A stretch of 64,000 nucleotides of DNA from Bacillota bacterium (GTDB taxonomy: Bacteria; Bacillota; Sulfobacillia; RBS10-35; JAJYVN01), in the NCBI GenBank assembly GCA_021797775.1, contig JAJZZC010000004.1, positions 1 to 64,000 of the forward strand, written 5' to 3'. Each line of letters opens with the position of its first letter. Positions within the stretch are counted from its first letter, which is position 1. The notes below the pieces were generated by a model. It did no database searches, was not told the origin of the DNA, and saw only the letters and a list, made by a program, of their open reading frames with translations. The translations under genes and the position numbers were made by a program. This document shows positions 1-64,000 of this stretch, in pieces.

Positions 1-1
1 G

Positions 2-2068
2 CTGGCGAACATCCGGCGCTGCCGGGTGCGGCACGAGGCGGGCGCGGCTGTCCTCGTACTGGAGCGCCGGCCCGCCACCATGCCCGAGCCCGGCGTTGCG
101 GCATCCGAGGAGGCGGAACCGGGGGAAACCCTGGCGTTGGCACGCTTCACCGGCACGCTCAGCCGCCAGTTGGCCTTGGCCGCCCGTGCCATCGAGAAAC
201 TCGCCCTCGGCCAGCCGCTGGAGATCGCGCCCCCCGACCTGCCTTACTGCTGCCCGAAGTGTGGCCGGCGGCTGCCCGAGCACACGCAGGTCTGTGCGAC
301 CTGCCTGGACAAGGGCAAGACGGTCAAACGCCTCCTGCGGTACGCCCTGCCCTATCGGGGGCGCATGCTGCTGGCTGGCGGGCTCGTCGTCATCGCCAGC
401 CTCCTGGGCCTCATCCCGCCGACGATCACCAAGCTCCTTACCAATGACCTCACCGCCGTCGGCGGGCCCCACCTCAGCCCGCTCGGTACGCTCGTGCTGC
501 TGCTCTTCCTGATCAGCGCGGTCAACCAACTCATCAGCGTGCTCCAGGCCCGCCTGGGGGTCTGGGTCACCTCGCGCATCGTCGGCGACCTCCGCCGGCG
601 GATCTGGGAATCGCTGCAGCACCTGTCCCTGTCGTACTTCGACCGCATGCAGGTCGGCCAACTCATGTCCCGCATCAACAACGACACCGGCAGCGTGCAG
701 CAGTTGCTGACCGACGCCGTTCCCTTCTTCCTGCCCAACGTGTTGCGCATGCTGGGCGCGGTCACGATCATGGCCATCTGGAACTGGAAGCTCACCATCA
801 TCGTCCTGGTGCCCTCGCCGGCGTTGATCGTCGCGCGCTACTACTTCTGGCCCCTGATCCGCAAGCTCGACCGCCGCCTGTGGCAGACGGTGGGGCGCCT
901 CAACGTCGTGGTGGACGAGGTGCTCTCCGGTATTCGCGTCGTCAAGACCTTTGGGCAGGAAGCGCGCGAGATCGACCGCTTCGACCAAGTGAATGAAGAC
1001 CTCGTACAGCGCAATGTGCAGGTTGGATACATGTGGCAGTCCATCTTCCCGGCCTTCGCGTTCGTCTCGGGCTTGGGCGGCATCCTGCTCTGGTACTTCG
1101 GGGGCCGCTTCATCGGAGCGCACCAACTGAACTTCGGGCAGCTGATCGCCTTCATGGGCTACATGGGCATGTTCACCGGCCCGCTCGGCTGGTTCACGAA
1201 CGTCGCCAACTACTACGCGTCCTCGCTGACCGCGGCGGAGCGGATCTTCGAGGTGCTGGACGCCGAGTCCGACGTGCGCGAGGCGGTCGCCCCGCTTCCC
1301 GTGGCACGCCTGGAGGGCGCGGTGCGTTTCGAGGACGTGGAGTTCGGCTACCATCCAGCCCAGCCGGTGCTGCGCGGTGTCAGCTTTGAGGTGCAGCCCG
1401 GTGAGATGATCGGACTGGTGGGTCACACCGGAGCGGGGAAGTCAACCCTGATCAACCTGTTGACCCGCCTCTACGACGTGGACGCGGGGCGCATCCTGAT
1501 CGACGGCCAAGACATCCGTGGCCTGCCGCAGGAGGTCCTGCGCACCCAGGTGGGGGTTGTGATCCAGGACACCATTCTCTTCGACGGCACAATCTTCGAG
1601 AATATCGCCTACGGCGTTCCCGGCGCCACGCGCCGCGACGTGATGCGCGCGGCCAAGATCGCCAACGCGCACGACTTTATCGTCCGCATGGCCGACGGCT
1701 ACGACACGGACGTCGGCTGGCACGGGCACCGGCTCTCCGGCGGCGAGCGCCAGCGCGTGACCATTGCGCGCGCTGTGCTGCAGAATCCACGCGTGCTGAT
1801 CCTCGACGAGGCGACCGCGTCGGTGGACACGCAGACCGAGCGCCAGATCCAACAGGCGATCGCCCGCCTGATCCAGGGGCGTACCACCTTCGCGATCGCC
1901 CACCGCCTCTCCACCTTGCGCCACGCCAGCCGGCTGATCGTACTCGACCACGGCCGGGTCGCGGAGATCGGTACCCACGACGAACTGCTCGCCAGGGGCG
2001 GCATCTACGCCAAGCTTGTGGAGGCTCAGTACGAGGCCCTGCGCCGGCGGGAGGTCCTCGTGCCCTGA
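2..2068 (+). CDS. ABC transporter ATP-binding/permease protein with N-terminal zinc-ribbon segment (cyanophycin-associated type); 5' end outside window
   Basis: Frame open from base 2 upstream of the listed start; CPKCGRRLPEHTQVCATC ribbon, TM region, Walker A GHTGAGKST, signature LSGGERQR, Walker B VLILDEA; followed by a DUF1854 gene. Confidence 0.9.
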   Translation: MANIRRCRVRHEAGAAVLVLERRPATMPEPGVAASEEAEPGETLALARFTGTLSRQLALAARAIEKLALGQPLEIAPPDLPYCCPKCGRRLPEHTQVCATCLDKGKTVKRLLRYALPYRGRMLLAGGLVVIASLLGLIPPTITKLLTNDLTAVGGPHLSPLGTLVLLLFLISAVNQLISVLQARLGVWVTSRIVGDLRRRIWESLQHLSLSYFDRMQVGQLMSRINNDTGSVQQLLTDAVPFFLPNVLRMLGAVTIMAIWNWKLTIIVLVPSPALIVARYYFWPLIRKLDRRLWQTVGRLNVVVDEVLSGIRVVKTFGQEAREIDRFDQVNEDLVQRNVQVGYMWQSIFPAFAFVSGLGGILLWYFGGRFIGAHQLNFGQLIAFMGYMGMFTGPLGWFTNVANYYASSLTAAERIFEVLDAESDVREAVAPLPVARLEGAVRFEDVEFGYHPAQPVLRGVSFEVQPGEMIGLVGHTGAGKSTLINLLTRLYDVDAGRILIDGQDIRGLPQEVLRTQVGVVIQDTILFDGTIFENIAYGVPGATRRDVMRAAKIANAHDFIVRMADGYDTDVGWHGHRLSGGERQRVTIARAVLQNPRVLILDEATASVDTQTERQIQQAIARLIQGRTTFAIAHRLSTLRHASRLIVLDHGRVAEIGTHDELLARGGIYAKLVEAQYEALRRREVLVP

Positions 2069-2382
2069 GGTTGGTCGCCCGTGGTGGGACGCGAGTCCGG
2101 CCGCGGCGGGCGTGGCATCTCGGTAGGTTTGTGAAGGACGAGGCGGTCACGCCGGAACGGGCCGGTCCTGGCGACGGACGCGGGCTCGGCAGAACGATTC
2201 CCGTGCGGAATAGGAGTCCCGTCGGGCGCGGCGTGCGTGGCCGAGCCCGCCCGAGAGTCCGCCAGTTGCCTAGAGCCCCACGAGGGGCCAATCCGAGGCC
2301 GAAAGGGGCGAAAGCCTGGTCGGGCGGAGGTGTGGAAGACCGAGAGATCGGTTGGTACACATTGTGATGACCAGGGATTCCG

Positions 2383-3000
2383 GTGTCCGATGAGACGATG
2401 TCCGACGCAGAGTCTGACGACGATCTGTGGGCGCTTGCGCGCCAAGGCCTGGACCTGATCGAACTCGATCCCCGCAGGTGCCGGCTGCGTCTCGACGGCG
2501 AGCAGCGTTTGTCAGGCACGGTCCACGGGCGCGACCTGCCCTGGATCATCCCTTACCTCCCCTTCCCGCTCAGCGAACCGCAGGAATGGATTTCGCTCGT
2601 GGCCGTGCGCGACGCAGACGGAGACGGTCGGCGCAGCGACGGGGGGCAGGACGACCGGATCGAACTGGGTGTGCTGCCGGGGGTCGGCGGGCTCGACGAG
2701 CAAAGCCGGCAGGCCTTGGAAACCGCGCTGCGCCTGCGCTACTTTCTCCCTCGGGTGTTACGCATCGTCGACGTGCGCGACGAGGATCCGGGGCAAAGCG
2801 GCGCGGTGGTCTGGACGCTGCAGACCGACCGGGGCCCGCGGCTGCTGCGTATGGGCAACCTCTTTGAGGGCATATACGACGAACTCGGCGGCGGTCGCCT
2901 CTTGTTGCGGGACAGCGACGGCACGCGCGTGGAGATCCCCAACCTGCACGCCCTCGATGCCGATAGCCGGCGCCTGCTCACCCGCTACTATTGGCTTTGA
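2383..3000 (+). CDS. DUF1854 domain-containing protein
   Basis: RIVDVRDEDPG...GPRLLRMGNLFEGIYDELGGGRLLLRDSDGTRVEIPNLHALDADSRRLL is typical of DUF1854; adjacent to its usual ABC partner. Confidence 0.8.
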   Translation: MSDETMSDAESDDDLWALARQGLDLIELDPRRCRLRLDGEQRLSGTVHGRDLPWIIPYLPFPLSEPQEWISLVAVRDADGDGRRSDGGQDDRIELGVLPGVGGLDEQSRQALETALRLRYFLPRVLRIVDVRDEDPGQSGAVVWTLQTDRGPRLLRMGNLFEGIYDELGGGRLLLRDSDGTRVEIPNLHALDADSRRLLTRYYWL

Positions 3001-3042
3001 GGTGCCGCGCATGCGGACGCTGGAGGGAGTGAGAGCCCGGCG

Positions 3043-3089
3043 GGATGCGGGAGGCGGGCCACGCGTTGGACGGCCCGCCTCCCGCATCC
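3043..3089. terminator. Perfect 18-bp inverted repeat, 11-nt loop (hairpin without U-tract)
   Basis: GGATGCGGGAGGCGGGCC (3043-3060) / GGCCCGCCTCCCGCATCC (3072-3089). Confidence 0.6.
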
Positions 3090-3107
3090 GCTCGCCGAGC
3101 GACTGAC

Positions 3108-4379
3108 GTGGATGTAGAGATCTGCCGGCACGCGCTGGACCGCGTACCCCTGTCCCTGATCGTCGACGACTCCACCGCGCTCCTGAACCTCAACTACTTC
3201 TTCCTGCGCGACCGCAACGCCCACACCGGGGAGCAGCGCCGCTGGGACGACCTGCCGGTGGTCATCCCCGAGCGCTTCACCCGCGAGTGGGCGGAGTGGT
3301 GCGGGGAGAACGGCGTGCGGGGCAAGTTCAGCGTCGTGCCCTGCCCCGCGGCCGTGGGGAGGATCGACCGCGGGCTGCCGCTCTTCGGGGCGGCGCAGTT
3401 GGCTAGTTGGCTGCGCATGTGCCGGGAATGCATCGTCCCGTTCTTCGACATCACCCCGGAGATGCTCACCCACACCTTCATTGTGGACCCGGACACGTTG
3501 CGGCCCCTGCCGTCGGGGGGCTGGGAGCAATGGGAGTGGCAGGCCTTCGGCCCCGAGGATCGGGTGGGCGAATACATGGCGGTGGCATGCGAGATCTTGA
3601 GCCGCGTGGGCTTGCCCCCGCAGGGCGTGACCTCCCCTGGGGGTTTCGGCGGACAGGCTCTCCCCCTCTACGCCCGCCTCGTGGGGGAGCACTGCCGCGC
3701 CGCCACCGGACGGCCGGCCCCCTTCTTCTTTCAGCGGGCGGTCACCGACAGCCCGGTGGTGGACACGCCCGTCTGGTACCCCGACCCGGTGGCCGGCACC
3801 GCGGTCGGCGAGGCGATCGTGTGCAGCAGCGACTGGACCGGCTCGTGGACGGGCTACGGCCGGGCCGATCCCGACCGGTTTATCACCGAGGACCTCGCGG
3901 GGGGACGGCTTCCGGAGGTAATCGACGCCGGTAGCCCCTGTATCCTCCTGGCGCACTGGCAAGGGATGTACGGCCTGCACGACGGCGACCGCCGGGGCTT
4001 TCACGCCCTGCGCGCCGTGGTCGAACGCCTGCGCCAGCGCGACCCGCACGGCGAACGGACCCGCTGGCGCAAAGTCAGCGAGATCACCGACTACGCCTGC
4101 GCGCGGGCACTGGCGACGGTCCAACTGGAGCCGGGGGCGGCGGAACTGGACATCCCCCTGCCCGTGCCGGAACTGACCCTGCGGCTCCGGGGCTGCGTGG
4201 CCCGGGAGGTGCGTGTGGACGGGCAGCCGCTCACCGGCCTCGCCCATCGCCGCGGCCTGCGCGCCGGCGCCTTCTGCCCCGACGGCCCAGCCGGTGGGGG
4301 CGGCCCCGACACCTTGGTGGCCCTGGACCCCCGCCACCGCCGGGTGCGGGTGGAGTGGAACTCGCTGGGTGGGGAATAG
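3108..4379 (+). CDS. Conserved hypothetical protein, polysaccharide-deacetylase-like
   Basis: GTG start at 3108 in ORF 3045..4379; IVDDSTALLNLNYFF...KFSVVPCPAAVGRIDRGLP...PFFDITPEMLTH resembles deacetylase-like beta/alpha-barrel proteins. Confidence 0.55.
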   Translation: MDVEICRHALDRVPLSLIVDDSTALLNLNYFFLRDRNAHTGEQRRWDDLPVVIPERFTREWAEWCGENGVRGKFSVVPCPAAVGRIDRGLPLFGAAQLASWLRMCRECIVPFFDITPEMLTHTFIVDPDTLRPLPSGGWEQWEWQAFGPEDRVGEYMAVACEILSRVGLPPQGVTSPGGFGGQALPLYARLVGEHCRAATGRPAPFFFQRAVTDSPVVDTPVWYPDPVAGTAVGEAIVCSSDWTGSWTGYGRADPDRFITEDLAGGRLPEVIDAGSPCILLAHWQGMYGLHDGDRRGFHALRAVVERLRQRDPHGERTRWRKVSEITDYACARALATVQLEPGAAELDIPLPVPELTLRLRGCVAREVRVDGQPLTGLAHRRGLRAGAFCPDGPAGGGGPDTLVALDPRHRRVRVEWNSLGGE

Positions 4380-4596
4380 CATAGGGGTCTCCTAACCCAT
4401 CCGTGAGTGGCCCTTGCGGCCACGGAACGGCCTGTAACGAGGAAACGGGGTTTCATCTGGCGAGCGCGATTCGGGGCCTACGACGATGCCTAAATGAAAC
4501 CATGCTCAGGATCGATTCGCTGCGTATGTTCGCATCAGCGCTGGTCCTCCGTGCCGGGGTGGACGGCCGGTTTGCGTTCATCCCGTTCCGAGCAGT

Positions 4597-4640
4597 ACCA
4601 GGGAGCGGTGGGGCTGTCGTCGGCCCCACCGCTCCCTGGT
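4597..4640. terminator. Perfect 18-bp inverted repeat, 8-nt loop
   Basis: ACCAGGGAGCGGTGGGGC / GCCCCACCGCTCCCTGGT. Confidence 0.6.
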
Positions 4641-4718
4641 CAGCGGGGGGCGCGGGGGCGCAAAGAGCCCCAGCGCTCGCGCGCACGGGGGGCAGTCCGA
4701 ACGAGACGGGGCCGGGCC

Positions 4719-4920
4719 GTGAACGCGACGGTCACGGCCTAGCACTGCAATCAGGCTTCGGTCGCGATACCCCACAGGTGGGATGCGGTCGTCTGCGAGC
4801 ACCACCGCGGGTGGTGGATGAACGCGTAACCCTGACCACAGTACTACGCGGGCCATGATCCTCTCGGCTCCGGGTGGAGGCATCGAACCTCCGTTTCGGT
4901 GAAGGCGACGGTCACGGCCT
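4719..4920. repeat. 22-bp direct repeat (21/22 identical), 180 bp apart
   Basis: GTGAACGCGACGGTCACGGCCT at 4719-4740 and GTGAAGGCGACGGTCACGGCCT at 4899-4920. Confidence 0.7.
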
Positions 4921-5180
4921 GGGCGTGCCATGATCGCCAACGTGCGCTGTGGGACCCCGTGCGGTGGCGGAGGGGGTGCGGCAGCCTCGCCATACGCGAG
5001 CGCGACCCGGACGGTCGCGGTCGCCACCATCCCGTGCCGCGACAGCCTGGTACAGGGGCAGCTGGCCGCGTTCCGGCGCGACCGGGCAAGCACCGGCGCG
5101 GCGTCTCCCGGGAGAGACTGATACACTGCCTGCGGAGCCGCGCCTGGCAGGCAGGCCTGCTCCAGCGAGGTGACGCCCCC

Positions 5181-6365
5181 GTGACGGACGACGAGTTGCT
5201 ACAACTCTTGACGGCTGGCGAGTCGGATCGCGTGGAGCGCAAGGCCTCGCTCGCCGATGGCGACAAGATCCGCCAGGCCATCTGCGCCTTTGCCAACGAT
5301 CTGCCCGATCACCGCGCGCCGGGCGTGGTCTTCGTCGGCGTCAACGACGATGGTTCGTGCGCCCATGGCCACATCGACGATGCCCTGCTCAAGAACCTGG
5401 CCGCGATGCGGTCGGACGGGAATATCACACCGTTTCCCACCATGACGGTCGAGGCAAGGACCCTCGCCGGGTGCACCGTGGCCGTCGCCATCGTCCAGCC
5501 AGCCTATTTCCCGCCGGTCCGTTGCCGGGGCCGGACCTGGGTCCGCATCGGGCCCCGGCGTGACGTCGCGACGCCCGAAGAGGAGTCGCGCCTGGCCGAG
5601 AAGCGTCGCGCCGGCGACCTGCCTTACGACCTGCATCCCGTGCCTGCGGCCAGCCTTGAGGACCTGGACCTGAGGCTGTTTGAAAGCACGTACCTGCCCG
5701 CGGCGGTTGCGCCCGAAGTCCTCGAACAAAACGGCCGCTCGCCTCGCGAGCAACTCTTGTCGCTGCGCTTCGTCACCAGGGACGGCGATCCCACCGTGCT
5801 GGGCGTCCTCGTCCTGTCACCAGACCCCACCCGGTTCATCCCCGGTGCCTACGTGCAGTTCCTGCGCATCGAGGGAAACGCCCTCACGGACCCGATCAAG
5901 GACCAGCGGGAGATCGCGGGCGCGCTACCCGACCTGCTGCGCCTGCTGGACGAGACGCTCCGCGTCAACCAGTCCGTGCGTTCGGACCCGTCGGCCAGCG
6001 TCGAGGTGCGCCAGGCGGACTACCCCCTGGTCGCCTTGCAGCAGCTGACGCGCAACGCGGTGCTCCACAGGCGCTATGAGGGGACCGCTGCCCCGGTGCG
6101 CATCACCTGGTTCTCGGACCGCGTGGAGATCCTCAGCCCCGGCGGACCCTATGGGCAGGTGAACAGGCAGAATTTCGGCCGGCCCGGTGTGACCGACTAT
6201 CGGAACCCTCATCTCGCGGAGGCGATGAAGGTCTTGGGCTATGTCCAGAGATTCGGCCTGGGCATACCGCTGGCGCGCCGGGAACTCGCGCAAAACGCCA
6301 ATCCGCCGCCGCAATTCGTCGTCGAGGAGTCCTACGTTCTGACCGTGGTGGGGCGATCGGAGTGA
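5181..6365 (+). CDS. AlbA_2 (Schlafen-type) DNA-binding domain protein with C-terminal GHKL ATPase-like domain
   Basis: GTG start at 5181; ESDRVERKASLADGDKIRQAICAFANDL...GVVFVGVNDDG is the AlbA_2 pattern; QQLTRNAVLHRRYEG...RITWFSDRVEILSPGGPYG is the C-terminal ATP-binding pattern. Confidence 0.8.
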   Translation: MTDDELLQLLTAGESDRVERKASLADGDKIRQAICAFANDLPDHRAPGVVFVGVNDDGSCAHGHIDDALLKNLAAMRSDGNITPFPTMTVEARTLAGCTVAVAIVQPAYFPPVRCRGRTWVRIGPRRDVATPEEESRLAEKRRAGDLPYDLHPVPAASLEDLDLRLFESTYLPAAVAPEVLEQNGRSPREQLLSLRFVTRDGDPTVLGVLVLSPDPTRFIPGAYVQFLRIEGNALTDPIKDQREIAGALPDLLRLLDETLRVNQSVRSDPSASVEVRQADYPLVALQQLTRNAVLHRRYEGTAAPVRITWFSDRVEILSPGGPYGQVNRQNFGRPGVTDYRNPHLAEAMKVLGYVQRFGLGIPLARRELAQNANPPPQFVVEESYVLTVVGRSE

Positions 6366-7375
6366 CGCCTACCACCATTACCCTCTTCAACAACAAGGGT
6401 GGAGTCGGAAAGACCTCACTGCTCTACCACTTGGCCTGGATGTACCGGGAGCTTGGCTGGTCGGTGCTGGCGGCTGACCTGGACCCCCAGTCCAACCTCA
6501 CGGCGGCCTTCTTGGCTGAGGAACGGCTGGAGGACGTCTGGCCGCCGGACGACGACCATGCCGCGACGATCTTCGGCGCCGTCGAGCCCCTGATGAAGGG
6601 GGTCGGCGACATCAGGCCGGCGCACGTGGAGCAAGTGGACGAACGGTTGCATCTCATCGCTGGGGACCTCGCGCTCTCCACCTTCGAGGACGAGCTGAGC
6701 ACGCAATGGCCGGCCTGCCTGGACGGCAAGGAGCGCGCCTTTCGCGTGGCTTCCGCTTTCAGCCGCATACTCCAGGCCGCCGCGGCTCGCATCGCCGCCG
6801 ACATCATCCTGGTCGACGTGGGTCCCAACCTTGGTGCCCTCAATCGCTCCGCGCTGATCATGACCGACCACGTTGTGCTGCCCCTCGCCCCGGATCTCTT
6901 TTCCCTGCAGGGACTGCGCAACCTCGGCCCGACCCTGCGTCAGTGGCGCCACCAGTGGCGGGAGCGGGTGGAGCGCAAGCCTCCGGGCGTGGATCTGCCG
7001 CTCCCGGCGGGACGCATGGCGCCAGCGGGGTACGTGGTGCTGATGCACGCCGTCCGCCTCGACCGTCCGGTCCGGGCCTACGAGCGGTGGATTGCCCGCA
7101 TCCCGGGCGAGTATCGGGCGTCGGTTCTGGGTGAGAAGCCGGCGAACGGCGAGGTACCGAACCTGGCGCAGGACCCGCACTGCCTCGACCTGGTGAAGCA
7201 CTATCGCAGCCTCATGCCCATGTCCCAGGAGGCGGGCAAGCCCATCTTCCTGCTCAAGCCGGCCGACGGCGCGATCGGCGGGCACGGCGCGGCCGTCGTG
7301 GCGGCATACCGCGACTTCGAGCGGCTCGCTCGGCGCGTGGCGCGCCAGACGGGGTGTGACGGGCCGGCGGGGTGA
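6362..7375 (+). CDS. ParA/Soj-type AAA ATPase
   Basis: FNNKGGVGKTSLLYHLAWM deviant Walker A, ADLDPQSNLT, DIILVDVGPNLGALNRSAL; GTG start overlaps upstream stop (GTGA). Confidence 0.85.
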   Translation: MTPTTITLFNNKGGVGKTSLLYHLAWMYRELGWSVLAADLDPQSNLTAAFLAEERLEDVWPPDDDHAATIFGAVEPLMKGVGDIRPAHVEQVDERLHLIAGDLALSTFEDELSTQWPACLDGKERAFRVASAFSRILQAAAARIAADIILVDVGPNLGALNRSALIMTDHVVLPLAPDLFSLQGLRNLGPTLRQWRHQWRERVERKPPGVDLPLPAGRMAPAGYVVLMHAVRLDRPVRAYERWIARIPGEYRASVLGEKPANGEVPNLAQDPHCLDLVKHYRSLMPMSQEAGKPIFLLKPADGAIGGHGAAVVAAYRDFERLARRVARQTGCDGPAG

Positions 7376-7597
7376 GGGTGCGGCGGAGGCAAGGGTTCGT
7401 AGCGGTTACCGTCCGAGAGGGCGGGCGGTTCCAGGAGGGCGCTGGCGGTGATGGGCACGCGCCCGCGGCGGCGGCCGCGCCGATCGGACGCACTGGCGGC
7501 GCCGGAATGGGTCGACGCGCTTGGCGGGGCCGGAGGCGGACCGTGCGCGCCGATTGGCAGGGGCCCACGTGCTGCGGGACGGGGGCCCGTCCCGCCC

Positions 7598-8035
7598 CTA
7601 TTGCGGCCGAAGCGGACCCCCGGCCGCCAGCAGATCCTCCACGCGCTGGCGAATGTCGTCGCGCACCGCGCGGAAGACCGCCATGACCACCGCGTCGTCC
7701 CCGGTGGCCCGGGCGGGGTCGGGCAACGGCCAGTGGACCCGGCGGATGTGCCGCGGTGTCAGGGGGCAGCGTTCCTCCGCATCGCCACAGAGCGTCACGA
7801 TCACGGACGCGCGTTTCAGGATGGCGGGATCCAGCGGCTTGGCGGTATGGCCCGAGAGTTCGATCCCCACCTCAGCCATCGCGGCGACCGCCCGCGGGTG
7901 CACCGCACCGGGCGCGATGCCGGCGCTGGTGACGTCCCACCCATCGCCGGCCAGCCGACGGGCAAAACCCTCCGCCATCTGGCTACGGCACGAGTTACCC
8001 ATACAGAGGAAAACCAGGAGGGGTTTGGCCATCAC
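7598..8035 (-). CDS. arsC: Low-molecular-weight arsenate reductase, thioredoxin-coupled type
   Basis: VFLCMGNSCRSQMAEGFAR P-loop, VTLCGDAEERCP, HWPLPDPA. Confidence 0.88.
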   Translation of the reverse strand: MMAKPLLVFLCMGNSCRSQMAEGFARRLAGDGWDVTSAGIAPGAVHPRAVAAMAEVGIELSGHTAKPLDPAILKRASVIVTLCGDAEERCPLTPRHIRRVHWPLPDPARATGDDAVVMAVFRAVRDDIRQRVEDLLAAGGPLRPQ

Positions 8036-8267
8036 TCACCCTGCCCTGCGCACATGTGTCGGCGGCGACCACACGGTACCCCGCATCTCCATGCCAAAGA
8101 CACACACCGCCTTGAGGCGGGGAGCATTTCCGCAGTCGACGCAAGTCCAGCGGGGGAATAGTATAGCGCCACAGCGTCCCCGTGGCAGCGTCCCCTGCCA
8201 TGCGGCGCGCTATGGATCCCCACGCGCGGAACATCTGCTCACCGCTCGGCGCCCTCCCCACCACCCG

Positions 8268-8642
8268 CTAGCCCTGCGCCACGACGCCGGCCGCCGGGGC
8301 CGCGGCATCCATGCGGCTGCAGGCGCTCGCGGGTGGCAGCGCGCGCAGCCGCGCCACCAGGTCCGCCGGAACCTCCACAACCTCCAGCGCAGCCCGAACG
8401 AACGCGGGCTGGGCGGGCACCCTCCGGTAGAACACCCACACCCCACACCGCTCGTCCTCGACCAGGCCGGCGTCCCGGAGTCGACGCAGGTGCTCGCTGA
8501 CGGCGGGCTGGCTGATGCCCAACAACTCCACCAACTCGCAGACGCATGCCTCGCGCACGCCGAGCAGCCCGAGAATCCGCAGCCGGGTGTCGTCGCCCAG
8601 CGCACGGAACACCTGGGCGACACCCGAACGCGCGGCGCGCAT
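8268..8642 (-). CDS. arsR: ArsR family winged-helix transcriptional regulator
   Basis: VFRALGDDTRLRILGLLGVREACVCELVELLGISQPAVSEHLRRLRDAGLV. Confidence 0.88.
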   Translation of the reverse strand: MRAARSGVAQVFRALGDDTRLRILGLLGVREACVCELVELLGISQPAVSEHLRRLRDAGLVEDERCGVWVFYRRVPAQPAFVRAALEVVEVPADLVARLRALPPASACSRMDAAAPAAGVVAQG

Positions 8643-8747
8643 AATCCATCACCATATCGCAGCATACCGATGCGAGGTACCGACGTCAAGTCAGCGTGCC
8701 CGGGGTCAGCGCTGAAGCAGGGGCCGGCGCTGCGGCGATGCGCAGGG

Positions 8748-10559
8748 TTATGATGGCGCCGTCTCCCCGCCGTCAGCGCTGGGACAGCCGATCATCAGGT
8801 CGACGGCGCCGCGGTGACGGATCGTCACGCAGAGTTGGCCGTCCATCTCCTCGACGGCCATGTCGGCTTCACCGCCGAGGGCATCCACGGCAGAAAGCAC
8901 GCGGAGTCCCGCCGCCTCCAGGCGCGGGAGCGGCTTCTCTCCCGCGCTTGCCGCCGCGCCATCGTTCGCGCGAACCGGCGAGAAGGCCAGGCGCGTCTCC
9001 CGGCTCGCGTAATTCCCGACATGCAGCGCGAGCCTCCCGTCTGGCCCTGCCGGACGCCAGGCCAGGTACTGATGCGCCCACAGATCACCGACCATTTCCA
9101 TGCGGGGCACCGGCTCCGCCCCGCCCCGCGCGCTGGCGGGGGCCGCCGAGACCGTTGCCGCAAAGCGCTCTGGCACGTCCAGGTTCTCCTGCGTCTGGCA
9201 CGCAAACCCCGCGCCGTCGACCTCGACGGCCCACGCTTCACACTCGCCACACGCGGGGTAATGGCGATCGAAGTACCGCCGCGCCTCGGCCACACCGCCA
9301 AAGGCGTTGGGCGCAAGGATCGCGGGGAAAGACAACAGGACATCGGTCGGCGTGTACTTGGGCATGACCGGTATCCAGTAGTAGCGGCCGGTATTCGGGA
9401 TCAACTCCCAGTCGTGCCGGAGGCCGTACGTCGCCTCATAGAGGGTGGCCGTTCCCTGACCACGGCGCGTGTAAGCGTGCCCGCGCAGGTCATCGCGGCC
9501 AAAGCCTCGGTAATGGTCCACGTCGCTGCGCTCGGCGAACGCCGCGCTTTCAAAGTCGGCGTAGTACGCCACGCGCACTTTGCCCGCCACCTGCTCCCGC
9601 GACGGGATTGCGCGCTGCGCGATGAGCCATGCCAGCAGCGGCTCAATACAGCGACGCCAGGGCGACGCGTACCCGGTCCGCTGCTCGTCAACAACGACGC
9701 CGCGGAACGGTTCAACGCTGTACACCGTCGCCCCGGAGGACGCACCCAACAGGACCATCTGCCCCCACAGTCCGTCGGGGCACTTGGCGATATCGCCAGC
9801 GCGATAGCCAAGGTCGAACTCCCCCGGCCTACGATTGAGGTCGGTGAAACCGGCTTCGTGCCAATACCAGGACTGGGGCTCAATGCCCCAGTTGTCCACC
9901 GCGCCCGCCAGCCATAGACCCATCAGCGAGTCGTGGCAGAGGTACATGGACTTGGGCACATTCATCTCCCATTGGGGCAGCAGCACCGCGGGGTGCCGCT
10001 CGATACATCGGTACAACTCGACGTCCAGGCCCACCTCCAACCAGATGTTGCACCCGTCATTGGCCTCCTGCCAACTCACCTGACCGCCGGCCTCAGCCGA
10101 CGCCTGGATGAGGTCCGCGACGTAGCGCCGCTCCTCCCCGGACAAGCCGAAGCAGTTCAACTCCACGACCTGTACACCGGCCATCCCCGGGTAGCGTGCG
10201 TACCACTCGCGCACCTGACGAACCGACGCGGTCTCGGCGTGCCAGGTACGCCGGTTGTTGGCCCAGGACGGGATGTGGGGGGGCATCCATGTGCGCACCT
10301 GCAGGAAGAAAGGGATACCATGGTGCTCGGCGGTCCGGGCCAGGGCGTCAAGATGCGGGTCAAAGGCGGAGAAAATGAACGCGCAGCACGCGCGTACCAC
10401 GGGCTGGATCCCCTGCCATTCCCGAACCATCAAGTCCGCGTTATCCCAGGCGGAGGCGCTGGCGCGCCCCTCCCACCCGATCAGCACCAGCGGGCGTTCG
10501 ACCGTAATCCGCCGACCCAGGCGTTCCACCTCGTACAAACCGCCTTTCCCTACCCGCAT
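8748..10559 (-). CDS. Glycoside hydrolase family 98-like protein
   Basis: YPGMAGVQVVELN...SAEAGGQVSWQEANDGCN...DSLMGLWLAGAVDNWGIEPQSWYWHEAGF...TGRYYWIPVMPK resembles remembered GH98 catalytic-core motifs (YP..GV...E, FIWSE, GLWL...W, TGRYG.IPAVP). Confidence 0.6.
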   Translation of the reverse strand: MRVGKGGLYEVERLGRRITVERPLVLIGWEGRASASAWDNADLMVREWQGIQPVVRACCAFIFSAFDPHLDALARTAEHHGIPFFLQVRTWMPPHIPSWANNRRTWHAETASVRQVREWYARYPGMAGVQVVELNCFGLSGEERRYVADLIQASAEAGGQVSWQEANDGCNIWLEVGLDVELYRCIERHPAVLLPQWEMNVPKSMYLCHDSLMGLWLAGAVDNWGIEPQSWYWHEAGFTDLNRRPGEFDLGYRAGDIAKCPDGLWGQMVLLGASSGATVYSVEPFRGVVVDEQRTGYASPWRRCIEPLLAWLIAQRAIPSREQVAGKVRVAYYADFESAAFAERSDVDHYRGFGRDDLRGHAYTRRGQGTATLYEATYGLRHDWELIPNTGRYYWIPVMPKYTPTDVLLSFPAILAPNAFGGVAEARRYFDRHYPACGECEAWAVEVDGAGFACQTQENLDVPERFAATVSAAPASARGGAEPVPRMEMVGDLWAHQYLAWRPAGPDGRLALHVGNYASRETRLAFSPVRANDGAAASAGEKPLPRLEAAGLRVLSAVDALGGEADMAVEEMDGQLCVTIRHRGAVDLMIGCPSADGGETAPS

Positions 10560-10927
10560 ATGCTCGGGCTTTCGTTGGCTTTGGCTGCGTCAAGCTCCCC
10601 TTACGGGCCCGCTCCCGAGGACCGCCCCCCTCATGAGCCGGTGATGATCAAACCACCGGGTTGACAGATGGCGGACCAGATGCGATCGTAGCGTCGGGGT
10701 GCAGACCCTTGGCGCCCGGGCTGGAGCCGTCGCTCGCCGCCTGGCGTCCCCGGGCTCTCCGGCCGACCCGCGTGCACCCACTCTTACCCACGCGAGCCAA
10801 TGTGCTCCAGTGTATCTCTCGATGTCCGCTGGTCGGGGTCGATAGTTATAATCTTCCGGCTCCTCAGGCCACCCGCGCCGGCCCGTCACCACGGCCGCCC
10901 CCTGGAGGTATCCCGTACCGGCCTCGC

Positions 10928-12370
10928 TCATGACGGCCGCCCCCCCACGCCGCCGCCCGCCGTCTTGCGCGCAAGCCGCGCCAGGCGGTGTTCCAGGTCG
11001 GCGCGCCGCTCGTCTGACATCCAGGGCGCGGCGCGCATGGCCTCGCGCACCACGGCCAGGGCGCCCTCCGGGTCGCGCCTCCGGTGCTCCAGGTACTTGG
11101 CCAACTCGACCGCCGCGTCCAGCGAGGGCACCGGGCCCCGGCGGCTCCGCTCCCAGAGCGCGGCGGCCTCCTCATGCCGGCCGAGGCGCTTGAGCAGGCG
11201 CCCCGCCGCCTGCGTGGCCGCTCGCTTGGTGACGCCGGCGGCGCCGCCGCCCAGGACCCCGCGTGCGGCCGCCCACGCCCCACCGCCTCCCGGGGGGTCG
11301 GCACCCGGCACCTCGACGCGGACGTCGCTCGAAGCATCCCTTGGCCCGTCGTCCGCGCACGCCTGGTAGCAGGCGAGCGCGCGCTCCCACTCGCCGAGGC
11401 GCTCGAACTGCTGCGCCAGCCCGAAGCGCAGGCGCACGCCGCCCGCGGGCTCGGCACGACCGGACAGCGCGCCCGCGAGACGGGCCGCCACCCCCGCCAA
11501 CGCGCACACGTCCCGGCGGTTGCGTAAGCCGACCCCATAGAGCGCCCCGCGGTCTCCTTGCAGGTATGCCTGGTAGAGCATGGGGATCACTGCGCCCGAG
11601 GGCTCGCCCTCACGTGGCTCGCCGAGCACCTCGGCGCTCAGTCGTCCGAGGTCGCAACTCCCAAGCCACGGACCATAAACGCGCCGCGCGGCGAAGAGGA
11701 CGTCCCAGTGGGGCAACTCGCGCCAGGAGCGGGTCAGCCCGCAGGCGACGCAGCGGTCGCGCAGCATGGGCCAGTCGAAGGCCTTGCCGTTGAAGGTGAC
11801 CACCGCCGTGGCCCCTTGAAAGGCATCGAGCACCGTTGCCACAAATTCTCGCTCGCGATCGAGGTCCTCGAGCAGGAGTTGCCGCACGCACACGCCGTCG
11901 CCCTCAACCCGGCCGACGGCGGCGAGGAAGGCCCGCGCCCCGGCTCCGTGCAGGCCCGTGGTCTCCAGGTCGAGCCAGCGCCAGCCGACCAGGGGGCCCA
12001 GATCGACGCCCGCCAAGCGGGACGGCCATTCCCCTGCGAGATCCCGCACCCCGGGCAACAGGCGGAACTCCTCCTGGCGGGGCACGCGCACGCCTGGCTC
12101 CAGGCCGCTGCCTGATTCCGCGCCCCATCCGAGGAGGCCGGCGTCCACCGCGTCCGGGCCGCCCGCGGAGGGGCCTGTGGGCGCATGCTCCCGCCCAGGC
12201 CAGGCGGCGGCCGTGGCCCCCGCCTGGCCGTCGTTCCCCGACCATGCCTTCCCGCCGCGTGCCCCGTCCGGCGGAGTGCCGCCCACGGTGCCGGCACGCG
12301 CGGGCCGGTCAGTACCCACCGCGCGGTCGCGGAACTGCCGGAAGCGCGCCATCAGGTCTTCTTGGGGCAC
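10928..12370 (-). CDS. mrfB: RNase H-like/DEDD exonuclease of MrfB (YprB) type; start uncertain (12370 or 12352)
   Basis: WRWLDLETTGLHGAGARAFLAAVG, TVVTFNGKAFDWPMLRDR; directly downstream of YprA-type helicase. Confidence 0.75.
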   Translation of the reverse strand: MPQEDLMARFRQFRDRAVGTDRPARAGTVGGTPPDGARGGKAWSGNDGQAGATAAAWPGREHAPTGPSAGGPDAVDAGLLGWGAESGSGLEPGVRVPRQEEFRLLPGVRDLAGEWPSRLAGVDLGPLVGWRWLDLETTGLHGAGARAFLAAVGRVEGDGVCVRQLLLEDLDREREFVATVLDAFQGATAVVTFNGKAFDWPMLRDRCVACGLTRSWRELPHWDVLFAARRVYGPWLGSCDLGRLSAEVLGEPREGEPSGAVIPMLYQAYLQGDRGALYGVGLRNRRDVCALAGVAARLAGALSGRAEPAGGVRLRFGLAQQFERLGEWERALACYQACADDGPRDASSDVRVEVPGADPPGGGGAWAAARGVLGGGAAGVTKRAATQAAGRLLKRLGRHEEAAALWERSRRGPVPSLDAAVELAKYLEHRRRDPEGALAVVREAMRAAPWMSDERRADLEHRLARLARKTAGGGVGGRPS

Positions 12371-12375
12371 CGCGC

Positions 12376-14856
12376 TCAGCCTCCCCCGCCGAGGTCCGCC
12401 ACCAGGGGTGCCCCGGGCCCGTCGGCACTGGGGGTGGCGCACGTGGTGGCGCCGCCGTGGACCGCCGCGGCCAGGACCCCCAGCGCCGCCGCCTTGGGAT
12501 CCGCCCCGGCGCCAGGGCTCGCCGGCCCGACGCAGGAGGGGCAGCCCCGCTCGCAGGGGCAGGCCGCGATGCGCTCCGCCGCGGCGGCCAGCAACGCGGC
12601 GTGCGCGCCGTAGGCCTTCTCCGCCAGCCCTACCCCTCCCGGGTGCGCCTCCCAGAGGAAGACCGTGGGTAGGCCGGTGAAGGGCGCACGCACCTGGGGC
12701 ACCGCATGCAGGTCGTGCGGGTCGCAGAGCAGGAAAAGGGGGCAGAGCCCCGCCAGGGCGTGTGCCACCCCCGCCAGCCCCCCGGCCAGCGCCTCACGAC
12801 CGAGCGCCTGCTCCAGTTCCGGGGGAAAAGCCACCCAGTAGGCGGCGGTGTGCAGTTCGCGCTCCGGCAGGTGGATCCGGCCCCACCCCAGGTTCTCGTG
12901 GCTCTCCAGACGCAGTTTCTTGAAGATGGTGGCGCGCGCCGTGACCAGCACCTCGCCGTGGGCGCGCCCCGTGGGAGCCGCGCGTGGCGCGACCAGGGCC
13001 AGGGCGGGATCGTCAGCGGCGTCGTCCTCATCTGGACCGGGGCCCTCGGGTACCGGCCCATCGACCGCCGCCACCGCAGGGGTGCGCGCGGTCCCCTCCG
13101 GCCGCGGGCCAGCGGCGGCGCCCTCGCCGTCCAGCACGGAGAGCACCTGCAGGTGCACGGCGAGGTCGGCGTCGGTGTAGTAATCCACCTGCACCTCGCG
13201 CACGTAGGCCTTCTTCTCCTCGTAGTCGAAGCGCTCCACCTGGTACTGCGTGCCCTCGTGCAGGTAGATCGCCTCGTCATGCACCGTGAGCATCGCGCCC
13301 CAGAGGTCGATCTCGCCGATGACCCGCGGGGCGTGGGTCTGATCGATGATCACGACGTTGTCGTCGGCCCCGCGCAGGCTCACGTCGCTGGCGGGGAAGT
13401 GGTCGGTCATCCAGTGGTAGGCGCCGCCAGCCAGGTGCAGGATGCGCTCCTCGGCCAGGAAGGCCAGCATATCGGGCGTGGCCTCGCCGCCGAAGGCATC
13501 GGCGGCGGGATCGCCGTCGGCGCGGAAGGGCAGCTCAAACGCCGCGCATTTGAGATGATTCATGAGGACATAAAGGTTGTCCGGGTTGACGAAGCCGGCC
13601 TCGGGCGGCTGCTCTAGCAGGTACTCCGGGTGCCGCACCAAAAACTGGTCGACGGGGTTGTTCCCCGCAACAAACACGGTCAGCGAGGCCTCGCGGCGCC
13701 GGCCGGCGCGGCCCGCCTGCTGCCAGGTGCTGGCGATGCTGCCCGGGTAGCCATTGAGCACGGCGGCCTGCAGCGAGCCGATGTCGACGCCGAGCTCCAG
13801 GGCATTGGTGCTCACCACCCCGCGGATGGCGCCCTCACGGAGCCCGCGCTCGATGGCCCGCCGCTCGCGCGGCAGGTAGCCGCCGCGGTAGCCGCGCACG
13901 GCGGCGCCAAGGCGCGGGTCCAGGCGTCGCTTGAGGTAGGTGAGGATCAGCTCGACCTGCAGCCGGCTACGCGCAAAGACGATGGTCGACACGCCGTTGG
14001 CCAGCAGCCGGCTCGCCCAGGCCACCGACTCGCCGAGGCCGCCGCGCCGCTGACCCAGCGCTGGATTCACCAGCGGCGGGTTGTAGAAGAAGAAGTGCCG
14101 CGGCCCGGCCGGCGCGCCGTTCTGGTCAACCAGCTGCACGGGACGGCCCAGCAGCCGTTCCGCCAACTCGCGCGGGTTGCGGATGGTCGCGGAGGTCGCC
14201 AGAAACGTCGGGCGCGACCCGTAGAAGGCTGCCACGCGGCTGAGGCGCCGCAGCACGTTGGCCAGGTGGCTGCCGAAGACCCCGCGGTAGACATGCAACT
14301 CGTCGAGGACCACGAAGCGCAGGTTCTCAAAGAGGCGCACCCAACGGGTGTGGTGCGGCAGGATCGCCGCGTGCAGCATATCGGGGTTGGTCAGCACAAG
14401 GTGCCCGGCCTCGCGGATGGCGGTGCGCGCGCCAGGCGGGGTGTCGCCGTCGTAGGTGTGGCAGGTGCCGGGGCGCCCCAGCGCCTCCAAGAGCCCCCCC
14501 AACTCGCTGCGCTGATCCTGGGCCAGCGCCTTGGTGGGGAAGACGTAGAGCGCGCGGCTCGCGCCGTCGCGCAGCAGGGCGTCCAGCACGGGCAGGTTGT
14601 AGCAAAGCGTCTTGCCCGAGGCCGTCGGCGTCACCACGACCGTGTCCTGGCCCGCCCGGGCCGCCGCCAACGCGTCGGCCTGGTGCGTGTACAGCGCGCC
14701 GATGCCGCGCCCCGCGAGAACGGCCGTCAGGCGCACGTCCAGGTCCGGCGGGAACGGGCGGGTGCGCGCGGGACGGCCAGGGACGTAGCGGTGGATGAGA
14801 TCGGCGGGGGCCACGCCCCCCGACAGCACCTGCTCCACCAATTGGTCAAGGTTCAT
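12376..14856 (-). CDS. mrfA: DEAD/DEAH-box helicase of MrfA (YprA) type with C-terminal Cys cluster (DUF1998)
   Basis: VVVTPTASGKTLCYNLPVL, VLDELHVYRG, LATSATIRNP, STNALELGVDIGSL, QQAGRAGRR, CPCERGCPSCVGP. Confidence 0.88.
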   Translation of the reverse strand: MNLDQLVEQVLSGGVAPADLIHRYVPGRPARTRPFPPDLDVRLTAVLAGRGIGALYTHQADALAAARAGQDTVVVTPTASGKTLCYNLPVLDALLRDGASRALYVFPTKALAQDQRSELGGLLEALGRPGTCHTYDGDTPPGARTAIREAGHLVLTNPDMLHAAILPHHTRWVRLFENLRFVVLDELHVYRGVFGSHLANVLRRLSRVAAFYGSRPTFLATSATIRNPRELAERLLGRPVQLVDQNGAPAGPRHFFFYNPPLVNPALGQRRGGLGESVAWASRLLANGVSTIVFARSRLQVELILTYLKRRLDPRLGAAVRGYRGGYLPRERRAIERGLREGAIRGVVSTNALELGVDIGSLQAAVLNGYPGSIASTWQQAGRAGRRREASLTVFVAGNNPVDQFLVRHPEYLLEQPPEAGFVNPDNLYVLMNHLKCAAFELPFRADGDPAADAFGGEATPDMLAFLAEERILHLAGGAYHWMTDHFPASDVSLRGADDNVVIIDQTHAPRVIGEIDLWGAMLTVHDEAIYLHEGTQYQVERFDYEEKKAYVREVQVDYYTDADLAVHLQVLSVLDGEGAAAGPRPEGTARTPAVAAVDGPVPEGPGPDEDDAADDPALALVAPRAAPTGRAHGEVLVTARATIFKKLRLESHENLGWGRIHLPERELHTAAYWVAFPPELEQALGREALAGGLAGVAHALAGLCPLFLLCDPHDLHAVPQVRAPFTGLPTVFLWEAHPGGVGLAEKAYGAHAALLAAAAERIAACPCERGCPSCVGPASPGAGADPKAAALGVLAAAVHGGATTCATPSADGPGAPLVADLGGGG

Positions 14857-16111
14857 CGCGGCACCCGCCCCCGAGCGGCACTGGTGTTCGTGGCGCCCAT
14901 TCGGCGGGGAACACCGGCTCCCCTACCGGGCCGGGGTCGGACCCATCGCGTCGAGCAGCCACAGGACCGGGGCGATCATGTCGAAACGGCGCGCGCGCCC
15001 TTCCCGACGCCGATCGTGCGGCCGAAGGGCCTCCAGCAGCCGTCGTCGTTCACGGCCGGAGCCAGCCGCGATCTCCCGCGACCGCGCCAGGCTGGCGCGG
15101 ACCGGATAGCGCCCCACACGCTCGGTGCTTGCGGCGGGATTCGCCGCAGCGGCACGCCTCCCCAGCGGCAGCGAGCCGCCGCAGTCGGCCTGGGGTCCCT
15201 GGCTGGCGCCCGCTTGGTGTGCACAGCCCCCGCGCACCGAGGTGTACGGGGCGGGCGGGATGCCGGCCCCCCCGTACGTGGCCGGACGGGCCAGCCGCTG
15301 CTGGCGACCGTCCCGTCTCGTCTCGTCACCGTCATGCGGACGGGCCGGGCACCCGGTCGCCCACCGCCACGGAGGGGCCGGCGCGGGGAGTGCCCCCGGC
15401 CCGGCGGCCCCCCGCTGGGCCAGGGTCTGCGCAGCAGACCGGTGGGCGGGGGCCAAGTGGGCCCGCCTACCGGCACCTGCTCGCGGCGAGCGCGCAGGGC
15501 CCGGCGGGGCCGAAGCCCGACACCGCGCCGCGTTGGACGGCCGGCTTCGGCGGGGTGACACAGGCGCCCGCCGGCCTCGTGTGCCGGCAGCGACGGCCGT
15601 CGACGAAGGAGGCGGCCGGGAGCGGCCCACCCCTGCCCCCCGCAGGCGCCCGCCGCACACCGCAGGGCGAGCGCCGAGTCAGCAGCCAGCCCCCGCGGGC
15701 CACACGGCACAGGCGGCGATGCGCCACGCGCGCCGACCTGCGGCATGCGCCCACCCACCGATGGTTACGGATCGGCACGCCGTGGCGGGCGCCCGCAGTC
15801 AGGCCCCGGGGCCTGGAGCCCGATGCGACTGGCAGCGGCACGGGCCGCCCGGGAACCCTCACGCGCCAGCGTCGGCGCGCGGGGCCGTCTCCTCCTCGCC
15901 CAGGAGTTCGCGGAAGGCCGCACGCACGCGCGACCGGAACCGCCCCCGCCGTTCGCGCCAGGCCGCGCGCTGCGCCTCATCGCGGGGGTCGTCCGGGCCC
16001 AGGACCCCGAACAAGAGCCGGAAGAGCAAGCGCCATAGGCACATCGGTCCTCGCCTCCACCCGCCACTACGACCCCAGCACCCGCGCCACCTGCCGGAGC
16101 CGGGCGACAGG

Positions 16112-16123
16112 CAGGGTCGCGTC
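16112..16123 (+). repeat. Solo copy of the MITE terminal repeat CAGGGTCGCGTC
   Basis: Identical to termini of the repeat at 26274-26498; no matching right end seen nearby. Confidence 0.6.
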
Positions 16124-16176
16124 ACGTATGTTGGCGCGCAAGGGGAGATGCTGGGAGGCAGTAGCCGGCTGCAGGA

Positions 16177-16343
16177 GCCCGGCGTCCGGGACGCGCCCGC
16201 AGGGCGCGCGCAGCCCTTGCGCCGAGTGCAGGCTCGTGTAGGCTAGGTGCCGCAGGCGGCGCCCCTTTGGGATGCAGGCGCTGCGGCACGCCTGGAATAC
16301 ACGAGCCTGCGGAGGCTCGGCGCAAGGGTCCTGGACGCCGGGC
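16177..16343. repeat. 167-nt nested palindrome / potential structured RNA
   Basis: Pairs GCCCGGCGTCCGGGA (16177-16191) / TCCTGGACGCCGGGC (16329-16343); CCCTTGCGCCGAG (16214-16226) / CTCGGCGCAAGGG (16316-16328); GCAGGCTCGTGTA (16228-16240) / TACACGAGCCTGC (16298-16310); inner TGCCGCAG / CTGCGGCA. Confidence 0.8.
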
Positions 16344-16396
16344 GTGATGTACGGGCGGTCCCCCCTGTCTCGCCTCCCTTCCCCCGCTCCCAGTCT

Positions 16397-17632
16397 TCAG
16401 CCGGCGGCAACCCAGCCTTCGTCGTCACCGCGGTTGAAGAGAGCGGCGATCTCCTGCGCGATCTCCATGGTGGGGAGCACAGGGTAGCGTACGGCTGCCT
16501 TTGCCGCGCGGCGAAGCTTGCGGCGCAATGTGCGCGCGCGGGCGTAGCGACAGGCCGAGGCTGGGGACGAGCGGGATGGCGACGAGCATGGCCACCCCAA
16601 TCAGGCGGACATAGACGATGGACCGCACGAGTCCGATGCGGTCCGCCAGCTCCCCCATGACCACAGACGCCAGCGCCGTCAGCACAAAGGTCAGCCCGAA
16701 CAACGAGCCGATGGCCCCCGGACCAACGCCGAACCGCACCGAGAACCAGTACGGGAGCAGCGGCCCGAAGAGACCGACGCCCAAGGCGTTGACCGCGTTG
16801 GTGCCGACCAGCAGGGCCAGCCCGCGGTTCTCCTCGCGCCGCAGGCGGGCCTCCTCGGGCGGATCGCTCGCGGCGGCGGAGGCGGCGCCCCCGGGCATGG
16901 AACTGCGGGCGGCGTCAGCGGCGTGCGCGGAGCCTGGTACCGCTTCGGGCAGGCGGCTGATCTGCCAGCAGTTGATGCCCGAGACCACCAGGGTCAGGGC
17001 GAAGAGCGGCAGGTAGGCGGAAGGGCCCCGTAACATCGTGGACCAAATCGAGACCAGACCGCCGAGGAGCGAGCCGACGCCCATCCCGAGGAAACCGACC
17101 GGCCGCGTTGAGACTGAAGACGGCACCGCCCGCCGGGCCGGGGACATGGCGCGCCAGCCAGGCCTGCTCGGCCGGCGCGAAGGGACCAGCGGCGCCGTTG
17201 GCGCCGAGTCCGTAGCCGAACAGGACGGCGCTGACGACCAACACGGGCCCGCGAGGGACGGCCAACACCAGCAGGGTGAAGACCGTAAGCCCCACCTGGT
17301 AGGCCAGCAGGAATGGCCGGCGCCCGTACCGGTCGCTGACGGGGCCAACGACGAGCCCGAGGAACCCGCCGGCCAGGGCGCCCACGGAGAGCAGCGCGCC
17401 AATGGCCGCGGCCTGCCAGTGCAGCGCGCGCAGGTAGAGCACGAAAGTCGGCCCTCAGGGCGCCCTGGGCCACGCTACGCAGGGCACGGGCCCCGGCCAG
17501 GCCGCGCGCGACGGGATCCAGCCGGCGCCAGCCGGCCAGCAGATAGGGGGGCGGGGAGGGGGATGCGCCCTCCCCAGCCGCCGCTTCCACCGCCCGCGCC
17601 TCGGCCGGGGAGGTCACCGTGCCCATGGCCAT
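16397..17632 (-). pseudogene. MFS transporter disrupted by about three frameshifts
   Basis: MFS-like protein runs through three frames: ALRSVAQGALRADF / VLYLRALHWQAAAIGALLSVGALAGGFLGLVVGPVSDRYGRRPFLLAY...GAVFSLNA / VGFLGMGVGSLLGGLVSIW...GELADRIGLVRSIVYVRLIGVAMLVAIPLVPSL / ACRYARARTLRRKLRRAAKAAVRYPVLPTMEIAQEIAALF. Confidence 0.8.
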
Positions 17633-17886
17633 GGTCCCTTCCGCCCGCCCGACCCGATGGGAGGGTCACACAGGTCCCGGCGGATCCGCCGTCCGGTCGG
17701 ACGCCGACGGCTAGCGGGCCCCCTCCGCGGCGACCAAGCGGGACACCTCTGCATGCACGCGCTGACGCGCCGCCCGTGGTGCGCGGGGACACCTCCTCCT
17801 GTTCAGCGAGCGCCGAAGGCCAAAGCTACGAGAGACCCGCATCGCCGCGCATGGGCGCCAGGCCAGGCCGCTCGTCGCCCAGGGCT

Positions 17887-19137
17887 TCACCCTTCCCCCT
17901 CCGGGCGGGGGGGCGGGGGCAACTCGGGCAACTGGTCACGTAGCGGCAACGTCTGCACGCGCGCCTGCTGCACCGTCCCGAGCCCGTACAGCCTGATAAA
18001 GCCGACGGCCGCGCTGTGGTCGAAGGCATCGCCGGTCTCGTAGGTGGCGAGTGCGCGGCTATACAGGGAGAACGGCGATTGCCGGCCGACCACACGGCAT
18101 GTGCCGCGGTGCAGCTTGAGCGTCACCTCGCCGGTGACGAAGCGCTGGTTGCTCTGGACAAACGCCATCAAGTCCTGGTGCAGCGCACTGAACCACTTGC
18201 CGTTGTAGATCAGCTCAGCGTACTCCGCCGCCACGGCCTGCTTGAAGCGGAAGGCGTCGCGCGTCAGGGTGAGCGTCTCCAGAGCAGCGTGGGCCTGGTG
18301 CAACACCACCGCGGCCGGCGCCTCGTAGATCTCGCGCGACTTGATGCCGACCAAGCGGTTCTCGACGTGGTCCACGCGGCCTACGCCGTGGCGGCCCGCC
18401 AATTCGTTGAGCCGCTCGATCAGGCTGCGGCCGTCCAGGCGCTCCCCGTCGAGGCTTACGGGGATCCCGGATGCAAAGCCGACGCGCACGGTCGCCGCAT
18501 CCGCGGGGGCGGCCTCGACGGCGGCGGTCCACTCGTAGACATCCTCCGGCGGCTCTAGGGCAGGGTCCTCCAGCACGCCGGCCTCGATGCTGCGGCCCCA
18601 GAGGTTGGCGTCCACGCTGTATGGCTTGGCCGGGGTCACCGGGATCTCGATCCCGCGCTCGCGCGCGTAGGCCATCTCCTGGTCGCGGGTCATCGACCAC
18701 TGCCGCATGGGCGCCTCCACGCGCAGCTCCGGGTCGAGGGTCTGCACCGCCAAGTCGAAGCGCACCTGGTCGTTGCCCTTCCCCGTGCACCCGTGGGCGA
18801 CGGCCTGCGCACCATGCCGGTGCGCGGCTTCAACCAGCAGGTAGGCGATCAGCGGGCGCGCCAGCGCCGTCGCCAGCGGGTACTGGCCCTCATACAGCGC
18901 CCCGGCCTGCAGGGCGGGAAACACGAAGTAGCGGACGAACATGTCGCGGGCGTCCACCACCAGCGCGTCCCGGGCGCCGATGCGCAAGGCGCGCTCGCGG
19001 ATGGCGGCGACATCCTTGCCCTGCCCCAGGTCGGCGGTCACCGTCACCACATCCGCGTCATGGCGTTCGGCCAGCCAGCGGATGGCGACCGACGTGTCGA
19101 GCCCACCGGAATAGGCCAGGACGATGGTCCCGGACAC
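17887..19137 (-). CDS. argG: Argininosuccinate synthase
   Basis: VSGTIVLAYSGGLDTSVAIRWL, AHGCTGKGNDQVRFD, PYSVDANLWGRSIEAG; GTG start at 19137. Confidence 0.95.
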   Translation of the reverse strand: MSGTIVLAYSGGLDTSVAIRWLAERHDADVVTVTADLGQGKDVAAIRERALRIGARDALVVDARDMFVRYFVFPALQAGALYEGQYPLATALARPLIAYLLVEAAHRHGAQAVAHGCTGKGNDQVRFDLAVQTLDPELRVEAPMRQWSMTRDQEMAYARERGIEIPVTPAKPYSVDANLWGRSIEAGVLEDPALEPPEDVYEWTAAVEAAPADAATVRVGFASGIPVSLDGERLDGRSLIERLNELAGRHGVGRVDHVENRLVGIKSREIYEAPAAVVLHQAHAALETLTLTRDAFRFKQAVAAEYAELIYNGKWFSALHQDLMAFVQSNQRFVTGEVTLKLHRGTCRVVGRQSPFSLYSRALATYETGDAFDHSAAVGFIRLYGLGTVQQARVQTLPLRDQLPELPPPPRPEGEG

Positions 19138-19410
19138 AGAGCGCTCCCCCTCACAGGCTTGGACTAGACGTTGAGGACGCAGGCACCCGGTCACTTTCGC
19201 GTGTGCCCCCAACCGCGGCATTGCGCAGGAGGCGCCGTGCCGTCGCGGGTCGGCCCCACGACGCGGCATGAACAGCGGAGCGGGCCCGCTCTGCCCCTGA
19301 CGGAGCCGTTGCCTGCGCACGGCGCAACGACCATCACGAGCGCCACGGGCAGCCGTTTGACCGGCCCCCGGGCCGTTGGTTCGCCCCGCAGCCAGTGTCC
19401 GATCGACCGC

Positions 19411-19562
19411 GGGCCGCCGTGCACCCACCGGTCGCGGCGGGCCGCCAGCCCCGCCCCACGCCGACCCCGAGCCGGCCGACTCGCGGCGGGGCCCGCCACG
19501 GCCTCCAGCGGGCCGCCGTACGCCCACCGGTCGCAGCGGGCCGCCAGCCCCGCCTCACGCCC
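19411..19562. repeat. Two about 52-bp direct repeats, 99-bp period
   Basis: GGGCCGCCGTGCACCCACCGGTCGCGGCGGGCCGCCAGCCCCGCCCCACGCC and GGGCCGCCGTACGCCCACCGGTCGCAGCGGGCCGCCAGCCCCGCCTCACGCC. Confidence 0.8.
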
Positions 19563-19627
19563 GCCGGCTCGCACCGGGGCCCGGCCGGGCGCCTGTCGTC
19601 GACGGAGCGCGCCCGCCGACGGCGCCG

Positions 19628-20290
19628 TCAAAGCGTCGTCTTGAGCCCCAGGCGCTGGCGGACGAGGATCACGGCGGCGCGGCTCCGAGGCAGCAGGAGG
19701 TACGAGGCCTCCGGCGACAGCCCGAACTCCTTGGCGACCGTCTCCCGCGCTGCGCGGTCGCTGCGCCCCTGCGCCCGCTCCTGCAGGTAGCGCACCTCCG
19801 CGAAGACGAAGCGTGTATGCCCGTTGCCGCTCGTGCCCATCGCCGCGAGATAGGCGACGGCCAGGACGAGGCCCCCCAGCAGGCGCACCGCTACCGCGGA
19901 CCCGGGCCCGGCCGCCGCCACCGTGAGGGAAAGCAAGGCCAGCGCGCCATTGCCGATGGCCGCGGGCCTCCCTGACCGCATCTGCCGCAGTTTGCCGTAG
20001 CAGTGGCAGTCCGCCTGGCCCACGCGCCCAGCGGCGACCTGGTACACCGCGAAGAGGGCGAACAGCGCGGCGGCACCAACGAGACTCCACCAGCCCGGCC
20101 GGGCCAGGACGGCGACACCAACAGCCAGCTCCGCCCAGGGGGCGCCCCAGCCGGCGCCGACCGACAGCCACGAGGGCAGGGTGCGCGCCTCCGCAATGCC
20201 GCGGCGGAAGTCCACCCAGAGCGTCAGCTTGCCGGCGCCGGAGAGCAGCAACAGCCATCCCGCCAGGCCGGCCCCGAGCGCAGGGACCAC
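19628..20290 (-). CDS. MauE/DoxX-type membrane redox protein
   Basis: GWLLLLSGAGKLTLWVDFRRGI...WAELAVGVAVLARPGWWSLVGAAALFALFAVYQVAAGRVGQADCHCYGKL; GTG start at 20290. Confidence 0.7.
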   Translation of the reverse strand: MVPALGAGLAGWLLLLSGAGKLTLWVDFRRGIAEARTLPSWLSVGAGWGAPWAELAVGVAVLARPGWWSLVGAAALFALFAVYQVAAGRVGQADCHCYGKLRQMRSGRPAAIGNGALALLSLTVAAAGPGSAVAVRLLGGLVLAVAYLAAMGTSGNGHTRFVFAEVRYLQERAQGRSDRAARETVAKEFGLSPEASYLLLPRSRAAVILVRQRLGLKTTL

Positions 20291-21062
20291 GACCGTTCCC
20301 CCCCTCCCGCAAGCCCGGCGCACCACGGCCGGGACGCGCGGGGAAAGACGCGACGGCGGCCCGGGACATGTTCCGCCCCGGCGGCGGCAACTCCTGCGGA
20401 GACCGGGGCGGCTGCAGGGTCGCGTCATTGCGGTGGGGGGCGGTGCCGGGGCGGCCCCCAGCCACGCCGTGGCGCCGGCCATGCGAGCTCCAGCATCCGC
20501 CAGGCGCGGGGGCCGTAGTAGGTGCGTGAGCCCATGCGGGGCGCACGGCCATGGTGGAGCGGGAGAACGCGCACGCAAATGCTCCGAGCCACGCCCCGCC
20601 CACCGCCCGCTGTTCCGGGACAGGTCCGCGGTGCCGTGTGGGGCGGGTGCAGGGATGCCGGCGGGGTCGGTCGAACGACGTCGCCGCTCGGCGGGGTCGG
20701 CGGCGCGCACCCGGGGCGGGCCGGGTAGGCTGTTGGCGCCAGCGGCGGGGCCACGGCCCTCTGCGCGGTCGCGGCGTGCTTGGTGGACGGCCTGAGCGAG
20801 AGGTCATCGCCAGGGTCGGACGCCGCTTGGGCGTGCGTGCGCGCAGCGGGCGGGGTGCGCCGCCCTGCCCCCCCAGCGGTGGCCGGTATGGCGCAGAGCG
20901 CCCGGGTGGCCATGTCGGCGCTGCGGCCGCGAGCCCCCCTCCCGAACGACTCCTTCCGGGCGCCGAGGCAGGGCGGGCACGCTGCGCGCAGGGTCCGCCC
21001 CCCCCCTGCACGACCCCGCACGACGCTGCGACGCATGGTTCAACGAACGGGAGGGACCGACC

Positions 21063-21872
21063 TTGGACCTGGGCTTACGTGATCGCGTCGCCGCCGTGGG
21101 TGGGGGCACCGCCGGGCTGGGGTACGCCACGGCGGAGGCGCTCTTGCGCGAAGGTGCACGCGTCTTCATCTGCTCGCGCTCCCCGGACCGAGTCCGCGCC
21201 GCGGTGGAGCGCTTGTCGGCCGTCGCCGTGGACCGGGGCGCGCCCTCGGGGCGAGTGGCGGGCATGGCGCTCGACCTCTCTCAGGAGGACGACTGCCCCC
21301 GCTTCATCGAGGAGACGGAGGCGCGCTTCGGGCGGCTGGACTGCCTGCTTCTCAACACCGGAGGCCCGCCACACGGCTACGCGCTCGACGCCGACGACGC
21401 CACCTGGCTGCGCGCGTTCGAAACGCTCGTGCTGAGCACCGTACGGCTGACGCGCATGGCCATCCCGCGGATGCTCGCGCTGGGGGGCGGCCGCATCCTG
21501 GCCGTCACATCGACGTCGGTGCGCCAGCCCATTCCGGACCTCGTGCTGAGCAACAGCCTGCGCGGGGCGGTTGTGGGCTTCCTCAAGAGCGCCGCCAACG
21601 AGTATGCCGCGCGCAATGTGCTCATCAACTGCCTGGCCCCTGGGCGCTTCGCGACGGAGCGGGTCAGCAGCGGCGACGCCGTGCGCGCCGCCTCCGAGGG
21701 CATCCCCGTGGAGGAGATCCGCCGGCGGAGCCTGGCCACCATCCCCGCAGGAAGGTACGGCGAGGCGGCAGAGTACGGGGCAGTGGCCGCATTCCTGCTG
21801 TCCTTCGCCAACACGTATCTCACCGGGTCGCACGTGTACTGCGACGGTGGGCAACTGCGCGCCGTGCTGTGA
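21063..21872 (+). CDS. SDR family oxidoreductase
   Basis: VGGGTAGLGYATAEALLREGARVFICSR, LLLNTGGPP, NSLRGAVVGFLKSAANEYAARNVLINCLAPG. Confidence 0.88.
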   Translation: MDLGLRDRVAAVGGGTAGLGYATAEALLREGARVFICSRSPDRVRAAVERLSAVAVDRGAPSGRVAGMALDLSQEDDCPRFIEETEARFGRLDCLLLNTGGPPHGYALDADDATWLRAFETLVLSTVRLTRMAIPRMLALGGGRILAVTSTSVRQPIPDLVLSNSLRGAVVGFLKSAANEYAARNVLINCLAPGRFATERVSSGDAVRAASEGIPVEEIRRRSLATIPAGRYGEAAEYGAVAAFLLSFANTYLTGSHVYCDGGQLRAVL

Positions 21873-22050
21873 GCCGTGGCGGGCGCAAGGCCGCGAACCG
21901 CCGGGGCCTTGGCTTTCATGCGGACCGCAGGCGTTGCCCGGAGCGTGGTCCCCCTGTCGCGCCGTTGATCGGCCCTGTCCCGCTCGGCGCCGCAACGGCG
22001 CCCCGGTGTGGCCGCTCGACGGTCCATCCCTCGCCAGGCAGCCCTATGCG

Positions 22051-22087
22051 GGCCGGGGCCAGCGGGATCCCCCCGCCGGCCCCGGCC
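22051..22087. terminator. 10-bp GC inverted repeat between convergent genes
   Basis: GGCCGGGGCC / GGCCCCGGCC with 17-nt loop between the SDR and Gfo/Idh 3' ends. Confidence 0.4.
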
Positions 22088-22101
22088 TCCGGTCCTGCCG
22101 A

Positions 22102-23154
22102 TCAGGCCCCGACCGCGTCCGCCACGACGACCGGACGTCCCGTGCGCGCCGACTCGTTGGCAGCCAGGGAGACGGCCAGCGTCGCCACCGCGTCGTCATA
22201 CGTGCCCAGGACCTGGGAGGGCTTGCCGCTGCGCACCCCGTCGACAAAGGCGTCGTAGATGCCCACCACGGGCACCTCCGGCAGGGCCGCCTTGCCCTCG
22301 GGCAGCACGTGGGCCCCGCGCCCGTCCACCCGGAGCAGGCAGCCGTCTAGTACCACGTGCAGGATGTTGGCGTGGGACCAATCGCCCGCGTCGTGCGCCC
22401 AGCTGGTGGTCAGCGCCCCCAGAGCGCCATCGGCGAAGCGGACGCTGACGGTGTAGGAGTCGGGCGAGGTAATGCCCTTGACGATACGCGAGGCCTGCCG
22501 GCTGTATACCTCCGTAATGTCACCCACCAAGTGGCGCATCAGGTCCACCGTGTGCGTCGCCTGCTCGACCAACTGGCCGCCGGACCGCTCCCAATCGTTG
22601 TGCCAGGCACCGACGTGTGAGGTGGCGCACCAGTAGTGCCCCTCCACCACCGACACGGTGCGGCCCTGCAGGAAGGCCTTGGCCTGGCGCACGCCAGGTT
22701 CATAACGCAACTGGTAGCCCACCGCCGCCCAGAGACCCGCGCCGCGCAACGCGGCGGCGATCTGCCGCGCCGTCGCCATCTGGCGGGCTACCGGCTTCTC
22801 CACCAGGAAGGGCAACCCGCGGCCGATCACGTCCAGATCCACCTGGCCGTGGGCGAAGACGGGCACGCTGAGCACCGCCGCGTCCAGGTCGTCGCGGCGC
22901 AGGAGTTCGCGGTGATCCGTGTAGAAGGGAACCCCGAGGCGCTCGCCGGCGGCGCGCGCCGCCGGCTCCAGCACATCCGCCACCGCCACGATCTCCGCGT
23001 CCTCGTGTCGCCGCAGCGCGTCCATGTGCGAGCGGGCCCGCCCGCCGCACCCGATGACGCCGATCCGCACCTTGGACACCGGCCCAACCTCCCCCACCGT
23101 ACTGACACGCAGCGCAGAGGGCTCTTCCTCTTCGAGCCGGGGATGAACCGTCAT
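22102..23154 (-). CDS. Gfo/Idh/MocA family oxidoreductase
   Basis: VRIGVIGCGGRARSHMDALRRHEDAEIVAVADV, LPFLVEKPVA, GGQLVEQATHTVDLMRHLVGD. Confidence 0.9.
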   Translation of the reverse strand: MTVHPRLEEEEPSALRVSTVGEVGPVSKVRIGVIGCGGRARSHMDALRRHEDAEIVAVADVLEPAARAAGERLGVPFYTDHRELLRRDDLDAAVLSVPVFAHGQVDLDVIGRGLPFLVEKPVARQMATARQIAAALRGAGLWAAVGYQLRYEPGVRQAKAFLQGRTVSVVEGHYWCATSHVGAWHNDWERSGGQLVEQATHTVDLMRHLVGDITEVYSRQASRIVKGITSPDSYTVSVRFADGALGALTTSWAHDAGDWSHANILHVVLDGCLLRVDGRGAHVLPEGKAALPEVPVVGIYDAFVDGVRSGKPSQVLGTYDDAVATLAVSLAANESARTGRPVVVADAVGA

Positions 23155-23387
23155 GCCACACGGATCTCCCCGCCCGCGGACCCGAGGCGTGCAGCCTGAT
23201 CGCCCGCGGCTTTCGGGGAGACCTCGTCCCAGGGCCCGCCACCCGTCGCCGACGGGGCGCGGCGTAGGCGGGTCCTGGGACGAGGTCACCGGCGGCCGGG
23301 CCCCCCGCTGCGGAGCCCGTGCCCCGGCGCCCCCCTGTACCGGCCCCTCGGCCCCGTACCGCGGCCCGCCGGCCGCGCCGCCCCCGC

Positions 23388-24215
23388 TCACCCCGGCCCC
23401 GGCGCGCCCTTGACCCAGGCGTGCTCGGGGTCGTCGTACGGTCGCAGCCGCCGCCCCTCCCCGGCCATGACCCACAGATAGTACAGGCGATACCCGGGGG
23501 CCGCGGCCACGGGGTGGTAGCCGCGCGGGATGAGCATGACGTCCCCCTGGCGGACCCGGTGCACCTCGTCCACAGCGCCGTCCGGGGTGTAGAGAAACTG
23601 CGCGGCGAAGCCCTGCTCCGGGTCGAGCTGGTAGTAATAGAGCTCCTCCAGGCAGGCCTCCTCGTCGGCGCGGGCCTCATCGTGCTTGTGCGGCGGGTAG
23701 CTCGACCAGTTGCCGGCGGCGTTGAAGGTCTCCCCCACCACCAGACGCGCCGCGGGCCGGCTCCCGTCCAGGATGTCATGCACCTCGCGCAGGAAGGGAA
23801 CGCGGCCCCGGGCACTGACGCGCACATCCTCTGGACGAATCACGTACGGCGCCGGCATCTCCTGACCGGGCAACACGGGAGACTGGCAAAGCGCCACCGC
23901 GACGCCGTCGTCGGCCGCACGCACCCAGAGGCGGCCCCGCGGCGGGACGTAGACGGCGGTGGCCCTGCCGGCGAAGACGGTCGCCCGTCCGCCGAGCCCC
24001 TCCCAGCGCTGCTGGCCGGAGGCCGCGTCCAATTGTCCCGTCAGGACCACGGCCACCAACTCTTCGCCGCCCGTCTGCATCTCCCACTCCTGCCCGCGCG
24101 ACAAGCGGGCCACACCGAAGGACAGGTGCTGCAGGTCCTGTCCCGCTGTGCAGAAGCGCGTGTACCCGTCGCGCGGCGCGGCGCGGCAGAAGCGGGCCGC
24201 GTGCGAACCCTCCAC
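23388..24215 (-). CDS. iolB: 5-deoxy-glucuronate isomerase
   Basis: VVGETFNAAGNWSSYPPHKHDE...LEELYYYQLDPEQGFAAQFLYT, GDVMLIPRGYHPVAAAPGYRLYYLWVMAG. Confidence 0.88.
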   Translation of the reverse strand: MEGSHAARFCRAAPRDGYTRFCTAGQDLQHLSFGVARLSRGQEWEMQTGGEELVAVVLTGQLDAASGQQRWEGLGGRATVFAGRATAVYVPPRGRLWVRAADDGVAVALCQSPVLPGQEMPAPYVIRPEDVRVSARGRVPFLREVHDILDGSRPAARLVVGETFNAAGNWSSYPPHKHDEARADEEACLEELYYYQLDPEQGFAAQFLYTPDGAVDEVHRVRQGDVMLIPRGYHPVAAAPGYRLYYLWVMAGEGRRLRPYDDPEHAWVKGAPGPG

Positions 24216-24390
24216 GGCGGACGCCCCCTCATCGAGCAAGCTCGGACGCGTAACCGTCGGAGACAGCCGACCCACCCATCCCCGAACGCCTGCACCCTTC
24301 TGGCCCAAGCTCTCGCGCTCTGCCAACCGGACGCGGGCACGGTATCGGGATCGGCCCGGCAGCCACGCCCGCGCTACCGCCAAGCCCCGG

Positions 24391-25065
24391 TCAAAAGGTA
24401 CGGCCGCGTACCCGGCGCACATCGAAACGCGCCGTGCGCGCCACGGCCATGACGGCCATCACCCCGGCCTGCACCGGGTCGGAGACCACCAGGTCCGCCG
24501 CCTGCGGCACACTGCCGGCCATGTTCAGCGAGATCACCACGATGCCCTGCGCCCGTACCTCGCGGACGGCGTCGGTGATCGCGCCCCCCATCAGCGCGCC
24601 GGCCAGGACCAGCGCGGCCGCGCGCGGCAGCCGGCCGACCGCGCGGACCGCCGCGGCCAGGTTCTCCTCACCCACCAGCGGGATGGTGTCGACCGAGATG
24701 CGCTCACCGCGGATGTTGTGACGGTCGGCCTCGGAGACCGCACCCAGCATGACCTGGCCCACCTGGGCGCCGCCGCCCATGACGATGACGCGCTTGCCGT
24801 AGACGTGGTGGAACGACGGCGGCGTGTCGAACCCGAGCACCATGGGTAGGGCGCCCAGGTCGGCGAGCAGGGCCTCCGTGTCAAGCGGATGCTCCAATTC
24901 CATGTAGACGGTCGCCTCGCCCTCGCCCCGCTCGGCCGTGTCCACGTGACGGATGTTCACACCCTGGCGCGCCAACACCCCGGTCAGCGCGTGCAGCACC
25001 CCTGGCTCGTCGCGCACGCGCACCAGAATGGCGAGGTCCGGGGGCCGGTCGGGCTTCAGCTCCAC
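24391..25065 (-). CDS. ACT-domain protein with C-terminal DUF5612-like domain
   Basis: LAILVRVRDEPGVLHALTGVLARQGVNIRHVDTAE (ACT), then GKRVIVMGGGAQVGQVMLGAVSEADRHNIRGERISVDTIPLVG. Confidence 0.7.
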   Translation of the reverse strand: MELKPDRPPDLAILVRVRDEPGVLHALTGVLARQGVNIRHVDTAERGEGEATVYMELEHPLDTEALLADLGALPMVLGFDTPPSFHHVYGKRVIVMGGGAQVGQVMLGAVSEADRHNIRGERISVDTIPLVGEENLAAAVRAVGRLPRAAALVLAGALMGGAITDAVREVRAQGIVVISLNMAGSVPQAADLVVSDPVQAGVMAVMAVARTARFDVRRVRGRTF

Positions 25066-25532
25066 GGCCGGCCACCCGAGGCGGGCCGGTTGGCGCCTGC
25101 CGACTCGACCTGGGCGCGGATGGCCTCGAGCATGGCCTCGCAGTTGCGGCGCACCACGAGCTTGGCCATGGGATCCAGCAGACCAGCCAGCATCGGGATG
25201 CCCAGGTCGAAATCGACCGTGAGCGTGATACGTGTGCCCCCGTCTTGGGGGACGCAGCACCACTCGCCCTCGAACTTCTTCAGGTCGCCCTCGGTCTGGC
25301 GATAGGCCATCGAGAAGCGCGCATCGTCGAAGACGTCGCGCTCCTTCCAGCGCAGCAGCTTGCCTTGAAAGAGCGCACTCCACTCGGTGAGACAGGTATC
25401 GCCCTCCCGCTGCAGGACCCGTAGCCCGGTCACGGCCTTCATGAAACGCGGGTAGGATTCCATGTCCTTTACCAGGGCGTACGCGGCGTCAACGGGGCCC
25501 CGCACAAACGTCTCCACCTGAACGCGCGGCAT
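25056..25532 (-). CDS. SRPBCC/START (COQ10-type) family protein
   Basis: VQVETFVRGPVDAAYALVKDMESYPRFMKAVTGLRVL...TRITLTVDFDLGIPMLAGLLDPMAK; overlaps next gene. Confidence 0.78.
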   Translation of the reverse strand: MPRVQVETFVRGPVDAAYALVKDMESYPRFMKAVTGLRVLQREGDTCLTEWSALFQGKLLRWKERDVFDDARFSMAYRQTEGDLKKFEGEWCCVPQDGGTRITLTVDFDLGIPMLAGLLDPMAKLVVRRNCEAMLEAIRAQVESAGANRPASGGRPWS

Positions 25533-25830
25533 GCGCTGCCCTCCCCTCCGGCCTGACCACACCTATTCGGCCGGACAGGCAGCGGTCCTGCACGGCGGGC
25601 GCGTGGACAGGCCGGCGGGCGCGGAGGCGAGCAGACGACCATGACGCAGTCGGCTGCGGGCGAATCATCCGCCGCTAAGAGATCGTCCCGCTGACAACGG
25701 GCGAGCGGACCGGGCCCCCACCCGCAGAGCGCCCCGTCATGCCGGATACGCCAAAACGGACGGGAGCCCACGACCCGTCAGCCTCTCGGGGTGGCTGGTC
25801 GACCTCACGGTATGTGGCCCGCGCGTCGAC

Positions 25831-26163
25831 CTAACCCGGGACACCGCTCAACAAACGGTCCAGTTCCTGGGTGTAGACCTGTGGACGTTGCACCCCGACC
25901 CAGCGCGTCACCTCGCGCCCCTTGTGGAAGACGATCACCGTGGGGATCGACTGGACCCCATACTGGACGGCGACATCCGGCGCACGGTCCACGTCCAGCT
26001 TGCGCACCGTCACGCGCCCCGCGTACTCGTCGCTGAGCTTCTCGATGGTGGGCGCCAGTGCCCTGCACGGTGCGCACCACGCCGCCCAGAAGTCGACCAG
26101 CACGGGCCCCTCCGCCTTGACGACCTCCTGCTCAAAGGTTTCCGAGAAGACCGCCTCCGCCAT
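25831..26163 (-). CDS. trxA: Thioredoxin
   Basis: VLVDFWAAWCAPCRALAPTIEKLSDEY (WCAPC active site), YGVQSIPTVIVFHKGRE. Confidence 0.93.
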   Translation of the reverse strand: MAEAVFSETFEQEVVKAEGPVLVDFWAAWCAPCRALAPTIEKLSDEYAGRVTVRKLDVDRAPDVAVQYGVQSIPTVIVFHKGREVTRWVGVQRPQVYTQELDRLLSGVPG

Positions 26164-26273
26164 GCACCCTCGCCTCCGTTTCCCGGGGCACCGGCAATCC
26201 CGTGCCCCGAGTGGCAGGATAACCTCGTTGCTTGCACAACGCAAGGGATAGACGCATACTGTTGCCTATCCGG

Positions 26274-26498
26274 CAGGGTCGCGTCGTTCTGGGCGAGTCG
26301 CTTGCGCCACAGGCCGAATTCGGCGCGTACGGCCGTCAGTGCCCCCGAGACCCCACGGGTGCAGCGGCCGCATCGAGGCGCCGAACCTGTGCGCGGCATG
26401 CGGTCGCAGGCGCGAGCGGACCGGCATGCCGCTCCGAAGTCACCCCCGCTCGTGGCGCCGTCTGGGCGAAGGCCCCCCGCCGGAATGACGCGACCCTG
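26274..26498 (-). mobile_element. MITE-like element copy A (225 bp)
   Basis: 12-bp perfect TIR CAGGGTCGCGTC/GACGCGACCCTG; flanks GCCTATCCGG (26264-26273) and GCCCATCCGG (26499-26508), 9/10 duplication; inverted homolog at 38370-38611. Confidence 0.85.
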
Positions 26499-26534
26499 GC
26501 CCATCCGGGAGCGGCGCAGGTCGAGGTGAACGCG

Positions 26535-26939
26535 ATGACGAACGACTGGACATGTCCCGTCGCGCGCGCAGCCCGCGTCCTGGGCGACGAGTGCGTGCTG
26601 TTGGTGTTGCGAGACCTCGCGCCCGGCCCGCGCCATTTCGGCGAGTTCCTCGGGTCTGCCTGCGGCAACACACGGACCTTGAGCGCGCGTCTCAAACGGC
26701 TGACGGACCTTGGGCTGGTCGAACGCCGGCCCCAAGGCGGGCGGCCACCACGTGTGCTCTACAGCCTGACCCCCATGGGCCGCCACTTGCTGCCCGCCGT
26801 GGACGTGCTGCGCGCCTTCGGAGAGCGCTGGCTGCCGTCGGGCTGCGACCCGCTCGCCGGGGCTGCGATCCACCCAGGTGGCGAGGATGCCGGCGCCGAG
26901 GGCCCGGCCGTTGGCGGATCGGCGGTTACCGTCCCTTAG
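26535..26939 (+). CDS. HxlR family transcriptional regulator
   Basis: CPVARAARVLGDECVLLVLRDLAPGPRHFGEF...NTRTLSARLKRLTDLGLVERRP; ATG at 26535. Confidence 0.85.
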   Translation: MTNDWTCPVARAARVLGDECVLLVLRDLAPGPRHFGEFLGSACGNTRTLSARLKRLTDLGLVERRPQGGRPPRVLYSLTPMGRHLLPAVDVLRAFGERWLPSGCDPLAGAAIHPGGEDAGAEGPAVGGSAVTVP

Positions 26940-27244
26940 CCCCGTCTCGGTCCGACCGCTGCCCTCACCGGCACCGCACCCCAGGAGCGCCGTTGCCCCG
27001 CGCCCCCCCCCTGCGACCTGACGCTCCGCTCGATCCCGTTGGTCCGCCCGCGCACACACGGGACCGCTCCCTCCCCACGGATCCCACACCACGCCATCCC
27101 GCCCGCCACGGCCCCCCCTCGCGGGGACCACCGCCCCCATGGCCCCGGCCGCGGGCGCGCTGTGCCCCTGCTTGCGCCGCCGCACCTCACGCCCCCCCCC
27201 AGGGGGGGCACACCACCAGGCCGAGTATGGCCCGCACCGCCCCG

Positions 27245-28876
27245 TCAGCCCCCGAGCACGCCACCCTCCGCTGCGGGCTCCCGCGGGGGGGGCGCCGTGC
27301 CTTTCCCCTGGAGGACGCCCTCACGCTGGCGTACCAACCGGCGTTGCCAGAGGAATTGCCGGCCGAGTTCCTCGAAGCGGAAGCCGAGCTCCCGCCCGTC
27401 CCTGGACTGCCAGAGAATCTCCGCGATGCGGCTCTCCAGAGAGCGCCGCGCCCCGGACTCCATCCGCCGCAGGATGACGTCCAGTTCACCGATCACCTGG
27501 CGGAAGAGGTTGATCTTCTCGTCGAGCAGGCGTAGCAGATGCTCCTCGATCGTGTCCTCGGCATAGAGGTTGTAAACGTAAACATCCCGGGTCTGGCCGA
27601 CGCGATGCACCCTACCGATGCGCTGCTCCACGCGCATGGGATTCCAGGGCAGGTCGAAGTTGACCACGTTGCGGCAGACCTGCAGGTTTAGCCCCTGGCC
27701 ACCGCTCTCGGTGGAGATCAGCACCGACCGGGGTTCCTCGCGGAAACGGCGCACGGCACGATCCCGCTCGTCCATCGCCTGCTCCCCGTGAAAGAGCAGC
27801 ACGGGCAGGCCGAGATCCCGCAGGCGGCCGGCCAGAAACTCCTGCGTCGCCCGGAACTCCGTGAATACGATGGCCCGGTCGCGCAGGTCGGCGACCAGGC
27901 CCTGGAGCACGCGCGCCTTGGCCTGCTCGCGTACACCATCCGCCAGGGTGCGCAGTTCGTCCAGGTCGCCGCCAAGCCAGGCGGCGCGCTCCATGGCGCC
28001 GAGCGTACGGCGCACAGCGGCTGCGGATGAGCACACCTCCCTTTGCAGCGTAATCAGCGGCAGGACCGTCGACTCCCCCTGCACGCGCCGCCAGTACTCC
28101 TCGCGCACCGCCGCCGAGATCGCGTCATACAGCCGCCGCTCCTCCGCCGTCAGGCGTAGCGGCAAGAGCGCCACCTGGCGCGCGGGCAGCCGCTCCTCGG
28201 CGCCGAGGTCCTGGCGGTGGTGGCGCACCATTACCGAGGCCAGCACCTGGCGTAGGGCGTCGGGGTCGCGCGGGGTGCGCCGGTCCAAGAGGAACTGGCG
28301 CCAGAAGGCCTGGAAGCTGCCGAACAGGCCCGGCCGGACCAGCGAGACCAGGGCGTAGAGTTCCGTCAGGTCGTTCTGCATCGGGGTGGCGGAGAGCAGG
28401 AGCAGGCGGCGTCGCGGCAGGCTGGCCACCAACCGGTGGTTCTGCGTCTGGCGGTTCTTGAGCTTGTGCGCCTCGTCCACCACCGCCAGGTCCCACTGCC
28501 GGCCGCAGAGTGCCTCGCGGGCCTCGGGCCGCTTGGCCACGTCGATCGAGGACACGACGAGTTCCTCCCGACCCAGGTCAGCGGGCCGGCCATCGCAGGT
28601 GAAGCGCAGCCCGAACTTGTCGGCCAACTCCCGCTGCCACTGGTAGCAGAGGGAGGCCGGGCAGAGCACGAGCACCGAACGGCACTCCCCGCGCGCCATG
28701 AGCTCAGACATGATCAGCCCGGCCTCGACCGTCTTGCCCAAGCCCACCTCATCGGCGAGGATGCCCTGCCCGCCCATGGCCAGCACGCGCTCAGCCGTTT
28801 CGATCTGATAGGGAAGGAACCGCACGCCTGCGGCCTCCCACCTCGGGCGCAGGCGTTCCAAGCAGGTGAGCGCCAT
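27245..28876 (-). CDS. SNF2/RapA-type DEAD/DEAH helicase
   Basis: GILADEVGLGKTVEAGLIM, LAVVDEAHKLKN, LLLSATPMQN, VLISTESGGQGLNLQ, RVEQRIGRVHRVGQTRDV. Confidence 0.92.
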   Translation of the reverse strand: MALTCLERLRPRWEAAGVRFLPYQIETAERVLAMGGQGILADEVGLGKTVEAGLIMSELMARGECRSVLVLCPASLCYQWQRELADKFGLRFTCDGRPADLGREELVVSSIDVAKRPEAREALCGRQWDLAVVDEAHKLKNRQTQNHRLVASLPRRRLLLLSATPMQNDLTELYALVSLVRPGLFGSFQAFWRQFLLDRRTPRDPDALRQVLASVMVRHHRQDLGAEERLPARQVALLPLRLTAEERRLYDAISAAVREEYWRRVQGESTVLPLITLQREVCSSAAAVRRTLGAMERAAWLGGDLDELRTLADGVREQAKARVLQGLVADLRDRAIVFTEFRATQEFLAGRLRDLGLPVLLFHGEQAMDERDRAVRRFREEPRSVLISTESGGQGLNLQVCRNVVNFDLPWNPMRVEQRIGRVHRVGQTRDVYVYNLYAEDTIEEHLLRLLDEKINLFRQVIGELDVILRRMESGARRSLESRIAEILWQSRDGRELGFRFEELGRQFLWQRRLVRQREGVLQGKGTAPPPREPAAEGGVLGG

Positions 28877-29133
28877 GCCTCCGCCATCCCCCCGGCTGCC
28901 TCTCTGCTGCTACCTGGCAGTGTCCCCAGCCGGCGCGGCGCGGAACCGGAAGCACCCCTCCCCACGGTCGGCGCGGGGCCCCGTCCAGGCCGACACGCGC
29001 GCACGGGGCGCGGCGCGCCACCCGGCAGCCTCTGCCTGCAGGGTGGCGCCACCCCCCGCCCCGGACGCACGGGAACGCTTCGCGGACCCTGGCGCCAGAT
29101 CCACTCCGGGCAGGACGGGCGCAGGCCCGGCCA

Positions 29134-30081
29134 TCAGCGGCGCGCGAGGGCCGCGCCCCCAAGCGCCCCGGCCAGGTCGGCGAGCGCGCGCAGGTCCTGC
29201 GGGGGCGCCTGACACAGCCCGGCGAACGGGTCGCGTCCCGCGGCCAACCGGTCCGCGACGGCGCGCAGGTCGAAGGACTCCGGACGGACGTCAGCCACCT
29301 CGGCCCACTCCAGCGGCGTGGACACCGGGGCGCCGGGCAACGGACGCGGAGAGTAGGGGCCGCAGAGGGTCTTGCCGTGTGCGTTCTGCAGGTAGTCGAA
29401 GTAGACGCGGCCCGCGCGGAGCGCCACGCGCCGCTCCAGGGTCACGCGCTCCGGCCAGAGCCGCAGCAGCAGTTCGCCAAGGGCGCGCATGACCAACGCC
29501 ACCTGGCGGTGGGTGTGGATCGGCCGGATGGGGATGAAGAGGTGCAGGCCGGTCGCGCCGGAGGTCTTGGGCCAGGAGGCCACCCCCGCCCGGTCCAGGA
29601 GTTCGCGCACGAGGGCGGCCACAGCGCGTGCGTCTTCAAAGCCCGCGGGGGGCATGGGATCCAGATCCACCACCGCACGATCCGGCTGCTCCGGGTAAGC
29701 GCAGGTCGAGAGCCAGGGGTGGAACTCGATGGCCGCCTGCTGGCCGATCCAGAGCAGGTCAGAGAGCGAGGCCGCCACCAGGTAGTCGATGGCACGGCCT
29801 GACGCGCTGGCCTGGCGGAACCGCGGCAGCCAGCCGGGGGCGGTGGCTGGCAGGTTCTTCTGGTAGAAGGAGGGCCCCAGCGCCCCGTCGGGATAGCGCG
29901 TCAGCACCAGCGGCCGCCCGCGCAAGTGGGGCAGCACGTGCGGGGAGATGGCGCGCAGGTAGTGGAGGTAGTCTCCCTTCGTCCAGGACGGCCCGCCGGG
30001 ACGGGCGGGCGGCCAGAGCACCTTGTCCAGGTGCGTCAGCCGCAGCGGCGACCCCGCGCGCCCGACACCCTCGCCGGTCAA
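29134..30081 (-). CDS. ligD: LigD-type polymerase (NHEJ primase-polymerase), stand-alone PolDom
   Basis: LDKVLWPPA...WTKGDYLHYLRAISPHVLPHLRGRPLVLTRYPDG...FYQKNLP; DLDPMPPAGFEDARAVAALVRELL; no ligase domain. Confidence 0.88.
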   Translation of the reverse strand: MTGEGVGRAGSPLRLTHLDKVLWPPARPGGPSWTKGDYLHYLRAISPHVLPHLRGRPLVLTRYPDGALGPSFYQKNLPATAPGWLPRFRQASASGRAIDYLVAASLSDLLWIGQQAAIEFHPWLSTCAYPEQPDRAVVDLDPMPPAGFEDARAVAALVRELLDRAGVASWPKTSGATGLHLFIPIRPIHTHRQVALVMRALGELLLRLWPERVTLERRVALRAGRVYFDYLQNAHGKTLCGPYSPRPLPGAPVSTPLEWAEVADVRPESFDLRAVADRLAAGRDPFAGLCQAPPQDLRALADLAGALGGAALARR

Positions 30082-30887
30082 TGCAAACCGGCCCCGTCGT
30101 CGGGTCTGCCCGCGGCGCGGCGTGCCTCCGCGGCCCGTACGCTCGCCTCCAGGGCGGCGAGCAGGTCGGCGTAGCGCTCCGGCGGCCCCTCTGCCACAGG
30201 CGCCACCGCCTCTGGCGTCTTACTGGCGATGACCGCGGCGATGGCGGCGCGGTGGGCGTCGGTGTAGCGCGCCGGGTCCCAAGCTGTGGTCAGGCGTTCA
30301 ATCAGCGCCGCCGCGACTTCCATCTCCCGGGGAGGAAGCGGGCCCTCCTCCGGCAGGGCATCCACCTGGCGCCAGTCGCGGATCTCGTCGGGATAGCGCA
30401 TGGTCTCCAGCGTCAGGCACGCCCCCACCACCCGGATCAGGGCGAGGCGCTCCTTGGCACGTAGGGTCAGGGTCGCCACGGCCGCTCGCCCGGTTTGCGC
30501 AAGCGCCGCGCGCAGCAACGCGTACGGGCGCCCTCCAGCCTCGGCGGGGCCGATGAAGTACGAACGTTCGAATTGCAAGGGATCGACGTCGGCGAGTTGG
30601 ACGAAGTCCATGATGGTGATGACGTGGGCGGCCGCGGGCCCCAGTGATTCGAGTTCCTCGTCCTCGACCACCACGAAACGGCCGGGCGAGACCTCAAAGC
30701 CGCGCACGATGTCCGCGGGCTCCAGCGTCACCTCGCAGTGCGGGCAGGTCCGGCGGTAGACGACGGGCGTGCGGCAGGCGCGGTGCAACTGGCGGAAGTG
30801 CACGTCCCGATCCTCGGTGGCGGCGTAAAGCCGGCAGGGGATGTGCACCAGCCCGAAACTCACCGCGCCCTTCCACAGGCTGCGCAC
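30078..30887 (-). CDS. ku: Ku protein (NHEJ)
   Basis: MRSLWKGAVSFGLVHIPCRLYAATEDRDVHFRQLHRACRTPVVYRRTCPHCE...DFVQLADVDPLQFERSYFI. Confidence 0.95.
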   Translation of the reverse strand: MRSLWKGAVSFGLVHIPCRLYAATEDRDVHFRQLHRACRTPVVYRRTCPHCEVTLEPADIVRGFEVSPGRFVVVEDEELESLGPAAAHVITIMDFVQLADVDPLQFERSYFIGPAEAGGRPYALLRAALAQTGRAAVATLTLRAKERLALIRVVGACLTLETMRYPDEIRDWRQVDALPEEGPLPPREMEVAAALIERLTTAWDPARYTDAHRAAIAAVIASKTPEAVAPVAEGPPERYADLLAALEASVRAAEARRAAGRPDDGAGLH

Positions 30888-31426
30888 GCGCCTTTCCCCC
30901 TTCGGGCGCCCTCACGGCCGAGCACCTTCGCGCGCCGCCGGCGGCCCCCACCCCTCTGTACCGGCAGCGCGGACGGGGTGGCCCGCGCGGGCTGGCCCGG
31001 GTCGACGCGCAACGGCCTCACCGGGCGACGGAGTCGCGGGCGGACACGGTCCGCCGGCCGTGCGGCCCGGACACATCCCGCCAAGGCCGAGTCAGGGCAG
31101 ACGCCGGCGCCCCCTGTGCCCGAGCTCGCCCCTGTGGCGGGCGGCTGTGTCCCGGCAGGGCGGTGGTGCACGCGAGGGCGGTCAGCCTGACGGGGTCCCG
31201 CCCATCTGCCGCGGGCGGACGCCTGTTCCAGGCACCGCGCCCGCCCGGCGGGGCCTTGCTTCGGGCCGCCGTCGCCCGCGAGGGACCGCTAGGCCGCGTG
31301 GCCGCCTGGATGACGCCGCGCAAAGCCGCGCTGCCGCACGGCTATCGAGGGCAGGGCTAACAGCCTGACGGCCAGGCGGGCCTCTCTCGTGCGCTTGCCG
31401 CGAACGAGGACTTGCACGGCACCTGC

Positions 31427-31999
31427 CTAGGACGGCGCCCCGTCGCCCGGCAGGCTGCCTACGGCGGACACCACGGGGTCGCCATTCTGCGCGCTGCTGG
31501 CGTCGCCGCCGTCGCTTGCCCCTTCCGCTCCGGGCGAGGTGCCCCCGTGCCGGCGGTGGCCGCCAGCGCCCAGCGCGGCCAGCATGCGGTCGAGCACCTC
31601 GGGCGCCAGGTCGAGCAGGCGCTCCAGCGAGGCGCGCTGGTCCACGGGCAACAGACGGACGCTTCCCTGCTGCACGACGAGGAAGCCCACGGGCCGTACG
31701 CTCACGCCAGCCCCGCTGCCGCCGCCGAAGGGCAGTGCCTCGTCGGCAGCGCCGCGGTGGGCGCCCACCCCGTACTCGCCCCCGCCGGCGGCAAAACCGA
31801 ACGAGACCTGGGAGACGGGCACGATCACCGTGCCATCCCGTGTCTCGATGGCGTCGCCCACGACCGTATTGACGTCCACCATGGCCTGCAGGCTAGCCAT
31901 CGCCGTCCGCATCAGCCCCTGGATCGGGTGCCGGCCGCCCGGGATCCCGTCCGCGCCCGCATCACTTGGAGCATCCCGCGACGCTGTCTGCAAGGCCAA
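31427..31999 (-). CDS. gerW: GerW/YtfJ family sporulation protein
   Basis: MVDVNTVVGDAIETRDGTVIVPVSQVSFGFAAGGGEYG...GVSVRPVGFLVV. Confidence 0.85.
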   Translation of the reverse strand: MALQTASRDAPSDAGADGIPGGRHPIQGLMRTAMASLQAMVDVNTVVGDAIETRDGTVIVPVSQVSFGFAAGGGEYGVGAHRGAADEALPFGGGSGAGVSVRPVGFLVVQQGSVRLLPVDQRASLERLLDLAPEVLDRMLAALGAGGHRRHGGTSPGAEGASDGGDASSAQNGDPVVSAVGSLPGDGAPS

Positions 32000-32214
32000 C
32001 GCCTCCCGTGCGCGCCTGAAGCGGCGCGCGCTACACTAAGAGCCCATCCGCCAACTCTGCCCCCACTTCACGCCGGTCGCCTCGCATGCCAACGGCGGGA
32101 AAGGCTCACCATGCTGCCGTCCTGGTGCGCCTGCTCCGCCTGACGCGCTCCCCGGCCTTGGGGCACGAGGGCCAAGGCACTTCGTCCTGCGGCAGGCCAT
32201 GCACCGGATTTTGG

Positions 32215-32817
32215 TCATGTCCGTAGGGCCCCGCCGCGGCGCGCGGCCCACCACCCCAGGGCCAGGGCGACGATAAGATGGCCGAGCCGGGTGCGGAGTA
32301 TGCAACCGGCCCGCAGGCTGGCCACCGGGCGCCGGTAGTCGGGCCACACCTCGATGCGTGGGGCCGCGCCCTCGGCACGCACCCATGCCCCCAGCACGCC
32401 CAGTGCGGCGCCGGCCAGCCCGTGCAGCACCCCGCAGGCGACAGCCGTAGCGGCGGGATCTCCGGTCCCGACGCGGATGTGCGCGCGCAAGCGACCGAGG
32501 CCGACGCGCCAGGGTGGGCCCAACAGGTAGCGCAACACGGGCTCCACCTCAACCACTGGCGCGTCACGGCCACGGCGCGGGGGATGGCCCCGCGCCGTGG
32601 TCTCGCCCGCACCGTGGCCGGCGGCAGCGCCGCCGCCCGTACCCGAGTCCCAGCCGGTACGCACCAGGCCACGCAGCACGACCAACCGTACCGCCAAGCG
32701 CTGCCGGCGGGGGGTGGCCGCTACCGCGACCAGCGCACGCACCTCGGCCAGGGCCAGGGCGACGCCGATCGCCGCCAATGCGCCCGGAAGCGGGAGCCAT
32801 TGCCACCAACGCGCCAT
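32215..32817 (-). CDS. DUF2953 (YtfI-type) membrane protein
   Basis: LGRLRAHIRVGTGDPAATAVACGVLHGL...VWPDYRRP; upstream of gerW as in the ytfI-ytfJ arrangement. Confidence 0.7.
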   Translation of the reverse strand: MARWWQWLPLPGALAAIGVALALAEVRALVAVAATPRRQRLAVRLVVLRGLVRTGWDSGTGGGAAAGHGAGETTARGHPPRRGRDAPVVEVEPVLRYLLGPPWRVGLGRLRAHIRVGTGDPAATAVACGVLHGLAGAALGVLGAWVRAEGAAPRIEVWPDYRRPVASLRAGCILRTRLGHLIVALALGWWAARRGGALRT

Positions 32818-32970
32818 GCCGCAGCACAGCCTTCCCGCGGCCCGGGGCGGGCATGCGCGGGTGACTCGCCCCCACCGAGCCACGTCAGGGGGCGGCATGC
32901 CGTGGACAGGCCCGGCATAGGCCTGCTCCGGCCCGGCGCGCCGCCGGGGGCGGAAGGGGGGGGCGGACCG

Positions 32971-33867
32971 GTGCGCATCGTGGCCGTCCGCTGGCGTAGA
33001 CCGCAGCGGGGGCGTGGGGCTTGGCGGACGCATCGTAGCCGCACGCCCCGCCCCGAGGCGGGGCGGCCGCCAGGGGCGGCGGAGGCCGCGTCGCCAGGGC
33101 TCCGAGCCCCCTGGGCCAGGATCGTCCGCGGGCTGTCCGCCGCCCTACTGGCGGCCGGGCTGATCGCGTTACCCGGTGGGCGGGCGGAAGCCCCGCAGCA
33201 GCCGCCATTGCCGCTTGCGGACGGCCTGGCTCCCCAACCGGCAGCCGTCCTCCGCGCCGTCGCGGTCGCGCGCCCACTCCTGCAACTTCCCGGGGGTCCC
33301 GGTCCGGTCGGGCCGGTCCCCTGGCTGCCCTTGCCGCGGTCTATCCACAAGCCCGTGCTCCCCAAGCCACACGCCCCGTCGCGCAAGGCCATGGCCGCCG
33401 TCCCGCCCACCCGCGGCAGTACCGCCCCCCTCTCACCCGCCGTGCGCCGGGAGCTCCGGGCCGCGGCACGGGAAACGGGGCTGCCGGCGGCGCTCCTGCG
33501 GGCGGTGGCGACGGTGGAATCACAGGGCGACCCGTGGGCGGTCAGCCCGGCCGGTGCGGAGGGGCTGATGCAACTGGAGCCCGTCACGGCGGCCAGCCTC
33601 GGCGTGCGCAACGTCTTCAACCTCGGGCAGAACGCGCGGGGCGGGGCGCGCTACCTCGCCGGGCTACTGCGGACCTACGCGGGCGGCGACCCGCGCTGCA
33701 TCGCCTTTCCCGCCGGCTGCCCGGCGGCGCTGCGCCTGGCGCTGGCGGCCTACAACGCCGGACCGGGCACGGTCCGGCGATACGGCGGCGTGCCCCCCTA
33801 TCCCGAAACCAAACGCTACGTCCGCTTGGTGACCGCCCTCTATCTGCGCATCGCCAACCAGGGATAG
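32971..33867 (+). CDS. Lytic transglycosylase (SLT domain)
   Basis: GLPAALLRAVATVESQGDPWAVSPAGAEGLMQLEPVTAASLG...ALAAYNAGPGTVRRYGGVPPYPETKRYV; probable GTG start 32971. Confidence 0.85.
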   Translation: MRIVAVRWRRPQRGRGAWRTHRSRTPRPEAGRPPGAAEAASPGLRAPWARIVRGLSAALLAAGLIALPGGRAEAPQQPPLPLADGLAPQPAAVLRAVAVARPLLQLPGGPGPVGPVPWLPLPRSIHKPVLPKPHAPSRKAMAAVPPTRGSTAPLSPAVRRELRAAARETGLPAALLRAVATVESQGDPWAVSPAGAEGLMQLEPVTAASLGVRNVFNLGQNARGGARYLAGLLRTYAGGDPRCIAFPAGCPAALRLALAAYNAGPGTVRRYGGVPPYPETKRYVRLVTALYLRIANQG

Positions 33868-33929
33868 CGAGAGCGTTGCAGGGCCACGTCTGCTAGGCGT
33901 CATGTCTTACAGCGGCATGGGTCCTGAGA

Positions 33930-34050
33930 CTCATCGTTACCCACATCTCGACCCCCGAGTGCTGTGGGGGCGTCAAGACCCTAGATGTTGCGCTCCGCAG
34001 TCCCTATAGACGCCAGATGTAGCGGATCCAGGACTTGTGGGTAACGGCAA
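33930..34050. mobile_element. Putative 121-bp MITE-like element / IS-end relic
   Basis: 11-bp IR CGTTACCCACA (33935-33945) / TGTGGGTAACG (34036-34046), flanked by perfect 10-bp direct repeat GGTCCTGAGA (33920-33929 and 34051-34060). Confidence 0.6.
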
Positions 34051-34084
34051 GGTCCTGAGAGGGTTGGCCCCGGCCTTATCCCCG

Positions 34085-34124
34085 ACCGGCGTGACCCAGG
34101 CGCGCGCGTCGGGGTCACGCCGGT
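34085..34124. repeat. 13-bp perfect inverted repeat
   Basis: ACCGGCGTGACCC / GGGTCACGCCGGT, 14-nt loop. Confidence 0.55.
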
Positions 34125-34370
34125 ACGCAACCCCCCTCTACCTCGGGCCCGCCGCCGGTTCCCGGCAGAGGCACAAGGTGGCCAAGCGGCGCAACGCAAG
34201 GTGTACCGACCCGCCGCCGTTTTGGCGGCCAGACCGCTTCGGCCGCCGCCCACGCCATCCGTCCGCACGGCCCCGCGGCCAGAACGCCAGGGCCCAGATC
34301 TGGGCGGAGAGCCTGCCGCGCCCGGGACGTCCACCGTCAGAACGCCGGCCGCGCCGGCATGGGGGGACGC

Positions 34371-35996
34371 CTAAGAACCGTCGGATCCCACGCCCTCTGT
34401 CTCCGAGCCGGCAGCGGCCGCCGTTGCGCCGTCCAACCGCTCGATCCGTTGGGGCCGTGGTCCGGCCGAGGCCTCGTGCGGTCGGGGCACCGGAGGAACC
34501 CCCTCAGCGGCCGCCAACTCGTCGAGGGATCCCAGGCCGAAGTGCTCCAGGAAGCGTTTGGTGGTGACGTAGAGATAGGGGCGGCCGGGCGCCTCGGCCC
34601 GCCCGCCCTCCGCGATCAGCCCCCGCTCGAGCAGGGTCGCGATGGCGCCCTCGGAGTGCACACCGCGCAACTCGTCCACCGCCGCCCGGGTGACGGGCTG
34701 CCAGAAGGCCACGATGGCCAGGGTCTCCATCGCGGCGCGCGAGAGCGGCGGGACGCGGCTCGCCCCGCCCCCGGCCAAGACCTCGGCGAACTCCGGCCGG
34801 GTGAGCAGTTGGTACCCGCCGGCAAGCTCCACGAGGGCGGTGGCGTGCCCGTGGGCGTCCAGGTGCGCGGCCAGTTCGGCCAGGGCGCGCCGGACCGGCG
34901 CCGAGCCGGTGCCGCAGACCCGGGCCAGCCGATCCAGTGCCACCGGCTCGGCCGTTGTGAACAGCGCCGCCTCCAACCGCGCCGCCAGCTCGCTCAGCGC
35001 GCCATCGCGGTCGGCACCACGCAGCCGCAGGGCGGGGCCATCCGCAGCGTCGACGGGGCGCGCCGGAACCTCAACCGCCGCACCCTCGGGTGGCGCGGCC
35101 GCACCCTCCGGGGCCGTCCCCGCGCGCGGCGGGCGGCGGGTGCCCCGCCCCGGGACGCCCCTGGTCCGCAGACGAGCGCCCACCCGGTCCAGCACGCTGG
35201 CATCCCCTGTGCCAACCGACGCGCCGCCCGGATGCACGGCCACTGCGGCAGGCGCGGCGTCGCCGGCGCTCTCTAGAGGGGCCGCCGACCTGTCGACGAC
35301 ATCCAGGGGGGCCACCGATCCAGCCTCTTCCGAGGCAGCGGCGGCAGTGGCTGGCCCACCAGCATCCGCGCCGTCCGTGGGCCCCGGCGGCGGCACCGAC
35401 CCGTTGGCTGTCGTGCCCTCCGCCTCACCCGTGGCGTCCCGTCCCGCCCCCACCGCGCCCTCCGCGCCCTCCGGTCGGACCACGGACCCGGTAGGCTCCG
35501 GGACGTCGGGCGCGCCTGCCGCGCTCGTCGCCCGCTGAGGGACGCATCCATCCGACTCCCCAGGCCCGCCCGCGACGGCACCGGCGGACGCCACGACCGC
35601 ACCGTACCCGGCGGCGCCCCCGTGCTCCAGGGTGGCCACAACCTCATCCCCTACCGCGACGACCGCCCCGCCCGCTGGCGCATCAACGCCTTGCACCGTG
35701 CCGCCAGCGCTCTGCCGTGGGGCCACGCCCCCATCCACTGGTGCAAGCCCCCCCGCACCCGTGCCCGCGAGGGCCGCGCCAGACGCCCCGCCAGCGGCGG
35801 TCTCCTGGGCGGCCACCCCGTCCGGCGGGCCACCCGCCCCCGCGGCGCCCGTACCACGGTCGACGGCGACCATGCCCGTACCAACCCCGGCTCCCGGTCG
35901 GGCGCTCACCCTCGCCGCATCCGATGCGCCCGACCCCACGTCGGGTTCGGGGATCACGGTGACCAACGGGTCTGCTCCAGGCGCTTCAGCGGGCAT
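34371..35996 (-). CDS. scpB: Segregation and condensation protein B with about 330-aa low-complexity N-terminal extension
   Basis: Core LEAALFTTAEPVALDRLARV...YQLLTRPEFAEVL...LSRAAMETLAIVAFWQPVTRAAVDELRG...KRFLEHFGLGSLDEL in the last ~210 aa; in-frame A/G/P/V-rich extension; start overlaps scpA stop. Confidence 0.8.
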   Translation of the reverse strand: MPAEAPGADPLVTVIPEPDVGSGASDAARVSARPGAGVGTGMVAVDRGTGAAGAGGPPDGVAAQETAAGGASGAALAGTGAGGLAPVDGGVAPRQSAGGTVQGVDAPAGGAVVAVGDEVVATLEHGGAAGYGAVVASAGAVAGGPGESDGCVPQRATSAAGAPDVPEPTGSVVRPEGAEGAVGAGRDATGEAEGTTANGSVPPPGPTDGADAGGPATAAAASEEAGSVAPLDVVDRSAAPLESAGDAAPAAVAVHPGGASVGTGDASVLDRVGARLRTRGVPGRGTRRPPRAGTAPEGAAAPPEGAAVEVPARPVDAADGPALRLRGADRDGALSELAARLEAALFTTAEPVALDRLARVCGTGSAPVRRALAELAAHLDAHGHATALVELAGGYQLLTRPEFAEVLAGGGASRVPPLSRAAMETLAIVAFWQPVTRAAVDELRGVHSEGAIATLLERGLIAEGGRAEAPGRPYLYVTTKRFLEHFGLGSLDELAAAEGVPPVPRPHEASAGPRPQRIERLDGATAAAAGSETEGVGSDGS

Positions 35997-36747
35997 GGGC
36001 CCCGCCCTCCCCACGCGCGCCCTTCCACTCGATGCGCAGGGGGGCGAAGGGCCCCTCCTGATGCACGGCGACCTCGCCCTGGCGCACCATCTCCAGGATG
36101 GCTAGGAAAGTGACCACCACCTGCAGACGATCGGCGTCGGGCGCGAACAACTCCGCGAAGTCGGCGCTGCCCGCCTGCGCGAGATGGCGCCGGAGATCAC
36201 GCACGGCCATCGCCACGCTCCAGCGCTCGCGGCGCACCTCGCGCGTACGGGGCTGCGCGCGCTCCCAGACCTCAGCGAACACCCGAAGCAGGCGTTCGAG
36301 GTCCCCGCGCGCGGCGGACTCTGCGGCGGGACCCGGCGCGGGCGGCCGAGGCGCGGCCGCTGGCCCTACCGCGGCCGCCGCCTCGGCAGGCCGCCCGAAC
36401 CGGCCGGCGCGTTGCCGCTCGAAGGCGCGCAAGGCTTCCGCCGCCTCGGCAAAGGCCTCGTACGCGGCTAGCCGCTCCGCTAGCGCCTGCTCCTCCTCCT
36501 CGGGCGTCCGCTCCTCGGTCAGCTCCTCGGCCGGCGGCGGCACCGGGAGCAGGGCACGCGCCTTGCGCTCCACCAGATGGGCCAGCGCGACGAACGCCGC
36601 GACGGCGGCGTCGAGATCGCCCGCGGCCGCGCGCACCTGGGCCAGCACCTCTTGCAGAGGCAGCGTGGCGGGATCTACGGTGCCGTTGTCGACAGCGGCC
36701 AGCAGTTCCGGCAGGTCTCCCTCAAACCCGTCCCACCGCACGCGCAT
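35986..36747 (-). CDS. scpA: Segregation and condensation protein A
   Basis: FEGDLPELLAAVDNGTVDPATLPLQEVLAQV...AFVALAHLVERKARALLP...VTFLAILEMVRQGEVAVHQEGPFAPLRIE. Confidence 0.88.
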   Translation of the reverse strand: MRVRWDGFEGDLPELLAAVDNGTVDPATLPLQEVLAQVRAAAGDLDAAVAAFVALAHLVERKARALLPVPPPAEELTEERTPEEEEQALAERLAAYEAFAEAAEALRAFERQRAGRFGRPAEAAAAVGPAAAPRPPAPGPAAESAARGDLERLLRVFAEVWERAQPRTREVRRERWSVAMAVRDLRRHLAQAGSADFAELFAPDADRLQVVVTFLAILEMVRQGEVAVHQEGPFAPLRIEWKGARGEGGAHAR

Positions 36748-36880
36748 CGCCGCCGGCTCCAGAGCGACCGCCCCCTTTCCCGCTACCGTCGCAGGGTCGA
36801 CGGGCGCGCGGCGCGGCAGCCCGCGCCACCGGGCCGGCCCTGCCCGGAGCCGGCAGGCCAGGGCGCCCGTGCGCGCGGGC

Positions 36881-37537
36881 TCAGATCGTCGCCACGGCCT
36901 GGAGCGCGTTGAGCAGCCAGGTCGCCATGGGGAAGAGGACGGTGCGCGTGAGCACACCGGTGAAGACCAGCAATAGCAGGATGATCCAACCGTAGGGCTC
37001 AATCTGGGCCATCAGGCGCGCCCCCCCTTCGGAAACGGTGGAGAGTACGCGCGACCCGTCCAGCGGCGGGATCGGCAGGATGTTGAACACCGCAAAGAAA
37101 ACGTTGTAGATGACGGCCAGTTGCACGATCTGCTCGAACACATGGCCGAGGTTGCCCGTCCCCCAGGGCACGTGCAGCAGCAACAACAAGAAGACGAAGC
37201 CCAGCAGGACGTTCATCACCGGTCCAGCGAGCGCGACGAGCAACAACCCCATCCGGGGGTTGCGGTAGTAGCGCGGGTCGATCTGTACAGGACGGGCCCA
37301 GCCGAAGTGGAAGACCCAGAGCATGATCATGCCGATCCAGTCGATGTGGGCCAACGGGTTGAAGGACAGACGCCCGTAGCGCGCGGGCGTGGGGTCGCCG
37401 AGCGCGGTGGACACCGCCGCGTGCGCCCACTCGTGAAACACGATGGCGACGAGGAGGCCCGGTACGCCGACGATCAGCGTCTCGATGCTGACGCCGAACA
37501 GCAGGGAAAGCGCCCCTTTCCACGCCAGCCACCCGAC
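36881..37537 (-). CDS. Site-2 protease family (M50) zinc metalloprotease
   Basis: IVFHEWAHAAVSTALGDPTPARYGRLSFNPLAHIDWIGMIML...FNILPIPPLDGSRVL. Confidence 0.88.
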   Translation of the reverse strand, partial: VGWLAWKGALSLLFGVSIETLIVGVPGLLVAIVFHEWAHAAVSTALGDPTPARYGRLSFNPLAHIDWIGMIMLWVFHFGWARPVQIDPRYYRNPRMGLLLVALAGPVMNVLLGFVFLLLLLHVPWGTGNLGHVFEQIVQLAVIYNVFFAVFNILPIPPLDGSRVLSTVSEGGARLMAQIEPYGWIILLLLVFTGVLTRTVLFPMATWLLNALQAVATI

Positions 37538-37727
37538 CGGCCGAGAGTGGCCCGGGGCAGGGTGCGCCAGCGGCAGGCCTTCGCCCCGTGCTCCACGCCC
37601 CGTGCGGACGCGCGAAGCCCCTCGCTGCGGGCACCAGGGCATTCTATCCGTCGATGGGCCGGCCCGGCAACGGCGCTGCGCCGATGCGGTCACGCCCGGG
37701 CGGGGTGCCCCCCTCCGCGCGACGATC

Positions 37728-38033
37728 TCAGACCGCGTCCTCGTGCCCCTCGGCCGCGGGGCCGTCGGCGCCGACGGCCGCGAGGAAACGGCCATCCTCG
37801 GTTTCTTCTCCCTGGGCCAGGCAGCAGGCCAGGAAGGCGGCGGACGAGATGATCTCCCCGTTGGATGCACGCCGTCGGGCCGTAAAGCTGACGCCGCGCG
37901 TGCCCATCACCTCGCGCGAAGCGAGGAGGTAGACACGCTGGAGGTGCGGGCGCCGCACACAGCACACGGTAAACGCGACCTTGCCACGATAGCGGGTCTT
38001 GAGCGAAAGCGTGCAGACCTCCCGCGCTTGCAC
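37728..38033 (-). CDS. Small hypothetical protein
   Basis: LKTRYRGKVAFTVCCVRRPHLQRVYLLASREVMGTRGVSFTARRRASNGEIISSAAFLACCLAQGEETEDGRFLAAVG; protein-like composition, no family recognised. Confidence 0.4.
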   Translation of the reverse strand: MQAREVCTLSLKTRYRGKVAFTVCCVRRPHLQRVYLLASREVMGTRGVSFTARRRASNGEIISSAAFLACCLAQGEETEDGRFLAAVGADGPAAEGHEDAV

Positions 38034-38369
38034 CCCGGACACGAACGCACCTCCGGTCGGACGGGCCCATGGCAGGCACGCGGCACATAACCAAAACACA
38101 ACTCCGGGCGCACCCGATCCGGGGTACGCGCAGACCGAAGGCGGCCGTCGACGGAGAGCCGCCTTGACCGGCGAAAGCGCCACGGCGGGACGGGTCGTTG
38201 CGGCCGGGCGGCGGCGATCCATGCCGCCTGCAGACGGGTCGGCAGGGCAGCGCACGGGGCGTTGCGGCGTCGAAACCGAGCCGGCTGCGACGAGCGGTCG
38301 GGGCGGATGCCGGTGGGTCGGGGGTTTCTACCGAACCGCCGGCCGCTCCTGCCGAATGCGCGCCGGGGG

Positions 38370-38611
38370 CAGGGTGGCGTCACTCCGGCGGGGGGCCTTC
38401 GCCCAGACGGCGCCACGAGCGGGGGTGACCGCGGAGCGGTACGCCGGTCCGCTCGCGCCTGCCACCGCTTGCCGCGCACAGGTTTTGCGCCACGATGCGG
38501 CCGCGGCGCCCGTGCGGTCACGGGGGCCGCGGCCGGCCGTACGCCGCGCATTCGGCCTGCGCCCGCAATCGCCTGTGGCGCAAGCGACTCGCCCAGAACG
38601 CCGCGACCCTG
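38370..38611 (+). mobile_element. MITE-like element copy B (242 bp), inverted relative to copy A
   Basis: Termini CAGGGTGGCGTC / GCCGCGACCCTG; perfect 10-bp flanking duplication GCGCCGGGGG (38360-38369 and 38612-38621); high identity to reverse complement of 26274-26498. Confidence 0.88.
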
Positions 38612-39234
38612 GCGCCGGGGGCGGGGGCGGGGTCGCGTCATGGCGGCCTCCAGAGGGCGGCGTCGCTCGCCGCCATGCGCCGGACCTGCGCGCGACGGGT
38701 GTGCGCACCGCTCGGGACGCCAGCGAGGTGGCGAGTCCGCGCCCACCCGCGCGCCACGCGCTCTTGCCCCGGGGCGCCTCCGACCGCCCGCTGCCGGCTA
38801 CCTGCCAGACCTTGTCGCTGAGGCCGTTTGGCGGCAGCGGCGCGGCCCTGGCGCCGCTCTGGCGGGGTTGCTCCTACCGAGCGTCCCCTGTTGCGCGCTG
38901 CCACGTACTGCACCGCGTGCCCGCGCCTCGGCCACGGCCTTTTCATCGACCGGGTCCTGCGGCCGTCCCCTTGCCGCACCCCCGGGACCGGGATAGACTG
39001 CCTGTGCCGTTGGGTGGAGCGATGCCCTGAGTGCGCTTCCGCACCTGCGGGATCCCCTTATGTGGCGGTGCGCCCCACCGGGGGCGCGGCACGTGCCGGG
39101 CGGGGTCGGTTGAGGCGGATGCCAGTTTGCGCTGGTTCCTGTGGAATGGCCCGCGTTTCCCGGCACGGTCACGCGATCGTAGAGAGACTGCGAGGGTTGG
39201 CGCATCGCCACTCCCGCGCGGGGGAGGCACGGGG

Positions 39235-40266
39235 ATGCCTGTCGCGGTGGGATTCGTAGGCACGGGGGGGCGGGCGGCCGAGGAGATGCGCGACCTCTTA
39301 GACATGGAGGACGCGCGGATCGCCGCCTTCTGCGATATCGCGCCGGGCCGTTGCGCCGACGCGCTGGCCACATGCAACCGCCTGCAAGAGCAAGCAGGCA
39401 GGCCGTCCCTGGATGTGCCCTTCTTCAGCGATGTCCGCGACATGTTGAGCACCGTGGCGCTCGACGCGGTGTACGTCTCGGTGCCGACCTTCGCCCACGG
39501 GGCCATCGAGCACGCCGTGTTAGACGCGGGCCGGCACCTGTTCGTCGAGAAGCCCATCGCCATCGACATGACCGTGGCGCGCGAGATCGCCGACCACGCC
39601 CGGCGCGCGGGGGTCGTCACTTGCGTGGGCTACCAGCTGCGCTACGCCTCGACCAGTGCGCGGGCGCGCGAAGCGTTGGCGGGACGGGCGGTGGGCATGG
39701 CGACCGCGCTACGCTTCGGGGGCCTGCCCGAGGCGCCATGGTGGCGCGTGCAGCGGCAGTCCGGCGGTATGCTGATCGAGCAGCATACCCACGCGGTCGA
39801 CCTGCTGCGCTTCCTGATGGGCGATGTGACCCGCGTGTACGCGGAGGCGGACCGGCGCCTGCTCACCGACGTCCCGGGGCTCGACATCTCCGACGTACAC
39901 GCCGCCACCCTGCGTTTCGCCTCCGGGGCCGTCGGTGCACTCGGCAACTCCCCGGCCCTCATCGACGGACTCAGCCTGCCGGGGGTCCTCTCCCACATCC
40001 ATGTCATCGCCAAGGGCCTGACCCTGAGCCTGGCAGCGGGCTCACGCCTGACCCTGGTCCATCCAGGCGGCCGACGCGAGGAAGTCGAGGCCGAGCGCGG
40101 CTACAACCGCGCCCTGAACGATGCCTTTATTCACGCCGTACGCACCGGAGACCGCTCCCGCATCCTCTCACCCTATGACGACGCGCTGCGCTCCTTTGAG
40201 GTCACCTACGCCTGCGTGCGCTCCGCCGAGCGGCAGGAGGTCGTGGAGATCGGCGCCGGCTATTGA
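39235..40266 (+). CDS. Gfo/Idh/MocA family oxidoreductase
   Basis: VAVGFVGTGGRAAEEMRDLLDMEDARIAAFCDI, HLFVEKPIAIDM, GGMLIEQHTHAVDLLRFLMGD; ATG at 39235. Confidence 0.9.
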   Translation: MPVAVGFVGTGGRAAEEMRDLLDMEDARIAAFCDIAPGRCADALATCNRLQEQAGRPSLDVPFFSDVRDMLSTVALDAVYVSVPTFAHGAIEHAVLDAGRHLFVEKPIAIDMTVAREIADHARRAGVVTCVGYQLRYASTSARAREALAGRAVGMATALRFGGLPEAPWWRVQRQSGGMLIEQHTHAVDLLRFLMGDVTRVYAEADRRLLTDVPGLDISDVHAATLRFASGAVGALGNSPALIDGLSLPGVLSHIHVIAKGLTLSLAAGSRLTLVHPGGRREEVEAERGYNRALNDAFIHAVRTGDRSRILSPYDDALRSFEVTYACVRSAERQEVVEIGAGY

Positions 40267-40462
40267 GGCGATCCATGCGGCTGCACAGCCGCCCCGCCGC
40301 ATGCACTTGGACCGCGGGAGTCGGCGCTGCCTCTGGTTTTCGCGTGTCGCCTAGGCCCAACATGACCGAACTCGCGGCGCAAGCCCCCGGCTCTAGCCGC
40401 GGGGTGAGCCGCGCGGCGCCATTGCCCAATCGCTCGTTCGGTGATACATTCGTGCCAGCAGA

Positions 40463-40640
40463 TTGACAACCGAACGTCGCTGGTTGCGCCAGGTCGTTCC
40501 AGACTTTGGCTTATCGGTTCGCCGCCGCCCGGAAACCGTTGAGCCCCAAGGACCCGTCGTCCGCGAGAGCCCGAGAGAGCCCGCTGGAAACCGGAACCCT
40601 CGGGCTTTAGCCCTGGGGTGGCTCAGGGGCAGCATCGGGA
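40463..40640 (+). pseudogene. Relic TnpB (IS200/IS605 family) 3' end with omegaRNA-like right end
   Basis: GGAACCCTCGGGCTTTAGCCCTGGGGTGGCTCAG (40593-40626) matches the remembered 3' scaffold form of TnpB omegaRNAs (GGAATCACGCGACTTTAGTCGTGTGAGGTTCAA in ISDra2); upstream frame reads VRRRPETVEPQGPVVRESPREPAGNRNPRAL, typical of degraded TnpB tails; no intact tnpB. Confidence 0.6.
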
Positions 40641-40665
40641 TGTCGTCACAGAACGTCGTCGAGCA

Positions 40666-40710
40666 GAGACGGCGGCAGGCCGGGTTCCCACGCCGGCCTG
40701 CCGCCGTCTC
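40666..40710. terminator. Perfect 18-bp inverted repeat, 9-nt loop, between convergent genes
   Basis: GAGACGGCGGCAGGCCGG / CCGGCCTGCCGCCGTCTC. Confidence 0.7.
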
Positions 40711-40721
40711 GCGGCCCAGAG

Positions 40722-41318
40722 TCAATAGCGTGGCCCCTGCCAGGCCGCGGCCAGCGGCTCCCCGGCCTGCCGCCCGGCGCCCAGCGAAGTGCTGCCCGCC
40801 CAAGGGGATGGCGGCGCCTCGTAGGCGGAGCGGTAGCGTCCCGCGTCGGCCCAGCTAGTCCCCACCTGGTCGCTTCCGCGCCAGGTGCCTGGGGCGGGCG
40901 CGTAGGGTTCGCCGTCACCCGCGGGCCCGAACGTAGAGTTGCGGTAATAGCGCCCTCCGCGGAACGAGCGGCCGGCGTCGCGGCTGCTTGCATACGGGCG
41001 AGACTCCGCCATGGGCGACGGCCCGCTGGTTCCGGACTCTTCGTCCTCCAGATCCCGCTCCATCTCGGCGAGTAGAAACATGCAGCGGTCCGCGGCGCGC
41101 TCGATGCGCTGCGCCCCTGCCCCGTCGCCCGCCCGCCAGCCCGCGAACCCGCTCGGCCCGGTGCGCTCGTACCCACTGGTCCCCGTGTAGCGCCCGGAAA
41201 ACCGCTGCTCGTCCTCCCCAGCACCGCGCTGCAGGTCCCGTGCAGCCCCCACCACTTGGGCCAACTCGTCCCGGCACGCACGGACCCGGTCGCGCAGCCT
41301 CCCCGCCTGCATGCCCAC
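40722..41318 (-). CDS. Hypothetical protein, Gly/Tyr/Ser-rich C-terminal half
   Basis: Helical N-terminus LRDRVRACRDELAQVVGAARDLQ then GGRYYRNSTFGPAGDGEPYAPAPGTW. Confidence 0.6.
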   Translation of the reverse strand: MGMQAGRLRDRVRACRDELAQVVGAARDLQRGAGEDEQRFSGRYTGTSGYERTGPSGFAGWRAGDGAGAQRIERAADRCMFLLAEMERDLEDEESGTSGPSPMAESRPYASSRDAGRSFRGGRYYRNSTFGPAGDGEPYAPAPGTWRGSDQVGTSWADAGRYRSAYEAPPSPWAGSTSLGAGRQAGEPLAAAWQGPRY

Positions 41319-41652
41319 GCCTCCCTCCTGTCCTCCCGGCCGTGCGGAGTGTGCCCGCCCGGACCCGTTTCCCCGGAACAGGTTGCTGGCGGCACTGCCA
41401 GGCGGTGGCGGGGTCGACCGCTACGGTCCGGCCCCTGTCGGGCACCACCCTGCGATATATGGGTGCTGGCGTCCTGGCGCACCGCTCCAGAAGCCCTTGC
41501 AGCACGCGCACGCAACCAGCCGCCCCCCTACCGGCTCGGGAGCGCGCCTCGGCGCCGCGCCGCCTGCGGAGCACTTGCCCCAGGGGGTGTGTGGGTTGGA
41601 GCGGTGGCTCCTCCCGCCACCAGGCGGAGCCGGCCGCTCCCCTCCCCGGCGA

Positions 41653-41940
41653 TCACAACTCGCGACGCGGCCGATTCGGAGACGGGGCGACGAGGCCCCT
41701 GTCGCGCAGGGGAACCACCCGGGCCGGCCGGCTATAGCGCCGGGACCCCTCCCCGGCGTGATGGACCAGTGGGTGAAGAACAAGGGTGTCGCCCACGGGC
41801 TCCATGCGCAGCGGGTCGCGAGGAAGCAAGCGCAACCGCTCCCGGATTTCAGCCGGGATGGGCAACCTGTCACCGATAAGCGAGACGACGATCAACCTGG
41901 TGCACTCCCCTCTCGGCCACTCGGTCAAGCCGTGCGGCAT
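41653..41940 (-). CDS. AbrB/MazE/SpoVT-type DNA-binding domain protein
   Basis: RLIVVSLIGDRLPIPAEIRERLRLLPRDPLRMEPVGDTLVLHPL swapped-hairpin pattern. Confidence 0.65.
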   Translation of the reverse strand: MPHGLTEWPRGECTRLIVVSLIGDRLPIPAEIRERLRLLPRDPLRMEPVGDTLVLHPLVHHAGEGSRRYSRPARVVPLRDRGLVAPSPNRPRREL

Positions 41941-42250
41941 GCAGAACGGAAGTATATGGATCGTTGGTCCCGCGCACCAGGGTACCCGCGGACCATGAAA
42001 CGACACGGCACGACACAGGCCGCCACCGCAGGCCGACCGATTTCGCCAAGCCGGCTTCGCCGCCGTGGAGCGCTACCGGAAGGCTCTGGAAGACAGCAAG
42101 GTGAGAAGGCCGTGAGACGTCCCTTCAGAGACATGGCCCTATGGCGGGCGGATTCCGTACAATCCGCCTATTCTGTCCGGTCCGCCTGCAAGACAGGCCA
42201 ATGGGTTGGGTGACGCGGCGCGATAAAGTTGCCCTTATAGACGATTCACC

Positions 42251-42277
42251 CCTCCCGCCATGATCTGGCGGGAGGGA
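42251..42277. terminator. 11-bp stem, 5-nt loop hairpin
   Basis: CCCTCCCGCCA TGATC TGGCGGGAGGG. Confidence 0.6.
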
Positions 42278-42693
42278 GCCCGGCAAAGCTAACTCCCACA
42301 TGTCGAGCGCAACGCACCGGCCGTCGGCGTCGACGCGCAGGCACGTCCCGCACCTACGGACCCCAAAAAGAGGCGGCACCCCACCGGATGTGGGTAGGCG
42401 CGCTGCGGCCGACTACGCGCGCCCGCGCGAGCATCCCCTGCCGCCATGATGCCGCGTGGCGCCGGCTCGCAGCATGGGGGAATCCTTCGCCAGGGGGCTC
42501 CCCTCCGGCGGCCCGGGCGCCCGCCGCAGAGGAAGCGTCGCACGTGCGGGCGAAGCCGTCACGATCCCCCCCACCAGAGGGAATAGCCCCGCACACCCGC
42601 CATCGGCCGGAACACACACCGGCGGGAAGTGGGCAGAGCCGCCGTGACCATCCCGGACTGGGAACCCATGAGCGGCGCGGGTGGTGCCGTCGC

Positions 42694-43377
42694 TCAGCCA
42701 TAGAGTAGGCGGTAGACGCGGTAGGTCCCAAGGACGCGCTGCACGAACCGGCGCGTTTCCGGAAAGGGGATGCGGTCGGCCGTGGCGAGCCGGCCATCCC
42801 AGGTCCCAGCGGCCAGCCACGTCGTGACCGGCCCCGGACCGGCGTTATAGGCGGCGAGGGCGGGTACGATACGGCCGCCGAAGCCAGCCCGCAGGTGCGC
42901 GAGATAGGAAGCCCCCAGCACGATGTTGTAGGGCGGATCGGCCAGCCGCGCCGGTGTGGGCTGCGGCAGGTGTACCTGGGTCGCCATCCAGCTCGCCGTG
43001 GGCGGGGTGAGTTGCATCAAGCCCATAGCCCCCGCCCGGGAGCGTGCGCGGGGGCGGAACCCACTCTCGGTGCGCATGACGGCGAGCACCAGCAGGGGGT
43101 CGATACCGGACCCGCGCGCGGCCGCCCGCACCGCGGGGGCATAGGGGAACGGGAAGACCGCGTAAGCCGCGTCGCGGCCCAAGGCCAAGGCCACGACGAC
43201 GACCAGCAACGCCAGGAGCCGACGCAGGAACGCCCGTGCCCGCCAACCGCGGCGACCGCGGCCGGCCGTCGTATCCGGTCCGGAGGAGCCGCTCGGCCCG
43301 GGGCCCCCTGCGGGCGCTCTGATCCCGCCCGGGCTCCGCCCGGTCCGGCGGGGAAGGCGCGGCCTCCTAACTTCCAC
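42694..43377 (-). CDS. Lytic transglycosylase (SLT domain), membrane anchored
   Basis: GIDPLLVLAVMRTESGFRPRARSRAGAMGLMQLTPPTASWMA...ALAAYNAGPGPVTTWL; downstream of coaE. Confidence 0.88.
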   Translation of the reverse strand: MEVRRPRLPRRTGRSPGGIRAPAGGPGPSGSSGPDTTAGRGRRGWRARAFLRRLLALLVVVVALALGRDAAYAVFPFPYAPAVRAAARGSGIDPLLVLAVMRTESGFRPRARSRAGAMGLMQLTPPTASWMATQVHLPQPTPARLADPPYNIVLGASYLAHLRAGFGGRIVPALAAYNAGPGPVTTWLAAGTWDGRLATADRIPFPETRRFVQRVLGTYRVYRLLYG

Positions 43378-43993
43378 GCGCGGCCCGCCTCTCGGCCAGC
43401 AAGGCGGCCCAGGACCGCGCCACCGCGGCCTCCAACTGCTCCCGGGTACCGTTGTTGTCCAGGACGAGGTGGGCCAGAGATTCCTTCCGCTCCAGGGGCC
43501 ACTGCGCCTCCAGGCGCCCGCGGGCGGCGGACGGGTCCAGGGGGTCGCGCAGCAGGAGCCGCCGCATCTGCTCCTCATGCCCCACCGTGACTACCCAAAT
43601 GCGATCGACAAATGACCCCGGCAGGTGCAGCCCGACCTCAAACAGCAGCGGGATGTCGCACACTGCGGCGGGCGCCCCTTCGGCCCGCCGGGCGGCGAGC
43701 CAAGCCAAGGTGCGCGCGCGAATCGGCGGGTGGGTGATGCCCTCCAACCGCCGCCTGGCCTCGGCATCGGTGAAGACCTTCTGGGCCAGGGCGCGGCGGT
43801 CCAGGGATCCGTCGGCCCGGAGGATCCCGGGGCCGAAGGCGTCGACGATCTGGCGCAGCGCTGGCTCACCGGGCTCCACCACGGCCCGTGCGAACTCGTC
43901 GGAACTCACCACGGGCGCCCCGATCCGGCGGAGCGCGGCGGCGGCGGTGGACTTGCCGCTGGCGATGCCCCCGGTCAATCCGACGACGACCAT
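43367..43993 (-). CDS. coaE: Dephospho-CoA kinase
   Basis: VVVGLTGGIASGKSTAAAALRRIGAPVVSSDE, CDIPLLFEVGL. Confidence 0.93.
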   Translation of the reverse strand: MVVVGLTGGIASGKSTAAAALRRIGAPVVSSDEFARAVVEPGEPALRQIVDAFGPGILRADGSLDRRALAQKVFTDAEARRRLEGITHPPIRARTLAWLAARRAEGAPAAVCDIPLLFEVGLHLPGSFVDRIWVVTVGHEEQMRRLLLRDPLDPSAARGRLEAQWPLERKESLAHLVLDNNGTREQLEAAVARSWAALLAERRAARGS

Positions 43994-44086
43994 GCCATCA
44001 CTTCCGAGGCGCGGAGAGATAGGTGCCGACGATGCCCGGCATGGCGCGGCTGGCCCGCGTCCGCCCCGCGCGGGCGCGGGCGTATC

Positions 44087-44929
44087 TCACTCGCCGTGTG
44101 GGAAGTGGTAGGACGCCACCGGGGCTACCCACGGAGGACCATATTCCAGCGTGATGGCCGCATTCGGCGCGAGCGGGATCTGCCGCGGGTTCCCACCGAA
44201 GGCCTTTCCGTTTACGTATGCGCGCACCGACTGGCCATGGGCGCCCGGGGTGGCCTGAAACCCCATGAGCACCCCAGGCGCGAGCGGCATGCCCCAGATG
44301 TCGAAGAACTGGCCCAGTGTGTAGGCCGAGCGGCGCGGAGCCGCGACATGCACCACACCGCTGGTGTCGCGCGTGCGCAGCGCATACTGGCAGGCCGGCT
44401 GCGACCCGCGCGCCGGGAACACGCCGATGTCGGCCGGTACACCCACGTGCCGTCCACGGAGGTAGAGGTCGAGGTGGACGTACGCGCGGTAGGCGGCCGT
44501 CTTCACGGAGCTACAGGCGATCCCGTCGATCGGACGGGTCAGGCTGGCGAGGGAACCGGTCGCCGGCGGCTGGGAACGGGGGCTCTTGGCGGACACTGCC
44601 ACCACAACCAGGACTAGGAGCAGCACGCCCAAGCCCAACCACATGCCTGCCGACGCCGGGTCGAGACCGGCGGGGCCACCCCTGCCGCGGCGCCGGCCGC
44701 GCCCGCGCGCGAACCTGTCCAGCGGCATGCTGGGCCGGCCGGAACGCGCGGGGGCAACGCCCTTGCCCCCCGCCCTAGTGCTCTTCGAACCGCTCGGCGC
44801 CGGGCCCTTGCCCCAGCGCGGATCGCTTCCACCCCGCGGCACGCCCTCGCCGCCTCCCACCGTCCCGGCGTTGCCCGCCGGGCCACCATCCACCGCCGCC
44901 CGCACCCGGATCCGTTCCGTATCCACCAT
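44087..44929 (-). CDS. Hypothetical membrane-anchored protein (alternative start about 44728)
   Basis: One TM (MWLGLGVLLLVLVVVAVSA), then CSSVKTAAYRAYVHLDLYLRGRHVGVPADIGVFPARGSQPACQYALRTRDTSGVVHV. Confidence 0.7.
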   Translation of the reverse strand: MVDTERIRVRAAVDGGPAGNAGTVGGGEGVPRGGSDPRWGKGPAPSGSKSTRAGGKGVAPARSGRPSMPLDRFARGRGRRRGRGGPAGLDPASAGMWLGLGVLLLVLVVVAVSAKSPRSQPPATGSLASLTRPIDGIACSSVKTAAYRAYVHLDLYLRGRHVGVPADIGVFPARGSQPACQYALRTRDTSGVVHVAAPRRSAYTLGQFFDIWGMPLAPGVLMGFQATPGAHGQSVRAYVNGKAFGGNPRQIPLAPNAAITLEYGPPWVAPVASYHFPHGE

Positions 44930-45310
44930 GCCGCTGTATGGCTCGCCCCGTGGCCCTGCCGTTCACCGGGGGCGGCCACCCATCGCATGCACCGCCGTCC
45001 TGCGGCGCGCGGGCCGCCCTGCGACCATCCCCCCACGGCCGCGGACCGGACAGGCAGCCCGCCCCTGCCGCCCACAGCGGAACGACCGCCCACCGTCGAC
45101 GTCGCGGTGCGGCTCATGCCCCCGCGCCGCCCCCGCCGGTCGCGGCCGGCCAGTCCCCGTCTACCGCGCCACGGCAACACGCATCTCCCTCGCCCTGCCG
45201 ACCACACCGCAGGGAGGCCACGTCCGTGCCACCGTCCGGCAGCGCGTGGCCCCCGCGCCGCGGCTGCCCGAGGCGCAACAGGCCATCGGCTCCCACCGCC
45301 CGCCCCACCC

Positions 45311-46603
45311 TCAGGCGGGCACTGGGAAGGTCCCCGTCAAGTCCCGTACGGCGGCGCCCACGTCGGTCACCGCTTGGACCAGTTGTTCCTTGCCTCTGCC
45401 CGCGGCCCGCAGCACCTCGCCGATCAGCGCGGCGACACGCTCCATCTCCGACTCGCCCATGCCGCGACTCGTGACACCCGGCGTGCCGGCGCGGATGCCG
45501 CTCGCGCGCTGCGGCGGCTCCGGGTCGAAGGGCACAAGGATCCGGTTGACGAGGATTCCCGCCTGCTCAAGGGCGCGCTCCGCCTGGCGCCCGGTCAGTC
45601 CGTGCGCCCGCAGGTCTGCCACGAACAGGTGGTTGTCCGTCCCGCCAGTCACGAGGCGGAAGCCCTGGGCCTGTACGGCCCGCGCCAGCGAGGCGGCGTT
45701 ACGCGCCACCTGCGCCTGGTATGCGCCGAACGCCGGCTCCGCCGCCTCCCGGAAACACACGGCCTTGGCCGCGATCACCTGCACCAGCGGACCGCCCTGC
45801 AGCCCAGGGAACACGGCGCGGTCCACTGCCGCGGCGTGCTCGCGCCGGCAGAGCAGCGCCCCGCCGCGCGGCCCGCGCAGCGTCTTGTGCGTGGTGGTGG
45901 TCACCACGTCAGCGACCGGCACGGGGCTCGGGTGCAGGCCCGCCGCGACCAATCCCGCGATGTGGGCCATGTCGACCATCAGGCGCGCGCCGACGCGCTC
46001 GGCGACGGCCGCGAATGCGGCGAAGTCGATCCGCCGGGGGTAGGCGGAGGCGCCGGCGACGATCAGGGCCGGCCGCTCCCGCCGCGCGATCTCCTCCACC
46101 TCGTCCATGTCGATGCGCTCGGTCTCCCGGTTGACGACGTAATGGACGAAGCGGTAGATCTGACCGGAGAGGTTCACCGGGCTGCCGTGGGTCAGGTGGC
46201 CCCCGTGGGGCAGCGACATGGAGAGGATGGTATCACCGGGCTTGCAGAGGGCCATGTAGGCCGCCATGTTCGCCTGGGCGCCCGAATGCGGCTGCACGTT
46301 GGCGTGCTCGGCGCCGAAGACGGCCATCAGCCGCTGGCGCGCCAGGTCCTCAATGACGTCGACACACTCGCAGCCCCCGTAGTAGCGGGCCCCGGGCAGC
46401 CCCTCCGCGTACTTGTTGACCAAGACCGTGCCCTCGGCCTCCCGCACCGCACGGCTGGAAAAGTTCTCGGAGGCCACCAAGCCGAGCTTCTCCGACTGCC
46501 GGCGCCCCTCGTCGCCGATCGCCCGTGCCATCTCGGGGTCGAACTCGGCCAAGGGCCGGCTAAGCGCGACCAGGGGCGCCGTCGCGCCCATCGGAAGAGC
46601 CAC
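45311..46603 (-). CDS. glyA: Serine hydroxymethyltransferase
   Basis: [60 protein letters not shown] (PLP lysine). Confidence 0.95.
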
Positions 46604-46706
46604 GCCTCCCGCCTCCCCTGTGCCGGCAAACCGGGCCGCCAGGCGCGAGGCGCGCAGCCGGCGCCGCCCGCGGGGCGCGGGTCGGACGGCGGATGCGCAC
46701 CCCGCC

Positions 46707-46907
46707 CTACGCCTTTACGGTGCGCCCACCGATCTTTTCGAGCGTGCTCGGACGGATGGCCTGCTCAGCGACGATCTCCAACCGCCAGCAGTCGTCGCTC
46801 ACCCGCTGCGCCAGCATCTCGCCCGTGACGCCCAGCCGGTCCCAGAGGTGCTGCAGGGCCTCCTCCAATGCGCGCTGGCCGTCGAACTCGAGCACGAGCG
46901 TATACAT
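46707..46907 (-). CDS. Small conserved hypothetical protein (66 aa)
   Basis: [49 protein letters not shown]; immediately downstream of mutM. Confidence 0.65.
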
Positions 46908-46915
46908 GGCCGCGA

Positions 46916-47779
46916 TTATAGCGGATCAGGGGCGGGCTGGCAGCGTGGGCAGAAGGCGGTGGTCCGCCCCCCAAGGCGAAGGGTGGCAACCGCGGCGCCG
47001 CAGGCCGGGCACGGCAGGCCGCCGCGCCCGTAGACACGCAGGAAGCACCCAAACGCACCGGGCTCACCGTCCGGCCGACGGTAGTCGTACAGCGTGGTAC
47101 CGCTGAAGGCCAGGGCCTCGGCGAGTACGGCCCCGATCGCGGCGGCGAGCCGCTCCCAGTCCCCGGTCGCCAGACTCGGCGGTGTGCGGGCCGGATGGAG
47201 CCCGGCCCGGTGCAGGGCCTCGTCGGCGTAGATGTTGCCGAGTCCCGCCACCAGGTCCTGCCGCAGGAGCAACGCCTTAAGCGGGGAGGATCGCCCGGCC
47301 AGCAGGGCGCGCAGGTCCACCGCTTCCAGGCCGTCCTCCAGCGGGTCGCGCCCGGTGGGCAGGTGCGCGGCGAGCTCTGTGGGCACGGCGAGCGCGAAGC
47401 GCCCGAACTTGCGCACGTCGTAGAAGCCCAGGCGCCCCGCGGGACCGCCCGTCCCGGCCAGGTGCAGCATCGCATGCGTGTGGGCCGCCGCCAGGGACCA
47501 GCGCGCTCCGGGCGGGACGTGGACCAGGCGCCCGGTCATGCGCAGGTGGGCGATCAGGCGCAGGGGCGGGGCGCCCGCGCGCTCCAGCGCGAACACCAGG
47601 TACTTGCCCCGGCGGCCGATACCGGCGATCGTGCGGCCCGTCAGTCGCCGCGCGAAACGGCGAGGGTCCTCCCCACCCGTCACGTGCGGGCGGCGGATCT
47701 CCGCGCGGGCGATCGTCTGGCCCTCCAGCACCGGCAGCAGCATGCGGCGGACCGTCTCCACCTCGGGCAGTTCCGGCAA
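46916..47779 (-). CDS. mutM: Formamidopyrimidine-DNA glycosylase
   Basis: PELPEVETVRRML N-terminus, KFGRFAL, C-terminal zinc finger CPACGAAVATLRLGGRTTAFCPRCQ; TTG start. Confidence 0.95.
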   Translation of the reverse strand: MPELPEVETVRRMLLPVLEGQTIARAEIRRPHVTGGEDPRRFARRLTGRTIAGIGRRGKYLVFALERAGAPPLRLIAHLRMTGRLVHVPPGARWSLAAAHTHAMLHLAGTGGPAGRLGFYDVRKFGRFALAVPTELAAHLPTGRDPLEDGLEAVDLRALLAGRSSPLKALLLRQDLVAGLGNIYADEALHRAGLHPARTPPSLATGDWERLAAAIGAVLAEALAFSGTTLYDYRRPDGEPGAFGCFLRVYGRGGLPCPACGAAVATLRLGGRTTAFCPRCQPAPDPL

Positions 47780-48137
47780 GCGGTGTCACCTCCGTGGGGA
47801 CCCGAGGGGGACATCCCGGAAGGGAGCGGCTGTTGGGCACGCCGTTCGCCGCGGGCGCCCGCACCGCCCCGCCGGAAGGCGTCTCTCCGCGCCCGGGGTC
47901 CCATCGGACGGCCGCCTGCCATTGCGGCGAGGTCCGGTCCGGGCGGGTCCGCGCCGGTATCGACCGCGCCTGGCGGCAGGGGCTCCACATCGGCGGGCCG
48001 CCAGCAACAGCGTGGCCGCGGCTCGCCGAGCGCTGGACGGCCGTGCGCGCCCACCTGGAGGCCGGGCGTGAGTGAGGCCGCTCGGAGGGCCCCGTGGCGC
48101 GGGCAGGGCGGAGCCCCGGCGACACGAAGAAGCGGGT

Positions 48138-48945
48138 ATGGCCAGCGGCACGCGCCCCGCCACGCTCGACGACATCCTCAACACCCGGACCTTGCCCCCA
48201 CAACGAGCGGTGGCGCTGGCGCCGGTGGGAGACCTCGTGGCCGTCGCCCTGCGCCGCGAGGGCGACGGCGCGGTCCAGGACAGCCCCGTCCCGCGGAACT
48301 GGACGAGCTGCCGGCTGAGTGTTCACGACCCGGACGGCCGCTTCCTGGTCGCGCTGGCACCCCACACCTACGCGGCCTGGGGCCCCGTGTGGAGCCCGGA
48401 CGGGACGCGGTTGGCGCTCCTGGCCGCCGACACGTCTGACGTGTCGGCGGGGCTCTGGATGTGGGAACGCGGTATGCCTGGCGCACATCGCCTTCACACG
48501 CCACCGGTATTCCCGCACGAGGCGCTGCACTGGTTCCCTGACGGGCGACGGCTGTGTGCGGGGTTCATGCGGCCCACCCGAGAGCCGGAGTCCGCCTTGG
48601 GCCCATCTGTCTTTCGCACCCCGGTGCGTCAGGGCGACGCACCGGCGGCCTGGTTTGATGGGTGGTTGGGGGCGGTTCCGATGGATGGGGGCAAGATCGC
48701 ACCTTTGGTCGTCGGCGTCTCGGCCGTCGCGGGGATTCCCGCGCCACAGGGTAGTCACCTGCTGGTGGTGCCACCGCCAGTGCAGCCGGACCTTGCCCGG
48801 AGCAGGATCACCCTGGGCTGTACCTGCAGCGCGCGGACGGCTGGCAGGGTCAGGTTGGGAGTGTTTGACTACGGGCTTTGACCTGGGACACTGGCAGCCA
48901 CGGTGGTCACCGAACGGGCGGCACTTTGCACAGGTTGTCATGACC
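48138..48945 (+). pseudogene. Truncated/frameshifted WD40-like (TolB / S9 peptidase N-terminal type) beta-propeller protein
   Basis: AAWGPVWSPDGTRLALLAAD, ALHWFPDGRRL blades; downstream blade HWQPRWSPNGRHFAQVV lies in another frame. Confidence 0.55.
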
Positions 48946-49075
48946 GAAATCCGCGTGGCGTGGGCGCGCGGGCGGATAGCCCCTCGGCGGGACGCCCGCG
49001 GCCATGTTCGTGATGATCGTGCCGAGGGTCCTTTCGGGCCCCCGGCAGGAGGGCAACGGAGCGGAGGGGATCGCG

Positions 49076-49546
49076 ATGTTCGGACGTTACTCCGAGCGGG
49101 TGCAGCGGGTGATCATTCTCGCGCAGGACGAGGCGCGCCGTCTTGGGACCAACTACGTGGGCACGGAGCATCTGCTGCTAGCGTTGCTGCGTGAAGGCAC
49201 GGGGATCGCGGCGCAGGCCCTGCAGAGCTTGGGCATTGACCTGCAAGCAGCGCGCGGCGAGATCGAACAGGCCGTCGGCCGCGGGACCGCGCCAGCGGAC
49301 GGTGAGGTGCAGTTTACTCCACGGGGCAAGAAGGTGATCATGGAACTCGCCATCGACGAGGCACGCCGGCTCGGGCACGCCTACGTGGGGACCGAGCACC
49401 TGCTGCTGGGGCTGATCCGCGAAGGGGCATCCGCGGCCGGCCGGCTGCTGGAGGCCAAGGGAGCGGACCTGGAGCGCGTCCGTCACGAGGTGCAGAGACT
49501 CCTGGCTTCCCCCGGGCCAGCGCCTGAGGCGCCGTCGACCGAGTAA
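49076..49546 (+). CDS. Stand-alone Clp N-terminal (ClpC-type) double-repeat protein
   Basis: FGRYSERVQRVIILAQDEARRLGTNYVGTEHLLLALLREGTGIAAQALQSLG and second repeat AIDEARRLGHAYVGTEHLLLGLIREGAS; no AAA domain. Confidence 0.88.
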   Translation: MFGRYSERVQRVIILAQDEARRLGTNYVGTEHLLLALLREGTGIAAQALQSLGIDLQAARGEIEQAVGRGTAPADGEVQFTPRGKKVIMELAIDEARRLGHAYVGTEHLLLGLIREGASAAGRLLEAKGADLERVRHEVQRLLASPGPAPEAPSTE

Positions 49547-49813
49547 CCGGTCGGAGACGCGGCGGTGAAGACGCTGGAGGCGATGCCCGGTGACGGATGC
49601 CCCCCTGCCCTCGGTACGATCCGCAGCCCCCCCCGGCGCCGCCCCACGCCAACCGCCGCACCCGCATGCCACTCCCTCCAGCGACGCGGCAAGGGCCTGG
49701 CACACCCTAACCCGGACGTCGACACAGTCCTTGACGCATGTGCTGGCGACATGTTCAATTGTCGGTAAGGGCTAGGGCTCAACCTCTCGCAGCGTTGGGG
49801 GGGACGATGACGG

Positions 49814-50185
49814 ATGCCGCCCGCGCGCCGGGTCTGGCGGGTGCATAACGTGACCCACGGGCAGGACCTGGCGGGCGCGGCGGGCCTGGCCCGCGGCTTC
49901 TGGCAACGCGCGCACGGCCTGCTCGGGCGCCGGGGGCTGGCCCGGGGCGAAGGCCTGATCATCCGGCCCTGCGACAGCGTGCATACGTTGGGGATGCGCT
50001 TTCCGCTCGACGCGCTGTACGTGGACGGGGGCCCTGAGGGCGGCAAGGTCCTCCGGGTCTGCCGCCTCCCCCCTTGGCGCGTGGGACCATGGGTCCGAGG
50101 CGCGCGCACCGTGGTGGAACTGCCGGCGGGGGCTGCTGGCAACACGCGCCCCGGCGACGAACTGCGCTGGGAGGAGGCGCCTTGA
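49814..50185 (+). CDS. DUF192 family protein
   Basis: ARGFWQRAHGLLGRRGLARGEGLIIRPCDSVHTLGMRFPLDALYVD...VVELPAG. Confidence 0.8.
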   Translation: MPPARRVWRVHNVTHGQDLAGAAGLARGFWQRAHGLLGRRGLARGEGLIIRPCDSVHTLGMRFPLDALYVDGGPEGGKVLRVCRLPPWRVGPWVRGARTVVELPAGAAGNTRPGDELRWEEAP

Positions 50186-50334
50186 GGTGCTGGCGCTCTC
50201 GGCCGGACGAGGAACACGTCACTCACGGCAGGGGCGCTTTGGCGGACGGCCCTTGCCGGCACGGGCGGCGCTCGCCGCCCTCCAGCCCCCCGGGAAGCGG
50301 TAGGCGCGGGCCGGGCGGCAAACGCCCGCCCCCG

Positions 50335-51741
50335 CTACCGGGCCACCGGTGGTGGCGCGGCATGCAAGAGGCGGGCCAGCGGCAGGGCCACCAGCACGTT
50401 CTGCGCCCCCCCGGCCACGAGCAGCGTCTTGCCCACCACCACCGGCGCCGGGCTGGCACAGGGAATGGCCAGGTAGTTCGCGTCCGACTCGGCCGGCCGC
50501 TGGCCGATGCGCAGGTAACCCTCCAGGGCGCCGCTGGCCCGATTCAAGGCGTACAGCCGCCCCGCGGAGACGGCGTAAACGTGATGCTCCGTCACGGCGG
50601 GCGCGGCCCGGACCGACACGGGCAGGGGGCTGTGCCAGATCGTCTGGCCCGTGGCTGCCGACAGGGCCCAGAGGCCGTGGAGCACCGGCGAGCCCACGTA
50701 GGCCACACCACCCGCCACGCTGGTGACGCCCGCCTCCTCGCCCCCGTGGTAGTTGGGGGCACCGGCGCCCAGGGTGCGCTGCCAGACGAGCAGCCCGGTG
50801 GACAGGCGGACCGCCAGTTCCATCACCGTCTGGGTCGAGGAGCCCTCCGGCACCTGCAGGTAGGCGATGCCGCCGACCACCGACGGGCTCAGGTCGTCGG
50901 GCCCGCCCCAGGCCCCCGGGATCGGTACGGTCCAACGGATGCGGTGGGTCTGCAAATCCACCGCGTAGAAGGACGGCGCGCCCGCCCAGACACCACCGAA
51001 GACGGCAAGCCCGCCGGCGATGGCTGGCGAGGACATGCTCGTCACCGCGCCCTCATGCAGTTTCCACAAGAGGCGTCCGGTCGCCGCGTCCACGGCGTAG
51101 AAGTAGCCACCGCCCGTCGGTTCGTAGAGCACCCCGCCCGCGTACGCCGGGGTGGGCATCGCCTCGCCGACCGTGGGAAATGTCCAGAGGAGACGCCCTG
51201 AGCGCGCATCCAAGGCATAGAGGGCACTGGGACCCGTGCCGCGCACGCGCGCGGCCCCCGTGCCGGTGTATCCCTTGTTGCCTGAACTGAAGAACACCCG
51301 TCCGCCGACGACCAGTGGCTCGCTCATGACCTGGTTGTCCGCCTGGAAGGACCATATCTCGCGCCCGCTGGCCACGTTGACGGCGTACACCCGGTGGTCC
51401 ATCGAACCGAAGTACGCGACGCCCCGTACGATGGCGGGCGCGGCCACGATGCTGCCCCCCGTGGGCAAGCGCCACGACGCGGCCAGCGAAGCCGCCCGCG
51501 CCCCGCTGACCGGCACCACCGGATTGCGGTCGGCGGCGCCCTGCAGGGTCGTCCAGGCCGACGGCCCCGCCCCCGCGGGCGGCGCAGCCTGCGCCCCCTT
51601 GGCGACCAGCACCACGGCCATGGCGACGGCCAGCGCGCCCACGGCCGCCACCACGGGCCGCAGGCGCGGCCACACGGCCAGCCCACCCGTCAACATCCCA
51701 CTCTGCCGAACGGGCTCGGTTTCCCCCCGCGCCACGGACAT
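50335..51741 (-). CDS. PQQ-like beta-propeller repeat protein, secreted/anchored
   Basis: GVAYFGSMDHRVYAVNVASGREIWSFQ, ALYALDARSGRLLWTFPT, YFYAVDAATGRLLWKLH, GLWALSAATGQTIWHS. Confidence 0.88.
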   Translation of the reverse strand: MSVARGETEPVRQSGMLTGGLAVWPRLRPVVAAVGALAVAMAVVLVAKGAQAAPPAGAGPSAWTTLQGAADRNPVVPVSGARAASLAASWRLPTGGSIVAAPAIVRGVAYFGSMDHRVYAVNVASGREIWSFQADNQVMSEPLVVGGRVFFSSGNKGYTGTGAARVRGTGPSALYALDARSGRLLWTFPTVGEAMPTPAYAGGVLYEPTGGGYFYAVDAATGRLLWKLHEGAVTSMSSPAIAGGLAVFGGVWAGAPSFYAVDLQTHRIRWTVPIPGAWGGPDDLSPSVVGGIAYLQVPEGSSTQTVMELAVRLSTGLLVWQRTLGAGAPNYHGGEEAGVTSVAGGVAYVGSPVLHGLWALSAATGQTIWHSPLPVSVRAAPAVTEHHVYAVSAGRLYALNRASGALEGYLRIGQRPAESDANYLAIPCASPAPVVVGKTLLVAGGAQNVLVALPLARLLHAAPPPVAR

Positions 51742-52039
51742 CCCCCGCCCTGCCCTCGGCTTCTGACCGAGCGAACACACACCGACATGCCCACTCCATG
51801 CGGCACCGGAAGGGGACGCTGCTGGCGCGGGGCCGGCGTCCCAGCGGCGTAGCCTGCGGGACTTCCCAGCGTTGCCGCCCGTCCGGTCGCCGCCCGCCGC
51901 ATGCGCCCTGGCCCGCTTGCCCCCGCCGCGCACGCGCGGGGCCGCGCCGGGGCGCAGTGAACGCCCAGGCACATGCAGCCTACCCTGCCCGCCCCGTGGC
52001 GGCAAGGGCACGGTGGCCGGCCCGCCTCAGCCGGCGTGG

Positions 52040-52308
52040 GCGGCGACCGCAGATCAGGCAGCACTATGGCAGGCGTGGTACCTTCCCGACGCCGAGCAGG
52101 CCGAAAACAGCGGCCGCGTGAGCGGATCGCCGAACTGGAGCCACGCTGGCCGGACGCCGCAGCGAGCCTGCACGAAGCGCTGGCGGAGACCCTGGTCTAT
52201 CAGCAACGCGGCCTCCCCGCCGAGCTCGCCAACGCGCTGGGGACCACCGAGCGCATCAAGATCGCCGCCCTGGCCGCCACGACCGCCGAGTGGTACCGGG
52301 CGCCCTCG
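52040..52308 (+). pseudogene. IS256/mutator-type transposase C-terminal fragment, frameshifted
   Basis: ADQAALWQAWYLPDAEQAE in one frame then ERIAELEPRWPDAAASLHEALAETLVYQQRGLPAELANALGTTERIKIAALA in another; resembles the mutator-family (..E..LT....P.E..R.L.TTN.IE) C-terminal motif. Confidence 0.6.
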
Positions 52309-52777
52309 TTACCGAACCAGCCCTTCCGCCAGGACGCCACCCTAGACGGCCGGCTCCGGTTAGGATCCACGGTTGGCCGACACCGCCCAACAAGGCCCGC
52401 GCCTCGGCCCTATCGTTTCGGGTACAACCGTCGTCTGAAAGGCTGTGGAGGCGCAGGGGACAGGAGGGTGTAGCGGCTCACCGCAAATGCGTGGAAACCG
52501 CTCAGGGTGGGGGCGAGGGACGGCGCCCCAGCCATACGAGCCTATCCTTGGGCGACAAGGTGTCTGATCCTGGCCGCAGTCCCGCAGCGGCGAGACCCAG
52601 GCGGTGACCTCCTCCGCCTTGCGCTTCAACCTGAATCTCGCAGTGTCAGGCGGGCGCCGCCGCGCAGAAGGAGCCGGCGACGCGAGCGGGTGAGGTCGTG
52701 GTCAGGGGCCAGCCCCTCGGCACCAAGGCGACCGGCCGCCCCTTTCCGAAAGTCAGGTTCAACGGCACCACGCTGCC

Positions 52778-54745
52778 TCATGTCTCGACCTCGACCACCG
52801 CCCCGGAAGGCAACGCCGCCCCGTTCTCGCCGGTAAGCGCCGCGGCCGCCCGCCGCCCCCGCCCGGAACCCCGCTCGCTGGGGGTGGCGAACTGCTCCCG
52901 GTAGAGGCGCGCGTAGAGGGCGTCCTTCTCTAACAGCTCCGCGTGCGCGCCGACCGCGCGCACCCGGCCGGCTTCCATCACGACGATCTGATCGGCCGCG
53001 AGGATCGTGGACAGCCGGTGGGCGATGACCAGCGCGGTGCGGCCCTGCAAGAGCGTTTCCAGGGCGGCCTGGATGCGCCGCTCGGCGAGGGAATCGAGCG
53101 AACTCGTGGCCTCGTCGAGCAACACGATGCGCGGGGCGCGCAGCAGCACGCGCGCGATGGCCAGCCGCTGCTTCTCCCCGCCGGAGAGGCGGTAGCCGCG
53201 CTCCCCCACCACGGTGTCGTAACCGTCGGGCATGGCGGCGATGACATCGTGGATCTGCGCCGCCTCGCAGGCGGCCTCCACCTGCTCCCGGGTCGCGTCG
53301 GGACACGCGTAGAGCAGGTTGTGGAGCAGCGTGTCATGGAACAGGAAGGGCTCTTGCGGCACCAGCCCGATGGCGTCGTGCAGCGATTGCAGGCGAAAGG
53401 CGCGTAGGTCGACCCCGTCCAGCGTCACCCGGCCGGTCGTCGGGTCGTGAAAGCGCGGCACAAGGTGCAGCGTGGTCGTCTTCCCCGCGCCGCTCGGACC
53501 GACCAGCGCACAGAGCGCCCCGGCCGGCACCGTGAAGCTCAGGCCCTGGAGGGCCGCGGCCCCCTCCGGGGCGCCCTCCGAGCCCAGGGCGCCCTCCGCG
53601 GTGCGCGCGTGCGCCTTGGGGTAGGTGAACCCTACGTCCTCAAAGGTCAACGCCCCCCCCACCTCGGCGGCTACCAGCGCCCGCGGCCCATCGCGCACCT
53701 CGGGCTCGCGGTCGAGCAGCGTGTAGATACGCCGGTAGAGGGCCACGGAGGTCAGGATGTTGACGTGCAATTGCGCCAGGGTGGAGAGCGGGTTGTAGAG
53801 GCGTCCGAGGTAGGCCGTGAAGGCCACGATGACCCCGATCTGCAGGCGTCCGTGGATCACGAGCCAGCCACCGTACCCCCAGAGCAGGGCCGGGCCCACG
53901 GCGGAGAACAGGCTCAGCCACATGAACAGCCAGCGGCCCACGAGGCTCTGGCGCACCGACAGGTCGCGCACCTCGCTGTTGACGCCGGAGAAACGCTCCA
54001 CCTCGTAGGTCTCGCGGCCGAAGGCCTTGACCAGCATGGCGCCGCTGACGCCCAGCGTCTCGGTGAGCTGCGCGGTCAGGCGCGCCAGGGCCTGCTGGAT
54101 ACGGCGCTGGATGTCCTGGCGGATGTGGCCCACGCGCTGCGTCGGCAGCACAAAGGCCGGGACCACGACCAGCGCCAGCAGCGTGAGTTGCCAGTTGAGG
54201 ACGAACATCACGACCAGCGTGCTGGCCAGCGTGAAGACGCTGGTCAGCAGGTTGACCAGGGTGGAGGTGACCACCGTCTGAATACCGTTCACGTCGTTGG
54301 TCACGCGCGAGACCAGTTCACCGGAGCGGGTGGCGGTGAAGAACTGCAGCGGTTGGCGGTGCAGGTGGCGGAAGAGGGAGAGGCGGAAGTCGGCCATCAC
54401 GCGCTGGCCGATCCAGTTGCTGCCCCAGTTCTGGGCAACCGTCAGCAGGCCGGAGATGATCGCGATGCCCACGACCCCCGCCGTCAGGCGCACGATCAGG
54501 GCCATGTGGCGCTGCCCGATGCCCCGGTCGATGATCTCCTTGGTGAGCAGCGGCGGGACCACGCCGAGGACCGCGATGATGAGGATCAGCGCCGCGACGC
54601 CCAGGGACTGCCAACCGTAGGGCGCAAAGGCGCTGACGGCACGGCGCACCACCGCGGCGTCGAAGCGCTCCCCCTTGGCCTGCTCCCGCAGTTCCCAGTT
54701 GCCGTGCCCGCCGCCCATGCCCATGCCGCGCCCCACGGTCACCAC
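52778..54745 (-). CDS. ABC transporter ATP-binding/permease protein (multidrug/lipid exporter type)
   Basis: VGPSGAGKTTTLHLVPRFHDPTTG, LSGGEKQRLAIARVLLRAPRIVLLDEATSSLD. Confidence 0.93.
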   Translation of the reverse strand: MVTVGRGMGMGGGHGNWELREQAKGERFDAAVVRRAVSAFAPYGWQSLGVAALILIIAVLGVVPPLLTKEIIDRGIGQRHMALIVRLTAGVVGIAIISGLLTVAQNWGSNWIGQRVMADFRLSLFRHLHRQPLQFFTATRSGELVSRVTNDVNGIQTVVTSTLVNLLTSVFTLASTLVVMFVLNWQLTLLALVVVPAFVLPTQRVGHIRQDIQRRIQQALARLTAQLTETLGVSGAMLVKAFGRETYEVERFSGVNSEVRDLSVRQSLVGRWLFMWLSLFSAVGPALLWGYGGWLVIHGRLQIGVIVAFTAYLGRLYNPLSTLAQLHVNILTSVALYRRIYTLLDREPEVRDGPRALVAAEVGGALTFEDVGFTYPKAHARTAEGALGSEGAPEGAAALQGLSFTVPAGALCALVGPSGAGKTTTLHLVPRFHDPTTGRVTLDGVDLRAFRLQSLHDAIGLVPQEPFLFHDTLLHNLLYACPDATREQVEAACEAAQIHDVIAAMPDGYDTVVGERGYRLSGGEKQRLAIARVLLRAPRIVLLDEATSSLDSLAERRIQAALETLLQGRTALVIAHRLSTILAADQIVVMEAGRVRAVGAHAELLEKDALYARLYREQFATPSERGSGRGRRAAAALTGENGAALPSGAVVEVET

Positions 54746-54757
54746 CCCCGTTCCCCG

Positions 54758-55231
54758 TCACGAGCCCTCGCCACCGCCCCGCTCCCCGCCCCCCGCGACC
54801 AGCACGGTCGCGAGCATGCGGGCCAGGGCGACCCGGTCCTCGGCGCCCAACGGGGCGAGGAGTTCGACCAGTGCCTGGCGCCGTTGGCGCGCCCAGCGGC
54901 GCACCGCCTCCGCCCCTTGCGGCGCCAAGGCCACGGTGACGATGCGCTGGTCCTCGCTGCCGCGGGTGCGGCAGACAAACCCCGCGGCCTCCAGCCGGCG
55001 GGTGGCCACAGTGACGGTGGCGCTGGTGACGCCGAGCTCACGGGCCAGCGTGGACACGGGCAGCGGCCCGCAACGCTCCAGGCGGCGGAGCAGGAAGTAC
55101 TGCTCCGCCGTCACCTCGCCGCGCCGCGCCGGGTGCGACCGCCTCCGCCAGACGCGCCAGAGCTCCCACAGCCCCTCCGCCAGATTCTCCGCCGCATCCG
55201 GGGCCGTGTCGGACGACATAATCTTGATCAT
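54758..55231 (-). CDS. MarR family transcriptional regulator
   Basis: EVTAEQYFLLRRLERCGPLPVSTLARELGVTSATVTVATRRLEAAGFVCRTRGSEDQRIVTVALAPQG; operonic with ABC exporter. Confidence 0.88.
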   Translation of the reverse strand: MIKIMSSDTAPDAAENLAEGLWELWRVWRRRSHPARRGEVTAEQYFLLRRLERCGPLPVSTLARELGVTSATVTVATRRLEAAGFVCRTRGSEDQRIVTVALAPQGAEAVRRWARQRRQALVELLAPLGAEDRVALARMLATVLVAGGGERGGGEGS

Positions 55232-55250
55232 ATGGTATTTCGTCTATCAA
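55224..55250. promoter_or_regulatory. Candidate promoter/operator of MarR-ABC operon
   Basis: AT-rich patch TTGATCATATGGTATTTCGTCTATCAA with TTGAT...ATCAA dyad at the marR start codon. Confidence 0.4.
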
Positions 55251-55618
55251 TGGGAGTGCCGGCGGGGCGGGAGCGGGCCGTGCGCCGGGCCGCGGCGTTC
55301 GCGCCAGACGCAGGCGGCCTCAGCGACACGGGTTGGCAGTGGAGCGCGACATCCCGGGGCGACGGTGGCTCGGGGAAGCCCCTCCGAGCACCGCCACCGT
55401 GGGCGCCCCATCCCATTCCGCGGCCGCCGCGGTGGCGGGCACCGGGGGGCGCCCCGGAAGGCCGCCCGCGTCGCGGCGTCGAAGCGGCACGCGCTCGGGC
55501 CACGGCGGTCCAGCGACGGAGCGGGGCAGGCCGCCCGCATCGCGCGCCGGGGGTCGGCCGCCGAAACCGCGCAGGCCCGCGACATGGCGCTGGGGCGCTT
55601 TCCGGGGGTGGCGGCGCT

Positions 55619-56602
55619 ATGGCCCAGCACAACGTCCTGGTGACGGCCCGCGCCTTCTATACGTTCCCGGAGGCGACGGCGCCGCTGGCGGGGCTCGATG
55701 TAGCGTTGCGGCGCGCCGGCCGCTTCGGCCCCCTGGCCGAAGCGGAGCTGATCGAGGCCCTGCGGGGCTGCGGCGCCGTGATCGCATCCAGCGATCCGTA
55801 CACCGAGCGCGTTTTCGCGGCGTGCCCCGACCTGCGCGTCGTGGCCCGCGCCGGGGTGGGCGTCGACGCCGTCGACCTGGGCGCGGCCACGCGGCACGGG
55901 GTCGTGGTGACGATCACCCCCGGGCCCATCGCGGAAACCGTCGCCGACTATGCCTTCGCCTTGCTCTTAGCGAGCGCGCGCCGCGTGCCCGAGGCGGCAG
56001 AGGCCCTGCGCCGTGACGGTTGGGCCCGCGAGTTCCTGGGCGGCGACGTCTATGGCAGGTGCCTCGGCGTGGTCGGCATGGGGGCCATCGGTTCGGGCGT
56101 CGCCCGGCGCGCGCGAGGATTCTCCATGCGCGTCTTGGGCTATGACCCCGCGTTGAGCCCGCCGCAGATCACGGAGCGGGGCGCGGAGCCGGTGCCCCTG
56201 GATCGGCTGCTGGCCGAGGCGGATTTCGTCACGCTGCACGCCAGCCTGTCAGCCGGGAGCAGGCACCTCCTCGGGGCGCGCGAATTGGCGGCCATGAAAC
56301 CGTCCGCGTACCTGATCAATACGGCGCGGGGCGGCCTGCTCGACAGCGCGGCACTGGTCCAAGCCCTCAAGGCCGGGCATCTGGCGGGGGCCGCCCTGGA
56401 CGCCTACGAAGACGAACCCCTGCCCGCGGACGACCCGCTGCGGCGGGCCCCACGCTGCCTGCTCACGCCGCACGTCGCCTTCAGCACGCGCGCCACGACG
56501 CTGGACATGGCGCGGCGCGCGGCCGCGGCGGTGGCCGACGTGCTCAGCGGCCGCAGGCCCACGGGCGCCACCGTGGTGAATCCCGAGGTGTTCGCGCGGT
56601 AG
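55619..56602 (+). CDS. D-3-phosphoglycerate dehydrogenase-like 2-hydroxyacid dehydrogenase
   Basis: VVARAGVGVDAVDLGAATRHGVVV, GVVGMGAIGSGVARRARGFSMRVLGYDP, MKPSAYLINTARGGLLDSAALVQAL; ATG 55619. Confidence 0.9.
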   Translation: MAQHNVLVTARAFYTFPEATAPLAGLDVALRRAGRFGPLAEAELIEALRGCGAVIASSDPYTERVFAACPDLRVVARAGVGVDAVDLGAATRHGVVVTITPGPIAETVADYAFALLLASARRVPEAAEALRRDGWAREFLGGDVYGRCLGVVGMGAIGSGVARRARGFSMRVLGYDPALSPPQITERGAEPVPLDRLLAEADFVTLHASLSAGSRHLLGARELAAMKPSAYLINTARGGLLDSAALVQALKAGHLAGAALDAYEDEPLPADDPLRRAPRCLLTPHVAFSTRATTLDMARRAAAAVADVLSGRRPTGATVVNPEVFAR

Positions 56603-57064
56603 CGGCGCACGGCGCGGGCCATCCGGAGACCAGCGCTGGCAGCCGGGCCAGGGCGTCGGGCGACACGGCCTCAGCCGCCTAGAGCCGCGCGGTGAAGTAC
56701 GGCGAACCCCGGCGGCGCGCGGCGCGCTGGCGGGATTCAAGGCGACCGGCCTCCGCCGTGAGGCAGCTGGCGCGGCAGGGTGGACGGTGGACGACGCCGC
56801 GGGCTGGCTTTGCGGGCCGGCCCGGAGAAGGCGGCGTCTCCCCCCGTGGCGCTGGCGCGGCGGGCGGGGGGCACGCCCTGCGGCGGCCTGTGGCCGGGAC
56901 GCGACCGGGCCACAGCCGGCTGACGGATGAGGGGAGCGGTGGAGCGGCCACAGGCTGTGGCACGGAGTGGGGCGTGGGGCGCGGCGCCGCGCGCGGGGCA
57001 CAACGGGGCGCGAGCACGCGCGACGGTGTCGCGCCGTTTGGGTGGAGAACGGAGGCGGGAAGCG

Positions 57065-57859
57065 GTGCACGAGAACCCAGTGAAACGGAAACTGCGGGCG
57101 GGGCAGGCGTGCGTGGGCACGTGGCTGAACCTGGACAGCGTGTTCGCGGCGGAGGTCCTGGCGGTGAACGGGGCCGACTGGCTCGTCATCGACATGGAGC
57201 ATTCGCCCTTCGCCTGGGAGACCGTATCGCACATGATCGGCGTCATTGCCCACCGCGGTGGCGTCCCCATGGTGCGCGTCCCGTTCAACAGTCTGGAGAA
57301 CATTAAGCGCGTGCTGGACATGGGGGCTTACGGCATCGTCGTTCCCATGGTCAACAGCGTGGCCGAGGCCGAGGCCGCCGTACGCGCGGCCCTGTACCCG
57401 CCGCGAGGCGTGCGCAGCGTGGGCGGCTTCCTGCGCGCCGCGCGCTTCGACGCCAGCGCGGCGGAATACCTGGCGCGGGCCAACGATGAGATCGTGGTCG
57501 TCATCCAGGCGGAGCACCGCCTGCACCTGGAGCGCGCGGCCGAGATCGCCTCGGTGCCCGGGGTGGATGCCGTGTTCATCGGCCCGAACGATATGGCCGC
57601 CTCGCTGGGCCTTGCAGCCACCGGACCCGAGATGGAACCGCACTTCGCGCGGGTGCTCGCGGCCTGCCAGGCGGCGGGCGTGGCGCCGGGCATCCACGCC
57701 GGTGACGGCGCCGCGGCCCACCGGCGCATCGCCCAGGGCTTCCGCTTCGTCGCGGTCGGCAACGACGCGGGGATCCTCGAACGCTACGTGGCGGCGGAAC
57801 TGCGGGTCGCGCGCGCGGGCGGGGCCGTGGTGCCGGCGGGCGCGGGCGCGGCGGAGTAA
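57065..57859 (+). CDS. HpcH/HpaI family aldolase
   Basis: GTWLNLDSVFAAEVLAVNGADWLVIDMEHSPFAWETV, MVRVPFN, IKRVLDMGAYGIVVPMVNS; GTG 57065. Confidence 0.92.
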   Translation: MHENPVKRKLRAGQACVGTWLNLDSVFAAEVLAVNGADWLVIDMEHSPFAWETVSHMIGVIAHRGGVPMVRVPFNSLENIKRVLDMGAYGIVVPMVNSVAEAEAAVRAALYPPRGVRSVGGFLRAARFDASAAEYLARANDEIVVVIQAEHRLHLERAAEIASVPGVDAVFIGPNDMAASLGLAATGPEMEPHFARVLAACQAAGVAPGIHAGDGAAAHRRIAQGFRFVAVGNDAGILERYVAAELRVARAGGAVVPAGAGAAE

Positions 57860-58285
57860 CAGTCCCGCCGCGCGGGCTTGGGGCACGGGACCGGGATCTG
57901 CGGCGGGGCCGCGTTTGCGGCGCGGCCGGCCGCCACGCTCGGGCGGCGGCCTGGCTCGCGCCGGCACCGTGTCCACGCGCGCCGCCAGCCTGGAGGTACA
58001 GACGCCCCGGTAGCGAGGTGCGGCTTGCGCGGACCCTGGGCGGGTCCCGTCGCCCACGCGCGGGCCGCGGGGGTCGCAGGACGAGGACTGGAGCTGCCCT
58101 TTCGCCACGACGACCCCGTCGGCGTCGGGTGCCCCGGCGGCGCGCGACGGGAAGGTCCCGACGGACGCCGGCCGGCCCGCCATGGGCCCGTGGGCACCGA
58201 CCCGGGGAAAGGGGGGACACGCCTGACCGCGAGACGCGCGGCCGACCGGGTGACGGCCGGGCCGGCGTACGCGCCAGGCAGCACG

Positions 58286-59224
58286 ATGGCGCGTCGATCC
58301 CCGACAAGCCCGCCGCACGGATTTGCGCTGTCGGCGGCGGACGACCGCCTGCTCCGGTCCGCCCCGCCGGCTGAGACGCTGCGCTGGGTGGAGCGCGTGG
58401 TGGGCGGCGGGGCGCGTGTGCGCGGCGTGGGCGCCCTCGCTGGCGGCACGTCTTCCGCCGTCCACGCGGTGACCTTGGACGATGGGCAGGGCGCCGTCCG
58501 GGAATGCGTCCTACGCCGGTTCGTCCGGGCCGATTGGCAGGCGGAGGAACCGGGGCTCGCGCAACGCGAGGCGGCCGCCCTGGCGATCGCGGGGAGATCC
58601 AACGTGCCCGTCCCGCGACTGGTCGCCTTCGACGGAGACGCGAGGGAGACTGACGTGCCGGCCGTGCTGACGACGCGCCTGCCTGGGTCGGTGGCGTGGA
58701 GCGCCGCCGATCTGCCCACCTTCCTGGCGCGGTTGGCGGAGCCGCTCCCTTCCATTCACGCCGTCCCCGTGCCGGCCGCCGCCGGCATCCCGGACTACCG
58801 CCCGTACGCCCTCGACCTGCAACGCCCCCCCCGCTGGGCCACCCTCCCGCGCGTGTGGGAGCGGGCCATCGAGGCGCATGCGGGACCGCCGCCCCGCGCG
58901 GGGCACGCGTTCATCCATCGCGACTACCACCCGGGCAACGTGCTGTGGGCCGACGGCGCGGTCGCCGGTGTGGTCGACTGGGTGGCGGCCAGCGTCGGGG
59001 TGCCCGAAGCCGACGTGGGACACTGCCGGGTCAACCTGTACGACCGCTTCGGCAGAGAGGCGGCCGATGCGTTCCTGGCCCTGTACCAGGCCGCGTCGGG
59101 CCGATCCGACTACCACCCGTACTGGGACATCGTGGCCGCCATCGGCGGCATGGACGCCGCCTACGAGGAGCGCCCGCATCCCGAAGACGAGCGGTTCCTG
59201 GCCGCGGCCGTGGCGCGTCTGTAG
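58286..59224 (+). CDS. Aminoglycoside-phosphotransferase-like (APH) kinase family protein
   Basis: AFIHRDYHPGNVLWADGAVAGVVDWVAASVGVPEADVGHCRVNL; ATG 58286. Confidence 0.88.
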   Translation: MARRSPTSPPHGFALSAADDRLLRSAPPAETLRWVERVVGGGARVRGVGALAGGTSSAVHAVTLDDGQGAVRECVLRRFVRADWQAEEPGLAQREAAALAIAGRSNVPVPRLVAFDGDARETDVPAVLTTRLPGSVAWSAADLPTFLARLAEPLPSIHAVPVPAAAGIPDYRPYALDLQRPPRWATLPRVWERAIEAHAGPPPRAGHAFIHRDYHPGNVLWADGAVAGVVDWVAASVGVPEADVGHCRVNLYDRFGREAADAFLALYQAASGRSDYHPYWDIVAAIGGMDAAYEERPHPEDERFLAAAVARL

Positions 59225-59382
59225 GGGACCGCGCGAGAACGCCGCGCGCGGCCGCCACAATCAGGGGGCCTCTATATTGGGGGCGATGCACGACGGGTGT
59301 ATTGCCGGTACCATGGTGTAGTACTGTCCTTAGCACTGGTAGCGACTGGAGAAGGAAGAGGTTGTGAAGGAATGGTCACGCC

Positions 59383-59674
59383 TCCGGCAAGAGGCGTCTT
59401 GCCAGCCACCCGTCGATGACCGGTTTCCACTGTTCCATCTTCTCTATGGCGCCGGCCGCGGCTTCGCCGGCCGCATCCGTGGCCTCTCCTCGACCACGTA
59501 GTCCGAGGCCGCTACCTTGTTCACCGTCTTGCGGCTCACGTGCAGGCTCCGTGCGACCGTCCGCTTGGAAATTCCCTCCTCTGCCATCGTTCGGATAGCA
59601 TGGATGTCGGGCACTCTCAGCAACTCCTTGTCTCCTTGGTGGGTGGGTTTACCAAGCCCTCGCCACCAAGGCAA
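59383..59674 (-). pseudogene. IS21-family IstA transposase N-terminal fragment, frameshifted
   Basis: ELLRVPDIHAIRTMAEEGISKRTVARSLHVSRKTVNKVAASDYVVEERPRMRPAKPRPAP then, in another frame, AIEKMEQWKPVIDGWLARRLLPEA. Confidence 0.75.
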
Positions 59675-59889
59675 AGTCGGTTCGGGAGTGCCCCCTCTCT
59701 CCCTCCGGAGCCACCTCCGGGGTGGTCCCCTTTTCGCCGATCACCTGGCTCCCTCTTGCTGTATCACAGACAAGTGAATGCGGTCACAAGACAAATCTCC
59801 CGTAACTGCCTGTCTGGCCCCGCAGGATGTCACGGGCGCTCTAACGAAGCACCCCCTCCCTTCGGCCTCGATGAAAGGGGTGAGTCCGG

Positions 59890-60669
59890 TTGACTCTCCA
59901 CGCGCACCCGCTAGCGCGCGCCGGTGCCTGGCGGGCGTGTCTGGTGGCTCTCGGGTTGCTGGCGAGCGCGACTGTCGCTGCGGTGCCGGTGGCGGCCGCG
60001 AGCAAGGTGACGCCTCTGGTGCTGCCCCGGCAGGAAGGGGTCACGCTGGCGCCTACGGCGAGTCCACTCTGCGCCAAGGGCCCAGCAGGGGCCCAGTGGA
60101 GCGCGGTGCCGAGCGGCAGCGTGCCTGGCCTGCCGCTCGACCAATCTTATGTCGCCCCTTCAGGGGGAGACGGGCCCTGGCTGCTCGTTCCCTGGCACGG
60201 TCGCGTTAGCCTTTACGGGGCGGGCTATTACGCGCCAACGGAAGCTGGCTTCGTGTACATCTCCTCCAACGGTGTGCTGCCCAAGGGCACAACTAACGCA
60301 ATGCTCTGCGTCGAGTACTACGATGCCGCGAAGACGACCTCGACCTCCGGAGACTGGCTGACGGTGCAGTACAGCGGAACCAACCCGAAGGGGCCGGTCA
60401 ACGGGGCCTACGACAACACGACCGAGGTCTATGCGTTGACTGGCACGCACAAGTGGCTGACTGCATCGTTCACGCTAACCGACATCAACTTTGCGCCAGG
60501 GGACAAGGGCGTGGCGGCGGAGAACTCCGGCGCGGACTTCCGCGTGCAGTACAACACTCCCACATACTTCGACAGGTTCTGGCTCGTGGTCAGCGGCGTC
60601 AAGCCCACGACGGCCCTCGCGGGGATGAACAGCAGCACGCTGACGGCCTATATCGCCAAGTACCATTAG
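59890..60669 (+). CDS. Secreted hypothetical protein, possibly beta-sandwich (CBM-like)
   Basis: Signal peptide (WRACLVALGLLASATVAAVPVAAAS) and beta-rich, Thr/Tyr/Asn-rich mature region; TTG start uncertain. Confidence 0.7.
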   Translation: MTLHAHPLARAGAWRACLVALGLLASATVAAVPVAAASKVTPLVLPRQEGVTLAPTASPLCAKGPAGAQWSAVPSGSVPGLPLDQSYVAPSGGDGPWLLVPWHGRVSLYGAGYYAPTEAGFVYISSNGVLPKGTTNAMLCVEYYDAAKTTSTSGDWLTVQYSGTNPKGPVNGAYDNTTEVYALTGTHKWLTASFTLTDINFAPGDKGVAAENSGADFRVQYNTPTYFDRFWLVVSGVKPTTALAGMNSSTLTAYIAKYH

Positions 60670-60805
60670 CCGCGTTACGCGGGCAGGCGTGCGGTGGCGG
60701 TGTGGGGTAGGTGTGGGGGCCGGTGGTTCCGTGCATGCTCGCGATGAGCGGTTAGGATGTGGCGCACGGGAGGGCGGGACTGCTCGCCTTCCCGGCGAGA
60801 GGGGT

Positions 60806-62317
60806 GTGAGTGGCGTGGCGGAGGGAAGTGGCCGGGGCGGCCGGGGCCCGCGGTGGGCGCCCCCGTCCGGTTCGCGGGGAGCGAGCGAAGATGCGGCGAA
60901 ATTCTCACGTCGGCAGGCACTTCGGGCGTCGGCCGCCGGGTTGGCCGCGGTCGCCGTCAGTCAGGCGGTCGTGGCCGCCCCAAGCGTCGCAGCCGCGGCT
61001 CTGACGCCGGCTGATCCGACGACGACCGTGGTATGGAATCCACTCTGCAGCTATTTCTCGTTCTCCCCAAAGGTAGCCCTGCCGCTGATCGCGGATGCCA
61101 CAGGTCCATTCTTGTCGAAGCACCCCGGCCTGCGGCTGAAGTCAGCCGGGGTGATGCTTAATACTGGCGCGACCGTAGCCTCCATCCTCGCCGGCGCGGG
61201 CCCAGACGTGTTTCCAGACAACAGCGTGTCGCCGTACACCAGTCAGCACATGGTTCTGGATCTTGCACCGTACATGAGCCAGGACAACGTACCGGCCAGC
61301 CTCTTCGCCACGAGTCAGATGGCGAAGTTTACCTCGCCGCTAGGCCAGGTGTTCATGTTGCCCAGCTATACGGGCGCTACGGCGCTGATTGTGAATGAGA
61401 GCCTGCTCGACGAGGCGGGGCTCACCTATCCCCAGCCGGACTGGACATATCTACAGTGGACGAGTCTGTTCAGGTCCATGGCACGCAAGACGACGAAGGG
61501 CTTGCGTTACGGGACGACGCTATTCGACGCTTACACCGCTCCCAGCGCCTTCTACTTTCACGGTTTCGGAGCCTCGCTTGTGTCTGAATCTAATCCCAGT
61601 CGCTGCGGTCTGGACCAAGCGGGTGGCTTGGAGTGCACCACATGGATCTATGAGTTGCTACATGACAACCTCGCCTTTTTCGCGGACGGCGGTCAGTTCG
61701 CGGCGATGAAGTCGTACGGGGAGGGGTTGGTCGTGGCCCCTCACGTGTGGCAACAGCGATTGTTCCTGTGGCCGGGCGTGCTCTCCGGCACTAAGTGGGA
61801 CTTCTATCCCATGCCGGTTTGGCCCGTGCGGCCTGCGTCCTTCACCAACTCCGACTTTTGGGCGATCAACGCCAGCACCAAGGTGCCGGAGGCGGCCTGG
61901 GAGTTGCTGAAGTGGTTGACGGTCGATGGTACCTACTCGCGACTGTTCATGCGCTTCGGACTGACCCCACCCAATCTGAAGTCGCTCTGGCCCGAGTGGG
62001 AGAGCGTGGTGCTCAGCGTGGCGCCTATCTACCGTGGCAAGAACCTGGGGGTCTTCGGTCAGTACGTTCTCGCAGACCACGTGTACCCGGGCCGTGACTT
62101 CGCGTACCAGAGCGACACGGCGCGCAGCTTTCTGTCCGCCGGGATGAGCCAGATCTGGTCCGGCACCGTCACCCCGGAACTGGGGATCCGCCAGACAGTC
62201 CAACGGGTGAACGCCTTCGAAACGGCGGCGGCGGCGACGAGCAAACCGCTGCCGTCTGGTCTCATCGACCAGTTCCCGCAGGCGCCCACGGGAAAGACAT
62301 CAGGGGCGAGTGGGTGA
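60806..62317 (+). CDS. Extracellular solute-binding protein (sugar type) with Tat-like signal
   Basis: FSRRQALRASAAGLAAVAVSQAVVAA twin-Arg signal; AGAGPDVFPDNSV, PLGQVFMLPSYTGATALIVNESLLDEAGLTYPQPDWTYLQW, AWELLKWLTVDG; start approximate. Confidence 0.82.
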   Translation: MSGVAEGSGRGGRGPRWAPPSGSRGASEDAAKFSRRQALRASAAGLAAVAVSQAVVAAPSVAAAALTPADPTTTVVWNPLCSYFSFSPKVALPLIADATGPFLSKHPGLRLKSAGVMLNTGATVASILAGAGPDVFPDNSVSPYTSQHMVLDLAPYMSQDNVPASLFATSQMAKFTSPLGQVFMLPSYTGATALIVNESLLDEAGLTYPQPDWTYLQWTSLFRSMARKTTKGLRYGTTLFDAYTAPSAFYFHGFGASLVSESNPSRCGLDQAGGLECTTWIYELLHDNLAFFADGGQFAAMKSYGEGLVVAPHVWQQRLFLWPGVLSGTKWDFYPMPVWPVRPASFTNSDFWAINASTKVPEAAWELLKWLTVDGTYSRLFMRFGLTPPNLKSLWPEWESVVLSVAPIYRGKNLGVFGQYVLADHVYPGRDFAYQSDTARSFLSAGMSQIWSGTVTPELGIRQTVQRVNAFETAAAATSKPLPSGLIDQFPQAPTGKTSGASG

Positions 62318-62741
62318 GAGAGGGGCCCCGGCCCGCGGTAGCGAGTCGGGGCCCGCACCACCCGACGCCCTCAAGGACCGAATCCGCGCCGCCACCGGCA
62401 TCCCCGCGCGTGCGGTTCAGTTCGGAACGCGCCCCGGGGCGCATCGCGATGCTGTGGGCGGCCGTAACGAACGGCCGTGCGGGCGCCGACACGTGCGGCG
62501 CCTGCACGGCACCCCGCTTGCACCGCTGTCCGCTGGGACGCCGGGTACGACGGTGCCCGGGGCTGGCCCTGGCTCCACGTGGCAGCCCCCACAGAGCCAC
62601 GCCCACAGGTTTGCGTCACGCCCCGCGCCCCCTGACCCCGGAAAGCTGGCGGCGGTGTCACCGTGCGCCACGCCAACGGCAGTTCGGGGTCGTCTCTCCC
62701 GGCCGTCACGCGGGCGGGGACGGCGCTCGCGCGCCGGAGCC

Positions 62742-64000
<1,259 letters not shown>

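Follow-up and report, generated by a model that had tools for sequence, protein, structure and literature searches.

MITEs with ISAs1-type ends mostly lie in one orientation at a fixed distance upstream of predicted sigma-H-type promoters in an uncultured Bacillota bacterium

Introduction

Bacterial promoter-directed insertion is documented for Mutator-like DDE transposases and sigma-A promoters, as seen for TnGBS, ISLre2 and part of ISKra4, which integrate 15-17 bp ahead of a sigma-A promoter, their right end adjoining it, and for which contact with the transcription initiation complex has been proposed (Guerillot et al. 2014, PMC3942029). Those members of the three groups that have near-perfect inverted repeats can insert either way (PMC3942029). 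The ISAs1 family is without mention in that paper, and a literature search of partial coverage returned no report of promoter targeting by ISAs1 and no paper pairing ISAs1 with the DruA (DUF4338) domain, a domain described as GNAT-like (PMC10853773). Among short non-autonomous elements, Correia, MITEAba12 and QMITE1 are bounded by terminal inverted repeats (TIRs), make target site duplications (TSDs), are non-coding and occur in high copy near genes (reviewed in PMC10969869). Outside bacteria, yeast Ty3 targets TFIIIB/TFIIIC (cited in PMC3942029).

Here, we describe a MITE family from an uncultured member of the Bacillota that shares the general features of Correia, MITEAba12 and QMITE1, and that resembles TnGBS and ISLre2 in that insertion is oriented and keeps a constant spacing to a promoter located downstream. 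However, the parent-type transposase carries PF13808 and PF01609 (ISAs1-type, DDE_Tnp_1) together with DruA and is not Mutator-like, and the promoters are of a sigma-H type, characterised by an AGG...GAA motif, rather than of the sigma-A type. The present elements also differ from TnGBS, ISLre2 and ISKra4 in that the duplication is 10 bp long and most copies are MITEs. As both the transposase family and the sigma factor, an alternative one, are different, the comparison suggests that promoter-directed insertion evolved independently here. The PF13808 and PF01609 transposase, the ends starting with CAGGG and the 10-bp TSDs are those of the ISAs1 family, whereas the N-terminal DruA domain and the promoter targeting set the present system apart from it. 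Landing upstream of an occupied promoter may follow a safe-landing logic like that of Ty3, but Ty3 is a eukaryotic retrotransposon and no homology is claimed. For uncultured Bacillota, the MITE sites may serve to map sigma-H-type promoters naturally, and the cassette, made up of short ends and one transposase, makes promoter recognition by the transposase directly testable in the laboratory.

A multi-copy family of mobile, non-autonomous elements

The window, i.e., the whole stretch of 64,000 nucleotides that was analysed, holds two sequences (copies A and B, Table 1) that an initial annotation, made without database searches, had described as the same element in opposite orientation, transposed and apparently non-autonomous. 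The two copies align over their full length, inverted, with a single 16-base gap located between GCCTG direct repeats. The ends are as annotated, with CAGGGTSGCGTCRTTCYGG forming both termini of the 225-242 bp element, and so are the duplications flanking the two copies. Both repeats thus belong to a MITE, a non-autonomous TIR/TSD element present in many copies, and they are too short to encode a transposase.

Table 1 Features of the MITE family and of its insertion target in the window
Feature	Position	Strand	Details
MITE copy A, short subfamily	26274..26498	-	225 bp; IS-right-type end at 26498; nhmmer E 5e-62
TSD of copy A, left	26264..26273		GCCTATCCGG
TSD of copy A, right	26499..26508		GCCCATCCGG; 9/10 vs left
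-35-like half of target motif, copy A	26516..26524	+	GCAGGTCGA; AGG 26518-26520, offset 19 from element end
-10-like half of target motif, copy A	26537..26545	+	GACGAACGA; GAA 22 bases after AGG
MITE copy B, long subfamily	38370..38611	+	242 bp; IS-right-type end at 38370; nhmmer E 1e-63
TSD of copy B, left	38360..38369		GCGCCGGGGG
TSD of copy B, right	38612..38621		GCGCCGGGGG; 10/10 vs left
-35-like half of target motif, copy B	38344..38352	-	GCAGGAGCG; AGG 38350-38348, offset 19
-10-like half of target motif, copy B	38323..38331	-	GTAGAAACC; GAA +22
Degraded third element (probable, tentative)	20415..20639	+	right-type end CAGGGTCGCGTCATTGCGG at 20415
Small fragment of MITE left-type end, near copy B	38795..38850	+	nhmmer E 2e-6
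Second-subfamily MITE fragment, same TIRs	55287..55457	-	nhmmer E 6e-24

The host genome is a draft MAG of 5.55 Mb in 407 contigs with an estimated contamination of 6.7%. Searching it for further copies, as the initial annotation had proposed, gave at least 42 matches to the element, with 40 of 195 candidates scored, and the extended TIR pattern, allowing up to 2 mismatches, matches 226 times in the genome compared with 2 times for a reversed control pattern; the repeat is therefore not a product of chance. Across 80 contigs sampled without bias (1.01 Mb in total), there were 22 merged hits, 17 of them at least 180 bp long, which extrapolates to a genome-wide copy number of ~95-120, a figure to be read with the possible collapse of identical copies in the draft MAG in mind. 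A second MITE subfamily of ~240-255 bp has its ends and TSD length in common with the first and merges with it in the iterated profile.

The 10-bp duplications extend to the whole family. A TSD matching in at least 8 of 10 bases flanks 53 of the 74 full-length copies, 35 of these TSDs being perfect, and such a match is seen in 0.5% of controls in which flanks were paired between different copies. In addition, contig C257 (L112) matches the sequences on either side of the MITE of contig C38 (L093), and the overlap between the two alignments is precisely the 10-bp target, so that C257 provides an empty site for this insertion. Mobility and 10-bp TSDs are thereby established, as are ends shared with an ISAs1-type IS (see below). 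No full-length copy was found among 60 related genomes, and no exact match to the MITE core was found in GTDB genomes outside the host with a search tool that may omit the host genome. Neither of the outcomes named beforehand as speaking against transposition, a single-copy sequence lacking a TSD pattern or a conserved orthologous intergenic RNA, occurred.

Insertion at a fixed distance from a promoter-like motif

To describe the insertion target, the two flanks of each TSD-proven copy (n = 53) were joined into an empty site, with base 0 as the first TSD base, and the sites were oriented by the element's own ends, independently of any motif. AGG is located at exactly offset 19 from the right-type end in 38/53 sites and in 0/53 on the opposite side. 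Following this AGG, GAA is found at +21 in 15 sites and at +22 in 16 (31/38 in total), with none at +20 or +23. The GAA half thus accompanies 82% of the AGG-19 sites, compared with a background of 6% (6.3% of CAGG in ordinary upstream regions have GAA at these spacings). The full AGG and GAA motif is missing at the exact position in 22 of the 53 TSD-proven sites (~40%). Both the orientation of the insertions and their fixed distance to a bipartite promoter-like motif are established by these counts.

The genomic context agrees with this arrangement, as an intergenic location applies to 50 of the 53 insertions, and the gene that the motif points to is co-oriented in 47 of 49 cases (p = 4e-12), with upstream neighbours split 22:20, based on gene calls from a simple home-made codon model that gives approximate gene starts. 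Judged by intergenic location and co-orientation, the elements land just upstream of predicted promoters and face them, and the MITE insertions are targeted. At copy A, the -10-like half overlaps the start of an HxlR-type gene (ATG 26535); because it sits in the coding start, the motif there is probably a mimic rather than the promoter of this gene, and the targeting machinery would accept mimics too.

The motif matches the published sigma-H -35 and -10 boxes, RNAGGAWWW and RNNGAATWW (PMC8510167), with a 1-bp wobble in spacing. GCAGGA-N17/18-GAA occurs upstream of genes in the host genome 18 times in sense and once in antisense orientation, and essentially at these spacings only, which argues that the AGG/GAA motif is an independent promoter signal. 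In two relatives, the same box pair precedes spoVG, which is classically transcribed by sigma-H, and SigH scores above the curated cut-off in six genomes, comprising the host and five relatives. Based on consensus, spacing, spoVG regions and presence of SigH, the motif is predicted to be a sigma-H-type promoter.

The same arrangement is observed in relatives. In the sister-genus genome G005, AGG at 19 is paired with GAA at +21/22 next to five right-type ends, including that of an IS remnant (L276). AGG at 19 with GAA at +22 is likewise found beside ends of autonomous IS, namely L068 (G104) and the left end of L067 (G128). Sites read by hand include the IS right end L113 in G005 (AGG at 19, GAA +22), L065 in G036 and L066 in G039 (AGG at 18, GAA +21), and L114 (AGG at 19 only). 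In L067, the transposase is encoded on the minus strand, so that it is the left end that adjoins the promoter; with its near-symmetric ends, this reversed IS recalls the TnGBS, ISLre2 and ISKra4 members that can insert either way. The target motif is absent at L090 and at three insertions of related IS in Paracoccaceae. The Paracoccaceae host is an alphaproteobacterium, in which sporulation sigma-H is not expected.

An ISAs1-type parent

Related genomes of the same class contain ISAs1-type IS encoding a transposase in which a DruA domain at the N-terminus precedes DDE_Tnp_1_assoc and DDE_Tnp_1. In one of these IS, L114 of MAG WH2.bin132, the right end is identical to that of copy A in 25/25 bases; the initial annotation had proposed to search for an IS with such ends. 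The L114 contig begins inside the transposase gene and covers residues from ~135 on only; the gene ends at 1361, and the terminal repeat is located at 1532, 171 bp past the stop codon. The complete architecture of DruA, PF13808 and PF01609 is seen in L037, a relative of the L114 transposase. Duplications of 10 bp, all matching 10/10, flank the relatives of which both ends were found (L067, L090, L115, L116 and L122, three of these being Paracoccaceae copies), and the TSD of L065 is 9 bp long. IS end pairs were kept only if they carried CAGGG termini or a perfect TSD, as the best-scoring combinations of TIR and TSD were mostly false. Together, the shared end and the 10-bp TSDs support an ISAs1-type parent of the MITE, which the initial annotation had offered as a guess.

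No intact matching IS was found in the host MAG, the fragmented assembly of which may miss one. Host contig C138 carries a broken relative of the IS with the left end CAGGGCTACGTCATTCC, and an intact ISAs1 on contig C148 was rejected as the parent, being without recognisable matching ends. An origin of the MITE by internal deletion of the IS was rejected as well, as there is no visible similarity beyond the terminal ~25 bases on each side. As only the ends, and no visible internal sequence, are common with the IS, the MITEs are classified by sequence comparison as type II (TIR-sharing).

Proposed mechanism and alternatives

With a probability of roughly 0.8, we consider that an ISAs1-type DruA transposase mobilises the MITEs in trans and places the right-type end upstream of a sigma-H-type promoter. 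The transposase, with its N-terminal DruA domain (PF14236), would insert the CAGGGT...ACCCTG ends at target cuts staggered by 10 bp, and the right-type end would enter 18-19 bp upstream of the -35 box of a sigma-H-type promoter (GCAGGA...GAA), facing the promoter and leaving it intact. What is recognised may be a complex of the promoter with sigma-H RNA polymerase, with the -35 region as the anchor, rather than naked DNA, since the -35-like half keeps its distance to the insertion point, the position of the -10-like half varies by 1 base as in promoter spacers, and both halves matter. It could be speculated further that DruA-ISAs1 transposases are guided by sigma-H RNA polymerase, with transposition coupled to the onset of stationary phase or of sporulation, and represent a convergent sigma-guided system, to which we give slightly less than even odds.

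The strongest competitor to guidance by the polymerase, although we hold it to be rather unlikely, is that the transposase itself, perhaps via its DruA domain, reads the bipartite DNA with neither RNA polymerase nor a sigma factor involved. Sequence alone accounts for most sites, and the motif at copy A was used even though it is probably not the working promoter of the adjacent gene, both of which fit such direct reading; however, a rigid DNA-binding protein usually fixes the spacing, whereas here it varies between 21 and 22 with the near half fixed, as in a promoter spacer, and nearly all sites are located upstream of genes. The promoter class could also belong to another sigma factor with AGGA/GAA-like boxes, e.g., a weaker SigH-like paralogue, given that the host MAG encodes two further, weaker SigH-like genes and that the T of the -10 GAAT is weakly kept (10/31). 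Yet both boxes and their spacing fit the published sigma-H consensus (PMC8510167) and the spoVG upstream regions of the two relatives, making a different sigma factor improbable.

That the elements are ordinary MITEs without target choice, the motif reflecting selection and the loss of insertions elsewhere, would agree with the intergenic bias, which by itself is common among MITEs, but selection cannot account for AGG at a single offset on one side (38/53 vs 0/53) and for a single orientation, and we regard this as very improbable. Even less credit is due to an immobile conserved intergenic RNA or regulatory repeat at both loci. The predicted folding is strong (z -4.3 as DNA and -3.0 as RNA), as inverted repeats give anyway, whereas the TSDs of 53/74 copies, the empty site and the lack of full-length copies in the 60 related genomes and of exact core matches in GTDB outside the host all speak against it. 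A conserved RNA, like a chance repeat, was thus rejected by TSDs, copy number and empty site.

Other elements in the window

Besides copies A and B and the two fragments listed in Table 1, the window contains a probable third element, tentatively assigned, in which the end opposite 20415 is badly eroded. It is preceded by GGGGCGGCTG and followed, after 20639, by GGGGCGGGTG, a 9/10 match that could be a TSD, and a target motif is found on the minus strand, with AGG at 20395-20393 and GAA at 20373-20371. The initial annotation had overlooked the targeting, with its oriented insertions at a constant distance from sigma-H-type promoters downstream. At each of the window's three right-type ends (20415, 26498 and 38370), AGG is located at 19, followed by GAA at +22.

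MITE forms and copies in the window

The main difference between the 225-bp and 242-bp MITE copies in the window is that the shorter form has lost 16 bp between GCCTG direct repeats, and the short subfamily therefore probably arose from the long one.

MITE copies and fragments in the window
Position	Feature
20415-20639	Probable degraded third element, right-type end (facing the promoter motif)
26274-26498	225-bp form
38370-38611	242-bp form
55287-55457	Fragment, second MITE subfamily

The probable third element lies beside the same promoter motif as the 225-bp and 242-bp copies (AGG at 19 bases outward from the end, GAA at +22 after AGG), its far end is eroded, and its G+C-rich putative TSDs match at just 9/10 positions. 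Elsewhere in the host genome, MITEs occur as pairs (C242:5403-5882, C299:44765-45235 and C325:3461-3939), and the spacing of 10-15 bp between members suggests either repeated use of one promoter-upstream site or insertion beside a pre-existing copy.

DruA-related elements

Three nearly identical 2185-bp DruA-ISAs1-type elements of a Paracoccaceae bacterium (OY282431.1; L115, L116 and L122) are flanked by perfect 10-bp TSDs, and a sigma-H-like motif was absent beside all three insertions. Stand-alone DruA-like ORFs of ~300-330 aa are common, in addition to the DruA-ISAs1 fusions, in the host and related genomes, e.g., at L093 (host contig C38), L112 (C257) and many further loci.
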